Assembly: GCA_019695335.1 (NCBI GenBank)
Contig: JAIBAF010000018.1
Coordinates: 1-55,721 of the forward strand
DNA length: 55,721 nucleotides
Source: a bacterium
GTDB taxonomy: Bacteria; CLD3; SB21
Reading direction: 5' to 3'
Shown here piece after piece: positions 1 to 55,721 of this stretch. Position 1 is the stretch's first letter, and the number at the start of each line of letters is the position of its first letter. The notes beneath the pieces are model-generated. The model was not told where the DNA came from and did not search any database. It was given only the letters and a program-made list of their open reading frames with translations. The position numbers were made by a program, and so were the translations under genes.

Positions 1-1
1 A

Positions 2-793
2 AAAAGTCCGATCTGCATCGGCCTTGATCCGGATTTGAATAAATTGCCGCCTGTTTTTAAAAAAGAACCAGCCTCAATTCTTGAATTCAATAAAAAAATT
101 ATCGATGCCACTTACGATCTTGTTGGCGCTTTCAAACCTAATTTTGCTTTTTATGAAACGTTTGGGGCCGAAGGATGGGCCATTCTTGAAGCGACTATTC
201 GTTTTATCCGTTCAACGGCACCGAAAGCGGTTATCATTGCGGATGCAAAGCGCGGCGACATTGGCAATACGGCTAATTTGTATGCACAATCCGTATTTGA
301 TCATTTAGGTTGTGATGCCATTACCGTAAGCCCATACATGGGATTGGATTCGGTGCAGCCGTTTATTGAAAATGAAAATTACGGCGCATTTGTTTTATGT
401 CTTACGTCCAATGAAGGTTCGAAAGATTTTCAATACCGTTCATCCGATGGAAAGAGATTGTATGAGTCCGTTGCCATGAAAGTTTTGGGATGGAATCAAC
501 GCCACAACTGCGGTTTGGTAGTAGGGGCGACCCATTCAGAAGAAATGCAAGAGCTTCGCCAGATCAGCGGCGCTATGCCGTTTTTAATTCCCGGCATCGG
601 TGCGCAGGGCGGCGATCTGGAGTCGACGGTAAAAATTAATTTCGACGGACAAAAAGTGAACGCCTTTGTCAATTCGTCACGAGCCGTTTTATATGCGTCT
701 TCGGGAAACGATTTTGCTGAAGCTGCGCACGCGGCTGTTGTAACAATGAAAAATCAGATTGAAGCAGTAATCGGAAAAATACTTAAGAAGTAA
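2..793 (+). CDS. pyrF: Orotidine 5'-phosphate decarboxylase (type 2), 5'-truncated by window edge
   Basis: This enzyme decarboxylates OMP to UMP, the last step of de novo pyrimidine synthesis, in the cytoplasm. The reading frame is open to the left edge. Before the first in-window TTG (35) it already reads SPICIGLDPDLNKLP, the conserved N-terminal strand of the family, so TTG35 is internal and the true start lies outside the window. The catalytic signature DAKRGDIGNTA is intact. The later GIGAQGG and NSSRAVLYAS segments match the phosphate-binding strands of the long, type 2 PyrF group. The gene ends at TAA 791-793, about 50 bp before a tRNA gene, and I see no terminator of its own. The family call is secure; only the N-terminus is missing. 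Confidence 0.95.
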   Translation, partial: KSPICIGLDPDLNKLPPVFKKEPASILEFNKKIIDATYDLVGAFKPNFAFYETFGAEGWAILEATIRFIRSTAPKAVIIADAKRGDIGNTANLYAQSVFDHLGCDAITVSPYMGLDSVQPFIENENYGAFVLCLTSNEGSKDFQYRSSDGKRLYESVAMKVLGWNQRHNCGLVVGATHSEEMQELRQISGAMPFLIPGIGAQGGDLESTVKINFDGQKVNAFVNSSRAVLYASSGNDFAEAAHAAVVTMKNQIEAVIGKILKK

Positions 794-802
794 AATAATT
801 AT

Positions 803-830
803 TGCTTTTTCATGCGTCGGCGAATATATT
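803..830 (+). promoter_or_regulatory. Candidate sigma-70 promoter of tRNA-Val
   Basis: TTGCTT (803-808) and TATATT (825-830) are separated by 16 bp, and the -10 ends 13 bp before the mature tRNA 5' end. The placement fits a tRNA promoter. This is pattern-based only. Confidence 0.4.
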
Positions 831-843
831 GGCACCACTTTTC

Positions 844-918
844 GCGCGCTTAGCTCAGCTGGTTTAGAGCGTCTCGCTTACACCGAGAAGGTCCTTGGTT
901 CGAATCCATGAGCGCGCA
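844..918 (+). tRNA. tRNA-Val (anticodon TAC)
   Basis: A cloverleaf can be drawn by eye. The 7-bp acceptor stem pairs 844-850 (GCGCGCT) with 911-917 (AGCGCGC), and A918 is the discriminator. The D-arm contains AGCTCAGCTGG. The anticodon stem TCTCG/CGAGA encloses the loop CTTACAC, giving anticodon TAC. The T-arm contains GGTTCGAATCC. The 3' CCA is not encoded. It decodes GUA and probably other GUN codons. Confidence 0.95.
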
Positions 919-922
919 CTTC

Positions 923-957
923 AAAATCCTCTGATGAAAATCAGGGGATTTTTTTTT
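923..957 (+). terminator. Bidirectional rho-independent terminator between tRNA-Val and kdpE
   Basis: The arms 923-935 and 940-952 pair over about 13 bp with one G-T pair and enclose the tetraloop GAAA. A T-run to 957 follows on the plus strand. On the minus strand the A-rich left flank gives only a short T-tract, so it may also stop the convergent kdp transcript. Confidence 0.8.
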
Positions 958-965
958 GTAAATGC

Positions 966-1664
966 TTATTCAATCACTTCCAGCCTATACCCGATTCCTG
1001 ATTCAGTTACTAACAATTTAGGTGAGTTCGGATTCTCTTCAATTTTTTTCCGAAGCTGGCCGACGTAGACTCTTGAATATTGAGTTTCTTCGGCGAAGGA
1101 CGGTCCCCAGATTTCGTTGAGAATAAATTGATGGGTGAGAACCTTGCCGGCGTGGCGAATGAAGAGCGAAAGCAGGCGAAATTCCGTCGGTGTAAGTTTG
1201 ATCATTTCGTTTTTGAGTTTGACGATGCGCGCATTCAAGTCGACCCATAACGGTCCGCCTTTAAAAATGTTGTTTTCACTACTGGGCGAGGTTACATGCC
1301 GTAAAGCCGTTCGGATGCGCGCCAACAATTCGCCGGTTCGGAAAGGCTTATTTAAATAATCGTCGGCCCCGACATCGAGCGCGGCGACGATGTCGGATTC
1401 ATCGGAGCGAACCGATAAAATGATTACGGGAATCGACGACCACTCACGGAGTTTTTTCAACACTTCGATTCCGTCTATATCCGGTAAGCCTAAGTCGAGG
1501 ATCAGCATGTCAGGCCGAACCATGGCAACTTGTTGCAAACCTTCTTCGCCGGATGTAGCGGAATAAACTTTATATCCGTTTGCCTCCAACGTAATCTGAA
1601 GCAGGCGTCGAATTTGGATTTCGTCATCAATGATCAGTATGCGCGGTAAATCATTCATACTCAT
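966..1664 (-). CDS. kdpE: KdpE response regulator of potassium uptake
   Basis: This is an OmpR/PhoB-type response regulator of 232 aa that activates kdp transcription when KdpD phosphorylates it. The receiver domain (about residues 8-120) has the acidic pair IIDDE, the phospho-acceptor Asp57 in LILDLGLPD and the Lys of LNKPF. The segment IILSVRSDESD is typical of KdpE rather than OmpR or PhoB. A C-terminal winged helix (about 130-228) ends in GIGYRLEVIE. The frame can be extended upstream to 1727 inside kdpD, but the homologous N-terminus fits MSMNDLPRIL (start 1664) or MNDLPRIL (1658). With start 1664 it overlaps kdpD by 14 bp, so the two are probably translationally coupled. Confidence 0.95.
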   Translation of the reverse strand: MSMNDLPRILIIDDEIQIRRLLQITLEANGYKVYSATSGEEGLQQVAMVRPDMLILDLGLPDIDGIEVLKKLREWSSIPVIILSVRSDESDIVAALDVGADDYLNKPFRTGELLARIRTALRHVTSPSSENNIFKGGPLWVDLNARIVKLKNEMIKLTPTEFRLLSLFIRHAGKVLTHQFILNEIWGPSFAEETQYSRVYVGQLRKKIEENPNSPKLLVTESGIGYRLEVIE

Positions 1665-4335
1665 GTACAATAGTTTCGGTCGCAGGAACCGGATGCAATG
1701 GCAGACGAATCGTAAATTGCGCCCCACCGGATTTTCGATTTTCCGCGCTTATCCTGCCTTGATGAGCTTCGACAAATCCTCTGACAATGGACAAGCCTAA
1801 GCCGGTACCGCCGGTTTTCGTTCCAGGAACGCGGTAAAACTTATCAAACAAATGTGACAATGCGTCAACCGGAAAACCGGGGCCATTATCAGCAATCATT
1901 AATACGCAGTCATGACTCTCTTTGAGCGCTTTAATTTCAATGGTTACTCCGTTCGGAGTGTATAGGGCTGCATTCAGAAGCAAATTCATTATAACTTGTT
2001 CCATCAAACCGAAATCGATTTTAAGCAAAGGCAAGTCCGGCGAAACGACGACAGTGACGGTGTGCAATGACAATTGATGTTCTAATTTTTGTAAAACAGA
2101 ATGAATTATATCATGAATGTCACACCAATCGGATTTTATGGTAATATGGCCCGATTCGAGCCGTGCCATATCGAGTAAATTGCCGACCAAACGATTCAGC
2201 CTGTCTGCAGCCGTATGAATTTCTCCAAGCAAATCCTTCGCCAATGAATCGTGTTTTAGATTTTCAGTGTGTTGCAAACTTTCAGAAGCTGTGATCATCG
2301 CAGCAATCGGCGTACGGAGTTCGTGTGAGATTGAATTGAATAACGTCTTATACAATCTCTCAGATTCAACGACGGCAATAGAGTTTTTATTGATTTCGTT
2401 CAATTGCTCGCGTTCGAGCGCCGAGGCAATTTGACGGATGAAGTTTTCGATTAAGGTTTCCTGATCGATAGTGAATGAGCGGTCGAGTTTAATTCCGATC
2501 ACTCCGAGTGGAAATCGCGGCCCGGAAATTGGAAAATACGTGGCGGCTGCAAAGGGAAGCGTGTCAGTGAATTTTCCTGCCTTCTTTTCATTCCAGTACA
2601 CCCACGACGGTACAGAAAATTCTTTCATGTCTGCTTTGAATGTACTGGCAGGATGTGGCTCAGGTAGAAGATCACCGCTAAGATCGCTTAAAAAAATAAT
2701 GACCGAACCGTTGAAGAACTGTTCGATATTTGCTACGGAAGCTTTGGCAACTTCATTCTGATTGCGTGCGTTTGACAGATCACGCGTCAATGCATACAGC
2801 GCATTAGTACGCGCTTCACGCTGAAGTACAATTCGTTCGCGGACACGAATACGCGCCGTCAGGGTGCCCGTAACCGAAGCAATCACAAAGTACGTCAAGA
2901 ACATTAATGCGTCGTGGGTCAATCCGATATAAAAAGTAAATTGTGGCGGAATAAAAAAATAATTCCAGATCAACGCGCTCAACGCAGCCGCCAATAAAAC
3001 CGGTCCGGTGCCAAATTTAAGCGGCATTAACGTAACCGTCAGCAACAAAATAAATGAAACAGTCTGGTAACCAAGCCAGGGAGAAACGGGAAAACAAATT
3101 GCCGCTACGGCAATAACGATCATTGCAGAGATCCAATATTGCATCCATCCGGAATGAAGACTTGGCAAACGTAGCCAACGCAACCGATTACCTGCATCCA
3201 TCGCGCCACCGACGACGTGAATATCCAATTCGCCGCTGATCTCAATAATTTTTTCTAACAGGCTTTTTCCAAACGGTAAAAAATACTTTGACTTTCCGAC
3301 AAGGATCTGCGTGGCATTTTGTTCTCTCGCCACGCGCACCAACGCTTTGGCGACGTCTTCGTCCGACGTTGTTATAACTTCGGCGCCAAGCTCCGATGCA
3401 AGTTTTACATTCTTGGATAGCTGCGACTTGTCAGCATCCGAAAGTTGTTTGGTAGTTTCAACATACACGGCCACCCAGGAACCGTTGATAGAATAGGCGA
3501 GACGGCGAGCCCAACGAATTAGACTAAAGCAATGCCGGCTAGCATTGATACCGACGAGTAGTCTCTGACTCGATTTCCACGGGCCGGCAATACGACGGTT
3601 TTTCATGTAGTCACGAAGCTGATGATCGACACGTTCGGCCGTTAAACGGAGCGCCATCTCACGTAAAGCTGTCAGGTTGCCTTCTCGGAAAAAATTTTGC
3701 ACGGCTTGTTGCGAACGTTCGGGTGTGTAAACTTTTCCTTCGCGCAATCGTTGCAATAATTCCTCCGGTGAAATATCAATGACTTCGATTTCATCGGCCT
3801 GCTCGAAAATCGAATCGGGCACGGTTTCACGAATGGTCGCACCAGTAATTTGCGCGACAGTATCGGCACGGCTCTCGAGATGTTGAACATTCAACGTCGT
3901 GTATACGTCAATACCGTTGTCCAATAATTCAATAACATCCTGATAACGCTTAGCATGACGGCTGCCGGGGGCGTTGGTGTGGGCGAGTTCATCGACTAAA
4001 ACTAATTTCGGGTGACGCGCCAAAATCGCATCGAGATCCATTTCTTCAAGCTGGGTTCCTCTGTAATCGATTTTTTTCCGTGAAATAACCGGCAGACCGT
4101 TGAGCAACGCTTCCGTATCGGGTCGCTTATGCGTTTCGATATAGCCGATAACGACGTCGATGTTTTTGGATAAAGCGTCATGAGCCGCTTTAAGCATATC
4201 ATACGTTTTACCGGCGCCGGCACACATACCGAAATAAATTTTCAGTCGGGCGCGTTTCTCTTTTTCTTCCTCTTTTTTGAGAAATGAAAGAAGAGCGTCG
4301 GGATCGGGACGATTTTTTTCGTTGGTTTCTATCAA
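1651..4335 (-). CDS. kdpD: KdpD sensor histidine kinase
   Basis: This is the 894-aa full-length sensor kinase for low potassium or osmotic stress. The N-terminal KdpD domain carries the Walker A motif GMCAGAGKT (36-44). A universal-stress-type domain follows (about 250-370). Four transmembrane helices lie around 400-500, and then comes a GAF-like region. The HisKA motif HELRTP has the phospho-acceptor His671. The HATPase_c domain has NLLLNAALYTPNG and GTGLGLSIVRG. Length and order match classical KdpD. The gene starts 3 bp after the outer-membrane barrel gene and overlaps kdpE, so sensor and regulator belong to the same transcript as the pump. Confidence 0.97.
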   Translation of the reverse strand: MIETNEKNRPDPDALLSFLKKEEEKEKRARLKIYFGMCAGAGKTYDMLKAAHDALSKNIDVVIGYIETHKRPDTEALLNGLPVISRKKIDYRGTQLEEMDLDAILARHPKLVLVDELAHTNAPGSRHAKRYQDVIELLDNGIDVYTTLNVQHLESRADTVAQITGATIRETVPDSIFEQADEIEVIDISPEELLQRLREGKVYTPERSQQAVQNFFREGNLTALREMALRLTAERVDHQLRDYMKNRRIAGPWKSSQRLLVGINASRHCFSLIRWARRLAYSINGSWVAVYVETTKQLSDADKSQLSKNVKLASELGAEVITTSDEDVAKALVRVAREQNATQILVGKSKYFLPFGKSLLEKIIEISGELDIHVVGGAMDAGNRLRWLRLPSLHSGWMQYWISAMIVIAVAAICFPVSPWLGYQTVSFILLLTVTLMPLKFGTGPVLLAAALSALIWNYFFIPPQFTFYIGLTHDALMFLTYFVIASVTGTLTARIRVRERIVLQREARTNALYALTRDLSNARNQNEVAKASVANIEQFFNGSVIIFLSDLSGDLLPEPHPASTFKADMKEFSVPSWVYWNEKKAGKFTDTLPFAAATYFPISGPRFPLGVIGIKLDRSFTIDQETLIENFIRQIASALEREQLNEINKNSIAVVESERLYKTLFNSISHELRTPIAAMITASESLQHTENLKHDSLAKDLLGEIHTAADRLNRLVGNLLDMARLESGHITIKSDWCDIHDIIHSVLQKLEHQLSLHTVTVVVSPDLPLLKIDFGLMEQVIMNLLLNAALYTPNGVTIEIKALKESHDCVLMIADNGPGFPVDALSHLFDKFYRVPGTKTGGTGLGLSIVRGFVEAHQGRISAENRKSGGAQFTIRLPLHPVPATETIVHEYE

Positions 4336-4338
4336 TGG

Positions 4339-5094
4339 TTATTCTTCACCGAAAAGCTGGAACATGTAACCGATCTCAAATAGTAATAAATCATTTTTCC
4401 GATCGTCATTATCAAATTGATACGCAAGGTAAATAGGCAAATTACCGCCGTTTTCGGTCGCATAATAAACGAATCCCGGCGCCAAACCGTAGCCTTCACC
4501 CGATCCCTGGAAATAATCCGTTACAAACACCAGACTTTTGCTGATTCGCTGTTCGAGGCCTGCCAATGCACCGAAAGAAGTTTTTTTGACGTCTTGAATC
4601 TTCGGAGCATTCTTCCAATGTTTCATATAACCGCCGGCCATCAGGCGAGTATAGATGACGTCGCTATGTTGGATGGTGAGACCGACGAAATCATATAGCA
4701 AGTGTTTGGGAGACAGATCACCGTCGGTGTAAATGCTGTGCCATCCGCCGGGCGACATGCTGATTTTATATTTCTCGCTTTGATATAACCAGATACGCCA
4801 TTTATGGGCCAGTACCACTTTGTCGATGCTTTTCGTTGTTTCTTTATTAAACCAAAAATTGGCTCCCAATTCTAGATACGGCAAGGCTTGTATGGAAATT
4901 CGCGGAACGTACGCATTAACGGCTTTGTTGTCCTTCAAAGTCTGATACTGATCGTATTCGACATACGAGTAGCCTACGCGCGGCATCATGTCAGGATTGG
5001 GCATATTAAAAAATGATACCTGAGCAAAACCGGTTTTAGCGGTGCTCGAGATCAAGACAATGATCGCCGTTTTGAAAACAAAGTTCAGTTTCAT
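4339..5094 (-). CDS. Predicted outer-membrane beta-barrel protein in the kdp operon
   Basis: A 251-aa protein with a clear signal peptide (cleavage near TGFAQ, residue 25). The mature part alternates aromatic and polar residues, as in beta-barrel strands (RVGYSYVEYDQYQ, LELGANFWFNKET, RIWLYQSEKYKISM). The C-terminus IGYMFQLFGEE is strand-like. I see no enzymatic motif. Its place between kdpC and kdpD, 3 bp from kdpD, suggests a role in potassium entry through, or sensing at, the outer membrane. My recollection is that barrel genes occur in kdp operons of other FCB-type bacteria. Function is inferred from position and fold only. Confidence 0.6.
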   Translation of the reverse strand: MKLNFVFKTAIIVLISSTAKTGFAQVSFFNMPNPDMMPRVGYSYVEYDQYQTLKDNKAVNAYVPRISIQALPYLELGANFWFNKETTKSIDKVVLAHKWRIWLYQSEKYKISMSPGGWHSIYTDGDLSPKHLLYDFVGLTIQHSDVIYTRLMAGGYMKHWKNAPKIQDVKKTSFGALAGLEQRISKSLVFVTDYFQGSGEGYGLAPGFVYYATENGGNLPIYLAYQFDNDDRKNDLLLFEIGYMFQLFGEE

Positions 5095-5161
5095 AAAAAA
5101 ATCCTTGGGGTTTAAGTTTGAATGAATGTAATTCCGATTTTTGGTTCAATCAAGCGGGATG

Positions 5162-5743
5162 TTATTGTTTAGTTGTCAATTCATCCAATGCCATATTCAA
5201 TTTCAATACATTCACGCGTGGTTCTCCAAGGAATCCCCATTGTCTGGCTTCGATGTTTTTTTTGACCAGTTCACGTATCATGTTTGTGTCTAAACCGCGG
5301 ACGCGTGCAATTCTGGAAACTTGATAATACGCCGCGGCCGGAGAAATATGGGGATCAAGCCCGCTTGCTGACGCTGTGACCAGGTCAACGGGTATAGCCG
5401 ACCGGTCAGTTGAATCAATCGCACGAAGGGCGTCAATGTGGTTTTGGATGGCGGCGACCAACGCCGGATTCGTCGGCCCGTAATTGGATCCGGATGAAGA
5501 AGCGGCGTTGTATGGAAATGATCCTGTGGCCGACAAACGTCCCCAGAAATATTTCGGATCGTCGAAAGATTGTCCGATCAATTCCGATCCAATAGTATTT
5601 CCATTTTTAATCATTAAACTACCGTTAGCTTTTTCTTGAAAAAAGATTTGAGCAATTCCGGTCACGAACAGAGGGTAGATAACACCGGTTATAATAGTTA
5701 GTGCGACAAGTAAAAGTAGAGCAGGTTTTATCAGATTTTTCAT
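5162..5743 (-). CDS. kdpC: Potassium-transporting ATPase subunit KdpC
   Basis: A 193-aa accessory subunit of the KdpFABC pump. One N-terminal transmembrane helix (about residues 6-30, LLLLVALTIITGVIYPLFVT) is followed by a periplasmic domain. That domain carries the family hallmarks GSELIGQSFDDPKYFWGRLS, SGSNYGPTNPAL, VTASASGLDPHISPAAA and the C-terminal LNMALDEL. Length is normal. It lies 32 bp after kdpB. KdpC stabilises the complex and is proposed to assist nucleotide binding by KdpB. Confidence 0.97.
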   Translation of the reverse strand: MKNLIKPALLLLVALTIITGVIYPLFVTGIAQIFFQEKANGSLMIKNGNTIGSELIGQSFDDPKYFWGRLSATGSFPYNAASSSGSNYGPTNPALVAAIQNHIDALRAIDSTDRSAIPVDLVTASASGLDPHISPAAAYYQVSRIARVRGLDTNMIRELVKKNIEARQWGFLGEPRVNVLKLNMALDELTTKQ

Positions 5744-5775
5744 TTTTGATTTTCGTTTTTATTTGTTTTTTGGAT

Positions 5776-7848
5776 TTAAGCTAATCCCAAAGCGTACAAA
5801 AACATGTCAATTAATTTAATTCCTATAAATGGAACGATTAATCCGCCGAGCCCAAAAATCAGTAAATTATTTCGCAGCACGGTAACTGCTCCGACAGGAC
5901 GGTAGCGTATGCCACGAAGCGCTAAGGGTATAAGAAAGATAATAATCAGGGCATTGAAAATAACGGCCGATAAAATAGCGCTCGAAGGTGTCGCGAGTTT
6001 CATAATATTTAAAACTTCCAGGGCCGGATAAATCGGAACAAAGGCCGCCGGAATGATGGCGAAATATTTGGCGACGTCGTTGGCGATACTGAATGTCGTC
6101 AAGGCGCCTCGGGTCATGAGTAATTGTTTTCCTATTTCGACAATTTCGATCAGCTTGGTCGGATTGGAATCAAGGTCAACCATATTTCCGGCTTCTTTGG
6201 CGGCTTGCGTGCCGGTATTCATCGACACGGCCACATCTGCTTGGGCGAGCGCCGGCGCATCATTGGTGCCGTCGCCGGTCATTGCGACGAGCCGTCCGCC
6301 GGCCTGATGTTCGCGTATGAGTTTGAGTTTTGCTTCCGGCGTTGCTTGAGCAAGAAAATCGTCAACGCCTGCTTCGGCGGCAATGGTGGCGGCCGTAAGG
6401 GGATTATCGCCGGTGATCATGACGGTTTTGATACCCATTTTTCGCAATTCAGCAAAACGTTCTTTGATGCCACGTTTAACGATGTCTTTTAGTTCGATCA
6501 CACCGAGAACTTGCAAATTTTCAACAACGACCAGCGGTGTTCCTCCGTTTTTCGAAATCGACTCGACAGTTGACCGAACTTCTCCTGGAAATTTTCCACC
6601 GGAAGAACTGACGTGATTATCGATGGCATCAGCAGCGCCCTTGAGAATATGCCGTCCGTCGAGATTTACTCCGCTCATCCGTGTTTGAGCAGTGAAAGGA
6701 ATAAACGTTGCACCAATCTCATGGATATTACGTCCACGCAATTTGTATTTTTCTTTCGCTAGTACGACGATGGAACGCCCTTCAGGTGTTTCGTCAGAGA
6801 GGGAAGCCAACTGTGCGGCATCGGCGAGCGTTTCAATAGCAACGTCCGGAGCAGGAAGAAAGGCCGTTGCATGCCGATTACCTAAAGTAATCGTACCGGT
6901 TTTATCGAGTAAAAGTACGTCGACGTCGCCGGCCGCCTCCACTGCTCGTCCGGATGTCGCAATGACATTGGCCTGGATCATTCGGTCCATTCCCGCAATT
7001 CCGATAGCCGATAAAAGCCCGCCAATGGTAGTCGGAATGAGGCATACCAGTAATGCTACCAACACCGTTACAGCGACAGGTGAACCCGATCCAGCCGCGT
7101 TGACGCAGTAAATTGAAAAGGGTAGTAACGTAACTGTTACCAAAAGAAAAATAATTGTCAATGCTGCGAGCAAGATGTTCAGTGCAATTTCATTCGGAGT
7201 TTTCTGGCGTTTGGCGCCTTCGACCATGGCAATCATTCTGTCGAGAAACGTATCGCCCGGATTGGCCGTAATTTTTACTACAAGCCAATCGGAAAGCACA
7301 CGTGTTCCACCTGTTACGGCGTTGCGATCGCCGCCGCTTTCGCGAATCACCGGGGCGCTCTCGCCCGTAATGGCGCTTTCATCGACGGTGGCAATGCCTT
7401 CAATTGCTTCGCCGTCGCCGGGAATGATGTCGCCGGCTTCGACCAAAACAATATCGCCCTTTTTCAAAGTCGAAGCTGAAACGACAGCGTATTCCGCACT
7501 CAATTCGGATTGATATAATTTTTTTGCATGGGTATCGCGGCGCGCTCGCCGGAGAGAATCCGCTTGCGCTTTGCCGCGGCCTTCGGCCATCGCTTCGGCG
7601 AAATTAGCGAATAATACGGTAAACCATAACCACATCGAAATCGCAAAAATAAAAACAGGGGAGGCTTCGCCGTGTCCCAGCCATGATTGGAAGAATAATA
7701 CAGTAGTCAGAATACTGCCGATTAATACGACAAACATGACCGGATTACGAATTTGAATTCGGGGATCGAGTTTAAGAAACGAATCAATGATGGCTTGCCT
7801 TACGATCGGTGGATCGAATAACGGGCGGACTTTGGGTTTAGTGGACAT
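5776..7848 (-). CDS. kdpB: Potassium-transporting P-type ATPase subunit KdpB
   Basis: The 690-aa catalytic subunit that energises K+ uptake by ATP hydrolysis in the inner membrane. The actuator motif TGES is at 161-164; Ser164 corresponds to the serine whose phosphorylation inhibits the E. coli pump. The phosphorylation motif DKTGT has Asp315. The nucleotide-binding and hinge motifs are [10 protein letters not shown] and [17 protein letters not shown]. Membrane helices flank these (about 35-80, 220-280 and the C-terminal third). All catalytic residues are present and the length is normal. Confidence 0.98.
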
Positions 7849-7914
7849 TCTTAATTTGCTCCGTTTTTACAATTTTAGATTTCAAATTTGAGTCATTAAT
7901 TCATCGTTAATTGT

Positions 7915-9651
7915 TCATTGCACAAAGTGTTCGACGATCGGGCCGAGCGCGAGCGCAGGAATAAACGTCAGAGCGCCGACGATCATGACAACGCCTATAA
8001 GCAAAGCCACGAACAAAGGTGTATGCGTTGCGAGCGTACCGGCGCCGGAAGGAATTTGTTTTTTCTTAGCGAGCGATCCTGCAATAGCTAGAGTGGGAAT
8101 TGCAAGCCAGTATCGGGCAAACAACATTGCCAGGCCGCCTGTTAAATTGTAAAACGGATTATTGGCGCCGAGACCGGCGAACGCACTGCCGTTGTTATTG
8201 CCCTGCGATGAAAATGCGTACAATATTTCGCTGAATCCGTGAATGCCGGGGTTGTAGAGCGTTGCCGTGCCCCATTCCGTGACCACGGCCAAAGCCGTGA
8301 ATCCCAATACAACTACCGGCGGGATCAGAATAACCAGTGAGGCCATTTTCATTTCGTATGCTTCGATCTTTTTACCGAGATATTCTGGTGTACGTCCGAC
8401 CATCAGGCCGGCGACAAACACGGCGATGATGGCAAACACCAGCATTCCATAGAGCCCTGAACCCACGCCGCCAAAGATAACTTCACCTAATTGCATCATC
8501 AGCATCGGGACAAGCCCACCCAGCGGAGTGAAAGAATCGTGCATGGAATTGACAGAACCGTTAGAAGCTGCCGTAGTCGCCGTTGCCCATAAGGCAGAAT
8601 TGACAATACCAAAACGAATTTCCTTGCCTTCCATATTGCCACCGGAATGTGACTCATTGGCTTTCTGATCAATTCCCATGCCGGTTAATGCCGGATTTCC
8701 GTTTTGTTCTGAAACAACACATAAAGTAAGCATAGCAACAAATATGACCGTCATCGCTGCTAGTATGGCCCAGCCTTGACGAGTGTCGCCGACCATTTTG
8801 CCGAATGTGTAACACAAAGCAGCCGGGATCAATAAAATCGCCAGCATCTCAAAAAAATTAGAAAGCGGAGTTGGATTTTCGAATGGGTGAGCTGAATTGA
8901 CATTAAAAAAGCCACCGCCGTTAGTGCCGAGTTGCTTGATCGCAATTTGCGAAGCCGCTGGACCCATCGGTAACGATTGTTCAGCTATGATATTGCCATT
9001 CGCATCAACGGTCGATTGCAGCAAGGACACGTTTTGATAAGTGTCGAAATTTTGAACAACGCCTTGCGAAACTTGAATGAGCGCGAGGACAATGGACAGA
9101 GGCAAGAGGATGTATAGCGTTGTACGAACTATATCAACCCAAAAATTACCGATCGATTGTGATGTATGTCTGGCCATGCCTCTAATTAATGCAATCAGGG
9201 TTGCCATGCCACTGGCCGCGGAAACAAAATTTTGTACTGTCAGTCCCAACATCTGCGTCAAATAACTCATCGTCATTTCACCACCGTATCCTTGCCAATT
9301 GGTGTTGCTCGCAAAACTGATGGCGGTATTAAATGCAGAATCCGGCGTGACGGCTCCGAATCCCTGTGGATTGAGAGGAAGGAAGTCCTGCCAGCGCTGG
9401 AGCGCGTACACGACTAATAATCCGGCGAAATTGAAAAACAGCATGGCGAGAGTGTAAAATTTCCAATTCATCTCTTCTTGAGTATTTATTCCGCACAAAC
9501 GATAGATCAATCTTTCGAATGGCCCCAAGATGCGACCCAAAACAAATGGTTTTCCTTCATAAATAAGAGTCATGTACCAACCTAGCGGCTTGGCTAATGT
9601 GATCACAACCGCGATGTAAACGACGAGTTGCAAATATCCATTAAGTGTCAT
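7915..9651 (-). CDS. kdpA: Potassium-transporting ATPase channel subunit KdpA
   Basis: The 578-aa K+-binding, channel-like subunit of KdpFABC, with about ten hydrophobic helices. Selectivity-filter-like segments are visible, including GTNGGGFFNVNSAHPFENPT and, later, SQGNNNGSAFAGLGANNP. The ATG (9651-9649) overlaps the kdpF stop in an ATGA arrangement, so translation is probably coupled. The ribosome site is the GGAG inside the last kdpF codons. Length and motifs are typical. Confidence 0.98.
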   Translation of the reverse strand: MTLNGYLQLVVYIAVVITLAKPLGWYMTLIYEGKPFVLGRILGPFERLIYRLCGINTQEEMNWKFYTLAMLFFNFAGLLVVYALQRWQDFLPLNPQGFGAVTPDSAFNTAISFASNTNWQGYGGEMTMSYLTQMLGLTVQNFVSAASGMATLIALIRGMARHTSQSIGNFWVDIVRTTLYILLPLSIVLALIQVSQGVVQNFDTYQNVSLLQSTVDANGNIIAEQSLPMGPAASQIAIKQLGTNGGGFFNVNSAHPFENPTPLSNFFEMLAILLIPAALCYTFGKMVGDTRQGWAILAAMTVIFVAMLTLCVVSEQNGNPALTGMGIDQKANESHSGGNMEGKEIRFGIVNSALWATATTAASNGSVNSMHDSFTPLGGLVPMLMMQLGEVIFGGVGSGLYGMLVFAIIAVFVAGLMVGRTPEYLGKKIEAYEMKMASLVILIPPVVVLGFTALAVVTEWGTATLYNPGIHGFSEILYAFSSQGNNNGSAFAGLGANNPFYNLTGGLAMLFARYWLAIPTLAIAGSLAKKKQIPSGAGTLATHTPLFVALLIGVVMIVGALTFIPALALGPIVEHFVQ

Positions 9652-9740
9652 GAAAATTTCTCCGGTTTCAAAAGTGCCCAGAACAGATAGATCAATAAAA
9701 TGAAAGCAATAATACCACTGATGAGATGCAATATATTCAT
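9648..9740 (-). CDS. kdpF: KdpF small membrane subunit (30 aa)
   Basis: This reads MNILHLISGIIAFILLIYLF followed by WALLKPEKFS. It is a single transmembrane helix ending in the KPEKF motif shared by KdpF peptides, which stabilise the KdpABC complex. An AAGGA ribosome site lies 6-10 bp upstream of the ATG at 9740. Its TGA overlaps the kdpA ATG (ATGA). Confidence 0.93.
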   Translation of the reverse strand: MNILHLISGIIAFILLIYLFWALLKPEKFS

Positions 9741-9772
9741 AGCCTATTCCTTATTTTTTCGAAACGATATTG

Positions 9773-9853
9773 TCATAGCTTCTCACAAAATTTTACTAAT
9801 CCCCAACTCAGAATGAAGAACAGCAGAATTATACTGAGAAAAATAGTATCCAT
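9773..9853 (-). CDS. 26-aa single-helix membrane peptide upstream of kdpF
   Basis: The frame ATG 9853-9851 to TGA 9775-9773 encodes MDTIFLSIILLFFILSWGLV followed by KFCEKL. It is one hydrophobic helix with a positively charged C-terminal tail, preceded by a strong AAGGAG ribosome site. It lies 32 bp upstream of kdpF on the same strand, directly after the putative operator, so it would be the first gene of the kdp transcript. It is not KdpF, because the KPEKF motif is absent. It may be a second regulatory or stabilising subunit of the pump. I recall similar short frames upstream of kdpF in other phyla but cannot verify that here. Confidence 0.65.
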   Translation of the reverse strand: MDTIFLSIILLFFILSWGLVKFCEKL

Positions 9854-10183
9854 TAAAAGTCTCCTTGTAGTGTTTATGGCGTTCTATTGCAAAGTTAATG
9901 AACCAAGTAAGCCGACACAATTAAGTGCTCATAAAGAAATGAATTCAGACTATAAAAAAAGTATAAAGATTCTGCATTCTACAAGTTAAGGGCTTATTTT
10001 AATAGTTGATTATAATGCGGATAAGGTAATTAAGGGCGATTTGGGAGTTTGAGCAAATCAGATGCGTCAGAGTATGCGGGCTGGAACTTTTAATAGAATC
10101 GCGGCGTTAAACTAATAGGTTCTGACCAAACACCTACCCAAATAACTTCTCTGACGATTTAAAGACTAAGCAAGGGGAGCACG
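9854..10183. other. Divergent intergenic control region (kdp / receiver gene)
   Basis: This 330-bp spacer has no convincing gene. It holds the putative KdpE direct repeat (9951-9967) for the leftward kdp operon. The ribosome site AAGGGGAG for the rightward receiver gene lies just before 10184. I see no hairpin with a T-run and no tRNA. Confidence 0.6.
9951..9967 (-). promoter_or_regulatory. Putative KdpE operator (TTTATA-N5-TTTATA)
   Basis: On the minus strand the sequence reads TTTATACTTTTTTTATA, a direct repeat of TTTATA with a 5-bp spacer. From memory, the E. coli kdp operator has half-sites TTTATA and TTTACA with the same spacing and a T-rich spacer. The site lies about 100 bp upstream of the first kdp-strand gene, where an activator should bind. 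The -35 and -10 elements downstream are not clear by eye. Confidence 0.55.
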
Positions 10184-10555
10184 ATGGCAAAAATATTGAT
10201 CATCGAAGACGAGCCCAATCTCCAACTGCTGTATAAATCGGAAATTGAAAGCATGGGGCACGAGGCGATCTGCTTATCCGGCGGTCGTGAAGCGTATCAA
10301 TACGTTGAACATCAACAGCCGGACGTGATCGTACTGGACATTATGATGCCGCACGGCGACGGCAAGGAATTTCTAACCCGATTGCTGGACAGTCGCATCA
10401 GCATTCCTGTCATAATCAACTCTGCGTATTCCCATTACAAAAATGATTTCATTTGCTGGGCCGCGGAGGCGTATGTGATCAAATCGTCTGATCTGGGTGA
10501 ACTGAAAGAAGAAATAGCGCGGATTTTAGAGAGAAAGCACCTCGTGGAAGCTTGA
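10184..10555 (+). CDS. Single-domain response regulator (CheY-like receiver)
   Basis: A 123-aa protein consisting only of a receiver domain. The acidic residues EDE follow the first strand (ILIIEDEPN). The phospho-acceptor Asp is in VIVLDIMMP, with conserved GDGKEF after it. A Ser replaces the usual Thr (IINSAY), and the Lys is in YVIKSSDL. There is no output domain, so it probably works by protein contact or phosphotransfer. It is monocistronic, with a strong ribosome site (AAGGGGAG) and a terminator 30 bp downstream. It is divergent from kdp but nothing shows it belongs to that system. No kinase gene is adjacent. Confidence 0.85.
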   Translation: MAKILIIEDEPNLQLLYKSEIESMGHEAICLSGGREAYQYVEHQQPDVIVLDIMMPHGDGKEFLTRLLDSRISIPVIINSAYSHYKNDFICWAAEAYVIKSSDLGELKEEIARILERKHLVEA

Positions 10556-10584
10556 ATCAGTACCGAAAATGGTTCTTCATTATC

Positions 10585-10616
10585 AAGCCTGCTTCAACCC
10601 TTAAGCAGGCTTTTTT
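10585..10616 (+). terminator. Rho-independent terminator after receiver gene
   Basis: AAGCCTGCTT (10585-10594) pairs perfectly with AAGCAGGCTT (10603-10612) across an 8-nt loop, followed by T's to 10616. Confidence 0.88.
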
Positions 10617-10709
10617 ACTTGTTATTCAAACATTGAACATTTAAATTCCTCCTCGTTTAGCCTCTACCAAGCATATCGTTTTTTCACATCAATTCACGGA
10701 GTTCTGATT

Positions 10710-11567
10710 ATGGCCATTCAATCCATTACCGTTATCGGTGCCGGTACGATGGGCAACGGCATTGCCCATGTTTTTGCGCAATATGGTTTTTCAGTTCAAA
10801 TCGTCGATATCAAACAAGAGTTTTTAGACAAGGCGCTCGCTACAATTGACAAAAATCTGGGTCGGCAGGTAAGCAAAGGAGCGCTGACAGAAGACCAAAA
10901 AAAGGCGACACTTGATCGCTTGAAAACATCGGTCAAACTGGATGATGCTAAAAATTCTGACCTTGTCATCGAGGCAGCAACGGAAAATTTTGATATTAAG
11001 TCGCAAATTTTTAAGACGTTAGATGCGGTTTGCAAGCCTGAAGTAATTTTGGCAACGAATACGTCTTCGATATCCATTACACAAATTGCAGCCGTAACCA
11101 AACGTGCCGATAAAGTCATAGGCATGCATTTTATGAATCCGGTGCCTGTGATGAAGTTGGTTGAGATTATCCGTGGTCTTGCGACCAGCGATGATACCTA
11201 CGCTGCGGTCAAATCGATGACGGAAAAACTTGAAAAAATTCCTGTTGAAGTGAACGATTATCCCGGCTTCATTTCCAATCGCGTTCTGATGCCGATGATC
11301 AATGAAGCCATTTTTTGCCTGATGGAAGGCGTTGCCTCCAAGGAAGCCATTGATAATGTCATGAAATTGGGTATGAATCATCCGATGGGACCTTTACAAT
11401 TGGCTGATTTCATCGGATTGGATGTGTGTTTATTTATAATGAATGTTTTACATGACGGCTTAGGCGACGATAAATATCGTGCTTGTCCGTTGCTGAAAAA
11501 AATGGTTACGGCAGGTTATCTCGGAGTCAAAAGCGGAAAAGGTTTTTACGACTATCCCAAAAAATAA
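10710..11567 (+). CDS. hbd: 3-hydroxybutyryl-CoA dehydrogenase
   Basis: This enzyme interconverts acetoacetyl-CoA and 3-hydroxybutyryl-CoA using NAD(P)H in the cytoplasm, in butyrate/PHB-type or beta-oxidation metabolism. It has 285 aa, the normal length for the free-standing enzyme. The Rossmann motif [11 protein letters not shown] is at 10-20. Catalytic residues are in the NTSS (117-120), [11 protein letters not shown] (His140, Glu152 following) and [14 protein letters not shown] segments. The C-terminal dimerisation domain ends [15 protein letters not shown] ribosome site precedes the ATG. It is 20 bp upstream of a TPR protein gene with an unrelated role, so it may simply share a transcript. 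Confidence 0.94.
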
Positions 11568-11587
11568 ATCAAGCGAGAGGAGGAATT

Positions 11588-13090
11588 ATGTTTCGTAAAC
11601 TGACCACGGTATTGGCAATTCTGATGGCTTTATCGGCCATGAACTTGTTGGCCCAAAACAAGAAACGAATTGGGGTTTTGCCGTTTAAAAACAAAGGCGG
11701 GAAAGAAAAATACATGTGGCTCAGCGAAGGTTTCGCCACGACGCTGACCGAAGGTTTACAACAGATTCAATCGATCTACGTTGTGGATCGCAATCAGGTC
11801 AACAGCGTCGTCAAAAAAGGAAACTATTCCAACGATGATCTTTTTACTTCCAAAGGCGCTTACGAAATCGGCAATAAATTAGGCCTCGATTATGTGATTA
11901 TCGGTGCGTTCAATGTAGTCAAAGATACGATCAATACGTTTGCTATCGTCGTTGATGCGAAGAAAAAAGGTGAATACATCAAAGCTTGCAGTCCTCAGAC
12001 CGAAAAAGGAATGAAGTTTTTATGGCAGGTTTACGATGAGATGATCAATGCCGTCTGTAAATCGGAATGTTTTAACGTGACCATCACGGCCGACGAAAAG
12101 AAGCAAATCAAGGCCATTACGGCCAATACTGAAAATGTCAGCGCCTACGAATATTATATCAAAGGCCGTCGCGAACATTTGAAATATTCTGTCAAAGGAT
12201 ACGAAGATGCTATCGGATGGTATGAGAAAGCGCTTCAATTGGATCCCAATTACGCATTAGCGCTTGGCGCTAAAGGCGAAGCCCAGGCCTTCTGGGGATA
12301 TCAGAAAGAACTCAATGGAGAACCGTACCAATTTATGTACGACGACGCTTATAAAAACGTACAAAAAGGATTAGGCATCTCGCCGAATATCGGTTCTATT
12401 CACCGCAATATGGCAACGACGTATCAGATGTTGCGCCGGTTTGACGATGCCAAAGCGGAAGCGCAGACTGCGGTGAATCTCAACGCCAATGATGCCGAAG
12501 GATGGTATCAATTGTGGCGTGCAAAATACGGTGGTAAAGTGACCGATCCGGAAATTCAAAAATCGATTGAAATCAGTCCATTCCTGCCCGTGGCCAACCT
12601 GACTATCGGCAACGAATATTTCAATGAAAAAGATTATGGAAAAGCGGAAGAATATTATAAACGTGCTTTAATCGGTAACGAAGAATACGAACTGGCGCAT
12701 GCGAATCTTGGTAATATGTACAGTACGGTAAAACGTTATGATGAAGGCATTGCTTCGTTCAAGCGGGCTATTGAACTCAAGCCGCATTATGAATTTGCCT
12801 GGAACGGTTTAGGATTCATTTATGAAATGCAAGCAGAAGAGTTGATAGCCGCAGGCAATGCAGACGGCGGACGTGCCAAATATCAGGAAGCTTTAGCCGC
12901 TTACACAAAAGCTTCAGAAATTAATCCAAATAAGGCGGAAACATTCTATAGCATTGGCTTAATGTGCTGGCGTCTTGAAAATTGGCAAGGTGTCGTGACC
13001 GCGTGGGAAAAATGCCTGAAACTTAATCCCGATCATCAAAGCGCTAACGAGTGGCTGCCTAAAGCCAAAGAGAAATTGCAAGGAAGATGA
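11588..13090 (+). CDS. Secreted CsgG/FlgO-like domain protein with TPR repeats
   Basis: A 500-aa exported protein. Translation probably starts at ATG 11588, just after a GAGAGGAGG ribosome site, giving a good signal peptide (LAILMALSAMNLLAQ). An in-frame extension to 11483 lies inside hbd and is unlikely. Residues about 25-150 (KKRIGVLPFKNKGG, IYVVDRNQV, LGLDYVIIGAFN) resemble the CsgG/FlgO/TolB-N fold, which recognises envelope components. From about 200 to the end there are TPR units (ALQLDPNYALALGAKGEAQA, AIELKPHYEFAWNGLGFIY, ASEINPNKAETFYSIGLMCW). It is probably a periplasmic scaffold or assembly factor. No substrate can be named. Confidence 0.8.
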   Translation: MFRKLTTVLAILMALSAMNLLAQNKKRIGVLPFKNKGGKEKYMWLSEGFATTLTEGLQQIQSIYVVDRNQVNSVVKKGNYSNDDLFTSKGAYEIGNKLGLDYVIIGAFNVVKDTINTFAIVVDAKKKGEYIKACSPQTEKGMKFLWQVYDEMINAVCKSECFNVTITADEKKQIKAITANTENVSAYEYYIKGRREHLKYSVKGYEDAIGWYEKALQLDPNYALALGAKGEAQAFWGYQKELNGEPYQFMYDDAYKNVQKGLGISPNIGSIHRNMATTYQMLRRFDDAKAEAQTAVNLNANDAEGWYQLWRAKYGGKVTDPEIQKSIEISPFLPVANLTIGNEYFNEKDYGKAEEYYKRALIGNEEYELAHANLGNMYSTVKRYDEGIASFKRAIELKPHYEFAWNGLGFIYEMQAEELIAAGNADGGRAKYQEALAAYTKASEINPNKAETFYSIGLMCWRLENWQGVVTAWEKCLKLNPDHQSANEWLPKAKEKLQGR

Positions 13091-13126
13091 ACTTTCCTCT
13101 GTGAAAAGTAAGAATAAAAGTATCTA

Positions 13127-13669
13127 ATGGCACGCTTCACAAAAACGTCTTTATCACTCGACGACGCCATAACCGATGCATATTTGTATCTCGTCGAGAT
13201 GACTACCAAAAATCTTTACGATTTTGAAGCGGCTATGGGCATGGAACCGGTTCCGGTCATCGGCACAACAGAAGAAAAAAATTCACACGACTTGGTTACC
13301 ATCAAAAAAGCTTTTTTCATTGAATATCCCAAACGATGGTTTACCGATTCGTATCCGCCTGGCCGGCGCCGGGAAATGCTCAAAGATCGTATGAGCCAGT
13401 TATTGGCTTGGGCGAATCTCCCGAAGGAAAAAAATTCAATCCAATTATGGATAATCGAACCGCTGGATGAGAAAGAAAGAGAGGAACTAACCGCACTTAT
13501 TCAGTATTTGGGAAAGTGCTTATCATTCGAATTCCAAGTGATTGAAGGTTTGGTTTTAAAAGACAAATTACAACAAATTCTATCAGCCATCTGTCGCACT
13601 CAACGCACCTACGACAATTATCTTATCCGAACTGTGAAATTCCTTCATGATAAAGGTCTCTTGATGTGA
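13127..13669 (+). CDS. Conserved-looking protein of unknown function (180 aa)
   Basis: I do not recognise a family. The 180-aa product has no signal peptide or membrane segment. It is rich in charged residues, with a conserved-looking block KAFFIEYPKRWFTDSYPPGR (about 65-85) and a helical C-terminal half (DKLQQILSAICRTQRTYDN). It sits 36 bp after the TPR protein gene, and its stop overlaps the GTG start of the peptidase gene by 4 bp. The three are therefore probably one operon, and translation of the peptidase may be coupled to it. Confidence 0.7.
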   Translation: MARFTKTSLSLDDAITDAYLYLVEMTTKNLYDFEAAMGMEPVPVIGTTEEKNSHDLVTIKKAFFIEYPKRWFTDSYPPGRRREMLKDRMSQLLAWANLPKEKNSIQLWIIEPLDEKEREELTALIQYLGKCLSFEFQVIEGLVLKDKLQQILSAICRTQRTYDNYLIRTVKFLHDKGLLM

Positions 13670-14577
13670 AACCGTTCCGGATTCTTGTTTCCATTATACT
13701 GCTCTGTTGTGTGCAGGCTATTGGGCAAGAGCGGCTAAGTGCCCCACCTTTTTATATTTTTTTTCATCCTGCCGATCGTTCCAGTACAACAAATCTTTTA
13801 CAAACCGTTCAAATTCGACGCACTGAATTGGAAAATTTTTACGGAACGGTTTTTAACGATTCGATTGCAATCATCCTTGTTTCATCTGAAAAGGAATTTA
13901 ACCTTCAATCCGGCGGAGGAATTCCCGATTGGGGACAAGCTGTAGCCATTCCAACCCAAAATCGTATTATTCTGAAATCACAATCGATGAACACATTGGT
14001 GACGAATGTCGTTCAGCCGTTGGAGATTGTAGTAGTACACGAGATGTCTCATTTGCTGTTTCACGATGCAATTTCAGATCCTGATCGTCATGTTCCACGG
14101 TGGCTCAATGAAGGGGCAGCGATGGTTTTGTCAAAACAATCCGTACAACTCGAGGCACTCGAAAAAGCTGTATTGACTCAATCGTTGTTGCGGCTTGACG
14201 ATATTGACGATGTGCTTCGCTATGGCAATATTAAGGCAGACCTGTGTTATGACCAGAGTTATTCGGCGACAAGATATCTTATGGATCGTTACGGCGATTC
14301 AGTAGTCCGCCAATTGCTTGTACGTGTGGATTCTACCACTGATTTTGAAACCGCATTTAAAGCCGTAACAGGACAAAGCGTGTACATGTTTGAATCCGAG
14401 TGGGAAAAATCATTGGCCAAACCTGCCTGGACACGGTGGTTAAGCTATACCGATGAATTTTTATGGATCATTGTTCTTCCGCTTTTATTTTTTTCAGCAT
14501 GGTGGATGAAACGGAAAGCGATGAAACGGAAAGAACAGGAGTGGGAGCGGGATGAATCGAAGTTGGATAATCATTAA
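13666..14577 (+). CDS. Membrane-anchored gluzincin metallopeptidase (peptidase MA-like)
   Basis: A 303-aa zinc peptidase candidate. The start is GTG 13666, in GTGA overlap with the preceding stop, and gives a signal peptide (ILVSIILLCCVQAIGQ). The zinc motif is HEMSH (125-129), with the third ligand Glu149 in PRWLNEGAAMV; this HExxH plus NEG/E spacing is the gluzincin (MA clan) pattern. A C-terminal transmembrane helix (about 265-283, FLWIIVLPLLFFSAWWM) followed by KRKAMKRK anchors it with a basic cytoplasmic tail. The catalytic domain should face the periplasm. Substrate unknown; coupling with the TPR and unknown proteins suggests envelope protein processing. Confidence 0.82.
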   Translation: MKPFRILVSIILLCCVQAIGQERLSAPPFYIFFHPADRSSTTNLLQTVQIRRTELENFYGTVFNDSIAIILVSSEKEFNLQSGGGIPDWGQAVAIPTQNRIILKSQSMNTLVTNVVQPLEIVVVHEMSHLLFHDAISDPDRHVPRWLNEGAAMVLSKQSVQLEALEKAVLTQSLLRLDDIDDVLRYGNIKADLCYDQSYSATRYLMDRYGDSVVRQLLVRVDSTTDFETAFKAVTGQSVYMFESEWEKSLAKPAWTRWLSYTDEFLWIIVLPLLFFSAWWMKRKAMKRKEQEWERDESKLDNH

Positions 14578-14633
14578 AATAATCGGAATTTTAAAGCAGG
14601 TTCTGTCGTTAAAACAACAATCCTATTTTTTAG

Positions 14634-14660
14634 TTGCAATCCCGTGGTGTTTGATATAAG
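14634..14660 (+). promoter_or_regulatory. Candidate extended -10 promoter of the cytochrome operon
   Basis: TTGCAA (14634-14639) is followed 15 bp later by TATAAG (14655-14660), which is preceded by TGA, an extended -10 (TGN). It lies about 48 bp upstream of the preferred cytochrome start. The short spacer is a weakness. Confidence 0.35.
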
Positions 14661-14708
14661 TTTGTCACACCCACTTGCATGCAAACAGACACTCCATTGA
14701 AAAAACTC

Positions 14709-15461
14709 ATGAAACGTTGCGCAGTACTGGTACTGGCTTTCAACCTCATTTATCTTGCATGTGAAAAGGACGAACCCCGTGAAGACCCGCTGGTAACGCG
14801 AGGCCGTCAGCTTTTTAACGATACACGGTTATCGCGCGATAACGATCAAAGTTGTGCTACATGCCATCCCAACGGTCACATGGATCATCGGCGCTGGCAT
14901 TTTTCTGCGATTCACGGTACAACGGATGGCGTGCCGGATTCATTCAGAACGTTGACGTTATGGGGAATTTCTGAAACGGGGCCGCCGTATTTGTGGGATG
15001 TCTCGCGGCGGGATTTGCATGCCGTCACGCGTTTGTATGTCGATACCATCATGGGCGGCACGGCCAACGAGGATGATATTGAAGCCTTGGTAGCGTATCA
15101 GAATTCTTTAAAATTTCCAGTGAATCCATGGCGAAATGCCGACGGAAGTTTGACACCGGCGCAGCAACGCGGTAAAATTGTATATGAAACCAACGGATTT
15201 TGTTCGCCATGTCATCCGGCGCCGACCGGCACGACGACTAAACCTAAAGACATTGGAACGGGTTTGTTGGTCAAAACCCCTGGTTTGCGTTCGTTATTTT
15301 CTTCCGGTCCTTATTTTCATGACGGGCGTTTTAAAACACTGCGGGAAGTGATCGATTTTTATATAGCGGACCCTGGCGGGATCCTTCATTCATCGGGGTT
15401 TGTCATTAACTTGACTGAACAAGAGAAAAACGATTTGATCGAATATTTGCGGACTTTTTAA
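14709..15461 (+). CDS. Di-haem cytochrome c (MauG / cytochrome c peroxidase-like) lipoprotein
   Basis: A 250-aa exported haem protein. ATG 14709 gives a signal peptide ending in LIYLAC, probably a lipoprotein Cys18, although Tyr at -3 is unusual; ATG 14679 is an alternative. Two c-type haem sites are visible, CATCH (49-53) and CSPCH (165-169), 116 residues apart. SGPYFHDGRFKTLREVIDFY is the motif typical of the di-haem peroxidase/MauG family. It is shorter than classical MauG/CcpA (over 320 aa), so it may be an electron-transfer form rather than a peroxidase. It is first in an operon with a paralog, a porin and a cupredoxin. Confidence 0.85.
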   Translation: MKRCAVLVLAFNLIYLACEKDEPREDPLVTRGRQLFNDTRLSRDNDQSCATCHPNGHMDHRRWHFSAIHGTTDGVPDSFRTLTLWGISETGPPYLWDVSRRDLHAVTRLYVDTIMGGTANEDDIEALVAYQNSLKFPVNPWRNADGSLTPAQQRGKIVYETNGFCSPCHPAPTGTTTKPKDIGTGLLVKTPGLRSLFSSGPYFHDGRFKTLREVIDFYIADPGGILHSSGFVINLTEQEKNDLIEYLRTF

Positions 15462-15471
15462 CGGAGGGTGA

Positions 15472-16227
15472 ATGATTCGGTGGATTTTTTTCGTAGTCAT
15501 TGGCATTGGATTAATAACAGTGACAGCCTGCGACAAAGATGAAATTTCGGAAGAAACGCTCATCACGCAAGGCCGTATGCTGTTTAATAGTGAAAAATTC
15601 AGATGCAGTCAATGTCATCCCAACGGTGACATGGACGGAAAATTATGGAAACTGGGTTTTCCTCCAAGGGTCTCAGCCGATTCTGTCGCTACGCCGTCAC
15701 TTTTTGGGGTTCGCGATACCCCGCCATATTTGTGGCTTGGCGAAGGCGGTTCCGATCTGCGGGAATTAACCAAGGTAGTTATTGACAGTATTTTGAATGA
15801 ATCGGCGACCGATGAAGAATTGGATCAACTTGCTGCTTATCAGCGTTCTTTGGTTGTGCCGGCCAATCCGTGGCGAAATACAGATGGATCACTGACGGAA
15901 AACCAGCAGCGCGGTAAAAGCGTATTTGAAAATCAAGGGCACTGCGGCAAATGCCATTCGGGATCGGAGTCTACAGGACACTTCAAAATTCAGATTCGTG
16001 TTAATACGCCGCCAATTGATGTGCCGTCGCTTCGTTGGGTTTTTGCAACGGCGCCGTACTTTCACGACCATAAATCGCTAACGCTGGCGGATGTCATTAA
16101 TTATTATGCCGATTCGGTGACGACGACACAAATGACAACATGGGGATGGAATGCACGCGGAATATATGATATTGAACTCAGCCAGCAAGAAAGACTCGAT
16201 CTGTTAGAATATTTACGTTCGTTATGA
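15472..16227 (+). CDS. Second di-haem cytochrome c lipoprotein, paralog of the preceding gene
   Basis: A 251-aa protein with a lipoprotein signal (LITVTAC, Cys20), then CSQCH (45-49) and CGKCH (158-162). It shares with its upstream neighbour PPYLW, the block NPWRN.DGSLT..QQRGK and PYFHD, so the pair arose by tandem duplication and then diverged. Spacing is only 10 bp, with a GGAGGG ribosome site. It probably carries electrons in the periplasm or on the outer-membrane inner face. Haem ligands beyond the CXXCH histidines cannot be assigned by eye. Confidence 0.85.
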   Translation: MIRWIFFVVIGIGLITVTACDKDEISEETLITQGRMLFNSEKFRCSQCHPNGDMDGKLWKLGFPPRVSADSVATPSLFGVRDTPPYLWLGEGGSDLRELTKVVIDSILNESATDEELDQLAAYQRSLVVPANPWRNTDGSLTENQQRGKSVFENQGHCGKCHSGSESTGHFKIQIRVNTPPIDVPSLRWVFATAPYFHDHKSLTLADVINYYADSVTTTQMTTWGWNARGIYDIELSQQERLDLLEYLRSL

Positions 16228-16255
16228 AATACAGTTGATTCGGAGAACTCAATTT

Positions 16256-17470
16256 ATGAAAAGAACAAAATTTTTACTGGCAATACTAATGCTGACTATC
16301 CCTTCAGCGTTTGCTCAAGAGGAAGAAGACATGGGATCGGGTCAGGATAATTCGGTTGGAATTGGAGGAGTAGTCGACTTAAGTTATTCCGAAGGTGATA
16401 AGCCCGGCATTAATAACAATACGCTCGGCGATAATAATTTCAACAAAGTCCGTGCGCTGACTAATTTCCAATTTCAGCATCGCGATAAGTTACGCGCCGA
16501 TATTGAAGTGCTTTATGACGACGCATCGCAGGACAAAATTCGCCTGCAGGGAGCTTTCGTTACAATTTTTAATTTACCCAACGAAAAGATCAACCTGATG
16601 ATCGGAAAGATCCCGAATCTTTTCGGCAATTTTTCAAAACGCGAGTTCTCGGACGTCAATCCGTTGATTGGCCAGCCATTGATGCGTCAATATCGCACTA
16701 CTCTTGATTGGGAAAGAACGTGGGATAATCGCGAACAACTTATTTTAAAAAAGCGCCGTTCGGAATTTAAAGGACAACTGCCTTTGAACGTCCTGCGGGG
16801 AGCCACACCAACGGTGTACGATGCGCGTTGGGATTTCGGTATTGAACTTTTTGGAAATGCTTCGATTTTTGATTACCAACTTGGCGTGACCGATGGATCG
16901 ATTTCGAATCCGGAAGCCGGTCCGGAGAACGACGGCAAACAGTTTTTAGGACGATTGGGAATTAATCCCGTAACCGGATTGAATATCGGTTTTTCAGCAG
17001 CCATGAATCCTTATTTATCGAAACCAAAAACATTGGAAGATAAACAGCGGTTGTTGGAAGCTGGTAAAGGAGCCGGTGAATATAAGCAGCGTGCTTTTGG
17101 TGCAGACCTTGAAGCCAGCTATAAATATTTTGTGGTTTTCGGAGAATTTGTGTACAGCAAATGGGATGCTGAAGTCACGGAAGGCGAGTTAACCAACCGT
17201 AGTTTCTACATTGACGCTAAATATAAAATGCATCCTCGTTTCTATATCGCCGGACGGTATGATCGGATGGACTTCAGCAAAATCGAAAACCCGGCTACCG
17301 GCCGTAAGGAAACATGGGATTACAACGTTCAAAGAGTGGAAGGCGGTTTTGGGTTTCGTATTACGACCGATGCTACGGTGAAAGTCGTCGGACAATTGAC
17401 TAAATTTGAAAAAGGTTCGGGTATCAAGATGATTCAATTAACGGCGGTACAATTATCCGTACCTTTTTAA
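16256..17470 (+). CDS. Porin-like outer-membrane beta-barrel protein
   Basis: A 404-aa protein. The start at 16256 follows a CGGAGAAC ribosome site and gives a signal peptide ending PSAFAQ. The mature part has many alternating amphipathic strands (RADIEVLYDDASQDKIRLQG, FYIAGRYDRMDF, VEGGFGFRITTDATVKVVGQ) and ends in the aromatic TAVQLSVPF, with the C-terminal Phe expected by the BAM machinery. It resembles phosphate-selective-porin (OprP/OprO) type barrels, though the similarity is general. Its place between two cytochromes and a cupredoxin suggests an outer-membrane partner for electron transfer or substrate entry. Confidence 0.75.
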   Translation: MKRTKFLLAILMLTIPSAFAQEEEDMGSGQDNSVGIGGVVDLSYSEGDKPGINNNTLGDNNFNKVRALTNFQFQHRDKLRADIEVLYDDASQDKIRLQGAFVTIFNLPNEKINLMIGKIPNLFGNFSKREFSDVNPLIGQPLMRQYRTTLDWERTWDNREQLILKKRRSEFKGQLPLNVLRGATPTVYDARWDFGIELFGNASIFDYQLGVTDGSISNPEAGPENDGKQFLGRLGINPVTGLNIGFSAAMNPYLSKPKTLEDKQRLLEAGKGAGEYKQRAFGADLEASYKYFVVFGEFVYSKWDAEVTEGELTNRSFYIDAKYKMHPRFYIAGRYDRMDFSKIENPATGRKETWDYNVQRVEGGFGFRITTDATVKVVGQLTKFEKGSGIKMIQLTAVQLSVPF

Positions 17471-17480
17471 TGGAGGAAGC

Positions 17481-18218
17481 ATGAAGTTAATCGTAAGTTT
17501 ATTCAGTGCAGTCGCGCTGCTGGGATTTGTAAAATTCAGCGAAAGTTCAAAATTTTTCAAGTCGATCAAAGATTTACCGATGGTCAAACCTGCGCCGAAT
17601 TTTTCCGAAGCCGCCGCTTTGCCGGCCGGAGAAGGAAAAATAACCGGAAAGGTTTTTGTTAACAAGTCCTCTGGAACAAAAGCTCGTTCCACTAAAGGCT
17701 TGTATGGCAAGAACGCATCGAAGATTGTTCAGAATTCAGCCAATGATCGTCAGGCCGTCGTATTTATCGAAAAAATCTCCGGACAATTTCCGATACCGCA
17801 AAGCCGTCCTGTGATGCGTCAGAAAAACATAACCATTGTGCCGCATGTCTTGCCCGTACTTATTGGCTCGACAGTCGATTTTCCCAATGAGGATAATATT
17901 TACCATAACATTTTTTCTCTTTCTTCGGTCAAATCGTTCGATTTGGGCCGTTATGCCAATGGCAAAAGTAAATCCGTTACGTTCAATAAATTCGGTGAAG
18001 TAAAAGTGTTCTGTGATATCCATTCTTCCATGAGCGGTTATATCATTGTTTTGCAGAATCCGTATTTTGCAACGACCGGGTCGGACGGCAGTTATTCTAT
18101 CACGGGAATTCCTTCGGGGACTTATAAAGTTGGTGCATGGCATGAAAACGGAGGAACCCAATGGCTGACCATTGCAGTGGAAAGCGGGCAAACGGCTACA
18201 GCGGATTTTTCTTTTTAG
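17481..18218 (+). CDS. Cupredoxin-like copper protein with carboxypeptidase-regulatory-like tail
   Basis: A 245-aa exported protein with an N-terminal hydrophobic signal ([15 protein letters not shown]). A cupredoxin fold is indicated by a type 1 copper ligand set: His142 (YHNIF) then CDIHSSM, giving Cys178, His181 and Met184. The C-terminal 45 residues ([20 protein letters not shown]) form a small Greek-key domain like the carboxypeptidase regulatory domain. Proteins of this type are often annotated methylamine-utilisation-like and occur beside MauG-like cytochromes, as here. A GGAGG ribosome site follows the porin stop by a few bases. Its 3' end overlaps the convergent regulator gene by 23 bp. 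Confidence 0.82.
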
Positions 18219-20343
18219 ATTTACTCAAATGTTCGATGATCGAGGGCAGATAAGATCGGTATTCGAGCGGAATTTTGTTGGAGTAGTTTCGAAACGCCAC
18301 GGTTTCTGAATATTTTTTTGGGTGAGAGGCAAATTGTTCGGCAATGTTTTCAATATAACCGGACAATTTGCCTTTTACTTTTTCCTTAAGGAAAGGATGT
18401 TGTGCGATTGCCAAAGCAGCTCTATCCGAGTCATATCCGTTATCGACATAGGCCTTGAAACATAAGCCTTTGAAAATATCGCGTACCCTAAAAACACTCA
18501 GATTGAGTGACTTAGCCGTCTCATCCGTTTTAAAATGATGATCCCGCAGCGTTGTAAGAAATGACAGTTCGATAGTTGTAAAATCTCCTGTGTCAACCGG
18601 GATGTTTTTTTCGCTGCCGTAATACTTTTTTTCAATTTCGGATAAGGAAGCTTTGATGCGCAAAATTTCATCAGCCAGATTTTCTTTTTGCGGTGATGAA
18701 ATTCCCTCCGAGAATTGAGTCCGAATCTCCGGCGGCAAATGTTCGTGTGTGATAGGCAGGCGCCCAAGAATCAGCACTCGTTCAATAACGTTTTCAAGCT
18801 CGCGTACGTTACCGGGCCATGCATATGATTGCATGCTTTCAAGGCAATCACGAGTCACGTAATCGTTAATATTTTCGCTGACAGTACGCCGCGAATGTTT
18901 ATCCGCTAAATATTTAATCAGCAACGGTAAATCATCTTTGCGTTCTCTCAAAGGAGGAAGTTCGATCGGAAAAATATTCAGACGATAATAAAGATCTTCG
19001 CGAAATTTTTTTTGTTTAATCAATGTTTCGAGCGGCACATGCGTTGCTGCAACGACCTGGATATCCAAAGGAATCGGAACCGAGCCGCCGACACGTTCAA
19101 CGACACGCTCTTGCAGAACCCGCAGGAGTTTGACCTGGGCATCCTGCGGCAGATCGCCGATTTCATCCAAGAAAATTGTACCACCGTTGGCCAGTTCGAA
19201 TTTACCTTTCTTCATCGATTGCGCACCTGTAAAGGCGCCTTTTTCATGTCCGAAGAGTTCGCTCTCGATCAGTTCGCGCGGAATAGCGCCGCAATTGACC
19301 GCAATCATTGGACCATGGCTACGGCGGCTCTGTTGATGAATAACACGCGCAATCAATTCTTTACCGGTGCCGGTTTCTCCGCGAATCAAGACGGTCGAAT
19401 TTTTTTCACTTTTCGCAAAACGTTCCAGAGTCTTGTAAATAGCTGTCATTTTAGGATTGCGACCGATAATATCACCGAATGAGGCGTCCACATTGAGTTC
19501 TTCCTGCAAAACATGATTCAATTCGACAAGATTTTCAAAACGCTCGGCATTACGGATGATCGGTACGGTTTGATACGCGATCATTTGTAAAATCTGGCGG
19601 TCGTCATCAGTCCATTCACCTTGCCATTTTTCAGAGATGCCAAGCATTGCAATCAGGCGTGAACGATTCGAATCCGGATCATTGAATACAAAAGGCTGCC
19701 AATATGATAGGGATTCGATCGGAAGATGCTGGCGATCAATCCAATCACGGACGATCTTGGAAAATTTTTGAGTGTCATGGATGCTTTTATCATGAGGAAG
19801 ACTAAACGATATATTCTCTCCATATTTCCAATGTCCGTAGCACGTAAAATGTTTGCCTTCTTGTGAATAAAAAAAATAGGCGTGTTTACAACCCAGCAAT
19901 ATTTTAATTTTACTGGTCAGCAATGAAGCTGTAAATTTAAGAGAAGTGGTATGGCTTAGGTCACGCACTAATTCATGAAGGATCAGGAATTCAAATTGAT
20001 TTTTTTGTAATGCCTTTAACCCTTCATAACGGGCTGCAATGTGTGCCGTCAATTGCCGAATAAGTGCGAGATCGGCTGATTTCGTTACGGCAATTGCGGC
20101 GAAAGGTCTCTTAGGATCTCCGATAGGAATATGGATGAATCCGACACGTGGTTTTTGCGATAAGGTTTTTGCATGTAATCTCGACGAAGCACGGAGTAGT
20201 TCGAAACGGACCGAGGAAGTATTGAAAGTATACCAACCGAAATCCGCTGACAAGGCCTCCATAAATGCAATACCTTCCTCAAAAAGGAGCCTGCATTGTC
20301 CTTCAAAACTTTCTTTAGAATTCGTTGCGCGAATATCTTGCAT
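18196..20343 (-). CDS. Sigma-54-dependent transcriptional activator with GAF sensor domain
   Basis: A 715-aa activator that remodels sigma-54 RNA polymerase by ATP hydrolysis. An N-terminal region and a GAF-like domain (about 120-265) would sense a signal; there is no receiver domain. The AAA+ core (about 285-525) has Walker A GETGTGKE (322-329), the sigma-54 contact loop GAFTGA (369-374) and Walker [12 protein letters not shown] (about 389-399). The C-terminus is longer than the usual Fis helix-turn-helix. A possible HTH ([20 protein letters not shown]) is followed by about 80 extra residues. It lies 41 bp after the STAS gene on the same strand and is convergent with the cytochrome/cupredoxin operon. 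Confidence 0.92.
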
Positions 20344-20384
20344 GGAAAAAATTTAATTAGTAGATTGGCACCCTTGATGGAAAG

Positions 20385-20729
20385 TTATTCCAATTGAGAA
20401 CGTCCGGAAAGACACTGGACGTAGTGAATGAAACCCGTGATTTCGAGGTAACGTATTTCGTTTTTCGGGAAGTTGACAAATATTAATTTACCGCCGTGAT
20501 CGGAAACAACCTGGTAGATTTCGGTCAATGTGTTGATTCCGACTGTACCGATATACGGAGTATCGAATTCCAGGATGAAATCTTTTTGCTTCGTTGTGCC
20601 GAGAATTTCCATATACGTATCAACTAAGGCGCGAATATCGGCCTCGCCTTCATATTGATTGAATTCGCCGTTAATGAGAACAATGGTCGTCTTTTTATAG
20701 AATTCAGGTGAAAGTTGAAGCGATTTCAT
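20385..20729 (-). CDS. STAS-domain (anti-anti-sigma-like) protein with altered phosphosite
   Basis: A 114-aa single STAS domain from ATG 20729 (MKSLQLSPEF). A longer frame from 20804 exists, but neither start has a good ribosome site. The pattern TTIVLINGEF, then DFILEFDTPYIGTVGINTL, then GGKLIFVNFPKNEIRYLEITG matches SpoIIAA/RsbV-like domains. Where these usually read DSSG, this protein has GTVG, so Thr replaces the phosphorylatable Ser. It may be phosphorylated on Thr or be a structural STAS module. It probably shares a transcript with the sigma-54 activator 41 bp downstream. No anti-sigma kinase or phosphatase gene is nearby. Confidence 0.8.
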   Translation of the reverse strand: MKSLQLSPEFYKKTTIVLINGEFNQYEGEADIRALVDTYMEILGTTKQKDFILEFDTPYIGTVGINTLTEIYQVVSDHGGKLIFVNFPKNEIRYLEITGFIHYVQCLSGRSQLE

Positions 20730-20826
20730 GCGGATTTGAATGTAACGTTGTCGATTAATTTTTGAAAATATAAATTGAAGCTGACAGAATAGCAAGGTGT
20801 TCATTTTTTAAGGAGGTATTACATTC

Positions 20827-21372
20827 ATGAAAGTAAAAGTAGTAGCCATGATTTGCCTGTTAATAGCCGTGATAGCCGGTTGTTCACCAACGTCCAAAAT
20901 GAAACCGGACGATTATTTCAAAGCCACGGATTCTCTTGTCGCACAGAACAAGATCGAAGAGGGCTTGAAAATGCTTGACGATGTCGTGGCGGCTTTTCCA
21001 AAAGACACGGCAGTGATTATCAAATCGTGGACAGCATCGGCCGATATTTATGCCGTACATTTGCAGGATTTTCCCAAAGCGATTGCATCGTTGCAACGCA
21101 TTATCGATACGTATCCCCAAACATCTCAAGCGACCGTGAGTTTATTTAAGATTGGATTTACTTACGAAACAATCGCTCACGATATGGAAAAAGCCAAAGT
21201 AACTTATGAAGAATTTCTAAAAAAATACCCTCAACACGAATTGGCTGCGAGTGTAAAAGTTTCCCTTGATCACCTCGGTGAATCCGACGATGAGTTGCTT
21301 GAAAGGATTCTTAATAAGAACGAAAAACTTGACGAGAAGACAGCATTAAAAGCCAAAGAAAAAGCAAAATAG
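20827..21372 (+). CDS. TPR-containing lipoprotein (BamD-like repeats)
   Basis: A 181-aa lipoprotein. The signal peptide ends in AVIAGC (Cys19), and a near-perfect AAGGAGGT ribosome site (20810-20817) fixes the start. Two to three TPR-type helices follow (IEEGLKMLDDVVAAFPKDTA, FPKAIASLQRIIDTYPQTSQ, MEKAKVTYEEFLKKYPQHEL), the spacing seen in BamD/YbgF-type proteins. The C-terminal tail is Lys/Glu rich (DEKTALKAKEKAK). It is too short for a full BamD (about 240 aa), so I call only an envelope TPR scaffold. It is 10 bp upstream of pyk. Confidence 0.82.
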   Translation: MKVKVVAMICLLIAVIAGCSPTSKMKPDDYFKATDSLVAQNKIEEGLKMLDDVVAAFPKDTAVIIKSWTASADIYAVHLQDFPKAIASLQRIIDTYPQTSQATVSLFKIGFTYETIAHDMEKAKVTYEEFLKKYPQHELAASVKVSLDHLGESDDELLERILNKNEKLDEKTALKAKEKAK

Positions 21373-21382
21373 AAAGATTTTC

Positions 21383-22816
21383 ATGCATAGACTTTTTGAA
21401 ACGCGGGCAAAGATCATTTGTACGTTAGGACCTTCATCCAATACTTTGGAAGCCATTGAAAAAATGATCGACGCCGGTATGGACATTGCCCGGTTGAATT
21501 TTTCTCACGGTAAACACGAGGCGCATCGTCAGGTGATCGAATATATCCGGCAAGCTTCCAAGAAAACCGGCCGAACGGTGGGCATTCTGCAGGATTTGCA
21601 GGGGCCCAAAATACGGGTCGGTACGTTCAAAACAGGTGCGACCGACCTGAAAAACGGTTCTCGATTTACGATCACTAGCCGCGATATTGATGGCGACGAT
21701 ACCATTGTGTCGACAACGTATAAAGCTTTGCCGAAAGACGTGCGGGCTAACGATATTTTATTACTGGATGACGGGCTGATTTATCTGAAAGTAGTGCAGA
21801 CGGACGGTGAAAACGTTTTGTGTGAAGTGATCAACGGCGGTATTTTGAAAAACAACAAAGGGATCAATCTGCCCGGCGTTAAAGTCAGCGCACCGTCGTT
21901 GACGGAGAAAGATACCGAAGATCTTTTATTTGGGCTTGCCAATGGCGTGGATTATGTCGCCTTATCATTTGTCCGGAAGCCGGAAGATATTTTACATGTC
22001 AAAGAGATCATTCGTACGCATAAAAAAGATACGCCGGTTGTGGCGAAAATCGAAAAGCCTGAAGCTCTGGATTGTATTGACCGCATCATTGCCATAGCGG
22101 ACGCGATAATGGTGGCGCGTGGTGATCTCGGCGTGGAAATGAAAACTGAAGAAGTACCGCCCATCCAAAAAAGTTTGATTGCCAAATGTAATCGCGCGGG
22201 TGTACCGGTGATCACGGCTACGCAGATGCTTGATTCGATGGTGAATAATCCGCGCCCGACTCGTGCCGAGGCGTCAGACGTCGCCAATGCCATTCTTGAC
22301 GGATCCGATGCGGTCATGTTGTCCGCCGAGACGGCATCCGGCAAATATCCGATTGAAACCATCACGACCATGCGGCGCATTATTAAGTTGATCGAGCAGG
22401 ATATGCAGACGGATTATACGCGCCGCCGCCGTACACCCGGCGAATCGCCGCGTATTCAGGAAGGTGTTGCTGTAGCCGCGTGTTCGCTAGCCGAAATGCT
22501 TGATGCGGATGCGATTGTGACGATCACTTTGACCGGAGCCATGGCTCGTGCGATTGCACGGTATCGTCCAAGAAAGGCGATTATTGCCATCACCCATGAC
22601 GAAGAAGTTCTGAGAGTTTTGAATTTAGTTTGGGGTGTTCGCGGAATTATTTTGCCGGAAATGAAGACCAATATTGATGACAGCGTCAACGAAATAAAAA
22701 ACTGCCTCCTCGAAAGAGGCATACTTGAAAAAGGCAATCGTTTTGTTGTGACGGCAGGACTGCCGTTTAATTCGCGCGGACCAACCAATAGCGTGAGGGT
22801 TGAAACAATCGGGTAA
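21383..22816 (+). CDS. pyk: Pyruvate kinase
   Basis: Converts phosphoenolpyruvate and ADP to pyruvate and ATP, the last step of glycolysis. The 477 aa contain TKIICTLGPSS-like N-terminal residues, RLNFSHG, the catalytic Lys block VAKIEKPEALD, MVARGDLGVEMKTEEVP for metal and phosphate binding, and TATQMLDSM. The C-terminal allosteric domain (about 345-475) is complete. Length and motifs are standard. It is downstream of, and probably co-transcribed with, the TPR lipoprotein. A perfect 12-bp inverted repeat follows its stop. Confidence 0.97.
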   Translation: MHRLFETRAKIICTLGPSSNTLEAIEKMIDAGMDIARLNFSHGKHEAHRQVIEYIRQASKKTGRTVGILQDLQGPKIRVGTFKTGATDLKNGSRFTITSRDIDGDDTIVSTTYKALPKDVRANDILLLDDGLIYLKVVQTDGENVLCEVINGGILKNNKGINLPGVKVSAPSLTEKDTEDLLFGLANGVDYVALSFVRKPEDILHVKEIIRTHKKDTPVVAKIEKPEALDCIDRIIAIADAIMVARGDLGVEMKTEEVPPIQKSLIAKCNRAGVPVITATQMLDSMVNNPRPTRAEASDVANAILDGSDAVMLSAETASGKYPIETITTMRRIIKLIEQDMQTDYTRRRRTPGESPRIQEGVAVAACSLAEMLDADAIVTITLTGAMARAIARYRPRKAIIAITHDEEVLRVLNLVWGVRGIILPEMKTNIDDSVNEIKNCLLERGILEKGNRFVVTAGLPFNSRGPTNSVRVETIG

Positions 22817-22827
22817 AAAAGTATGCA

Positions 22828-22864
22828 AACCAAGTTCGAAAGTAATGTTCCGTCGAACTTGGTT
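22828..22864. repeat. Perfect 12-bp inverted repeat between convergent pyk and protease genes
   Basis: AACCAAGTTCGA (22828-22839) pairs with TCGAACTTGGTT (22853-22864) across 13 nt. It lies between two convergent stops, so it is probably a bidirectional transcript-end hairpin, although no T-run follows on either side. Confidence 0.7.
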
Positions 22865-22883
22865 CGGCGTCTGAATAAAATCT

Positions 22884-24605
22884 CTACCGAATAACTGCAA
22901 TCTTTCCGGTCTTAGTAAAACCGTTGCCCTTGAATTTATAAATATACACACCGCTGGGAACAAGCTGTCCTGTGTGATCACGCCCGTTCCATGTCAAACC
23001 GTTATTCCCGTCGTACACTCCTGACGCCAATTCTCCGTAATCAATTCTGCGTATCAGTCTTCCCGATATCGTGTAAACCTCAAATTGCAGAGAAGAAGTT
23101 TTACGCAGGCGAAATTTCAATCTAATTTCCGATTGGCCATCGTTTCTGAAAGGATTGGGATAAGAGTAGAAATTAGAAACAGGATCCAGTGTCACCGAAT
23201 CCTGATTGAATGAAACGCTAAGATAGTAGGGTACACCGGCCGGCAAAGTTTTTTCTTTGTTCACAACGATAACCGAAACGCTGTCACCCGTTGCCAATTG
23301 ATCAATCAGGATGCTGGTCGCATTGCCGTGATTGGTAATATATTTTTTATTTGAAAACTGATTGTATTCGATAGTAATGACTTCAAAGAAATCTCCGGAC
23401 TCGATGGGGTTAAAGGTAATAGTGCAATTGCCCGAATCCGTTAAGAAAAAATTATGATAATGTGAGGCCAACGACGGCAATGTACGGCTGATCGTTGTAT
23501 CAATCAAATTTCGGTTGATTTCGAATTTGACGCGAGGATAATTCGAACCTTCAGGATAATAAGTCATTTCATCGGCGCGATTTCTTGTAAAATAATTCCA
23601 GATGGAAAATTCTGAGTATGCTTTCGACAATCCCGCATGAGACTGCAATGCGGCAGCCAATGCATTGAGCGCGGATTGCGTTTGCATGGTTTCCCAAACC
23701 TGCTTCATAATGCCCGTTCCGAATTTTTTTCCCAGATAATGATTCCAGATCGCTGCGCCGTATTCATGAATGCCGTTATAAGCATTCAACATCAGGTTTG
23801 GGCTGTTAAAATATGACGGTAAATAGCTGTAGTAATCATTCACTTCATCATACGCAACGTCTTCCATCCATGTTGACGAAACTTCGTAATACCAGTAATC
23901 GTCGTCTGAAAGCCTGTTGTAAGTATAGCTCAATTGTATAGCGTGAAAAAACTCATGAGCACACGTCACACGAAGGGCATCGTATCCTTGCGTATAATAA
24001 CCGCTGCTATAATTGTTGTCGATGGTAATGTCTGTAATTTGAGGGTTATCGCCCCATTGTGTGAAGCCATACTCACTGATGTTTTGAATAAATACTTCAT
24101 AATATCCGTTTACAGAAAAATTAGCCGGTTCCTTATACCCCAACGTATCGATTTCGAGCCGGTAGGCTTTCTCAAACGCTTTACCGGCTTCTTCGAGGTA
24201 ATCGCGGATTCCGTTTGCATTCAGATCATCTGAAGGTACCTGATCAATACCGGTTGAATCATACTGAAACCGAAATGTTTTGGGTGTGCCATTAAAATCA
24301 AACACGTAGTTGTAAATGCCTTGAGCGAGGCTTTTTCGAAGCGGAGCTTTTTCAGGATGCGTTTTTTGATAAGCTTTGAGGTCGGCAATCATCGAAAATC
24401 CGCATTTTATGGGTAGATTGGAACGAAGCGCTTGCGGTAACCGATCCGATTGATTATTTAAGAGCAGCGCAAAATATTCCATCCCTTGGTCTTCAGTAAT
24501 TTCACCAGATTGAATGGCGTCTTTGATTTTTTGACTGGAATTTTTTTCCTGAGCATATACAAGTAACGCAGGGTACAAAAACAGCAGTACGATACAGTAT
24601 TTCAT
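22884..24605 (-). CDS. Secreted zinc metalloprotease, MXAN_6640-like, with type IX-style sorting domain
   Basis: A 573-aa secreted protein with a signal peptide cleaved after LLVYAQ (about 19). The catalytic motif HEFFH (217-221) sits in VTCAHEFFHAIQLSY, with a possible third ligand in the STWMEDVAYDE segment. An upstream DLNANGIRDY block looks like a calcium-binding loop. The last about 95 residues begin with YPNPF and end with SGVYIYKFKGNGFTKTGKIA, the FlgD-Ig-like/type IX sorting architecture of FCB bacteria. No T9SS component is in this window. Its ATG overlaps the der stop (ATGA), which is unexpected for a secreted enzyme behind a ribosome-assembly GTPase. Confidence 0.82.
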   Translation of the reverse strand: MKYCIVLLFLYPALLVYAQEKNSSQKIKDAIQSGEITEDQGMEYFALLLNNQSDRLPQALRSNLPIKCGFSMIADLKAYQKTHPEKAPLRKSLAQGIYNYVFDFNGTPKTFRFQYDSTGIDQVPSDDLNANGIRDYLEEAGKAFEKAYRLEIDTLGYKEPANFSVNGYYEVFIQNISEYGFTQWGDNPQITDITIDNNYSSGYYTQGYDALRVTCAHEFFHAIQLSYTYNRLSDDDYWYYEVSSTWMEDVAYDEVNDYYSYLPSYFNSPNLMLNAYNGIHEYGAAIWNHYLGKKFGTGIMKQVWETMQTQSALNALAAALQSHAGLSKAYSEFSIWNYFTRNRADEMTYYPEGSNYPRVKFEINRNLIDTTISRTLPSLASHYHNFFLTDSGNCTITFNPIESGDFFEVITIEYNQFSNKKYITNHGNATSILIDQLATGDSVSVIVVNKEKTLPAGVPYYLSVSFNQDSVTLDPVSNFYSYPNPFRNDGQSEIRLKFRLRKTSSLQFEVYTISGRLIRRIDYGELASGVYDGNNGLTWNGRDHTGQLVPSGVYIYKFKGNGFTKTGKIAVIR

Positions 24606-25963
24606 TCAAACCGGTCCTTATTTTTTTTGCGATACGTCAGAGACAGGGGAACGCCTTTGAATCCAAACGTTTCACGCATTTTGTTTTCAATATATTGTCG
24701 GTAATTAGCGGGCAGTAATTTCGGTTCGTTGGAGAAGAACGCAAACACCGGCGGCCGCGATTTGATCTGTGTGACATAATTGATCTTAATATCTTTTCCT
24801 TGCACAGCAGGCGGGTGATTGATCGCAATGATCTTACGGAGAAATTCATTTAGCGTTGACGTCGATATGGTTTTATTGCGTTCGTCAAAAACAGTTTTTG
24901 ACATTTCGATGACTTTGTGAACGCGCTGTTTACTTAACGCCGAAATAAAAACGAACGGCACATACGATGTTGATCCGAGCGATTGTTTCAAGTGTTTTTC
25001 GTATGCCAGATATGTTTTATCGTCTTTTTCAACCAAATCCCACTTATTGATCACCATGACCAGGCCTTTTTTCAATTGCCGTGCTTCTTCGAGAACGCGG
25101 ATATCTTGCGATGCAAGGCCTTCGATGGCATCGATCAGTAAAACCGCTACATCGCACTCCTGGATGCTTTTCAACGTGCGAAGCGTGCTGTAAAATTCCA
25201 GGTTTTCTTTTACTTTGGCTTTGCGACGCAATCCTGCCGTATCGATTAATTTGTATTTTTGTCCGTCATATTCGAAGTCCGTATCGATAGAATCCCGCGT
25301 CGTTCCGGGAATGTCCGTCACGATATGCTTTTGTTTTCCGATGACGGCATTTACAAACGATGATTTGCCTACATTTGGTTTTCCGATAATCGCGAGGCGA
25401 ATAACATCTTCTTCGAATGTAATGTCGTCAAGCGAAACTTGAAATTGATCGTCGAGGTGGTCGAAAATTTTGTCCAGAAAATCGCCGATATTACGGCTGT
25501 TTAAAGCCGAGATCGGAAAAGGTTCACCCAGTCCGAGGCGGTAAATTTCCGGATCGGCGCCTAATGTTTGATTGATTTTTTCATTGTCAACTTTATTCGC
25601 CACGAAAAGACATTGTTTTTTTGACCGTTTCAGTAATTCCGCGATTTTCTGTTCGGCTGTGGTCAGGCCGGCATTGGCATCCATGACCAGAATCGTCAGA
25701 TCGGATTCTTCAATGGCCAGTTGTGCCTGTTCGCGGACCGCCGCATCAATCTGCTCGTGCGAATCATGAATGAATCCGCCGGTGTCGACGAGAATAAATT
25801 GTTTGCCAGCCCAATCTGAAATTTCATAATGCCGGTCGCGCGTGACACCAGGCGTATCGTCGACGATAGCATCCTGGCGGCCGATAATACGATTAAAAAG
25901 CGTCGATTTGCCGACATTGGGACGGCCGATAATTGCGATGACAGGGAGACGGTTTTTTTTCAC
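24602..25963 (-). CDS. der: Ribosome-assembly GTPase Der (EngA)
   Basis: A tandem-G-domain GTPase needed for 50S subunit maturation. The best start is GTG 25963, with AGGA about 6 bp upstream, giving VKKNRLPVIAIIGRPNVGKS and 453 aa. The frame stays open to 26083, but the extra residues look non-homologous. Domain 1 has GRPNVGKST, DTPGVTRDRH, DTGG and NKVD. Domain 2 has GKPNVGKSS, DIPGTTRDSID, DTAGLRRKAKV and NKWD. The C-terminal KH-like domain (about 365-445) contains IKSRPPVFAFFSN. All motifs are intact. Confidence 0.97.
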   Translation of the reverse strand: MKKNRLPVIAIIGRPNVGKSTLFNRIIGRQDAIVDDTPGVTRDRHYEISDWAGKQFILVDTGGFIHDSHEQIDAAVREQAQLAIEESDLTILVMDANAGLTTAEQKIAELLKRSKKQCLFVANKVDNEKINQTLGADPEIYRLGLGEPFPISALNSRNIGDFLDKIFDHLDDQFQVSLDDITFEEDVIRLAIIGKPNVGKSSFVNAVIGKQKHIVTDIPGTTRDSIDTDFEYDGQKYKLIDTAGLRRKAKVKENLEFYSTLRTLKSIQECDVAVLLIDAIEGLASQDIRVLEEARQLKKGLVMVINKWDLVEKDDKTYLAYEKHLKQSLGSTSYVPFVFISALSKQRVHKVIEMSKTVFDERNKTISTSTLNEFLRKIIAINHPPAVQGKDIKINYVTQIKSRPPVFAFFSNEPKLLPANYRQYIENKMRETFGFKGVPLSLTYRKKNKDRFE

Positions 25964-26106
25964 AAGTTCCTGCTTGGGCGTTGAATTGCGCTTGAAAATT
26001 ACTGTTGAAATAACTATGCTTCTCGATTCGCCGGAAGCGCAGTGAGAATTGGCTAAACTATATATTACATGCAACTCTTTCAAGTTAAAACTTCCATGTT
26101 CCGCTT

Positions 26107-27969
26107 ATGATCTTCAAAGAGCTTAGGTTAAAAAATATCGGGCCGTTTGAATCGTACACCGTGACTTTCTCCGCCGGTCAGTCACAAATTGTCCTCGGTA
26201 ATGCCGAGGGGAAAACAACTGTCATTCACGCGCTTCGTAGCGTACTCTGTTTTGATGCCGATCCTCAGCGATTACTCAAAGATGGTGCATCCGAATCATC
26301 AGTCAAACTGCAGATAACCTTTGGTAAAAAGGATGCAACGATCGAAAAAAAATGGAAAGCCGGAGCTGTATCGGCGTGGAAAGTTTCTATCGATGACCGC
26401 ACGATGAATTTGTTGAATTATGACGAAGCCGTGAAATGGAAAAAATGGTGGCTGCAGCAATGCGATGGCGATGAAACCGAACCTTATCCCGAAATGATCA
26501 ATGACCGGTATGCCTTCCTGACGGCTTTGATGTTCGACTCATCTGCGGATCTGTTGCAAAGCCTTATGAAAGAGTCCTTTGTCGATCGGTGTTTTATGAC
26601 CGATGCATACTCGAATGCTTATCAGCATTTGATCGGCATAGAATCACACATAGGCGAAGAAATAAATAAATCCAAACTCATCAGCCAGGAACGGGCGAGA
26701 GATTCCAAAAAGATCGGTTTATTGACTAAAGAAATTGCCCAAATCGAAATTGAAATTCAGAATAAAGAAACACTGGCGCATCAATTGGAACAAAAGCTTT
26801 CTGGCGAACAAAAAGATATGCACCAGGCGTCGCGGATCCATGAATTCATCGAAAATAAAAAAGACGAATTGCATAAAATCGAATTTGAACTGAAAACATA
26901 CCGATCAATTATTGACAATAATACGCTCACCGATCTGAGCGATGAAGAATTGGCCGAAATTGACGAGAAACGTAAACGGTATGAAAATTTATCTAAACGT
27001 ATTATCGACTATGAACAGCGGCTGATAGAACGCGCTCACCTTGAAAAAAACCTGATCGGACTGCAGCAGGAATTGAGGCGCTTTAAAAAGGCTGTTGTAC
27101 CGGCGGGCGAAGAAGCGGACGATGACGTTCCGTCTCCAAAACAAATTGCCGTGTACGAAAATGAGTCTAAACGTATCGAACAAAAGCTGAAAAGTTATGC
27201 CGATCTTGAGTTAGAAATTGATCAGTTAAAACAAGAACGGCAAGAGTTTCGAACGGCATACGATCAGTTTCAGGTTTTCTCCAAAACTAAAAAACTGTTT
27301 TCTCAAAACGATTCCAAAAAAATAAAATCGGCCATTCAGAAGCTGGACGATCAGAAAAAAATAATTGTTAAAGAGCTGGAGGAGTTGCAAACAACCGTAC
27401 ATGAAGATAAATATGCTAAATTGCTGCGTTCCTCTCAGGAAATGCAACAACAGTCGTTGGAGATATCGAAGCACATTGCTGAATTGATCCGTCGTAAAAG
27501 TACTTTGGCCGTGCAGTTACAAGAGTTGGAAAAGCCGGTAAATGAAGAAGATGAGGCACGTCGGCAGATATCGCTGAAGCGGTATATTAAGATCGTTCAG
27601 GAAGGATTGGCTTTTTTGAAAAACCGGCAGTTTGAACAATCGCGTGAAACATTTATAAAAAAATTATCTTCGAAGCTGCCGAAACCGTATCGATCAAGCG
27701 TGACCGGATTAATTAAGATTTTATTTTCACCGGAACATTCTCCAGAAGCCAAACACGCCACTTTGCTACAGCTTTCGCAGACTGAGACGCTTTTAATCGG
27801 TCTGATGCTGCGTATCACGATGATTGATCAGCAGACCAAAATCAGAACTATCATTCTGGATGAACATCACCGGCAGTTGTTGGACGCAGGACAGACTCAA
27901 GCACTACACAACTGGTTGGATCAATGCCATTTTGAGCAATCGATTTCTTTGGTTCAGAAACAATCTTAA
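26107..27969 (+). CDS. Degenerate SMC/Rad50-like coiled-coil ATPase
   Basis: A 620-aa protein with the RecF/SbcC/Rad50 plan: N-terminal ATPase half (MIFKELRLKNIGPFESYTVT), long coiled coils from about 190 to 490, and C-terminal ATPase half. The motifs are altered. Walker A reads VLGNAEGKTT (29-38), with Leu30 where the first Gly is expected. The ABC signature reads LSQTET (556-561) instead of LSGGE/Q. Walker B is IILDEHHRQLLD, with Asp585 and Glu586 present but His where Pro is usual. The catalytic residues remain, so ATP binding is likely. Unlike SbcC it stands alone with no nuclease partner. It is divergent from der. Possible roles are DNA repair or defence, both unproven. Confidence 0.75.
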   Translation: MIFKELRLKNIGPFESYTVTFSAGQSQIVLGNAEGKTTVIHALRSVLCFDADPQRLLKDGASESSVKLQITFGKKDATIEKKWKAGAVSAWKVSIDDRTMNLLNYDEAVKWKKWWLQQCDGDETEPYPEMINDRYAFLTALMFDSSADLLQSLMKESFVDRCFMTDAYSNAYQHLIGIESHIGEEINKSKLISQERARDSKKIGLLTKEIAQIEIEIQNKETLAHQLEQKLSGEQKDMHQASRIHEFIENKKDELHKIEFELKTYRSIIDNNTLTDLSDEELAEIDEKRKRYENLSKRIIDYEQRLIERAHLEKNLIGLQQELRRFKKAVVPAGEEADDDVPSPKQIAVYENESKRIEQKLKSYADLELEIDQLKQERQEFRTAYDQFQVFSKTKKLFSQNDSKKIKSAIQKLDDQKKIIVKELEELQTTVHEDKYAKLLRSSQEMQQQSLEISKHIAELIRRKSTLAVQLQELEKPVNEEDEARRQISLKRYIKIVQEGLAFLKNRQFEQSRETFIKKLSSKLPKPYRSSVTGLIKILFSPEHSPEAKHATLLQLSQTETLLIGLMLRITMIDQQTKIRTIILDEHHRQLLDAGQTQALHNWLDQCHFEQSISLVQKQS

Positions 27970-28259
27970 AATTCGATATCGCCCACCACGACTTCCTCAC
28001 GAATCGGACTTATGATCTCGGTTACGACTTTCCTGTGAGCCGGATGATCGTTGTAAGTTTTAAGATCTTCCTTATTTTTAAACCGGCTCACGAGCATCAA
28101 TTCGTACCCTTTATTTCTATCGGAGAAATTGACGCCGGCATGCATTTCCATCAGTTGGGGAATTTCATTTTTTAATCCATTTAACCCGGCGATCATCCGA
28201 TCAATTTTATCCTGTGCAACATTCGGAAAAAGTTTGAATAAAACAACGTGCGTGACCAT
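27966..28259 (-). CDS. Dabb-family (stress-responsive alpha/beta-barrel) protein
   Basis: A 97-aa ferredoxin-fold protein. It starts MVTHVVLFKLFP and contains LMLVSRFKNKEDLKTYNDHP and HRKVV, the pattern of Dabb domains, which dimerise into a small barrel. Family members are linked to stress response or small-molecule binding, so no reaction can be assigned. Its stop overlaps that of the convergent SMC-like gene by 4 bp. Confidence 0.88.
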   Translation of the reverse strand: MVTHVVLFKLFPNVAQDKIDRMIAGLNGLKNEIPQLMEMHAGVNFSDRNKGYELMLVSRFKNKEDLKTYNDHPAHRKVVTEIISPIREEVVVGDIEF

Positions 28260-28397
28260 GCATTCTCCTGTAATACTAGAATTTAATAATAAGCTTTAAA
28301 AAAATGCGATGAAACTCAAGCACATTTCCGCAATGGAGGACGTTTTTTATTTTTTAGTGATTTGGAACCAGCGACTTTCGTAAGCAGTATTCTGAGT

Positions 28398-29378
28398 CTA
28401 TATCTGCTTCCAGTTTCGCCAGAACATAACGAAAGGCATGCCGTTAGATGAGAAGTTTCTGAAGAATTTTTGAATATAGGATGAACGGAAGTAGACGTTT
28501 ATTTTATTTGGATTCCCATTACCTTCGACATTCGCGCCGCCGAAAATTCCGCCGTAGACATTTTCTTTATTGTAGAGCGTAACGTCCTGCGGTTCGACGA
28601 CTGAAACGGGGCTGGGGAGATAGAGGATGCCTTCGAGTTTCTGACTGTTTTTCAGGCGTACGTCGCCCTGGACAACGACAATTCCGTAAATGCTTGCGCT
28701 GTTTTTAACTTCGAGATCGCCCTCGATATAGACGACATTAGGCGTATCGCTGGGAACACCGTTCGGTCGTGGGTGATAATAGCTCGCATCATTGCCCGTA
28801 GGATACGTCGATCCGTTGTCTAATGTGAGGCTGCTGTTGAAATAATGCCCCTGGGCAATGGCCGTTTGCTTGAGTTTGTTAATGTCGATTTCCGGTAAAA
28901 CGGTCGCGTATTCGTAGGCAAGTGAATTATTGATGGTTCCTGCCGAGTCACGCACGCTGACGTCGTTCAAACTGCCGCTGATGTATACGGCATATCCGCT
29001 AATGTCAACCATACGCAGGCGGAAAACCTGATTAGAAGCCGTTTGACCGTACACGGATTTGACGCTTACCTGCAACGTATCGTTAAGTGCAGGTCTGATC
29101 GTGTTGTCTTCGACCGTGATCGTGACAGTGCCGCCAGCGATGGATTGATTCGATGCCGACCAATGCCAGTTCATGGTGTTTAAGGAGGCTTTGACGGCAT
29201 AGTCGATCGCGGATTGAGCGGAATAAAATGCGCGCATGTTGTCGCTATCGGTCGCACTGATTTTGGCATTGTTCTGTTGGGTCAGCGTCAGCGTCAATCC
29301 CATGAACGTAAGAATGGAAATGATCAGGATCGTACTGCTCAGAGCCGAGCCGCTTTCATCATGAAGAAAAGATTTCAT
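28398..29378 (-). CDS. PilX-like minor pilin/pilus assembly protein (second set)
   Basis: A 326-aa protein at the end of the pilus cluster. The start MKSFLHDESG at 29378 has an AGGTGAT ribosome site, which favours it over 29393. A type III-like leader (ESGSALSSTILIISILTFMG) lacks the usual Glu5, as in PilX. MRAFYSAQSAIDYAVK matches the PilX N-terminal helix. The C-terminal part has short repeating beta units (VVYIEGDLEVKNSASIYGIV, VQGDVRLKNSQKLEGILYLP), resembling a small beta-helix or bactofilin-like module. It is probably a pilus-tip or priming component exported by PilB/PilC. Confidence 0.75.
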   Translation of the reverse strand: MKSFLHDESGSALSSTILIISILTFMGLTLTLTQQNNAKISATDSDNMRAFYSAQSAIDYAVKASLNTMNWHWSASNQSIAGGTVTITVEDNTIRPALNDTLQVSVKSVYGQTASNQVFRLRMVDISGYAVYISGSLNDVSVRDSAGTINNSLAYEYATVLPEIDINKLKQTAIAQGHYFNSSLTLDNGSTYPTGNDASYYHPRPNGVPSDTPNVVYIEGDLEVKNSASIYGIVVVQGDVRLKNSQKLEGILYLPSPVSVVEPQDVTLYNKENVYGGIFGGANVEGNGNPNKINVYFRSSYIQKFFRNFSSNGMPFVMFWRNWKQI

Positions 29379-29382
29379 AAGA

Positions 29383-29874
29383 TCACCTGGCATTCCTTAA
29401 CAAGATCGAATTCTGGAAGGTCACATTTTTACCGGAATTTCTGACCGTAATGCTGTAGTGTACGGATGCGATCAGATTGGTTGCACCGGATGTCCACGAT
29501 GTGCCATCCCATTTTTTATAAGTAAGTGAAAAAGCCGTAACGTGCGATGCGAAAGCGACGGCATTTTTTTTCAATTGCTGATCCGTGTACGTCAAGTCAA
29601 TGTTCTGTCCGTTGTTGTTCGTAAATCGAAATTGGGAGGCCGATGCAATCAGGATGCTGTTTTTGTCGCGCAGATTTTTAGTTTCCCGCGTCAGCACGTC
29701 TGTTGCTTGTTCGATAGTTTGCACTGCGAGCGATCTTCCGAGAACTTCCGAATAAATGTCAGTGGATTTCATAAAAATGACATAGATGCCAAGAAATGAA
29801 ATTCCCATCACGGCTACGGTGGTGAGCAGCTCGATCAGCGTGAATCCTTTGGAATTTATCAAAGCATTTTTCAT
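29383..29874 (-). CDS. PilW/GspJ-like minor prepilin (second set)
   Basis: A 163-aa prepilin. The leader MKNALINSKG is followed by the class III signal G^FTLIELLTTVAVMG, with Phe+1 and Glu+5 at the PilD cleavage site. It then has the long N-terminal helix and a beta-rich head (FRFTNNNGQNIDLTYTDQQL, FSLTYKKWDG). It starts 1 bp after the preceding prepilin stop with no clear ribosome site, so translation is probably coupled. It is likely a minor pilin that primes assembly. Confidence 0.85.
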   Translation of the reverse strand: MKNALINSKGFTLIELLTTVAVMGISFLGIYVIFMKSTDIYSEVLGRSLAVQTIEQATDVLTRETKNLRDKNSILIASASQFRFTNNNGQNIDLTYTDQQLKKNAVAFASHVTAFSLTYKKWDGTSWTSGATNLIASVHYSITVRNSGKNVTFQNSILLRNAR

Positions 29875-29875
29875 G

Positions 29876-30301
29876 TTAGTACATGGTTGCCCAACTAACC
29901 AATTGAATCGGTGTAATCAGAGAATGCGAAACTGTCACAGTGATTTCGGCATAAGCCACACCGTTGAAGCTTTTGCCGGTAGTCGCGACGGCGACCGTCC
30001 GGGTATACCCGCCTGAGATATTTTCGGAAACATACCGGTTAGGTGTGGTCATCCATGAATAACCGCGCGACGGCGATAGTTTATCCGTCAATACTTCTTC
30101 CATTTTTTGTTCGCACAACATGAGCGCTTTGGTCTGAACTTCGGCTTCAGCGCCGTTCGAGATAGCCTGGCTGAAAAACATGACCAGCGTCGGCAGCGCG
30201 ATTCCAATGAACAGAATGACTGTAATCACTTCAAGAACAGAATAGCCGTGCTGATTCCGGATCCATTTATTTTTTGTTAATATTGTTTCCATGATATCCA
30301 T
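29876..30301 (-). CDS. PilV-like minor prepilin (second set)
   Basis: A 141-aa prepilin with leader ...NQHG^YSVLEVITVILFIG: Tyr+1, Glu+5, then the hydrophobic helix. The KALMLCEQKMEEVL segment is typical of PilV/GspI-like proteins. The start is either 30301 (MDIMETIL) or 30292 (METIL); both overlap the upstream gene's end. It is followed after 1 bp by the PilW-like gene. Confidence 0.83.
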   Translation of the reverse strand: MDIMETILTKNKWIRNQHGYSVLEVITVILFIGIALPTLVMFFSQAISNGAEAEVQTKALMLCEQKMEEVLTDKLSPSRGYSWMTTPNRYVSENISGGYTRTVAVATTGKSFNGVAYAEITVTVSHSLITPIQLVSWATMY

Positions 30302-31998
30302 TCCACGCTAGATGGAAGATACCCGACGACGTACTGGTAAAAGGAAGCTACATAATCACGTTTATGACATACACGGCTTGTACCGGAGTAATGTCCGGTT
30401 AGGCTGCAATGCCCGATGAATCCGCCCTTGACTTTGCAGCTTTTGGCCATCGAATACGATGACGGCTGGGATTCATTGCGTGCATATACGATACCATCGA
30501 CTTCACATCCCTGATTCATCGTCACACGCCCGTTGCAAACCACGATGCCGCGGATTTTTGAATTTTTGTTCAGCGTCAGGTCGCCGTTGATCCATGTGAC
30601 AAGCGGTTTTTTGTAAAGCGTATTTTGGGTGGCCGTATTGTCTTTGCCGACTTTGATCTGGAACGCTAAACTTGAATTTGTCGGCCGGTTGGTACCTGAA
30701 GTTGGGAACGTCATTTTGACACGGCCTGTTAATGTAAATCCTTCCTTAAGATTACCACCGGCGATTTGCAATACATTGACGGTGCCGGCCGATGCGGAAG
30801 CATTGAGGGTATCGTCGACCGTGGTATTATTTAAAACAAAATTATCCAGCACGATCGATGTATTGGATTGTGAACGCGCGCGCACGAAAATGCGTTCGAT
30901 GACGTCTTCATTACCGTGAAATTCATATGTGACGGCTGTTCCGTTGATACTGAAGTAAACGTCGTCATTGCCATCATAGGTTAATGAAAACGGATAAGCG
31001 ACACCGGACTGCCATTGGAAGTTGGACGTTTGCCCGTAATAAAACGGCCCTGAATTGGAACGGCCTAAATCGATCTCATGCGTCGACGATCCGGTGACAA
31101 CATTACCGATACGTCCTTCAGCCATATAGGCAAATTCCAATTCTGATTCGTCCAATTCGCCTGGGATGACTTCACCCTGGATTGGTTCGTAATAAAAATC
31201 GTCTTCACCCGGAGGATAGGTTGAGTTTTGTGCAACGGTGAGATTACCGTCAAAATAATGCGTTTGTTTCACCGCGTGATCGCATAATTTCGCGTGATCC
31301 ATTTTAGGTTTACAACGGTCGTTACTTTTTATTTTACATTTTCTCCGCGGATCGGCCTGTTCGGTTTCATCTTCTACCACCACATCTTCCAGATCACCGG
31401 TTGTAAGCGACGCATAATACAAATAGTCAATGAACCGGATAGTCCGTTCAATTTTTGTGGCTGTTTCACCGAATTTTCCCAGCGCCGTGATCAATACCGT
31501 ATCGCCCATGGGGCGTGTTCTCTGAACTGTCACGTCGGCGAATCCGCCTTCGATCGGGATGTTGTTTTGTGACCATGTCCACGGATCGTTGGCGCCGTAA
31601 TCGATTTCTTTGGTGCCAAGATAATCTCCGTGTGCAAGATGAGCTTCTACGGCTGAACGTCCGACGCAGATCGTGTGTGCCTGCGACGGATTGCCCGGAG
31701 GAATGTGGGTTAAAATAACTTTGTCGTCTTCATTATTTGCTTCAGTTGAATCGATCTGATCGAGGCCGTTCATGCTTTTAGTGTAGGCATACCGAATACC
31801 GCTTTCAGCGATATACAACGCTTGTGTGAGAGCATAGGACGATGCTGCGCGCTGGCTGGTTTGAACCTGCATGTTGGCCAGAATCAAGCCGAATATGCTC
31901 AATATGGCGACGATGAAAATACTGGTGGCCATACCCATCGCGCCTTTTTCTGCAGCGGGCTTTTCGGGCCATAATTGATATAAAAAAGTGGTTTTCAT
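30277..31998 (-). CDS. PilX-like pilus assembly protein with long beta-rich insertion (first set)
   Basis: A 573-aa protein. The leader region EKGAMGMATSIFIVAILSIFG has no Glu5. ALTQALYIAESGIRYAYTKS is the PilX-type helix. About residues 325-440 form an extra jelly-roll-like or beta-sandwich segment (NGTAVTYEFHGNEDVIERIF). The C-terminal beta repeats (LVTWINGDLTLNKNSKIRGI, VVCNGRVTMNQGCEVDGIVY) match those of the shorter PilX homolog at 28398-29378. The insertion makes it larger than ordinary PilX (about 200 aa) and could be an adhesive head. Confidence 0.75.
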   Translation of the reverse strand: MKTTFLYQLWPEKPAAEKGAMGMATSIFIVAILSIFGLILANMQVQTSQRAASSYALTQALYIAESGIRYAYTKSMNGLDQIDSTEANNEDDKVILTHIPPGNPSQAHTICVGRSAVEAHLAHGDYLGTKEIDYGANDPWTWSQNNIPIEGGFADVTVQRTRPMGDTVLITALGKFGETATKIERTIRFIDYLYYASLTTGDLEDVVVEDETEQADPRRKCKIKSNDRCKPKMDHAKLCDHAVKQTHYFDGNLTVAQNSTYPPGEDDFYYEPIQGEVIPGELDESELEFAYMAEGRIGNVVTGSSTHEIDLGRSNSGPFYYGQTSNFQWQSGVAYPFSLTYDGNDDVYFSINGTAVTYEFHGNEDVIERIFVRARSQSNTSIVLDNFVLNNTTVDDTLNASASAGTVNVLQIAGGNLKEGFTLTGRVKMTFPTSGTNRPTNSSLAFQIKVGKDNTATQNTLYKKPLVTWINGDLTLNKNSKIRGIVVCNGRVTMNQGCEVDGIVYARNESQPSSYSMAKSCKVKGGFIGHCSLTGHYSGTSRVCHKRDYVASFYQYVVGYLPSSVEWISWKQY

Positions 31999-32003
31999 AG
32001 TGG

Positions 32004-32555
32004 TTACCTCAAATTTCTTAATTGCGTTTTGGCCGTGACTAACCGGTTACCTGCAATCGTTGCCAGGCTGAAATTCAAACGAACTTCGCGAATCAATGAA
32101 ACAGGAATCGGATTTGTATTGAGCGATTGTCCGTTGGAATCCAAATAAGCGAACGAGATCTGTATTCCGGGCGTATAAAGCAACGTGTCGGTGCGATTGG
32201 CCTGTCCGTTGGAGATTGTGCGCCAGAATGCTTCTTCCTGCAGTGAATACGTAAACGTTTCGGTATCATTGTTTCGATTGACAAACATCAGTGATGACGA
32301 GGAAGCGGCATTGATGGCTTGATCGCCTTGAGCCTGCCGGATATCGCGCAGGGTCATTTCAGCCACGCGGCTTACTTCAGAAGCTTGATAACTTGACGTG
32401 GTCGAAATGGAATAAATGTCCATAAGTGAAACCAGCACGGTGGACAGGATCAATCCGCTCATTCCGAAAATGGCAAGGCCCGCTGTCAATTCAAACAATG
32501 TGAAGCCCGATTCATTCCGATTTAACTTTTTAAAGTATGTAAAATTTTTTTTCAT
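32004..32555 (-). CDS. PilW-like minor prepilin (first set)
   Basis: A 183-aa prepilin. ATG 32555 (MKKNFTYFKKLNRNESG) has a CGGAG ribosome site and is preferred over the upstream ATG 32582. The class III cleavage site is SG^FTLFELTAGLAIFG (Phe+1, Glu+5). A beta-rich head follows (SLMFVNRNNDTETFTYSLQE). It lies between a PilV-like and a PilX-like gene, as in minor pilin operons. Confidence 0.85.
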   Translation of the reverse strand: MKKNFTYFKKLNRNESGFTLFELTAGLAIFGMSGLILSTVLVSLMDIYSISTTSSYQASEVSRVAEMTLRDIRQAQGDQAINAASSSSLMFVNRNNDTETFTYSLQEEAFWRTISNGQANRTDTLLYTPGIQISFAYLDSNGQSLNTNPIPVSLIREVRLNFSLATIAGNRLVTAKTQLRNLR

Positions 32556-32566
32556 GATTTTCTCCG

Positions 32567-32983
32567 TTATTTGGTAACCCACATTTTTAAACTGATATCA
32601 TCGAGGTTGGAATGTGTTGCCGTAACATGGAGGAGCATGTACGGAACATTATTGTAAATGTGCTCGACCGTGTCAAGTTGTGTCCTCACAATAAATTCGC
32701 CAATTGTTACGTCTGGGTAACGTTGAGGAACTTTGATGTATTGAACGCCGCGCGTTGGGTTATTCAGGTCGCGTAGAACCGATTCGATCTGGCTTTGAGC
32801 GGCAAGCGTACCCTCAATGGACAAAGATGCCTGGGGCGTACCCATTGCCAGTGTTCCGTAAAGGCGGACAATACCTACGAGTGTAATGCTTAAAAATACG
32901 ACTGTCATCACCGATTCAAGCAACGTCATACCTCGCTGATCTGAATAAATGAATTTTTTTGAAGTGTGAATGAATGGGTTCAT
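32567..32983 (-). CDS. PilV-like minor prepilin (first set)
   Basis: A 138-aa prepilin with cleavage site RG^MTLLESVMTVVFLSI (Met+1, Glu+5) and the helix continuing into ITLVGIVRLYGTLAMG. AAQSQIESVLRDL resembles the PilV/GspI segment. It stands first of six minor-pilin-type genes downstream of pilC, with a 41-bp gap. Confidence 0.84.
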   Translation of the reverse strand: MNPFIHTSKKFIYSDQRGMTLLESVMTVVFLSITLVGIVRLYGTLAMGTPQASLSIEGTLAAQSQIESVLRDLNNPTRGVQYIKVPQRYPDVTIGEFIVRTQLDTVEHIYNNVPYMLLHVTATHSNLDDISLKMWVTK

Positions 32984-33024
32984 AAAAGCCCCCTTTGTAA
33001 TTGATTAAAAGTCGTCATGGTCGT

Positions 33025-34233
33025 TCATTTCCCCATATGTCCGAGCATGTCCCACATTGGCATAAATATCGCCAATGCAATAAATAAAATGACTCCACCC
33101 AAAAGCACGGTGATCAAAGGCTCGATGAGTGTCGTAAGATTTTTGACCGTGTAATCGACCTCTTCATCGAAATATTCAAAAATGTTGGTCATCATGTTAT
33201 CGAGTGCGCCGGATTTCTCGCCGATGGAAATCATTTGGACAACGATGGGAGGAAAGATTGTACTACGGCGGAGCGGTTGTGCTAAACCCTGGCCTTCTTT
33301 GACGCCGGTAATAACTTTCTGGATTTCTTCCGAAATTATAATATTGCCCATGGTTTCGGCGATAATCGTCAATGTTTGCAGGATCGGAAGGCCGCTCTTA
33401 TTCAACGTTTCAAATGTTTTGGCAAAATGTGATATCGATGTTTTCAGATACAATGGTCCAAAGATCGGCAGTTTCAATCGTTTTTCGTCCCACATTCTGT
33501 TGCCGTACGGTGTTCTGATAAACATCCGGAAACCGATAAATAACGCGATCGCCGAGGGAATAACGATATACCAGTATTGAGTGATGCCGGTATTGATTGC
33601 GATGAGGATCTGCGTCGGTAGCGGTAATTCGACTTTCATTTTTGTGAAAATGTCTACGAATTTTGGCACAACCAAAAGAATCAGTACGATAAACGCAATC
33701 ACAATACCTACCAAAACAATGATCGGATAACGGGTCGCTTTTTTGATCGAGGATTTTATTTCCAGATCGTGCGACAGAAATGCGACCAGCCGCGTGAGCA
33801 CTTCATCGAGAACGCCGGCAGCTTCGCCGACGCGTACCATGTCGACATACAAACTTGAAAAAGCATTTTTGTGCGGTTTCATTGATTCATAGAGCGTTTT
33901 GCCGCTTTGCACGCTTCCGGCAATGTCTTTGATGACGTCGCGCATGGCTTCGGATGCCGCTTGTTCTTCGAGCGCTTGTAAACACGAGAGCAGGGGAACG
34001 CCGGCTTTAAAAAGCGTTGCAAACTGTTTAGTAAAAACGATCACTTCTTTAGGTTCGATCTTTTTTGCACTGTTTTTTTTACCGGCAAACATGCCTTTTT
34101 TTTCTGTGACTTGAAGCGGCACGTAATTTAAGCGTTCGAGTTGTTCCGATATAAACCCGGCTGTTGGGCCTTCCATCGTATCAACGACGATCTGTCCTGA
34201 GTTATTGATCGCTTTGTATTGAAATTGGCTCAT
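33025..34233 (-). CDS. pilC: Type IV pilus inner-membrane platform protein PilC
   Basis: A 402-aa GspF/PilC platform protein that links the PilB motor to pilin polymerisation. ATG 34233 (MSQFQYKAINNSGQ) has a CGGAG ribosome site; the frame upstream overlaps pilB and is rejected. Two GspF domains are present: the first contains FTKQFATLFKAGVPLLSCLQ, the second FAKTFETLNKSGLPILQTLT. Both are followed by transmembrane helices, with the last helix near the C-terminus (LITVLLGGVILFIALAIFMP). Only 4 bp separate it from pilB. Confidence 0.95.
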   Translation of the reverse strand: MSQFQYKAINNSGQIVVDTMEGPTAGFISEQLERLNYVPLQVTEKKGMFAGKKNSAKKIEPKEVIVFTKQFATLFKAGVPLLSCLQALEEQAASEAMRDVIKDIAGSVQSGKTLYESMKPHKNAFSSLYVDMVRVGEAAGVLDEVLTRLVAFLSHDLEIKSSIKKATRYPIIVLVGIVIAFIVLILLVVPKFVDIFTKMKVELPLPTQILIAINTGITQYWYIVIPSAIALFIGFRMFIRTPYGNRMWDEKRLKLPIFGPLYLKTSISHFAKTFETLNKSGLPILQTLTIIAETMGNIIISEEIQKVITGVKEGQGLAQPLRRSTIFPPIVVQMISIGEKSGALDNMMTNIFEYFDEEVDYTVKNLTTLIEPLITVLLGGVILFIALAIFMPMWDMLGHMGK

Positions 34234-34237
34234 AATC

Positions 34238-35941
34238 TTACTCCGATGTGACGCGGATGACTTCTTCAATACTGGTCAGGCCTTGAAGAATTTTAGCGAC
34301 GCCGTCTTGCCTCAGCGTTCGCATACCGTTCTCGATGGCCGCGTCTTTCAGCCGATTAGCCGATGCGCGTTCAATCGTCAGGTGACGTATTTCGTCGTTG
34401 ACGAGCAGTAATTCATAAATGGCCAGTCGGCCTTTATAGCCTTTATTATTGCAATGAGGGCATCCTTTGGGTGCGTAAAACGAATAATTCGGCGATACGC
34501 GGATATTCAGTGATTTAAGCGTATCGGAGTCGGGATGAAATACCGTTTTGCATTTCGGACAAAGTTTTCTGACTAAACGTTGCGCGAGGACACCGGCCAA
34601 AGCCGACGACGTCAGAAATGGTTCAATGCCCATATCGGTGAGACGATTGATAGCGCTAGGTGCATCGTTCGTGTGCAGCGTCGAGAATACGAGATGGCCT
34701 GTTAAAGCCGATTCGATGGCGATGTGGGCTGTTTCTTTATCTCGAATTTCACCGACCATGATCACGTCGGGATCTTGCCGCAAAATCGAACGTAGTCCGG
34801 CCGCAAACGTCAGCCCGATTTTCGAGTTGATCTGGCATTGACGGATCAATTCAAGTCTGTATTCAATCGGATCTTCGACGGTGATGATGTTTTTGTCGAC
34901 GGAATTGATCGTACTCAAAGCAGAATAGAGCGTAGTGGTTTTACCGCTTCCAGTCGGACCCGTGACGAGAATGATTCCGTTGGGGCGGCGAATGAGTTCT
35001 TCGAAAAAGATTTGCGTATTTTTATCGAAGCCAAGCTGCGATAGACTCATGGTTACCGAGCTTTTGTCGAGAATACGCATGACGATGTTTTCGCCATTGA
35101 TGGTCGGGAAGGATGAAATACGAAAATCGATCGTACGGTTGCCGATGCGCGTCTGAAAGCGTCCGTCTTGCGGCAAACGTTTTTCGGCGATGTCGAGACC
35201 CGACATGATTTTGAAACGGGACAACAATGCGGATTGCAGATTTTTCTCTAACACGAATGATTCTTTCATGACCCCATCGACGCGAAAACGCACTAGAACC
35301 TTTTTCTCTTCCGGTTCGATATGAATATCGCTGGCGCCTTCTTTGACCGCAGCGGATATGATTAAGTTGGAGAGCCGGATAATCGGCGTCAGTTGAGCCG
35401 CTTCTTCGAGTTCTTCTTTAGTTTGATCCGTGGCGTCGACCTCGACCATCTCGACATCGAGTTGGTAATCTTTGACGGCATCTTCAACTTCGCTTTTGAT
35501 CGATGAGGACGATTCCTTGAAAATCCTGTTCAATGTTTCCTGCAAATCCTGCTCGGAACACAACATCGGCGAGATGTTCATTTTGGTCACACGGCGTAAT
35601 TCATCGATAGCTTCGAGATCGCGCGGATCAACCATCGCCACAGTTAATTCGTCGCCGATTATGAATAATGGAAAAACAAGTTTTGCTTTCATCAGATTTT
35701 CCGGGATCAGATGAACGAGTTCAGGATCGACTTCGAATGTTGATAATTCAACCGTCGGCAATCCCAACTGATCCGAAAGCACCTGCATCAAATCATTTTC
35801 ACTCACCATTTTCTTTTCGGCTACGATTTTACCGAGTTTCTTCCCATACCGTTGCTGCTGCGATAACAGGTCCGAAAGCTGCGCTTCAGTAACCAACTGA
35901 TTGGCTAGTAACATTTCGCCTAATTTAGAATGAGTGAGCAT
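34238..35941 (-). CDS. pilB: Type IV pilus assembly ATPase PilB
   Basis: The 567-aa extension motor. An MshEN-type N-terminal domain (about 1-150) could bind nucleotide or cyclic di-GMP. The catalytic core has Walker A GPTGSGKTTT (328-337), an Asp box (ITVEDPIEYRLE), Walker B (DPDVIMVGEIRD) and a His box (STLHTNDAPSA). A tetracysteine zinc motif CPKC...CPHC lies near residue 470. No retraction ATPase PilT and no PilM/N/O/Q genes are in this window. Confidence 0.96.
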   Translation of the reverse strand: MLTHSKLGEMLLANQLVTEAQLSDLLSQQQRYGKKLGKIVAEKKMVSENDLMQVLSDQLGLPTVELSTFEVDPELVHLIPENLMKAKLVFPLFIIGDELTVAMVDPRDLEAIDELRRVTKMNISPMLCSEQDLQETLNRIFKESSSSIKSEVEDAVKDYQLDVEMVEVDATDQTKEELEEAAQLTPIIRLSNLIISAAVKEGASDIHIEPEEKKVLVRFRVDGVMKESFVLEKNLQSALLSRFKIMSGLDIAEKRLPQDGRFQTRIGNRTIDFRISSFPTINGENIVMRILDKSSVTMSLSQLGFDKNTQIFFEELIRRPNGIILVTGPTGSGKTTTLYSALSTINSVDKNIITVEDPIEYRLELIRQCQINSKIGLTFAAGLRSILRQDPDVIMVGEIRDKETAHIAIESALTGHLVFSTLHTNDAPSAINRLTDMGIEPFLTSSALAGVLAQRLVRKLCPKCKTVFHPDSDTLKSLNIRVSPNYSFYAPKGCPHCNNKGYKGRLAIYELLLVNDEIRHLTIERASANRLKDAAIENGMRTLRQDGVAKILQGLTSIEEVIRVTSE

Positions 35942-35952
35942 GGTCTTTTCGT

Positions 35953-36372
35953 TTAAATGACGTTAACCGCCGCGCTGAAATTTTCAGTTTGCGGCACGAA
36001 CGTACGGGTATTTAAGAGTTCATTGATTTTCTGAACGAGTGAAGCCGAGTCATAAGGTTTGTAGATATAAGCATTCGCGCCCATATCCAATCCGGTTTTT
36101 TTGTCGATATCGCGGGCGCGTGACGTCAGCATAATGATCGGGATGTGCCGGTATTTTTCATCGAATTTCAACAGCCGGCAAATTTTGAATCCGTCCATAC
36201 GCGGAAGCAGTACATCGAGAATAATCAAATCCGGTTTTTGCAAGCGCGCCATTTGCAAACCTTCGACGCCATCATAACTGGAGATGACATCGAAGCCATT
36301 GGCTTTGAGACGAACGCTTAACATATCGACCATATTAGGATAGTCGTCGACGATCAAAATTTTATGAGTCAT
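35953..36372 (-). CDS. Receiver-domain response regulator in the pilus cluster
   Basis: A 139-aa single receiver domain. The start MTHKILIVDDYPNM at 36372 fits the fold; a 21-residue upstream extension lies within the kinase gene. Asp53 in LIILDVLLPRMDG is the phospho-acceptor, with Thr in MLTSRA and Lys in YKPYDS. No DNA-binding domain is present, so it may act like PilG/PilH by protein contact. It overlaps the kinase gene by 11 bp and precedes pilB by 11 bp, so the pair probably controls pilus function. Confidence 0.88.
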   Translation of the reverse strand: MTHKILIVDDYPNMVDMLSVRLKANGFDVISSYDGVEGLQMARLQKPDLIILDVLLPRMDGFKICRLLKFDEKYRHIPIIMLTSRARDIDKKTGLDMGANAYIYKPYDSASLVQKINELLNTRTFVPQTENFSAAVNVI

Positions 36373-37549
36373 TTTTACGCGCCTTCTTTCGTTTGGGTAA
36401 AAGCAGGGTAAAAGCGCTGCCTTTACCGAACTCACTTTGAACTTTAATTTTTCCGTGATGCAGTTTTATAATTTCTTTAACGATGCTTAATCCAAGTCCA
36501 CTGCCTTTCCGGCGGTTTTGAATGTGTTCGGGATAATCGAGTTGGACGAAGCGGTCGAATAATTTTTTGATGTCGGGTTTGCGGATACCGAAGCCCTGAT
36601 CGCGTATGGTAATTTCAAATCCACTCGTGCGGCCGATAACCGATACGACGACGTGCGATTGTGTGGGAGAGTATTTAATTGCGTTGTCGATCAGGTTGAA
36701 CAAAACTTGTTTAATCCGGTCCGGGTCGGCATACATGTCGAAAAGGTTGGGCTGAATGTGCGTAACAAGGTCAATGCTTTTTTCAGAAGCTTTATTTTCC
36801 GTTGTTGCTAAAACTTCATTGACTAATTTTTCAACATCGACTAATTGACGATGGATTCTGAGCTTTCCGGAGTCAATACGATTGATATCCAATAGATCAT
36901 TGACTAAACGCGAAAGGCGATTGACTTCGTCATAAACCACATGCAGGCACTGTTCTTGTACTTCGTTTAAAGGTCCTACGCTTTTTTCCAGGACGAGGCT
37001 TAATCCTTCTTTCATCGGCGTCATTGGATTGAGCAACTCGTGCGCAACCATCGATAAAAATTCCGATTTACGATGCAATTCAATCCATGCTTTCGAAATA
37101 TCCCGAATGATACACAGCCGGCCCATCCTTACGTTGTTTTTGGTTACGACGTCTTTAACTTCCAACTCATAAATGATCGATCGGTGGCTGATAACTACTG
37201 TTTCTTTGAATGATTTCTTTTCTGACAAACGGACGCGATTGAGTAGATCTTCAACCGCGATACGGGAAGTATTGAAAATTTCATTGAGGGAAAGCTTTTC
37301 ACCAGGATTGACGGTGCGGCGTAACCCAAGCATATGTACCGCACGTTTATTGATGATGACCACTTGATCGAGAAGATCGATAAAGAAAATGCCGTCATCG
37401 AGGTGGTCAATGATTTCGAATAATTCGTTGTTTAGTTCTTTACGCAAAATGCCGGTCAGGCCAGACGTATCTTCTTCGCCGATGTTCGATGCGATTTCCG
37501 AAAAATCTGAATTATCAGGAAACCGCGATGTTAAAAGTTGTAGTGCCAT
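36362..37549 (-). CDS. PAS-containing sensor histidine kinase in the pilus cluster
   Basis: A 395-aa soluble kinase from ATG 37549 (MALQLLTSRF). A PAS domain (about 45-165) contains LDDGIFFIDLLDQVVIINKR. The dimerisation and phospho-acceptor box reads HELLNPMTPM, where kinases normally have HELRTPLT; the His is kept. The HATPase_c domain has FNLIDNAIKYSP, DQGFGI and GSGLGLSIVKE. It has no transmembrane segment, so the signal is probably intracellular. A TTG at 37570 is an alternative start. It overlaps the receiver gene downstream. Confidence 0.9.
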   Translation of the reverse strand: MALQLLTSRFPDNSDFSEIASNIGEEDTSGLTGILRKELNNELFEIIDHLDDGIFFIDLLDQVVIINKRAVHMLGLRRTVNPGEKLSLNEIFNTSRIAVEDLLNRVRLSEKKSFKETVVISHRSIIYELEVKDVVTKNNVRMGRLCIIRDISKAWIELHRKSEFLSMVAHELLNPMTPMKEGLSLVLEKSVGPLNEVQEQCLHVVYDEVNRLSRLVNDLLDINRIDSGKLRIHRQLVDVEKLVNEVLATTENKASEKSIDLVTHIQPNLFDMYADPDRIKQVLFNLIDNAIKYSPTQSHVVVSVIGRTSGFEITIRDQGFGIRKPDIKKLFDRFVQLDYPEHIQNRRKGSGLGLSIVKEIIKLHHGKIKVQSEFGKGSAFTLLLPKRKKARKNDS

Positions 37550-37566
37550 GACCTTATTCTTTCTGA

Positions 37567-38334
37567 TCAATTAATAAATTCAATATACCAGCGGATGATA
37601 TCGAGACCGTAAAACACATTAATCCACAAAGCGATGGTGAGATACGGAGCCAGCGGAATCTGGCTGTTATTCGTCAGGCGCCGGGCCAGAATACCCATCC
37701 ATCCTATCAACGATATCAAAACGAATGATGTAAAAATACTTAACAGCAATAATTTCCATCCGATAAAAATACCGAGCAGGGCGGCAAGCTTGATGTCGCC
37801 ACCGCCTATGCCATCGCGTTTATACAAAAGATGGCCGATGTACCAAACAGCCCAGAGGCCTAAACCACCGACTAAAAATCCCAAGCTGGAATCGATAATC
37901 GAAGGTTTACCTTCCATCACGCTGAACAGTATGGCAAAGGGAAAGCTGAAAAAAACGATGCGGTTGGGGATCAGGTGTTTTTGGTAGTCGATACAACTTA
38001 AAACGAGCATGAGCAACGCTAAGAACGTGAGTTTAAAAAATAGGACCGTTAATCCGAATTGCGAAAAAAGAAAGCACACGAAAATTCCACTAAGAATTTC
38101 AACGGCAGGGTAACGGAATGAAATAGGTGTTCGGCAAAATGCACAACGGCCTAATTGAACAAGAAATCCCCACAGCGGCACATTGTAATACCACGGAATG
38201 CGGTGGCTGCAATTAGGGCAATGCGATGGAGGGGACCACAATGACAAGTCATTAGGAATACGATAAATGACCACATTTAAGAAGCTGCCGATAATCGAAC
38301 CTAAACTGAAAAGTATGACGTAGATTGATAACAT
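37567..38334 (-). CDS. pilD: Prepilin leader peptidase / N-methyltransferase PilD
   Basis: A 255-aa polytopic aspartic protease that cleaves and methylates the prepilins encoded beside it. The N-terminal cytoplasmic loop has the zinc-type tetracysteine motif Cys39, Cys42, Cys64 and Cys67 (CPNC...CAFC). The two catalytic aspartates are Asp116 (SCIDYQKHLIP) and Asp180 (GIGGGD). About eight hydrophobic segments follow. All key residues are present, so both peptidase and methylase activity are expected. Confidence 0.95.
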   Translation of the reverse strand: MLSIYVILFSLGSIIGSFLNVVIYRIPNDLSLWSPPSHCPNCSHRIPWYYNVPLWGFLVQLGRCAFCRTPISFRYPAVEILSGIFVCFLFSQFGLTVLFFKLTFLALLMLVLSCIDYQKHLIPNRIVFFSFPFAILFSVMEGKPSIIDSSLGFLVGGLGLWAVWYIGHLLYKRDGIGGGDIKLAALLGIFIGWKLLLLSIFTSFVLISLIGWMGILARRLTNNSQIPLAPYLTIALWINVFYGLDIIRWYIEFIN

Positions 38335-38348
38335 GGTTGTTTTTTTGT

Positions 38349-39227
38349 TTAGCTGTTAGAACGCATAGTTTCTTCTTGGGCGAAAATGCGGCTGATGCCC
38401 ATGGTCGCTTGAAATATGGCCACATCGAAATTAATGTCTTTGACGCCGAGAAGCGTGATGATCATTGTCTGTCCATCCGTTTCAAACTTTTGCGAAACGG
38501 CTTTTAAATCGACGTCGAAATACACTGAACTATCCTGTGATTTTGAATCGATATATTTTTGCAAGTGAGAATAGAAAAAACGAATAAAATCGGAATGATC
38601 ACCCGAAGATGGATTGCCGACGTCGATATCGCTGAGTGCCGCAACGGGTACACCGTTGTCCGTTGTAAGGATCAGGGCGAATAAACCGAATTTTTTGATC
38701 AGCTGTTGAAGAAATTTATCGAGGGCGTCGCTGATGCTTGCATTACGAGCCGTACGCCGGTCGAAAATGCTCGCAATGGCATGAATGTGTTCGCGAAGTT
38801 TCCGGCTGGCGCATTCGGGATTCGAATGAATACAATAATTAGCGCGACAGGCAATCAACGGCTCATTGCACATCTGACGGCGGTGATAATTAGCCGTTGG
38901 TTCCATACGGCTGGTGATGAATTCACGCGTCATTTTCTGATGCAAATTGGTTTCCGCGTACGCCATCGCTTCATCCCATAAAAAAGCTTCTAATTCGATC
39001 AACTGGCTTGGAGTGAATGGCTTGATCATCGCTTCAACCACGTTCCAATCCTGAATATTACGGCGGATTTTTTTCTTAACTTCGCGGGAAAGTTCCTGTG
39101 ATTCTTTTTGCCGCACTGACGAATATTTCAAAATCGTGATCGGTACTTCGATGGGCTCGCCGCCAAAACTTTCCGGATTGATTTCGACCGTTAAGTTTGG
39201 ATTTTTGGATTTGAATTGATTCAACAT
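38349..39227 (-). CDS. Unknown protein with Cys4 cluster between pilin and pilD
   Basis: I do not recognise this 292-aa family. It has no signal peptide or transmembrane helix. Four cysteines form a compact cluster, Cys120-X6-Cys127-X4-Cys132-X6-Cys139 (MCNEPLIACRANYCIHSNPE), which suggests zinc or Fe-S binding. From about residue 170 the pattern KFGLFALILTTDNGVPVAAL resembles a roadblock/LC7 fold, used by small-GTPase regulators; that is weak evidence. It is 14 bp upstream of pilD and separated from the pilin gene by a hairpin. It may be a cytoplasmic regulator of pilus assembly. Confidence 0.65.
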   Translation of the reverse strand: MLNQFKSKNPNLTVEINPESFGGEPIEVPITILKYSSVRQKESQELSREVKKKIRRNIQDWNVVEAMIKPFTPSQLIELEAFLWDEAMAYAETNLHQKMTREFITSRMEPTANYHRRQMCNEPLIACRANYCIHSNPECASRKLREHIHAIASIFDRRTARNASISDALDKFLQQLIKKFGLFALILTTDNGVPVAALSDIDVGNPSSGDHSDFIRFFYSHLQKYIDSKSQDSSVYFDVDLKAVSQKFETDGQTMIITLLGVKDINFDVAIFQATMGISRIFAQEETMRSNS

Positions 39228-39263
39228 GTTAAAGGCACTCCTTAAAGCCGTTTTAAATTTAAC

Positions 39264-39290
39264 AGAGTCCCGACTTTAATCGGGACTCTT
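39264..39290 (-). terminator. Hairpin downstream of the major pilin gene (terminator or attenuator)
   Basis: AGAGTCCCGA (39264-39273) and TCGGGACTCT (39280-39289) pair perfectly over 10 bp with a 6-nt loop. On the minus strand it follows the pilin stop by about 20 bp, but the T-tract after it is weak. It probably ends most pilin transcripts and allows partial read-through into the assembly genes. Confidence 0.7.
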
Positions 39291-39308
39291 GTCAAATAGG
39301 TTGATAAA

Positions 39309-39668
39309 TTAACGGGCGTGTCCTGCTTCACTGCAAGTAACTAAACCGGTTGTCGCATCATAGGTATAGGTACCGCCGGAAGGGCATGTCGGAGCGACGC
39401 CGCTGGCGAAATAAGCGTTGCTGGACGTTGCTAAGATAGCCGCAGAAGCCGGAAAAGTGGCTGGGCCGCCAGCAAGAGCGCTTTGAGCATATCCGACTGA
39501 AGCAGCCGCTTCGATAGCGCCTTGATTCGATTTGCAGGCGCCGGCTTCAGCTTGATCGGTAAGGTCAAAATATTTCGGAATCGCAACAGCGGCCAAAATA
39601 CCGAGGATAACGATCACGGTTACCAATTCCATCAAGGTAAAACCGCTTTGATTTTTGAGAGCTTTCAT
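39309..39668 (-). CDS. pilA: Major type IV pilin (PilA-like)
   Basis: A 119-aa prepilin with leader MKALKNQSG, cleaved before FTLMELVTVIVILGILAAVA; Phe+1 and Glu+5 are conserved. IPKYFDLTDQAEAGACKSNQ follows, and then a small head rich in Ala, Gly and Ser. Three cysteines (about 54, 99 and 111) could form a disulfide. It is short, like the truncated pilins of some lineages. An AAGGAG ribosome site precedes the ATG. It is first in the pilus cluster and separated from the rest by a hairpin, which fits a highly expressed major subunit. Confidence 0.9.
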   Translation of the reverse strand: MKALKNQSGFTLMELVTVIVILGILAAVAIPKYFDLTDQAEAGACKSNQGAIEAAASVGYAQSALAGGPATFPASAAILATSSNAYFASGVAPTCPSGGTYTYDATTGLVTCSEAGHAR

Positions 39669-39729
39669 TTTTTTTCTCCTTTTAAGGTGATTAGGTGAAT
39701 TATTATTGAGCTATTGCTCAGTGAAATTT

Positions 39730-39752
39730 CTTAAGTTCGATGTTAACTTAAG
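39730..39752 (-). promoter_or_regulatory. Inverted repeat in the pilin/ABC divergent spacer
   Basis: CTTAAGTT (39730-39737) and AACTTAAG (39745-39752) are perfect 8-bp arms around 7 nt. They lie 62-84 bp upstream of the pilin ATG, so this may be an operator for pilin expression. Just beyond it on the minus strand, 39752-39766 reads GGCATGGAGATTGTC, a near but imperfect sigma-54 -24/-12 match (GT instead of GC at -12). Confidence 0.4.
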
Positions 39753-39878
39753 ACAATCTCCATGCCGAATTGCATCTCATTGATTTATTGAACTTAAAAG
39801 GCGATTGAAGATTTGTTCTATGGAAAAAAACCCTATTTTATGGAAGCGTTACCTGTTTGAAGGTTTGGATAGTATTAC

Positions 39879-39905
39879 TTGACAATTTTTTTTTGATTTT
39901 ATAAT
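39879..39905 (+). promoter_or_regulatory. Consensus sigma-70 promoter of the Gld-like ABC operon
   Basis: TTGACA (39879-39884) and TATAAT (39900-39905) both match the consensus exactly. The spacer is 15 bp, shorter than the ideal 17. The -10 ends 31 bp before the ATG, with a CAGGAGA ribosome site between. Confidence 0.6.
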
Positions 39906-39936
39906 TTGCACCCGCTTAAAACAATCAGGAGACAAT

Positions 39937-40884
39937 ATGATTCGTGTTGAGAATCTGGTAAAAAATTACGGGACGTTGCGCGCCGTCAATAGCATCAATT
40001 TTCAAGTTAATGATGGAGAAATTCTGGGATTCCTGGGGCCGAACGGAGCGGGAAAATCGACGACCTTGAAAATGATGACGACCTATCTTGCGCCCACATC
40101 CGGCAATGTCTATGTTGACCAACTCAATATTCTCGAGCACTCACTCGACATCAGGCGGATGATCGGTTATTTACCGGAACTTAATCCGCTGTATGTTGAA
40201 ATGAATGTGTATGATTATTTGCAATTTGTTGCGTCGGCAAGAGAGATTACAGGGCAAGCATTCAAAAAGCGGTTGGGCGAAGTAGTTGATCTGTGCGGAT
40301 TACGCGGCGTGATCCATAAATATATTTCCGAGCTTTCAAAAGGTTACCGTCAACGCGTCGGCTTGGCTCAAGCGATCTTTCATGATCCGAAAATTCTGAT
40401 TCTGGATGAACCTTCCAGCGGCTTGGATCCTAATCAAATTGTTGAGATCAGGGAATTGATCAAAAACCTCGGCAAGAAAAAAACTCTGATCATGTCCAGT
40501 CACATTTTGCAGGAAATCGAACTGACGGCCGACCGGATGGTGATCATCAATAAAGGCGAAATCGTGGCAGATGGTACGACGGAAGAATTGATGCAATCAT
40601 TCAAAGGCAAAACGGTTTTGACTCTTGAATTAAAAAATGCCAACGAAGCCGATATCAACGGTATTGTAGGAACAGTGAAGGCCGTCAACGTAGCAAAAGT
40701 CGTTAACCTGAATGGAACGATGACCGTTCAATTGGAATATCCGAATACGATTGATCCACGAAGCGATATATTTGATTATGCGGTTAGCCGGCGCTGGACG
40801 ATCCTGGAAATGGGCCGTTATAAAGTCAGTCTTGAAGATGTTTTCCGCACTTTGACCGTAGAAGGAGGCGTGCAGAATGGATAA
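39937..40884 (+). CDS. ABC transporter ATPase, GldA-like
   Basis: A 315-aa nucleotide-binding subunit. Walker A is GPNGAGKST (about 35-43). The signature is LSKGYRQRVGLAQAI, Walker B is ILILDEPSSGLDP, and an H-loop follows (MSSHILQEI). The C-terminal about 90 residues form the extra domain common in GldA/NatA-type exporters. In Bacteroidetes GldA works with GldF and GldG in gliding motility; here the two following genes match those partners, but gliding itself is not shown. Its last codons overlap the permease start by 8 bp. Confidence 0.92.
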   Translation: MIRVENLVKNYGTLRAVNSINFQVNDGEILGFLGPNGAGKSTTLKMMTTYLAPTSGNVYVDQLNILEHSLDIRRMIGYLPELNPLYVEMNVYDYLQFVASAREITGQAFKKRLGEVVDLCGLRGVIHKYISELSKGYRQRVGLAQAIFHDPKILILDEPSSGLDPNQIVEIRELIKNLGKKKTLIMSSHILQEIELTADRMVIINKGEIVADGTTEELMQSFKGKTVLTLELKNANEADINGIVGTVKAVNVAKVVNLNGTMTVQLEYPNTIDPRSDIFDYAVSRRWTILEMGRYKVSLEDVFRTLTVEGGVQNG

Positions 40885-41590
40885 TATTAAGTTGATATAT
40901 CGGAAAGAAATGGCTGCTTTTTTTAACAGCCCGGTCGCGTATATTGTGCTGATCGTATTTGCACTCATTACATCATGGTTCTTTACCAATACTTTTTTTC
41001 TGTCCAATCAATCGGATTTGCGGAGTTTATTTGATGTTGTTCCTTGGGTCTATCTTTTTTTCATTCCGGCCATCTCTATGGGATCGATTGCGAGGGAGAA
41101 AAACAGCGGAACGATGGAATTTCTGGCGACGCTTCCGATGAAGGATTCGCACATTGTTTTGGGAAAGTTTTTGGCGATCGTTTCGCTCATTGGCATAGCT
41201 TTGTTGTTCACTGGAATTCATTTTATTACTCTGTTGTTTGTCGGTACGGCCGTTGATATTGGCGCTATTTTCAGCGGATATTTCGGACTTTTATTGGTAG
41301 GGGCGGCTTATACGGCTATTGGCATTTTGGGAAGCTCGGTGACTGAAAATCAGATCGCAGCATTTCTCCTTAGTTTTCTTTTTATTTCAATACTATGGTT
41401 TTTAGAAAAAATCTTGCCGTTTGTTCCCGATTTTATGACAGAAGTGCTTCAGTTTATCAGTATTGATTATCATTTGAACAACATTTCACGGGGGGTAATC
41501 GACTCGCGAAACCTGATTTATTTTGGGTCATTAATGGTGTTTTTTTTGATCATGAGCGCGCGGGTTTTAGAAATCAGAAAGTGGAGATAA
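40877..41590 (+). CDS. ABC-2 type permease, GldF-like
   Basis: A 237-aa integral membrane protein with about six helices. It starts in IKLIYRKEMAAFFNSPVAYI, typical of the GldF/NosY-like ABC-2 family. PAISMGSIAREKNSGTMEFLATLP is the conserved cytoplasmic coupling loop. It overlaps the ATPase gene by 8 bp and precedes the GldG-like gene by 1 bp, so the three are translationally linked. Confidence 0.9.
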   Translation: MDNIKLIYRKEMAAFFNSPVAYIVLIVFALITSWFFTNTFFLSNQSDLRSLFDVVPWVYLFFIPAISMGSIAREKNSGTMEFLATLPMKDSHIVLGKFLAIVSLIGIALLFTGIHFITLLFVGTAVDIGAIFSGYFGLLLVGAAYTAIGILGSSVTENQIAAFLLSFLFISILWFLEKILPFVPDFMTEVLQFISIDYHLNNISRGVIDSRNLIYFGSLMVFFLIMSARVLEIRKWR

Positions 41591-41591
41591 G

Positions 41592-43145
41592 ATGGAAATC
41601 AGTAATAAAAATCAATTCGTCAAATATTTTTTGTTGATGGCCGCCATTTTGGTGGTTTTAAACATCGTTTCGAGGACATTGTTTTTTCGGTGGGATGCGA
41701 CGGATTCTAAGATGTATTCGTTGTCCGATGCGAGCCGGGAAGTGATCGGTAAACTGGAGGATCAGCTTGTAGCTAAGGTTTATTTTTCCAGCAATATGCC
41801 CAATACATACGCCAATTCACGACGGTATCTTCAAGATTTACTTGAAGAGTACCAGGCGTATTCCGGCGGCCGGTTTCGATTTGAATTTTTCGATCCTGCC
41901 GAAGACGCCAAAACTCAGGAGCAGGCCCGCAATTATAATATTCCGCCGGTGCAATTGCAGGCAATTGAAAATGATAAAATGGAGATAAAGAATGTTTATA
42001 TGGGATTGGTTTTTTTGTATCGCGACAAAAAAGAAACCGTTCCCGTGATCCAAACGACTCAAGGGTTGGAATATAACCTGACGGCGACGATTAAGAAGAT
42101 CACAGCGACCAATTTGAAAACAGTCGGGATTATTTCGGAAGAAAATGAGGAAGTAACCACTCAAAATTTGTCGAAGTTTCTCGAACAATTGTACACGATT
42201 CGGCGAGTGGAATTGTCATCAGCTATTCCGTCTGAAATTCAGGCAATTATTATGAACGGCGTTTCGGATTCGCTGAAACCCGATGAATTATATCATCTGG
42301 ATCAATTTGTGATGCGAGGAGGACAACTATTCATCGCGCAAGGTTCAGTGAAAGATTTCCTTCAACAGGGTTTCGCTACCGAGATACGTTCGAATATTTT
42401 TTCATGGCTTGAACATTACGGAGTCAAAGTAGGGAAGGAATTGCTAACAGACGCAAAGTGCAGTAAGATTCAAATCCAAACGCAGCAAGGGCCTTTTGTT
42501 TTCAGAAATGCTATCGATTACCCGGTTTTTCCTTTGATTCAAAAATTTAATACCGATCATCCGATTACAAAAGGTCTGTCGCAAGCGCGTGTATTTTTTG
42601 TGAGCGAATTATCCCAAACCGAAGGCGTTAAAACTGCGTTTACTCCGCTGATGTTTACATCCGACAAGACGGGCGTTTTACCCGGGCCTTTTTTTCAGAT
42701 TCAACCCAATCAAAATCCGATGATGCAGGCGTTTGCGTTTCCGTCCAAATGCATAGCCGGTATGATCGAAGGAACGATGAGCAGTTTCTTTTCAGGCGAT
42801 TCAGCGTATTCCAGAAAAACTGATTTTATTCAATCGACTAATTCCGGTAGGATTTTGCTTATCACCGATAATCAATTTTTTAACGACCGTCGCGGCGGTG
42901 GCGTTGAGGAAAATACGGAGTGGATTCTGAACGCAGTAGATTATCTTACCGGTGATCAGGAATTGATTGCTATTCGAGCGCGCGATGTGACGTTGCAGCC
43001 GCTTCAAGACGTCGGTGATACGGCCCGTAAATCGCTGAAATGGATCAACATTGTTTTACCGGCAGTGGTGATTGTATTGCTGGGTTTTTACCGATGGAAA
43101 CGCAATCGTGATCGCCGCAAATTATTGGAGGAGTTGTATGCTTAA
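41592..43145 (+). CDS. GldG-like ABC-associated protein
   Basis: A 517-aa protein anchored at both ends: a transmembrane helix at about 10-28 (FLLMAAILVVLNIVSRTLFF) and another at about 480-500 (INIVLPAVVIVLLGFYRWKR). The large domain between faces the periplasm and starts with the family-typical MYSLSDASREVIGKL. It also contains IPPVQLQAIENDKMEIKNVY, the GldG/ABC-auxiliary pattern. It probably couples ABC-driven changes to an envelope process; the cargo is unknown. Confidence 0.88.
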   Translation: MEISNKNQFVKYFLLMAAILVVLNIVSRTLFFRWDATDSKMYSLSDASREVIGKLEDQLVAKVYFSSNMPNTYANSRRYLQDLLEEYQAYSGGRFRFEFFDPAEDAKTQEQARNYNIPPVQLQAIENDKMEIKNVYMGLVFLYRDKKETVPVIQTTQGLEYNLTATIKKITATNLKTVGIISEENEEVTTQNLSKFLEQLYTIRRVELSSAIPSEIQAIIMNGVSDSLKPDELYHLDQFVMRGGQLFIAQGSVKDFLQQGFATEIRSNIFSWLEHYGVKVGKELLTDAKCSKIQIQTQQGPFVFRNAIDYPVFPLIQKFNTDHPITKGLSQARVFFVSELSQTEGVKTAFTPLMFTSDKTGVLPGPFFQIQPNQNPMMQAFAFPSKCIAGMIEGTMSSFFSGDSAYSRKTDFIQSTNSGRILLITDNQFFNDRRGGGVEENTEWILNAVDYLTGDQELIAIRARDVTLQPLQDVGDTARKSLKWINIVLPAVVIVLLGFYRWKRNRDRRKLLEELYA

Positions 43146-43662
43146 AAATATGAAATCCAATCCGTGGTTTCCGTATTTGGCTGTATTCGGAATTTTGATT
43201 CTTTTGCTCGTATACACCCAATTTCGCGAGCAAAAATATCAGGCTATCATTAAACCGATTTTTAAATTCAAACCTGAAGAAGTCACCGGTTTTAGTATCT
43301 CAAAAGATAATGTTTCGGTGTCGATTGTTAAAAAAGATACAGCTTGGTTTTTTGCTGAGCCTGACACGGGTCAGCCGGCCAAATATAAAATCGATCAATT
43401 TCTTAAGGAGGTTTTAAGAGGTGAACGCGAAGGAGCAGTGACCGATGATACATCGCGGTATGCGAAATTAGGCGTTCAAGAAACTTTTGCTACAAGGGTT
43501 ATAATTCGCAATGAACATGAGGATCTTGCTACGATTTTTGTAGGCCGTTCACAATCGGATTATAATCAAGAATACATCCGGTATTCGGATGACCCGAACG
43601 TTTATCCGTCGCGGCAAAAAATGGTTAACAAACTGGGAGCGGTTGCAAGCTGGTGGCGGTAG
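43138..43662 (+). CDS. DUF4340-like membrane-anchored protein
   Basis: A 174-aa protein. ATG 43138 has a GGAGGAG ribosome site inside the end of the GldG-like gene (8-bp overlap). One N-terminal transmembrane helix (FPYLAVFGILILLLVYTQFR) is followed by a periplasmic domain with FSISKDNVSVSIVKKDTAWF and IFVGRSQSDYNQEYIRYSDD. This resembles DUF4340, which often travels with GldG-like proteins. It is shorter than typical members (often over 250 aa), so the family's second repeat may be missing. It is the last gene of the ABC operon. Confidence 0.78.
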   Translation: MLKNMKSNPWFPYLAVFGILILLLVYTQFREQKYQAIIKPIFKFKPEEVTGFSISKDNVSVSIVKKDTAWFFAEPDTGQPAKYKIDQFLKEVLRGEREGAVTDDTSRYAKLGVQETFATRVIIRNEHEDLATIFVGRSQSDYNQEYIRYSDDPNVYPSRQKMVNKLGAVASWWR

Positions 43663-43666
43663 AATT

Positions 43667-45364
43667 TTATTCTTTCAGATGGGGGGCATTCCAATAAAAT
43701 TGTGTCACGCCTTTTTCGGTTCCGAACCAAACGTAATCGCCATCGATGAGTATGCTTTTAACGATATCGGATGCCAGCCCGTCCTGTGAACTATAATAAA
43801 TCCATTTCCGTTTATTTTTGACAAATCGCAGAACGCCTGAATTAGTCGCAATCCAGAGATTACGATCATCGCAAGATGCGTCATTGATCCCCGCTTCGAT
43901 AAAATCAGGATTCAAAGGAATGGATTCCCACTGTTTGGATTTTTTACTATAACGAACAACATTTTTCTGCGAAGCGAAATAAATAGATGAGTCGTCTTCA
44001 GCTATGCCACGCACATATTGGCGTAAATAGGTCGTCGCACCGGTGCTGAATCCGTAAGAGTCATAATGATACCAACGTTTTTCATTTTGATCGATAGCAT
44101 AGATACCATTATCGGTACCAAGCCACAAGATGTTGTCGCTGATCACGATTTTAAAGACCGCAAGGTTGCGTAGTTCCGGAATATCGACCCGCTGGATTAC
44201 ATACTCTTTATCAACAACGGAAGCAAAATTCAAACCGTCTTCCGATCCGATAAACAAACGCTTATCTTGTTTGGCCAAAGCATAAACGTGAGGATGAAAC
44301 AACCCGCTGTACGCTCCAAAGGTACTCCAGTAATCCATGGATTTGGATTTACGAATCAATCCCTCTTCCGTTCCGATCCACACGCTATGCGAATCAATCA
44401 ACATGGCCGTTACTTTATCGGCTTTCAAACCGCGTTGAAATCCTGATTCATAATATGTGAATTGGTCCGTTTCCTGATTCCATTGTGTAATGGCGGAATA
44501 TTCGCTGAAAAGGGAATTTTGAATCAATGGGTGAGCATATCCGCCAAGCCACATGGAAGCATCATCGAAAGCCATTGCCGTAACATCTTCCATTGCAAGT
44601 CCATATTTCAACGGTTCGGCCAAATTCGATACTCCGTTGGCAAACCAGGCGCCGGCTCCGTAGCTGCCGATCCAGATATTGCCGAAAGGATCAAAGGCGT
44701 AACAGGATAGCGGAAATTTCCGAAACTCTCTGTCAACAAAATTCAGTTCTGCGCTATAAAATTGATATCCGCTTTCCGTGTTGGTATAAACATTGGGCAA
44801 ACGGTTGATGAGTTGCGATGCGTTGCCAAACCATTGGATACCACTTTGCGGAGGTGTTCCGCGGGAAACGGTCATAATAGCTGCATTGGAAGTATAAAAG
44901 GTCTTCGATGTTTGTAACCAAACATTGGTTTGATCAAAGCCGATAGACAAAATCGTTTCATTCGGATCAATTCCAATCTGGGCGTACGTGGTCGTTGAAA
45001 ATTGCTGGGAGTAGGGGTTGTAAAATTGTATTCCGTTTTTAGTGGCAATCCAGACGTAATCCGTTCTTTGATCGTAACCGACTCGATAGACAACATTATC
45101 CAGCATGCCATTGCTGGTCGTCAGCGGATATTCCCATTGTTTCTGGACATAATCGTACCGCAAAAGCCCGCTTTCAGTGCCGATATACGCTTTGTTATGA
45201 CTGACGGCTATCGATGTCACAAAACGGCTTCCCGAAAACGTAATCCAGTCGCCCGGGCGATAGTTTTGCTGATAGAATACACGTCCGAGATCTTGCTTGA
45301 CTTGTCCGTCGGCATGATACCCGGTTATTGTTATCAGAAAAATTGTAAAAAAATATTTTTTCAA
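43667..45364 (-). CDS. Secreted beta-propeller protein (two-component-regulator propeller repeats)
   Basis: A 565-aa exported protein with a signal peptide (FFTIFLITITGYHADGQ). The mature part is a chain of repeats of the type VWIGTEEGLIRKSKSMDYW, LWLGTDNGIYAIDQNEKRWY and LWIATNSGVLRFVKNKRKWI, each a propeller blade like those of the sensor domain of hybrid two-component systems. No kinase, HTH or transmembrane output module follows, so this is an isolated sensor/propeller. It overlaps the upstream solute-binding-protein gene by 4 bp (ATGA), which suggests a shared function in recognising a ligand. Confidence 0.82.
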   Translation of the reverse strand: MKKYFFTIFLITITGYHADGQVKQDLGRVFYQQNYRPGDWITFSGSRFVTSIAVSHNKAYIGTESGLLRYDYVQKQWEYPLTTSNGMLDNVVYRVGYDQRTDYVWIATKNGIQFYNPYSQQFSTTTYAQIGIDPNETILSIGFDQTNVWLQTSKTFYTSNAAIMTVSRGTPPQSGIQWFGNASQLINRLPNVYTNTESGYQFYSAELNFVDREFRKFPLSCYAFDPFGNIWIGSYGAGAWFANGVSNLAEPLKYGLAMEDVTAMAFDDASMWLGGYAHPLIQNSLFSEYSAITQWNQETDQFTYYESGFQRGLKADKVTAMLIDSHSVWIGTEEGLIRKSKSMDYWSTFGAYSGLFHPHVYALAKQDKRLFIGSEDGLNFASVVDKEYVIQRVDIPELRNLAVFKIVISDNILWLGTDNGIYAIDQNEKRWYHYDSYGFSTGATTYLRQYVRGIAEDDSSIYFASQKNVVRYSKKSKQWESIPLNPDFIEAGINDASCDDRNLWIATNSGVLRFVKNKRKWIYYSSQDGLASDIVKSILIDGDYVWFGTEKGVTQFYWNAPHLKE

Positions 45365-46566
45365 TTCAAACTCTCAACGCGTTTCTGAGCATCATCCAAA
45401 GCTTGCTTGGCGGTTTTATTACGATATACGGCCTGTTCAATTTCTTCTTCTAAAATCCGTTCAATGGCCGTCCATTTCGGATGAAGAGGAGATGGTTTTG
45501 AAATTAACATTTGCTGATACAAGGTTTTTTCAAAGGGTGCGTTTTGGAAGTAAGCGTCGTCAATGCCGTTCTTAGCTGCAGGCGTAGTTACTTTGGATAA
45601 AGTTGAGAGCGGTAAAACATTTTCTTTTTTCATCAAAAAACGAATAAATCGTATTGCAGCGTCGGTATTTTCTGATTTGGCATTAACGGCTAAGAACTCT
45701 CCACCCAAAAATGAATAACCGGGAATCTCAGATTGTACGGAAGTTTTGGGCATTGGTATTACTTTGTAGTTCAATTCAGGGTTCTGATCCTGAATTTTTT
45801 TGATCAGCCATCCTCCGGAAATGACGCAGCCGACCTTACCTTGCGTAAAATAATCGTCGAGATTTTTTTGACTTTCGAGTAATCCTAATTCACATAATTT
45901 TAGATAAAATTCAAGAGCCTGAATGTTGCGATCATCATTGATCAACGGCATTTTTCCGTCTTGTGAAAATAAATCGCCGCCATTGCTCCAGAAGAATGGA
46001 AGAATTTTTTTATATAATTGATGCGGTTCGCGTTTGGTATTGCCGAATCCATAAATTCCGGATTCGGGCTTATGAACTTTTTGAACGGCTGCCAGCCATT
46101 CGTTCCAATCCGCAATTGGCTGTTGAATAAGATCATTATTGACGAATATGGCCCGCGAGCCTAGCATCCATGGAAAAGCATATACCTGCCCGTCAACTGT
46201 CGCCATACCCCATCCTAAAAACTGATCGCGAATGGAATCGGCCTGAGGAGTAATGTTTCTAATAACTCCACCGGAGACAAATTCATAAATCCAGTCTGAA
46301 CCTAATTCCACCACATCGGGTGCACGACCGGCAGCAAAAGCTGCTGCGATTTTATCATGCCCGGTTTGCCATGTAAGCTCAGTCATTTGAATTTTGATTC
46401 CGGGATTTTCTTTTTCGAATTTCTGTATAATGTCCTGGACGACAGGTTTTTGGTAAGGTTCGGCCCAAAATTGCCACCAACTCAGGGTTATTGTACCTGC
46501 TGGGGATTGCGGCTTCGAGCACGCAATTCCAAAAAAAATAAAAATCAGTACAATGGCTCGTTTCAT
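45361..46566 (-). CDS. ABC transporter extracellular solute-binding lipoprotein (family 1)
   Basis: A 401-aa sugar-type binding protein. The lipobox FFGIAC gives Cys16. The fold signature appears in TLSWWQFWAEPYQKPVVQDI, FEKENPGIKIQ, AFAAGRAPDVVELGSDWIYE and YAFPWMLGSRAIFVNNDL. No permease or ATPase gene lies beside it, so it is an orphan here. It is 6 bp from gatA and overlaps the propeller gene by 4 bp. The substrate is probably an oligosaccharide, by family analogy only. Confidence 0.9.
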   Translation of the reverse strand: MKRAIVLIFIFFGIACSKPQSPAGTITLSWWQFWAEPYQKPVVQDIIQKFEKENPGIKIQMTELTWQTGHDKIAAAFAAGRAPDVVELGSDWIYEFVSGGVIRNITPQADSIRDQFLGWGMATVDGQVYAFPWMLGSRAIFVNNDLIQQPIADWNEWLAAVQKVHKPESGIYGFGNTKREPHQLYKKILPFFWSNGGDLFSQDGKMPLINDDRNIQALEFYLKLCELGLLESQKNLDDYFTQGKVGCVISGGWLIKKIQDQNPELNYKVIPMPKTSVQSEIPGYSFLGGEFLAVNAKSENTDAAIRFIRFLMKKENVLPLSTLSKVTTPAAKNGIDDAYFQNAPFEKTLYQQMLISKPSPLHPKWTAIERILEEEIEQAVYRNKTAKQALDDAQKRVESLN

Positions 46567-46572
46567 GAATGA

Positions 46573-47991
46573 TCAGAATTTTTCAATTGCCTGCGCAACT
46601 CTGAAACACATGCCTTCATCAAAATCTTGGGCAATGATTTGTATACCGATAGGGAGATTATTAGAATCTTTTCCGCACGGCACGCTGAGTGAAGGATTAC
46701 CGGCAATATTGATATTCACCGTGTAGACATCGGAGAGATACATAGATAAAGGGTCATCGGTTTTTTCGCCGAGTTTGAAAGCCGCAGTAGGTGATGTGGG
46801 CGCTATGATGCAATCCACTTTGGAAAACGCGGCGACAAAATCATTTTTGATCAGTGTACGGACTTTTTGTGCTTTTTTATAATAAGCATCATAATAACCC
46901 GCGCTTAAAACGTAAGTGCCGAGCATGATTCGACGTTTGACTTCGGGGCCAAAACCCTCACTACGACTTTTAACAAAAACATCGTTGATCGTTTTGGAAT
47001 CAGTCGACCGGTGCGTGTACCGAACCCCGTCATAGCGGGCAAGGTTCGACGATGCTTCAGCCGTAACCAAAATGTAATACGTTGCAATCCCGTATTCCGT
47101 ATGGGGAAGAGAAATTTCAACCGGCTCGGCTCCGGCGCCGACAAGACGTCGTATAGTTTGCTGTACGGCATCTTCAACGTCTTTTTGAATGCCTTGACCG
47201 AAATATTCTTTTGGAATTCCGATTTTTAATCCTTTGACGCCTTTTTCCATCTCGGTATAATAGTCAGCGACGGGAATATTTGCTGTAGTTGTATCATGCG
47301 CATCTAACCCGGAAATGATCGAAGCCATCAGAGCCGTATCAGCCACATTATTGCCAAGCGGCCCGATCTGATCAAAAGATGATGCAAATGCGCTAAGGCC
47401 GTAACGAGACACACGGCCATAAGTCGGCTTTAATCCGACAACGCCGCAAAAAGAAGCGGGGAGGCGAACCGAGCCGCCGGTTTCCGAACCCAAAGCTGTT
47501 GTAGCCAGCCCTGCAGCAACCGCCACGGCACTGCCGCCACTCGAACCACCCGGTACACGGGTCGGATCGATGGGATTCAATGCAGGTCCATAAGCCGAAT
47601 TTTCGTTCGACGATCCCATGGCAAATTCGTCCAGATTGGTTTTACCGATGACGATAGCATCTTCGCTTTCTAATCGTTCGACCACAGTGGCATTGTACGG
47701 TGAAATATAGTGTTCGAGGATTTTCGATCCACTGGTGCTGCGCTCGTCTTTCACGACAATAACATCTTTGACAGCGACCACCATTCCGGCAAGGCGTCCG
47801 GCTTTTCCTGATTTAAACTTCGTGTCAATGACCTCGGCCTGTTTCACTAATTTTTCGCGGTCAAATACAGTAATGAACGCATTAAGATTTTTTTTAGATT
47901 CGATGACGGTTAAATAATTTTCGATGATCGAGCGGCAAGTAGAACGGCCGTGCTGTAGAGCATTCCGGATTTCCGAATACGTTAGGTTCAT
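46573..47991 (-). CDS. gatA: Asp/Glu-tRNA amidotransferase subunit A
   Basis: A 472-aa amidase that releases ammonia from glutamine for tRNA-dependent Asn/Gln synthesis. The catalytic triad is visible: Lys75 (VAVKDVI), the cis-Ser at about 150 in GGSSGGSA, and the nucleophile Ser174 in TGGSVRLPAS. GLKPTYGRVSRYGLSAFASS and the late IGIQIIAQDFDE are GatA-specific, separating it from general amidases. gatB and gatC are not in the window. Having a separate gatA fits the presence of a tRNA-Gln gene nearby but does not show which pathway is used. Confidence 0.95.
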   Translation of the reverse strand: MNLTYSEIRNALQHGRSTCRSIIENYLTVIESKKNLNAFITVFDREKLVKQAEVIDTKFKSGKAGRLAGMVVAVKDVIVVKDERSTSGSKILEHYISPYNATVVERLESEDAIVIGKTNLDEFAMGSSNENSAYGPALNPIDPTRVPGGSSGGSAVAVAAGLATTALGSETGGSVRLPASFCGVVGLKPTYGRVSRYGLSAFASSFDQIGPLGNNVADTALMASIISGLDAHDTTTANIPVADYYTEMEKGVKGLKIGIPKEYFGQGIQKDVEDAVQQTIRRLVGAGAEPVEISLPHTEYGIATYYILVTAEASSNLARYDGVRYTHRSTDSKTINDVFVKSRSEGFGPEVKRRIMLGTYVLSAGYYDAYYKKAQKVRTLIKNDFVAAFSKVDCIIAPTSPTAAFKLGEKTDDPLSMYLSDVYTVNINIAGNPSLSVPCGKDSNNLPIGIQIIAQDFDEGMCFRVAQAIEKF

Positions 47992-48013
47992 GCTATGGAG
48001 TGAGGTTTAAATT

Positions 48014-48041
48014 ATAAAAAAAATCCCGATAAAATCGGGAT
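48014..48041 (-). terminator. Rho-independent terminator after tatA
   Basis: ATCCCGAT (48023-48030) and ATCGGGAT (48034-48041) pair across a 3-nt loop. On the minus strand it is followed by a run of T's (48022-48016) and lies about 37 bp past the tatA stop. Confidence 0.82.
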
Positions 48042-48077
48042 GTGGATGCAAAAATTTTGCGATAGGTACAATGGGTT

Positions 48078-48260
48078 TTATTTTTTCTCGGAAGTATCGT
48101 TCATTCCCTTTTTGATTTCTTCTTCCGTTGAGTTCATTGCGCGCTTGAATTCCCGGATACCTTTACCGAGTCCTTGAGCGAATTCAGGAATTTTTTTGGC
48201 TCCAAAAAGGACTAATACCGCAATACAAATAACGATAATTTCAGGCATGCCTAAATTCAT
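48078..48260 (-). CDS. tatA: Twin-arginine translocase subunit TatA/E
   Basis: A 60-aa subunit that forms the Tat protein-conducting pore for folded proteins. The start is ATG 48260 ([10 protein letters not shown]), 6 bp after an excellent GGAGGTG ribosome site; the longer frame to 48275 is less likely. The helix [20 protein letters not shown] is followed by the conserved FGAKKIPE hinge and the amphipathic helix [16 protein letters not shown]. No tatB or tatC is adjacent. It has its own terminator, so it is probably monocistronic. Confidence 0.93.
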
Positions 48261-48383
48261 GGATAACACCTCCATTAGGAGTAATAAATCTTTATTAACT
48301 AACGCTGGAAATTAGCTCATTGAAAGTAAAAATGCAAGAAAATAAAAAAGACTTTCATGCAGGTATTGCCGAAAGTCTTATTG

Positions 48384-48454
48384 CTGGAATGCAGGGATTC
48401 GAACCCCGATTAATGGATCCAGAGTCCACTGTCCTACCGTTGGACGACATTCCA
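48384..48454 (-). tRNA. tRNA-Gln (anticodon CTG)
   Basis: On the minus strand TGGAATG (48454-48448) pairs with CATTCCA (48391-48385), and G at 48384 is the discriminator. The anticodon stem GTGGA/TCCAT surrounds the loop CTCTGGA, which gives CTG. The T-arm GGGGTTCGAATCCCT is complete. CCA is not encoded. Length is 71 nt, normal for tRNA-Gln. It reads CAG. Confidence 0.93.
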
Positions 48455-48521
48455 ATCTTGGACGTGCTAACTTACGTACCGTACTTTAAAAAATCAACAC
48501 GAAATTTATCAAGGCAACAAT

Positions 48522-48557
48522 AAAAAAAGCCAGCCCGTTGTGAATTGGGCTGGCTTT
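48522..48557 (-). terminator. Rho-independent terminator after the Ig-like lipoprotein gene
   Basis: AAAGCCAGCCC (48526-48536) and GGGCTGGCTTT (48547-48557) pair perfectly over 11 bp with a 10-nt loop. On the minus strand a T-run continues to 48522. It lies 21 bp beyond the stop at 48579. Confidence 0.88.
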
Positions 48558-48578
48558 GGTAAAACGATAACTACTGAA

Positions 48579-50537
48579 TTAGAAAGTCAATTGATCGACG
48601 TTGACATCAATTGGATTTCCTGCGAGATCATGGAATGTATTATTCGTAATCGTTAAAACATCACCACCGTCTATTGAACCATTGGTTACTGTCAGACGAA
48701 CTACATAAAGGTTAGTAAAAACGCCGGTAATTGTTGTGCGACCGAAATAAACCGCACTTGAAATGGTTGTAGCAGTTCCTCCACCCGTGTTGTCAATACC
48801 GTAGTTTGCAATATTCTCAGCGTCTGTCTCGCTGACAGGCTCGTTAAACGCGATATAGACATAATCGCCGGCTCCAGCTAATTCATCACCGGGTAATCCC
48901 GAAACTGCAGCGTTGATAGCATAATTTCCATCGAGCGTCGGTCTTGTGTCGTCAACTACAGTCACGGCATCACTAACGGGTCCAACCACCAAATTAGTGC
49001 TGATTGCTTGAACTATGAATTGAACGCTTTGAGCAAAACGAGGATTGTTACCACCGCTGTTTAAATCCGTGGTGCCTATTGTCAATGTCGTATCGGTTGA
49101 ACGAACATTGGTAGCAATGCGATCAAAAGGTCCATCGCCAATTTTCTTATAGATGTCAAAGTATTTAACCTTAACCGTGGTTTCATTAACCGTCCATTCT
49201 AATTTGACTGAGCCGCCATTCCATTGAACAAGCGGAGTAGTCGGATCTTTCGTCAATACAGGTTTAGCTGGTTCAGTACTCAATCCTTTGGTAGTAAACG
49301 CGAGCGACTCCGTATTTAAAAAGTCACCAACAATTGCCGTTCCTGCGTTGGCTAAGGCATTCCCTTTGGCATCAGTTAACTTCGCAGCCATACCGGCAGC
49401 GTATGCAACCGAATAACGTGATGCGCCAACCATACCCGTCGGTGAAATGGTTAATTGATCATAGGTCGGTGCATTCCATGATGCTGTAAATTGAATAACC
49501 GCATCGGATTTTTTCAAGCCGGTAAATGAAAAAGTAATGTCATCGATTATCGTGTTATGGCCTTTGGGAAGGCTTGCATCGGTATAAGCCGTTTGTTTGA
49601 TGGGTTCAGAGAATGTGTAAACGATCGTTGATTTAGCGGCGAGGTCAACGTCTTCGTTGTTTTGAATATTAATTGAAGTCACAAACGGTGCTACGTTGTC
49701 ATTGGACGATAGTAATAAGCGTTGTGCGGTAACTTGTGAGCTTAACATAGCATCTTGACCGCAAGTCAATCCGACTGCAACGGAACCACTCATGGTCTTG
49801 GCTTGATTCATCGCTTCTACAGTGAATGAAGAGCCGTTTTCAACATGTGTAAATGCATATTGTCCGTTATTGTCCGTTGTAGTTTGTTTAACAACCGTAG
49901 TGTTTCCAACTGAATTAGTCTGTTTTAAGTAAACAATTGCATTCGCGACAGCATCGTATGATAAAGCATCAACAATTTCACCGCTAATAGTCGTGTTTAA
50001 ACGACCAGCTTGAAGATCGGTCATGCTGGATACGATACCATCAACCGGTGTGTCGGCACCTGAACCCGACTCGTTGGGATTTCCATCCGATCCGCTGCCG
50101 TAATTATCTCCGTCATGCAAATCTGTAAAAATCACGTCTACTTGATCCAGTTTGTAATCGGGATATTTTAGGCTGTCGGCTTTATTCTTATTGTACCCAG
50201 TGAAATCCATTAATACTTCGTACGAATCCCAAAAAGTGTTGTAGCCATTCGTATAGGTTCCATCCGTAGTAATCGGCACATCACGGAAAACAAATTCGCC
50301 GTTTGAATTGGTTGTCACAGCTGATTTTCCAGCAATCGATACTTTAACACCTGCGATCGGTGCTCCCGTACACCGATCAAAAATTTTACCTAACACAGTT
50401 CCGGTAAATTGTTTTGTTTCGGGGTTTACGCTGGCGATATCTTTTTTGATATCATCGCAACCGATGTAGGTGAGGGAACCAATAGCGATTGCTGCGATAG
50501 CAAACAAAGATACTTTGTGTAGATAGCTTCGTTTCAT
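48579..50537 (-). CDS. Multi-domain lipoprotein with carboxypeptidase-regulatory and Ig-like (SbsA-type) domains
   Basis: A 652-aa surface or periplasmic lipoprotein with lipobox LTYIGC (Cys27). Domains in order: a first regulatory-like Greek-key fold (GTVLGKIFDRCTGAPIAGVK...NSNGEFVFRDV, about 45-130); a linker rich in Gly, Ser and Asp; a second such fold (ISGEIVDALSYDAVANAIVY, about 185-255); a bacterial Ig-like domain (VAPFVTSINIQNNEDVDL, about 280-400); a fibronectin-like segment (VQWNGGSVKLEWTVNETTVK); and a last Ig-like domain ending AGNPIDVNVDQLTF. It is probably structural or carbohydrate-binding; no enzymatic motif is seen. It is monocistronic with its own terminator. Confidence 0.8.
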   Translation of the reverse strand: MKRSYLHKVSLFAIAAIAIGSLTYIGCDDIKKDIASVNPETKQFTGTVLGKIFDRCTGAPIAGVKVSIAGKSAVTTNSNGEFVFRDVPITTDGTYTNGYNTFWDSYEVLMDFTGYNKNKADSLKYPDYKLDQVDVIFTDLHDGDNYGSGSDGNPNESGSGADTPVDGIVSSMTDLQAGRLNTTISGEIVDALSYDAVANAIVYLKQTNSVGNTTVVKQTTTDNNGQYAFTHVENGSSFTVEAMNQAKTMSGSVAVGLTCGQDAMLSSQVTAQRLLLSSNDNVAPFVTSINIQNNEDVDLAAKSTIVYTFSEPIKQTAYTDASLPKGHNTIIDDITFSFTGLKKSDAVIQFTASWNAPTYDQLTISPTGMVGASRYSVAYAAGMAAKLTDAKGNALANAGTAIVGDFLNTESLAFTTKGLSTEPAKPVLTKDPTTPLVQWNGGSVKLEWTVNETTVKVKYFDIYKKIGDGPFDRIATNVRSTDTTLTIGTTDLNSGGNNPRFAQSVQFIVQAISTNLVVGPVSDAVTVVDDTRPTLDGNYAINAAVSGLPGDELAGAGDYVYIAFNEPVSETDAENIANYGIDNTGGGTATTISSAVYFGRTTITGVFTNLYVVRLTVTNGSIDGGDVLTITNNTFHDLAGNPIDVNVDQLTF

Positions 50538-50906
50538 ACATGCCTCTTCAATTAAGTTAATGTAAATACGTTAATTAAGTAACGAAAACAAAATAGTAAC
50601 AACTTTAAGAAAAAATTCACTAATTAAGGTAAAATTCTAGTCCTTAATATGTCTTTTCAAACGATGTTTCTAAGCAAGTTGAAATATATTTGGTAGGGTG
50701 ATGGCCTATTATAAAGAAATTGATCTATGTAGTCAAGAGATAAGTATGTTTGTTATCTTTTTTTAATGAAAAAATAATTCTCTCATCAAGATTTCGTAAT
50801 GAATATCTGAGATTCCATTTGATTCTGGACTCGAGAATCGTTATTTTCTTGCAGAGAAAATCGTTTAATTACATTTTATTATAGTCAATATACTTGGAGG
50901 TCAATA
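50538..50906. other. AT-rich divergent spacer upstream of tpx and the Ig-like lipoprotein
   Basis: A 369-bp spacer with no credible gene. It contains a 6-bp inverted repeat TTTTCT/AGAAAA around TGCAG (50844-50860), about 50 bp upstream of tpx, which could be an operator. The TTGGAGG ribosome site for tpx (about 50893-50899) is at its right end. No hairpin with a T-run is visible. Confidence 0.5.
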
Positions 50907-51434
50907 ATGACTGAGCGAACCGGTATTACGTCGATCAAAGGCAATCCCTTAACGCTATTAGGCGAAGAAGTCAAAGTTGGGCAAAAAGCTCCCAATTTTA
51001 AAGTCAGAACAGGGCTCGCGCCAAATACTGAGATTACTTTGGATTCAAGTAAAGGCAAAATCAGAGTATTTAATGTGGTTCCGTCTTTAGATACAGGTGT
51101 GTGTGAAGCGCAAACCATCCGGTTTAATGAAGAAGCGGCCAAATTGGGCGACGGTGTTGAAATCATGACGGTGAGTATGGATTTGCCACCGGCTCAAGGA
51201 CGTTTTTGCGGGCATCAGCTTAAAGGCGCTGCAAAAATAAAAATGGCGTCGGATTACGCTGAAAAATCTTTTGCAATGAATTATGGCATTTTATTGAAAG
51301 AATGGCAAGTTTGTGGGCGAGGCGTTTTTGTCGTCGATAAAGACGATACCGTAAAGTACGCGCAATATTGTCCAAAGATCGAAGAACAACCCGACTTTGA
51401 TAAAGCGCTGCAAGCGATTAAAACTCTACTGTAA
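50907..51434 (+). CDS. tpx: Thiol peroxidase Tpx
   Basis: A 175-aa atypical 2-Cys peroxiredoxin that reduces hydrogen and lipid peroxides with thioredoxin. The peroxidatic Cys66 is in SLDTGVCEAQT and the resolving Cys101 is in GRFCGH, the Tpx spacing of about 35 residues. The N-terminus TGITSIKGNPLTLLGEEVKV is characteristic. Two further cysteines (VCGRG and QYCPK) are unusual. The ribosome site is TTGGAGG. It is convergent with the ParA/V4R operon across a shared terminator. Confidence 0.95.
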   Translation: MTERTGITSIKGNPLTLLGEEVKVGQKAPNFKVRTGLAPNTEITLDSSKGKIRVFNVVPSLDTGVCEAQTIRFNEEAAKLGDGVEIMTVSMDLPPAQGRFCGHQLKGAAKIKMASDYAEKSFAMNYGILLKEWQVCGRGVFVVDKDDTVKYAQYCPKIEEQPDFDKALQAIKTLL

Positions 51435-51445
51435 TCTCGGAAACT

Positions 51446-51474
51446 AAAAAAGCCTCTCTTTTGAGAGGCTTTTT
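51446..51474. terminator. Bidirectional terminator between tpx and the ParA/V4R operon
   Basis: AAAAGCCTCTC (51448-51458) and GAGAGGCTTTT (51463-51473) pair over 11 bp around a TTTT loop, with T-runs on both strands. It ends tpx on the plus strand and the four-gene operon on the minus strand. Confidence 0.9.
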
Positions 51475-51493
51475 GCTATCGTCAGCTTAAGTC

Positions 51494-51832
51494 TTAACTC
51501 AAACGGTCCAGAAAATTTTTAATTGTCATGGGTTTCAGTTCATCGTTCGTAACCATTAATGTTTGGGCTAGAGTGTTTCGAAAAGCGTTTGGTTTCTTAC
51601 GTTTTAAAGACGTGGCAATAAAATTTTCAATACTGCCATTCGAACGCATTTCGGGTTTTGCGACGGCCAAATCGTTTCCGATCGGCGCTAAAAATTCCGT
51701 AATCGTCAAATATTGTTTATCAAAAAATACCGATGTTGCGGTAGTTTGAACCGAATGCCGGGAGAGGGAAAAAAATTCATCGAGTAATTTAGCTGCAACG
51801 GTTGTCTCTTCAAACGCTTTGCTTTCGCTCAT
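51494..51832 (-). CDS. Small unknown protein, last gene of the ParA/V4R operon
   Basis: I do not recognise this 112-aa protein. It has no signal or membrane segment. The N-terminal half is mixed; the C-terminal half is helical and basic (ATSLKRKKPNAFRNTLAQTL), then TNDELKPMTIKNFLDRL. Its ATG overlaps the V4R stop by 4 bp (ATGA), a strong sign of translational coupling, so it probably acts with the V4R/ParA proteins, for example as an adaptor or DNA- or polymer-binding partner. Size and basic patch would suit a ParA partner, but that is speculation. Confidence 0.65.
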   Translation of the reverse strand: MSESKAFEETTVAAKLLDEFFSLSRHSVQTTATSVFFDKQYLTITEFLAPIGNDLAVAKPEMRSNGSIENFIATSLKRKKPNAFRNTLAQTLMVTNDELKPMTIKNFLDRLS

Positions 51833-52503
51833 GCGGATTCTCCTATTTCCTTCTTCAATTTCTGAAAAGCTTCCAAAGGAGTCATGCCATGGCTAATGGT
51901 TTCCTTTAATTGTCCGATCGTTTCTTCATTGTCGAGCAGGAAAGAACAAAATTCATATCCTTCAATCATACATGTAATTTCCAAACAGGCCAATTGCATG
52001 TTGGAAATACGGCTGAAAATTCCTGCAAGAAAACCCGCGTAAAGATCACACACCGTCGTCGCCGTTTTCTCATTCGATTTTAACGATTCAACGACAAAGC
52101 TGTCATAAAGATCAACAAAAAGAAAGTCATCCCGGCGTTTAAGTTCAAAATTTCCCCAACCCATGGCCGCCAGGTGATTGGTGAAAAGCCGGTGGAATTG
52201 AGGCATGCTAAGTTCCTTAATTGTCTTAACATCCGTGTAAACTGATAAAGCTAATTTTTCGATACTTTGATAGGCCTGATCGCCCCAATGAAAACCCGTT
52301 TTGTATAAAACTGCGGCGGATTGACCTTTGTAACTGTGATGAATGAATTGGTGCAGTGCCGAAAGAAACACCGTATCCAGCGCCATAACGCGATGCTGTT
52401 CGTCCATAATAATTTCGGCCGTAACGGGTGAGTGCTTGATATAATTTTCCGGCAGCACGACGGCGGCAAATTTTTCAAGACGTTCATCTTTAATCTCTGA
52501 CAT
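51829..52503 (-). CDS. V4R-domain protein with four cysteines
   Basis: A 224-aa cytoplasmic protein. The C-terminal half has the V4R (4-vinyl reductase) pattern: CDLYAGFLAGIFSRISNMQL, then LEITCMIEGYEFCSFLL, with Cys152, Cys173, Cys178 and Cys186. Residues 65-75 (VLYKTGFHWGDQA) match the family's LYxxGFxWG segment. V4R domains occur in BchJ-type proteins and in ligand-sensing parts of XylR/DmpR-type regulators, where they bind small molecules and metal. Here there is no output domain. The gene follows the ParA gene by 9 bp and overlaps the next gene by 4 bp. Confidence 0.75.
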   Translation of the reverse strand: MSEIKDERLEKFAAVVLPENYIKHSPVTAEIIMDEQHRVMALDTVFLSALHQFIHHSYKGQSAAVLYKTGFHWGDQAYQSIEKLALSVYTDVKTIKELSMPQFHRLFTNHLAAMGWGNFELKRRDDFLFVDLYDSFVVESLKSNEKTATTVCDLYAGFLAGIFSRISNMQLACLEITCMIEGYEFCSFLLDNEETIGQLKETISHGMTPLEAFQKLKKEIGESA

Positions 52504-52512
52504 TGAATTACC

Positions 52513-53316
52513 TCATTTTCTTAAAAACTTTTTTTCAATTTCTTCGGCTAATTCGTCGTAGGCCTGCAGTCCGATCGAAGTCGGTTCGATTTCTTTGATC
52601 AATTCTTTCACGCTCATCGACCCTGAGTACAAACGATGAAGTTGCGGGTCGCGGGGAATGAGCGACTGAAATACCAGATCATCATTGAAATAGGTATGAA
52701 CTTGTTCGGTCACCGTTTTAGATACAGGATTCAATGTGTCGAACATCGTAATCAGAATACCCGCTATTTCAATGGCATGATTGGATGTTTTTTTAATTTC
52801 AATCAATTGACGCAGCAACTGTGGCAAAGTTCGCAGGCTCAGGGGTTCGCTCTGAAGCGGAATAACGACATAATCGGATGCGATCAGAGCGCCGTTAGTG
52901 ATCAATCCGACACCCGGGGGACAATCGATCAAGATCAAATCAAAATATTGCATGGTGTTTTGAATAATTTCTCTCAGCAGGCCCGATGCGCGAGTGGCTT
53001 CTTCAAAAGCCTGTACGTCGATGACGGAGTTGGCAATACCGCAATCGACGACAAATAATTGATCAAATTCCGTCGTGCGTGCAATTTCATTGATTTCAGC
53101 CTCTCCGCAGAGTGCATGGTAAAGACCGCGATGATGATCATTGGCATCGTAATGTTGACGGCCCCGGTCGAGACTGAAGACCACGCCGCCTTGCGGATCG
53201 GCATCGATGATGAGCGTGCGGTATTGCCGCGAGGAAAATGCAATACCCAAGTTAAGCGCGGTTGTGGTTTTGCCGACGCCTCCTTTTTGGCTGGCTATGC
53301 TGATAATGTGTCCCAT
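52513..53316 (-). CDS. ParA/Soj-family ATPase without adjacent ParB
   Basis: A 267-aa deviant-Walker ATPase. The motif KGGVGKTTT (Lys11, Lys16, Thr17) has the signature Lys of the ParA/MinD family. Switch I region: LIIDADPQGGVVFSLDRG. Walker B is LILIDCPPGVGLITNGAL. MFDTLNPVSKTVTEQV and the late SLIPRDPQLHRLYSGSMSVK match Soj-like proteins. No C-terminal membrane-targeting helix like that of MinD is seen. No ParB or parS site was found near it. Instead it sits between two V4R-type genes, so it may position or gate a non-chromosomal cargo. Confidence 0.9.
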   Translation of the reverse strand: MGHIISIASQKGGVGKTTTALNLGIAFSSRQYRTLIIDADPQGGVVFSLDRGRQHYDANDHHRGLYHALCGEAEINEIARTTEFDQLFVVDCGIANSVIDVQAFEEATRASGLLREIIQNTMQYFDLILIDCPPGVGLITNGALIASDYVVIPLQSEPLSLRTLPQLLRQLIEIKKTSNHAIEIAGILITMFDTLNPVSKTVTEQVHTYFNDDLVFQSLIPRDPQLHRLYSGSMSVKELIKEIEPTSIGLQAYDELAEEIEKKFLRK

Positions 53317-53345
53317 TGGTACCGATTACGTAAGAGGCTATCGAA

Positions 53346-53990
53346 TTACTGAAGGTGTTGATTGTTGTATTGATTCAGAATATCCGCTTCCGATTTGCCG
53401 GATTTCTGCAATGTACGGATCTCATTGATCACGGCAGGAATACTCAAAGCAAAATGGATCTGATCCTGACGATTGGCTGTCGTGAGCGGAATGCAGTCTA
53501 ATTCTTTTGCCGCTACGGAACTGAAGAGTCCTGAAAAAAATCCGGCAAACAGGGGAATGTATATGGCGCTTTTTTCAATGTACAAAATCGCCGGGTTATT
53601 CATGCTGATAACGTAAAACTTATGGCCTTCTGTAATGCGAAATTGCCCAAGGCCCGAATAACTAAAATAGCTGTTCAGATGTTCAACAAATTCATCTTTA
53701 AGATAATCCTGAGGCTTGTGAATATTGTCAGAGGGGTTTTCTTGAATTCGGTTGTTGAGTTGTAAATAAAATTCTTTTCCCCAAGCGTTGCCAATAGAAG
53801 CTAATTGTCCTTCGACCGCATCTTTTTTGGATGATTCAGACAGCGCCATGTACATTGCGGATAAAAAATATTGGTCGGCGAGTCCGCTTCGGATAAGCGT
53901 TTGTGTAAACGGATCTACCATGTGAATATCTCCGCTGACAAAATTTGCTTTTACGCGGTCTTGGGGTGGAACTTCGGTCTTAGTAGGCAT
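53346..53990 (-). CDS. V4R-like protein, paralog lacking the cysteine pattern
   Basis: A 214-aa protein. Aligned by eye to the V4R protein at 51829-52503, it keeps the same order: GLGQFRITEGHKFYVISM (versus GWGNFELKRRDDFLFVDL), then PLFAGFFSGLFSSVAAKELD (versus DLYAGFLAGIFSRISNMQLA), then a hydrophobic strand before a helical tail. Three of the four core cysteines are replaced or absent; the remaining one is in ELDCIPL. It is probably a diverged, non-metal-binding partner. It is the first gene of the four-gene operon, 29 bp before ParA. Confidence 0.65.
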   Translation of the reverse strand: MPTKTEVPPQDRVKANFVSGDIHMVDPFTQTLIRSGLADQYFLSAMYMALSESSKKDAVEGQLASIGNAWGKEFYLQLNNRIQENPSDNIHKPQDYLKDEFVEHLNSYFSYSGLGQFRITEGHKFYVISMNNPAILYIEKSAIYIPLFAGFFSGLFSSVAAKELDCIPLTTANRQDQIHFALSIPAVINEIRTLQKSGKSEADILNQYNNQHLQ

Positions 53991-54146
53991 AGAAAATTCT
54001 GATTAAAAGTAAGATAAAACCGTGGTAAAACTAAGACATTTTGATAAATAAATCAATGCTTAATTATCACTAAAAATTCAATTATGTGCGTAATAAAACG
54101 ATAGCATTTCCTTAAAATATTAAGCTTATCCTTTGTGTCAAAAAAA

Positions 54147-54215
54147 TTCCATCGTTTTCATGGAAAAATGACCGGTTAAGCGTCTCTTGTATGAGGGCTA
54201 GAGACGATCTCGTCT
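54147..54215. promoter_or_regulatory. Palindromic elements upstream of the AraC-type gene
   Basis: Two short palindromes sit in the 278-bp spacer. TTCCAT-N7-ATGGAA is at 54147-54165, with TTTTC-ATG-GAAAA overlapping it. AGACGA-TC-TCGTCT is at 54202-54215. Either could be an operator for the AraC-type gene or the divergent ParA/V4R operon. Confidence 0.35.
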
Positions 54216-54268
54216 TGCCGCACACACAAACTTTCCAAAAAAGTTTCAAATGCTACGAGGGGTGAATT

Positions 54269-54682
54269 ATGCTTTCTAAAAAAAGGGAACGCTCTGACTA
54301 CTGGCTCAATTTAATCGATCAGATTATTCAAAAGCGTTTCCATGAGCCGGATTTTAATGTAAATGCGCTGGCCGCGGAATTGGGAATAAGCCCGCAAAGG
54401 GTTTATGAAATCGTAAGAATATTCAGAAAGACCACTCCGCAGGAACTGATCGAAAGCTTCCGTATGGAACATGGCAAAAATGAGTTGCTAAAAAACCGAT
54501 TACGCCGGTTTGAAATAGCTTCGGAGTGCGGCTATGTTCATTACAGTACTTTTTTGAGGACATTTAAAAGAAAATATGGTATGAGTCCGACGGAATATGG
54601 AAAAATGAATGCTTCGTATTCTCAAAAAAATCAGGAGCCTATGCTTGCTGATATTGTGAAAATGCCCATCGAAGAAGCATAG
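54269..54682 (+). CDS. Short AraC-type DNA-binding protein
   Basis: A 137-aa protein made of the AraC/XylS double helix-turn-helix only. The first HTH is FNVNALAAELGISPQRVYEI; the second is RFEIASECGYVHYSTFLRTF followed by the signature KRKYGMSPTEYGKM. There is no N-terminal sensing domain; a typical full-length regulator has about 280-300 aa. A CGAGGGG ribosome site precedes the ATG. The ligand or partner must come from elsewhere, as in SoxS/MarA-like short regulators. It is divergent from the ParA/V4R operon and could control it; position is the only evidence. Confidence 0.87.
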   Translation: MLSKKRERSDYWLNLIDQIIQKRFHEPDFNVNALAAELGISPQRVYEIVRIFRKTTPQELIESFRMEHGKNELLKNRLRRFEIASECGYVHYSTFLRTFKRKYGMSPTEYGKMNASYSQKNQEPMLADIVKMPIEEA

Positions 54683-54867
54683 CAATTTAGCCTTGCGAAA
54701 ATGTGCGTTGAAATCCGTTGTTTCGATTTCCTAACTTTATTCGCGGTCATGTGAAAGATTGCACGAACCTGCTGCGATCTTCACAAAAAACTTCCATCAA
54801 CTGAGGGGTTGATATTTCAGTGAGAAAAATTTTAATAAATAATCCACTTTATCTTCGAGGAGAATCC

Positions 54868-55721
54868 ATGAAGCGATTCATTTATTTGCTGCTTTGGGCC
54901 TTATTATTAACCGGATGTTCCGGAACGAAAAGCCTGATGAATTCAAAAGACGGAAGTTATGATTATTACGCGCTAAAAGATGCCTTGGGAATTTATATGA
55001 ATAAGCCGGTGACGGTGCATGTAGGAGATGTGGAGATCCAATGTGTGATGGCCGGCCTGGAATCGGATCGGGTGATCATTCGTCAAGGCGATCGCATGCA
55101 GGAAATACCGGTCAGGGCGATCAGCAGGATTGAATTGGATGATATCGGGCGTTCGCTTTTGAGAGCGGGCGGTGTATCGGCGCTGGGTGGCGTCGCAGGA
55201 TGGTTAGCCGGTAAGGTAGTCAGTTCAAAAGTATTGGCGAGTGAATGGCAAAAATTCAAAGATAATGACAAACAATTTGCAGCGGCGGCGGCAGGGGCTG
55301 CGGTTGGATTTCTAGCCGGTGCGTGGTATGGAAGCCGGAAGGCTTCGGCGTCCATGGTGATCAATCCAAACGTGGAACCATTGATTCTCGACCGCTCAGT
55401 GGGACGCTCAATCAGTGAACTCCAGCGTCAGAAGTACGGACTTTTTGAAGACTTGCCGATGAAGGGAACCGAGTCGGTAGTGCGCGTGCAGATCATGCAA
55501 TACGGCCCGACGGATTATTTGATTTTATACAACAGCGTGGAACAACCTGAATTGCCTAAATATGCATACGACGGACGGGCGCTCACGCTTGAAATTCCCG
55601 CATCCGAAGTGAAGCTAAGCTGGATGCCGGTCAAACGTGAATACTTAGTGAAACAGCAAAACAAAATTCATAATCAGTTAGACAATCAGGACAATCAGCT
55701 CAAGTACCGTTTATTTCAACA
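54868..55721 (+). CDS. Lipoprotein with two glycine-zipper segments, 3'-truncated by window edge
   Basis: Open frame from ATG 54868, with a GAGGAGA ribosome site, to the right edge (284 codons). The signal peptide ends LLLTGC (Cys18). A small beta domain follows (VTVHVGDVEIQCVMAGLESD, VIIRQGDRMQEIPVRAISRI). Two Gly/Ala-rich hydrophobic helices come next (GGVSALGGVAGWLAGKVV, and AAAAAGAAVGFLAGAWYGS), with a spacer of about 20 residues. They look like glycine zippers that insert into or pack against membranes. The remaining part (MQYGPTDYLILYNSVEQPEL) is beta-rich. I do not recognise the family. It is not visible as a closed frame because it lacks its stop. Confidence 0.8.
   Translation, partial: MKRFIYLLLWALLLTGCSGTKSLMNSKDGSYDYYALKDALGIYMNKPVTVHVGDVEIQCVMAGLESDRVIIRQGDRMQEIPVRAISRIELDDIGRSLLRAGGVSALGGVAGWLAGKVVSSKVLASEWQKFKDNDKQFAAAAAGAAVGFLAGAWYGSRKASASMVINPNVEPLILDRSVGRSISELQRQKYGLFEDLPMKGTESVVRVQIMQYGPTDYLILYNSVEQPELPKYAYDGRALTLEIPASEVKLSWMPVKREYLVKQQNKIHNQLDNQDNQLKYRLFQ

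Follow-up and report, generated by a model that had tools for sequence, protein, structure and literature searches.

What does a ParA-type ATPase do when it has no ParB and its gene lies between those of two V4R-like proteins? Many cell structures are organised by ATPases of the ParA family, whose partners are the least understood element of these systems. The question is raised by a bacterial contig, JAIBAF010000018.1 of assembly GCA_019695335.1, whose positions 1 to 55,721 (55,721 nucleotides, the whole stretch analysed) are called the window here. Its minus strand carries four co-directional ORFs, for the V4R-like protein A, ParA, the V4R protein B and the small protein D. They lie exactly where the initial annotation had placed a single-strand, four-gene layout with 4-29 bp spacing or overlap: 29 bp separate A from ParA and 9 bp ParA from B, and the genes for B and D share 4 bp (ATGA). 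The features referred to below are the following.

51450..51475: inverted repeat GCCTCTC-TTTT-GAGAGGC with A and T runs on either side, read directly; a probable two-way terminator that separates D from the convergent peroxiredoxin gene
51494..51832, minus strand: gene D, small protein of 112 aa with three [ST]IxxF[LI] motifs and no confident fold
51829..52503, minus strand: gene B, V4R protein of 224 aa with a putative zinc/thiol cysteine triad; Pfam V4R, 41.4 bits
51946..52050, minus strand: cysteine triad of B, Cys152-x25-Cys178-x7-Cys186, spaced as in DmpR and MaMsvR
52513..53316, minus strand: gene ParA, Soj-like deviant Walker A ATPase of 267 aa without a cognate ParB; AAA_31, 5.6e-41
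52642..52644, minus strand: ParA Gln225, in the place of Myxococcus xanthus ParA Arg238, from the alignment to 8RAY and the orthologue alignment
53266..53286, minus strand: deviant Walker A motif KGGVGKT, ParA residues 11-17, invariant in four aligned orthologues
53346..53990, minus strand: gene A, predicted V4R/TRAPP-fold protein of 214 aa without the cysteine triad, from its paralogy to B and its model matches

A four-gene cassette and where it occurs

The cassette is a real, conserved, lineage-restricted operon, and the part of it that consists of a V4R pair plus a small protein has precedent. The genes are real because all four are under purifying selection, with dN/dS of 0.02-0.15, and because their order is kept in three genera. 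The comparison set was nine genomes of the phylum, two of them from a sister family. In four genomes of the window's family (G000, G004, G006 and G007) the order A-ParA-B-D is intact; in G003 the contig breaks off inside ParA, and in G008 pieces of the cassette lie at contig ends. The cassette thus spans three of the four genera of the family, so that the adjacency of ParA and V4R genes, which might have been peculiar to this genome, is not. Both sister-family genomes lack it. A further genome, G005, has neither the cassette nor the neighbouring peroxiredoxin gene; its absence was not counted, as the assembly is 85% complete and the peroxiredoxin gene is missing too.

That peroxiredoxin gene (window 50907-51434) adjoins the D side, convergently, in every family genome with the cassette. 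Its constancy may reflect synteny only. Because the neighbour on the D side is constant and the other side differs between genomes, we regard the cassette as a unit. The inverted repeat between D and the peroxiredoxin gene is absent from the list given by a terminator scan. A Pfam search found no HTH protein in the cassette, and an MsvR-like transcription switch was rejected on that ground; PADLOC found no match to a known defence system in the cassette. The presumed cargo is not encoded within the cassette. Elsewhere in the window, at 39937-43145, an ABC transporter and its permease and auxiliary protein resemble, by eye only, the gliding-type GldA/GldF/GldG set.

How far does the arrangement extend? 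Searches of 290 genomes sampled across the domain used the V4R family, B and ParA profiles and a broader ParA profile, and they turned up no ParA-V4R linkage outside the window's family. At about 80 V4R loci of other families, with flanks of roughly 1.5-2.5 kb where contig ends permit, there is no ParA, and the best 25 ParA loci outside the family have no V4R. One weak V4R match, at L047 (G198, 746-2289), proved to be a response regulator instead; its gene precedes an orphan ParA. A scan of the genome collection recovered close relatives alone, and the loci inspected in plasmid and viral collections include no ParA-V4R case. A phage-borne origin of the module was rejected, as the B profile found no relative in viral contigs and a viral fold search gave nothing below E 0.05. 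The layout had been thought undescribed, and this view survives in part. We found no described ParA-V4R system in the literature searched, whereas a V4R pair with cysteine asymmetry and a coupled small repeat protein is known from cyanobacteria. The ParA link alone is new, and among the sampled genomes just one small family has it.

Two V4R-fold proteins and a small partner

The initial annotation took both proteins that flank ParA to be V4R-like paralogues, one cysteine-bearing and one cysteine-poor, and on both points it has held up. For B the assignment is by Pfam, where its score exceeds the gathering cut-off of 31 bits for PF02830 (V4R), and its C-terminal half is MsvR-like. The defining feature of V4R/TRAPP proteins is a set of helix glycine pairs (PMC2253512), complete in B. 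Cys152, Cys173, Cys178 and Cys186 are present in all five B orthologues. The C-x25-C-x7-C triad, likewise found in 5/5, is common to about 50 other V4R loci too. Its spacing (26 and 8) is identical to that of the zinc-ligand cysteines 151, 177 and 185 of DmpR (PMC7264223) and the conserved V4R cysteines 206, 232 and 240 of MaMsvR (PMC3729527). The fourth zinc ligand of DmpR is printed as Glu172 (PMC7264223); unlike it, the conserved Glu175 of B lies three residues ahead of Cys178. Judged from these sequence features, B is a true V4R protein with a putative three-cysteine metal/redox site of the DmpR and MsvR type.

A has no Pfam family match and does not reach the PF02830 gathering score. Its kinship with B is seen in a search of its own genome (22% identity, E 3.1e-6) and in profile-profile comparison by hhalign (probability 98.0, E 1.8e-13, 177 columns). 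A was modelled with AlphaFold at moderate quality (pTM 0.70, mean pLDDT 69.7). In Foldseek the best PDB matches of the model are V4R sensor domains, those of MopR, PoxR and DmpR, followed by TRAPPC3/Bet3, the archaeal V4R protein MJ1460 and BcsD; E falls as low as 1.1e-4, but the TM-scores are low, 0.3-0.56. The helix glycines are mostly kept: three of the four are present in 5/5 A orthologues, and the fourth is Gly or Ala in 4/5. With zero to two cysteines, the A orthologues all lack the triad (5/5). A is thus, as modelled, a V4R-fold paralogue of B without the triad site.

A and B share the V4R fold with the sensor domains of DmpR, MopR, PoxR and MsvR. They differ from these proteins in that they stand alone, with no attached DNA-binding or AAA+ enhancer domain, and have a ParA in the operon. 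We note in passing that G000 encodes, on another contig (C59; L117, 3676-7995), a hybrid histidine kinase of 1439 aa that has a V4R domain at its N-terminus and several PAS domains, and that similar V4R-bearing long ORFs occur in other members of the family.

What of the small protein D? None of its six orthologues matches a Pfam family at curated strength, and structure prediction gave no confident fold (pTM 0.19, mean pLDDT 52). D does carry two to three copies of a motif, [ST][VI]xxF[FLI], and no other ORF of the window has more than one (0.06 expected per 112 aa). When a slightly looser form was sought in the surroundings of other V4R and ParA genes (721 ORFs, a set that includes the D orthologues), it picked out only the D orthologues and one other ORF; we add that the motif had been seen in D before this control was designed.

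The slr0144-slr0149-type operon is a photosystem-repair module of cyanobacteria. It contains a V4R pair, an Fe-S protein and a bilin-binding globin (PMC10151467), and interactions among Slr0144-Slr0149 have been validated by affinity purification (PMC9880817). The plasmid V4R proteins closest to ours belong to an Acaryochloris locus (V4R, 120-aa protein, 161-aa protein, V4R, 2Fe-2S protein, allophycocyanin) with the layout of that cluster (PMC10151467). In the cyanobacterial operons the cysteine triad is present in 25 of 25 first V4R proteins and in none of 29 second ones. In most cases the gene of the triad V4R shares 4 bp with that of the next small protein, which has [ST]VxxFF repeats and a conserved, LTLDDFSDLF-like C-terminus. 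At loci L197-L226 this small protein is made of [ST]VxxFFxxxxW repeat units, about five in some copies. The likeness to our cassette is that a pair of V4R paralogues, one with the triad, is found in both, and that the triad V4R is coupled to a small repeat protein. The cassette is unlike the cyanobacterial operon in having ParA between the V4R genes and no Fe-S or globin gene; nor do the nine genomes of the phylum encode a phycobilisome-family protein.

Are these operons related gene by gene? In profile scores B fares better with the first cyanobacterial V4R (61-88 vs 54-64 bits), and A with the second (18-47 vs 6-17 bits), which suggests as much. A tree sets A, B and the cyanobacterial pair on one side and three other V4R proteins on the other (99/96), and one-to-one orthology through a shared duplication gave p-AU values of 0.054 and 0.10. 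That D and the cyanobacterial repeat protein are homologous was not supported: the hhalign probability is 0.5%, and the cyanobacterial motif profile does not single out D. Only the count of the core motif sets D apart. The resemblance between the two small proteins, as read from their sequences, is one of design, in part noticed only afterwards. It is possible that V4R pairs obey a common rule, by which a triad V4R is coupled to a [ST][VI]xxF[FL]-repeat protein in this lineage and in cyanobacteria.

An ATPase without ParB

That the ATPase is Soj-like and lacks a ParB is borne out. It matches AAA_31, and its closest PDB match is M. xanthus ParA (8RAY, 5.4e-37). The Walker A, A' and B motifs, KGGVGKTT with the signature lysine, DADPQGG and IDCPPG, are conserved in the orthologues. 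Pfam found no ParB in the cassette, and no parS occurs in the window at up to three mismatches. A ParB/parS pair just outside the cassette would have spoken against the system; contig C10 is where the genome encodes its ParB together with a Soj, and the best two parS matches are on C14. The third ParA of the genome, on contig C9, is beside a CheW-domain protein.

Can this ParA ride on the nucleoid? In M. xanthus ParA, R238 is needed for non-specific DNA binding (PMC12462528). The corresponding residue is Gln, Val or Ser in all four complete ParA orthologues of the cassette. A second DNA-binding arginine, R189 of Bacillus subtilis Soj, is replaced by Leu, Gln, Asn or His. The orthologues are acidic, with net charges of -11 to -15, a property that is not unique to them: in the tree of ParAs, some chromosomal members reach -8 to -12. 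Of six hydrophobic residues of the ParB pocket, mapped by hand, V116, L150 and L152 stay hydrophobic, and L155, L187 and L192 are replaced by polar or small residues. In that tree the V4R-linked ParAs, four in all, come together as a single clade (100/100), which lies apart from the chromosomal Soj clade to which the genome's own Soj belongs. Nearest to them in the tree are the isolated ParAs L038, L039 and L042, some of which also lack the arginines.

This ParA, then, resembles the Soj/ParA of ParABS systems in fold and Walker motifs and differs from it in having no ParB or parS nearby, in the changed DNA-binding arginines and half-changed ParB pocket, and in its separate clade. Going by sequence, it has seemingly lost its grip on DNA, which argues against ordinary nucleoid-based positioning. 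Ligand-controlled positioning or switching had been proposed for the cassette; positioning of the usual nucleoid-riding kind is the part of that proposal that is weakened, because the DNA-binding arginines are replaced and ParA is strongly acidic.

How the cassette might work

What could the four proteins do together? V4R/TRAPP proteins commonly dimerise, and for that reason we picture A and B as a heterodimer that would bear the zinc/thiol sensor site. D, through its repeats, would act as a multivalent ligand that binds A:B several times over, and the complex might be altered by a small hydrophobic ligand, by a metal or by the thiol state of B. ATP-bound dimers of ParA would dock onto A/B/D, and hydrolysis by ParA would set when or where A/B/D assembles or passes to its cargo. 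The cassette would thus be a cytosolic V4R-D assembly under the control of a dedicated ParA-type ATPase switch. We hold this reading tentatively, as somewhat short of an even chance; most of it is inferred, by analogy with the Slr0144-Slr0149 interactions and the BcsD/BcsP/BcsQ scaffolds. The role proposed for ParA is closer to that of BcsQ with BcsD scaffolds than to the pulling of cargo along DNA, with the limit that another surface of ParA could still bind DNA or membrane.

The main rival is positioning on the nucleoid as in McdAB or PomXYZ, in which ParA-ATP would coat the DNA and a V4R-D adaptor would tether a cargo and stimulate hydrolysis. We consider it unlikely, though deserving of real weight. 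The Soj-like fold and motifs suit it, as do the two further ParAs of the genome and the extreme diversity of the partners of orphan ParAs in the literature, and in four of the six D orthologues the sequence beyond residue 22 contains basic stretches. The known partners, however, tend to have a positively charged, disordered N-terminus, whereas in A, B and D the net charge over residues 1-20 is -3 to +1, and the loss of both arginines in 4/4 orthologues, the acidity of ParA and the three polar or small positions of the ParB pocket all speak against it. A further possibility is the partition of a plasmid or chromosome by a cassette with unusual adaptors. ParA relatives are common on plasmids, and the family is the right one; but the cassette has no ParB, HTH protein or parS, its site beside the peroxiredoxin gene is the same in every genome that has it, and its ParA lies outside the Soj clade with its arginines lost. 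We rejected ordinary chromosome or plasmid partition on the missing ParB/parS and the lost arginines, and the version with unusual adaptors we regard as highly improbable.

In cellulose scaffolds BcsD, which has a related fold, acts together with BcsP and the MinD-family ATPase BcsQ (PMC11470070). Might A and B polymerise with D in a comparable cytoskeletal scaffold, and a BcsQ-like ParA organise an envelope or polysaccharide machine? A ParA/MinD-family ATPase, a subunit of V4R/TRAPP-like fold and a flexible partner are common to the cassette and to BcsQ-BcsD-BcsP/BcsH, and the structures matched by the A model include BcsD, also as part of the BcsH-BcsD filament. BcsD is however one of many V4R/TRAPP matches with similar score. 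The cassette differs further in having two V4R proteins, with B of the MsvR/DmpR type, and a D that is not proline-rich (3-9% proline among the orthologues), and ParA falls well below the BcsQ cut-off (NCBIfam TIGR03371; 61.6 vs 157.85 bits). As none of the nine genomes of the phylum has the cellulose export gene BcsB, a cellulose system proper was rejected, and a scaffold of this kind seems to us distinctly improbable. More doubtful still is a non-photosynthetic relative of slr0144-slr0149 that would handle a tetrapyrrole or another hydrophobic cofactor of that kind, for which ParA would serve as the delivery ATPase. The tree grouping of A and B with the cyanobacterial pair and their matching profile preferences favour such descent, against which stand the missing Fe-S, globin and phycobilisome-family genes and the p-AU values for one-to-one orthology.

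If we return to the V4R-D assembly switched by ParA, a bolder form of it can be put forward. The ParA might represent an undescribed class that does not ride on DNA, in which ATP-ParA would act on a ligand- or redox-sensing V4R heterodimer that gathers a flexible protein through [ST][VI]xxF[FL] docking, the same docking rule serving in slr0144-type complexes. This is a speculative extension, and we think it rather unlikely to hold as a whole. The orphan ParA of the cassette has defined, conserved partners of sensor fold, so that the control of a non-DNA ParA can be tested with four small proteins.

Other ParAs came to light in the survey. Four stand-alone ParAs (L038, L039, L042 and L043, in G188, G043, G271 and G135) have EPLSL[RK]T or EPLALRT replacing EYYALEG, and an altered IPR region; some of them also lack the DNA-binding arginine, and together they may form a broader class of ParAs that do not serve partition. 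The ParA on contig C9 of G000 (L064, 1768-5374) directly follows a CheW-domain protein of 934 aa and is probably a ParA that positions chemosensory arrays.
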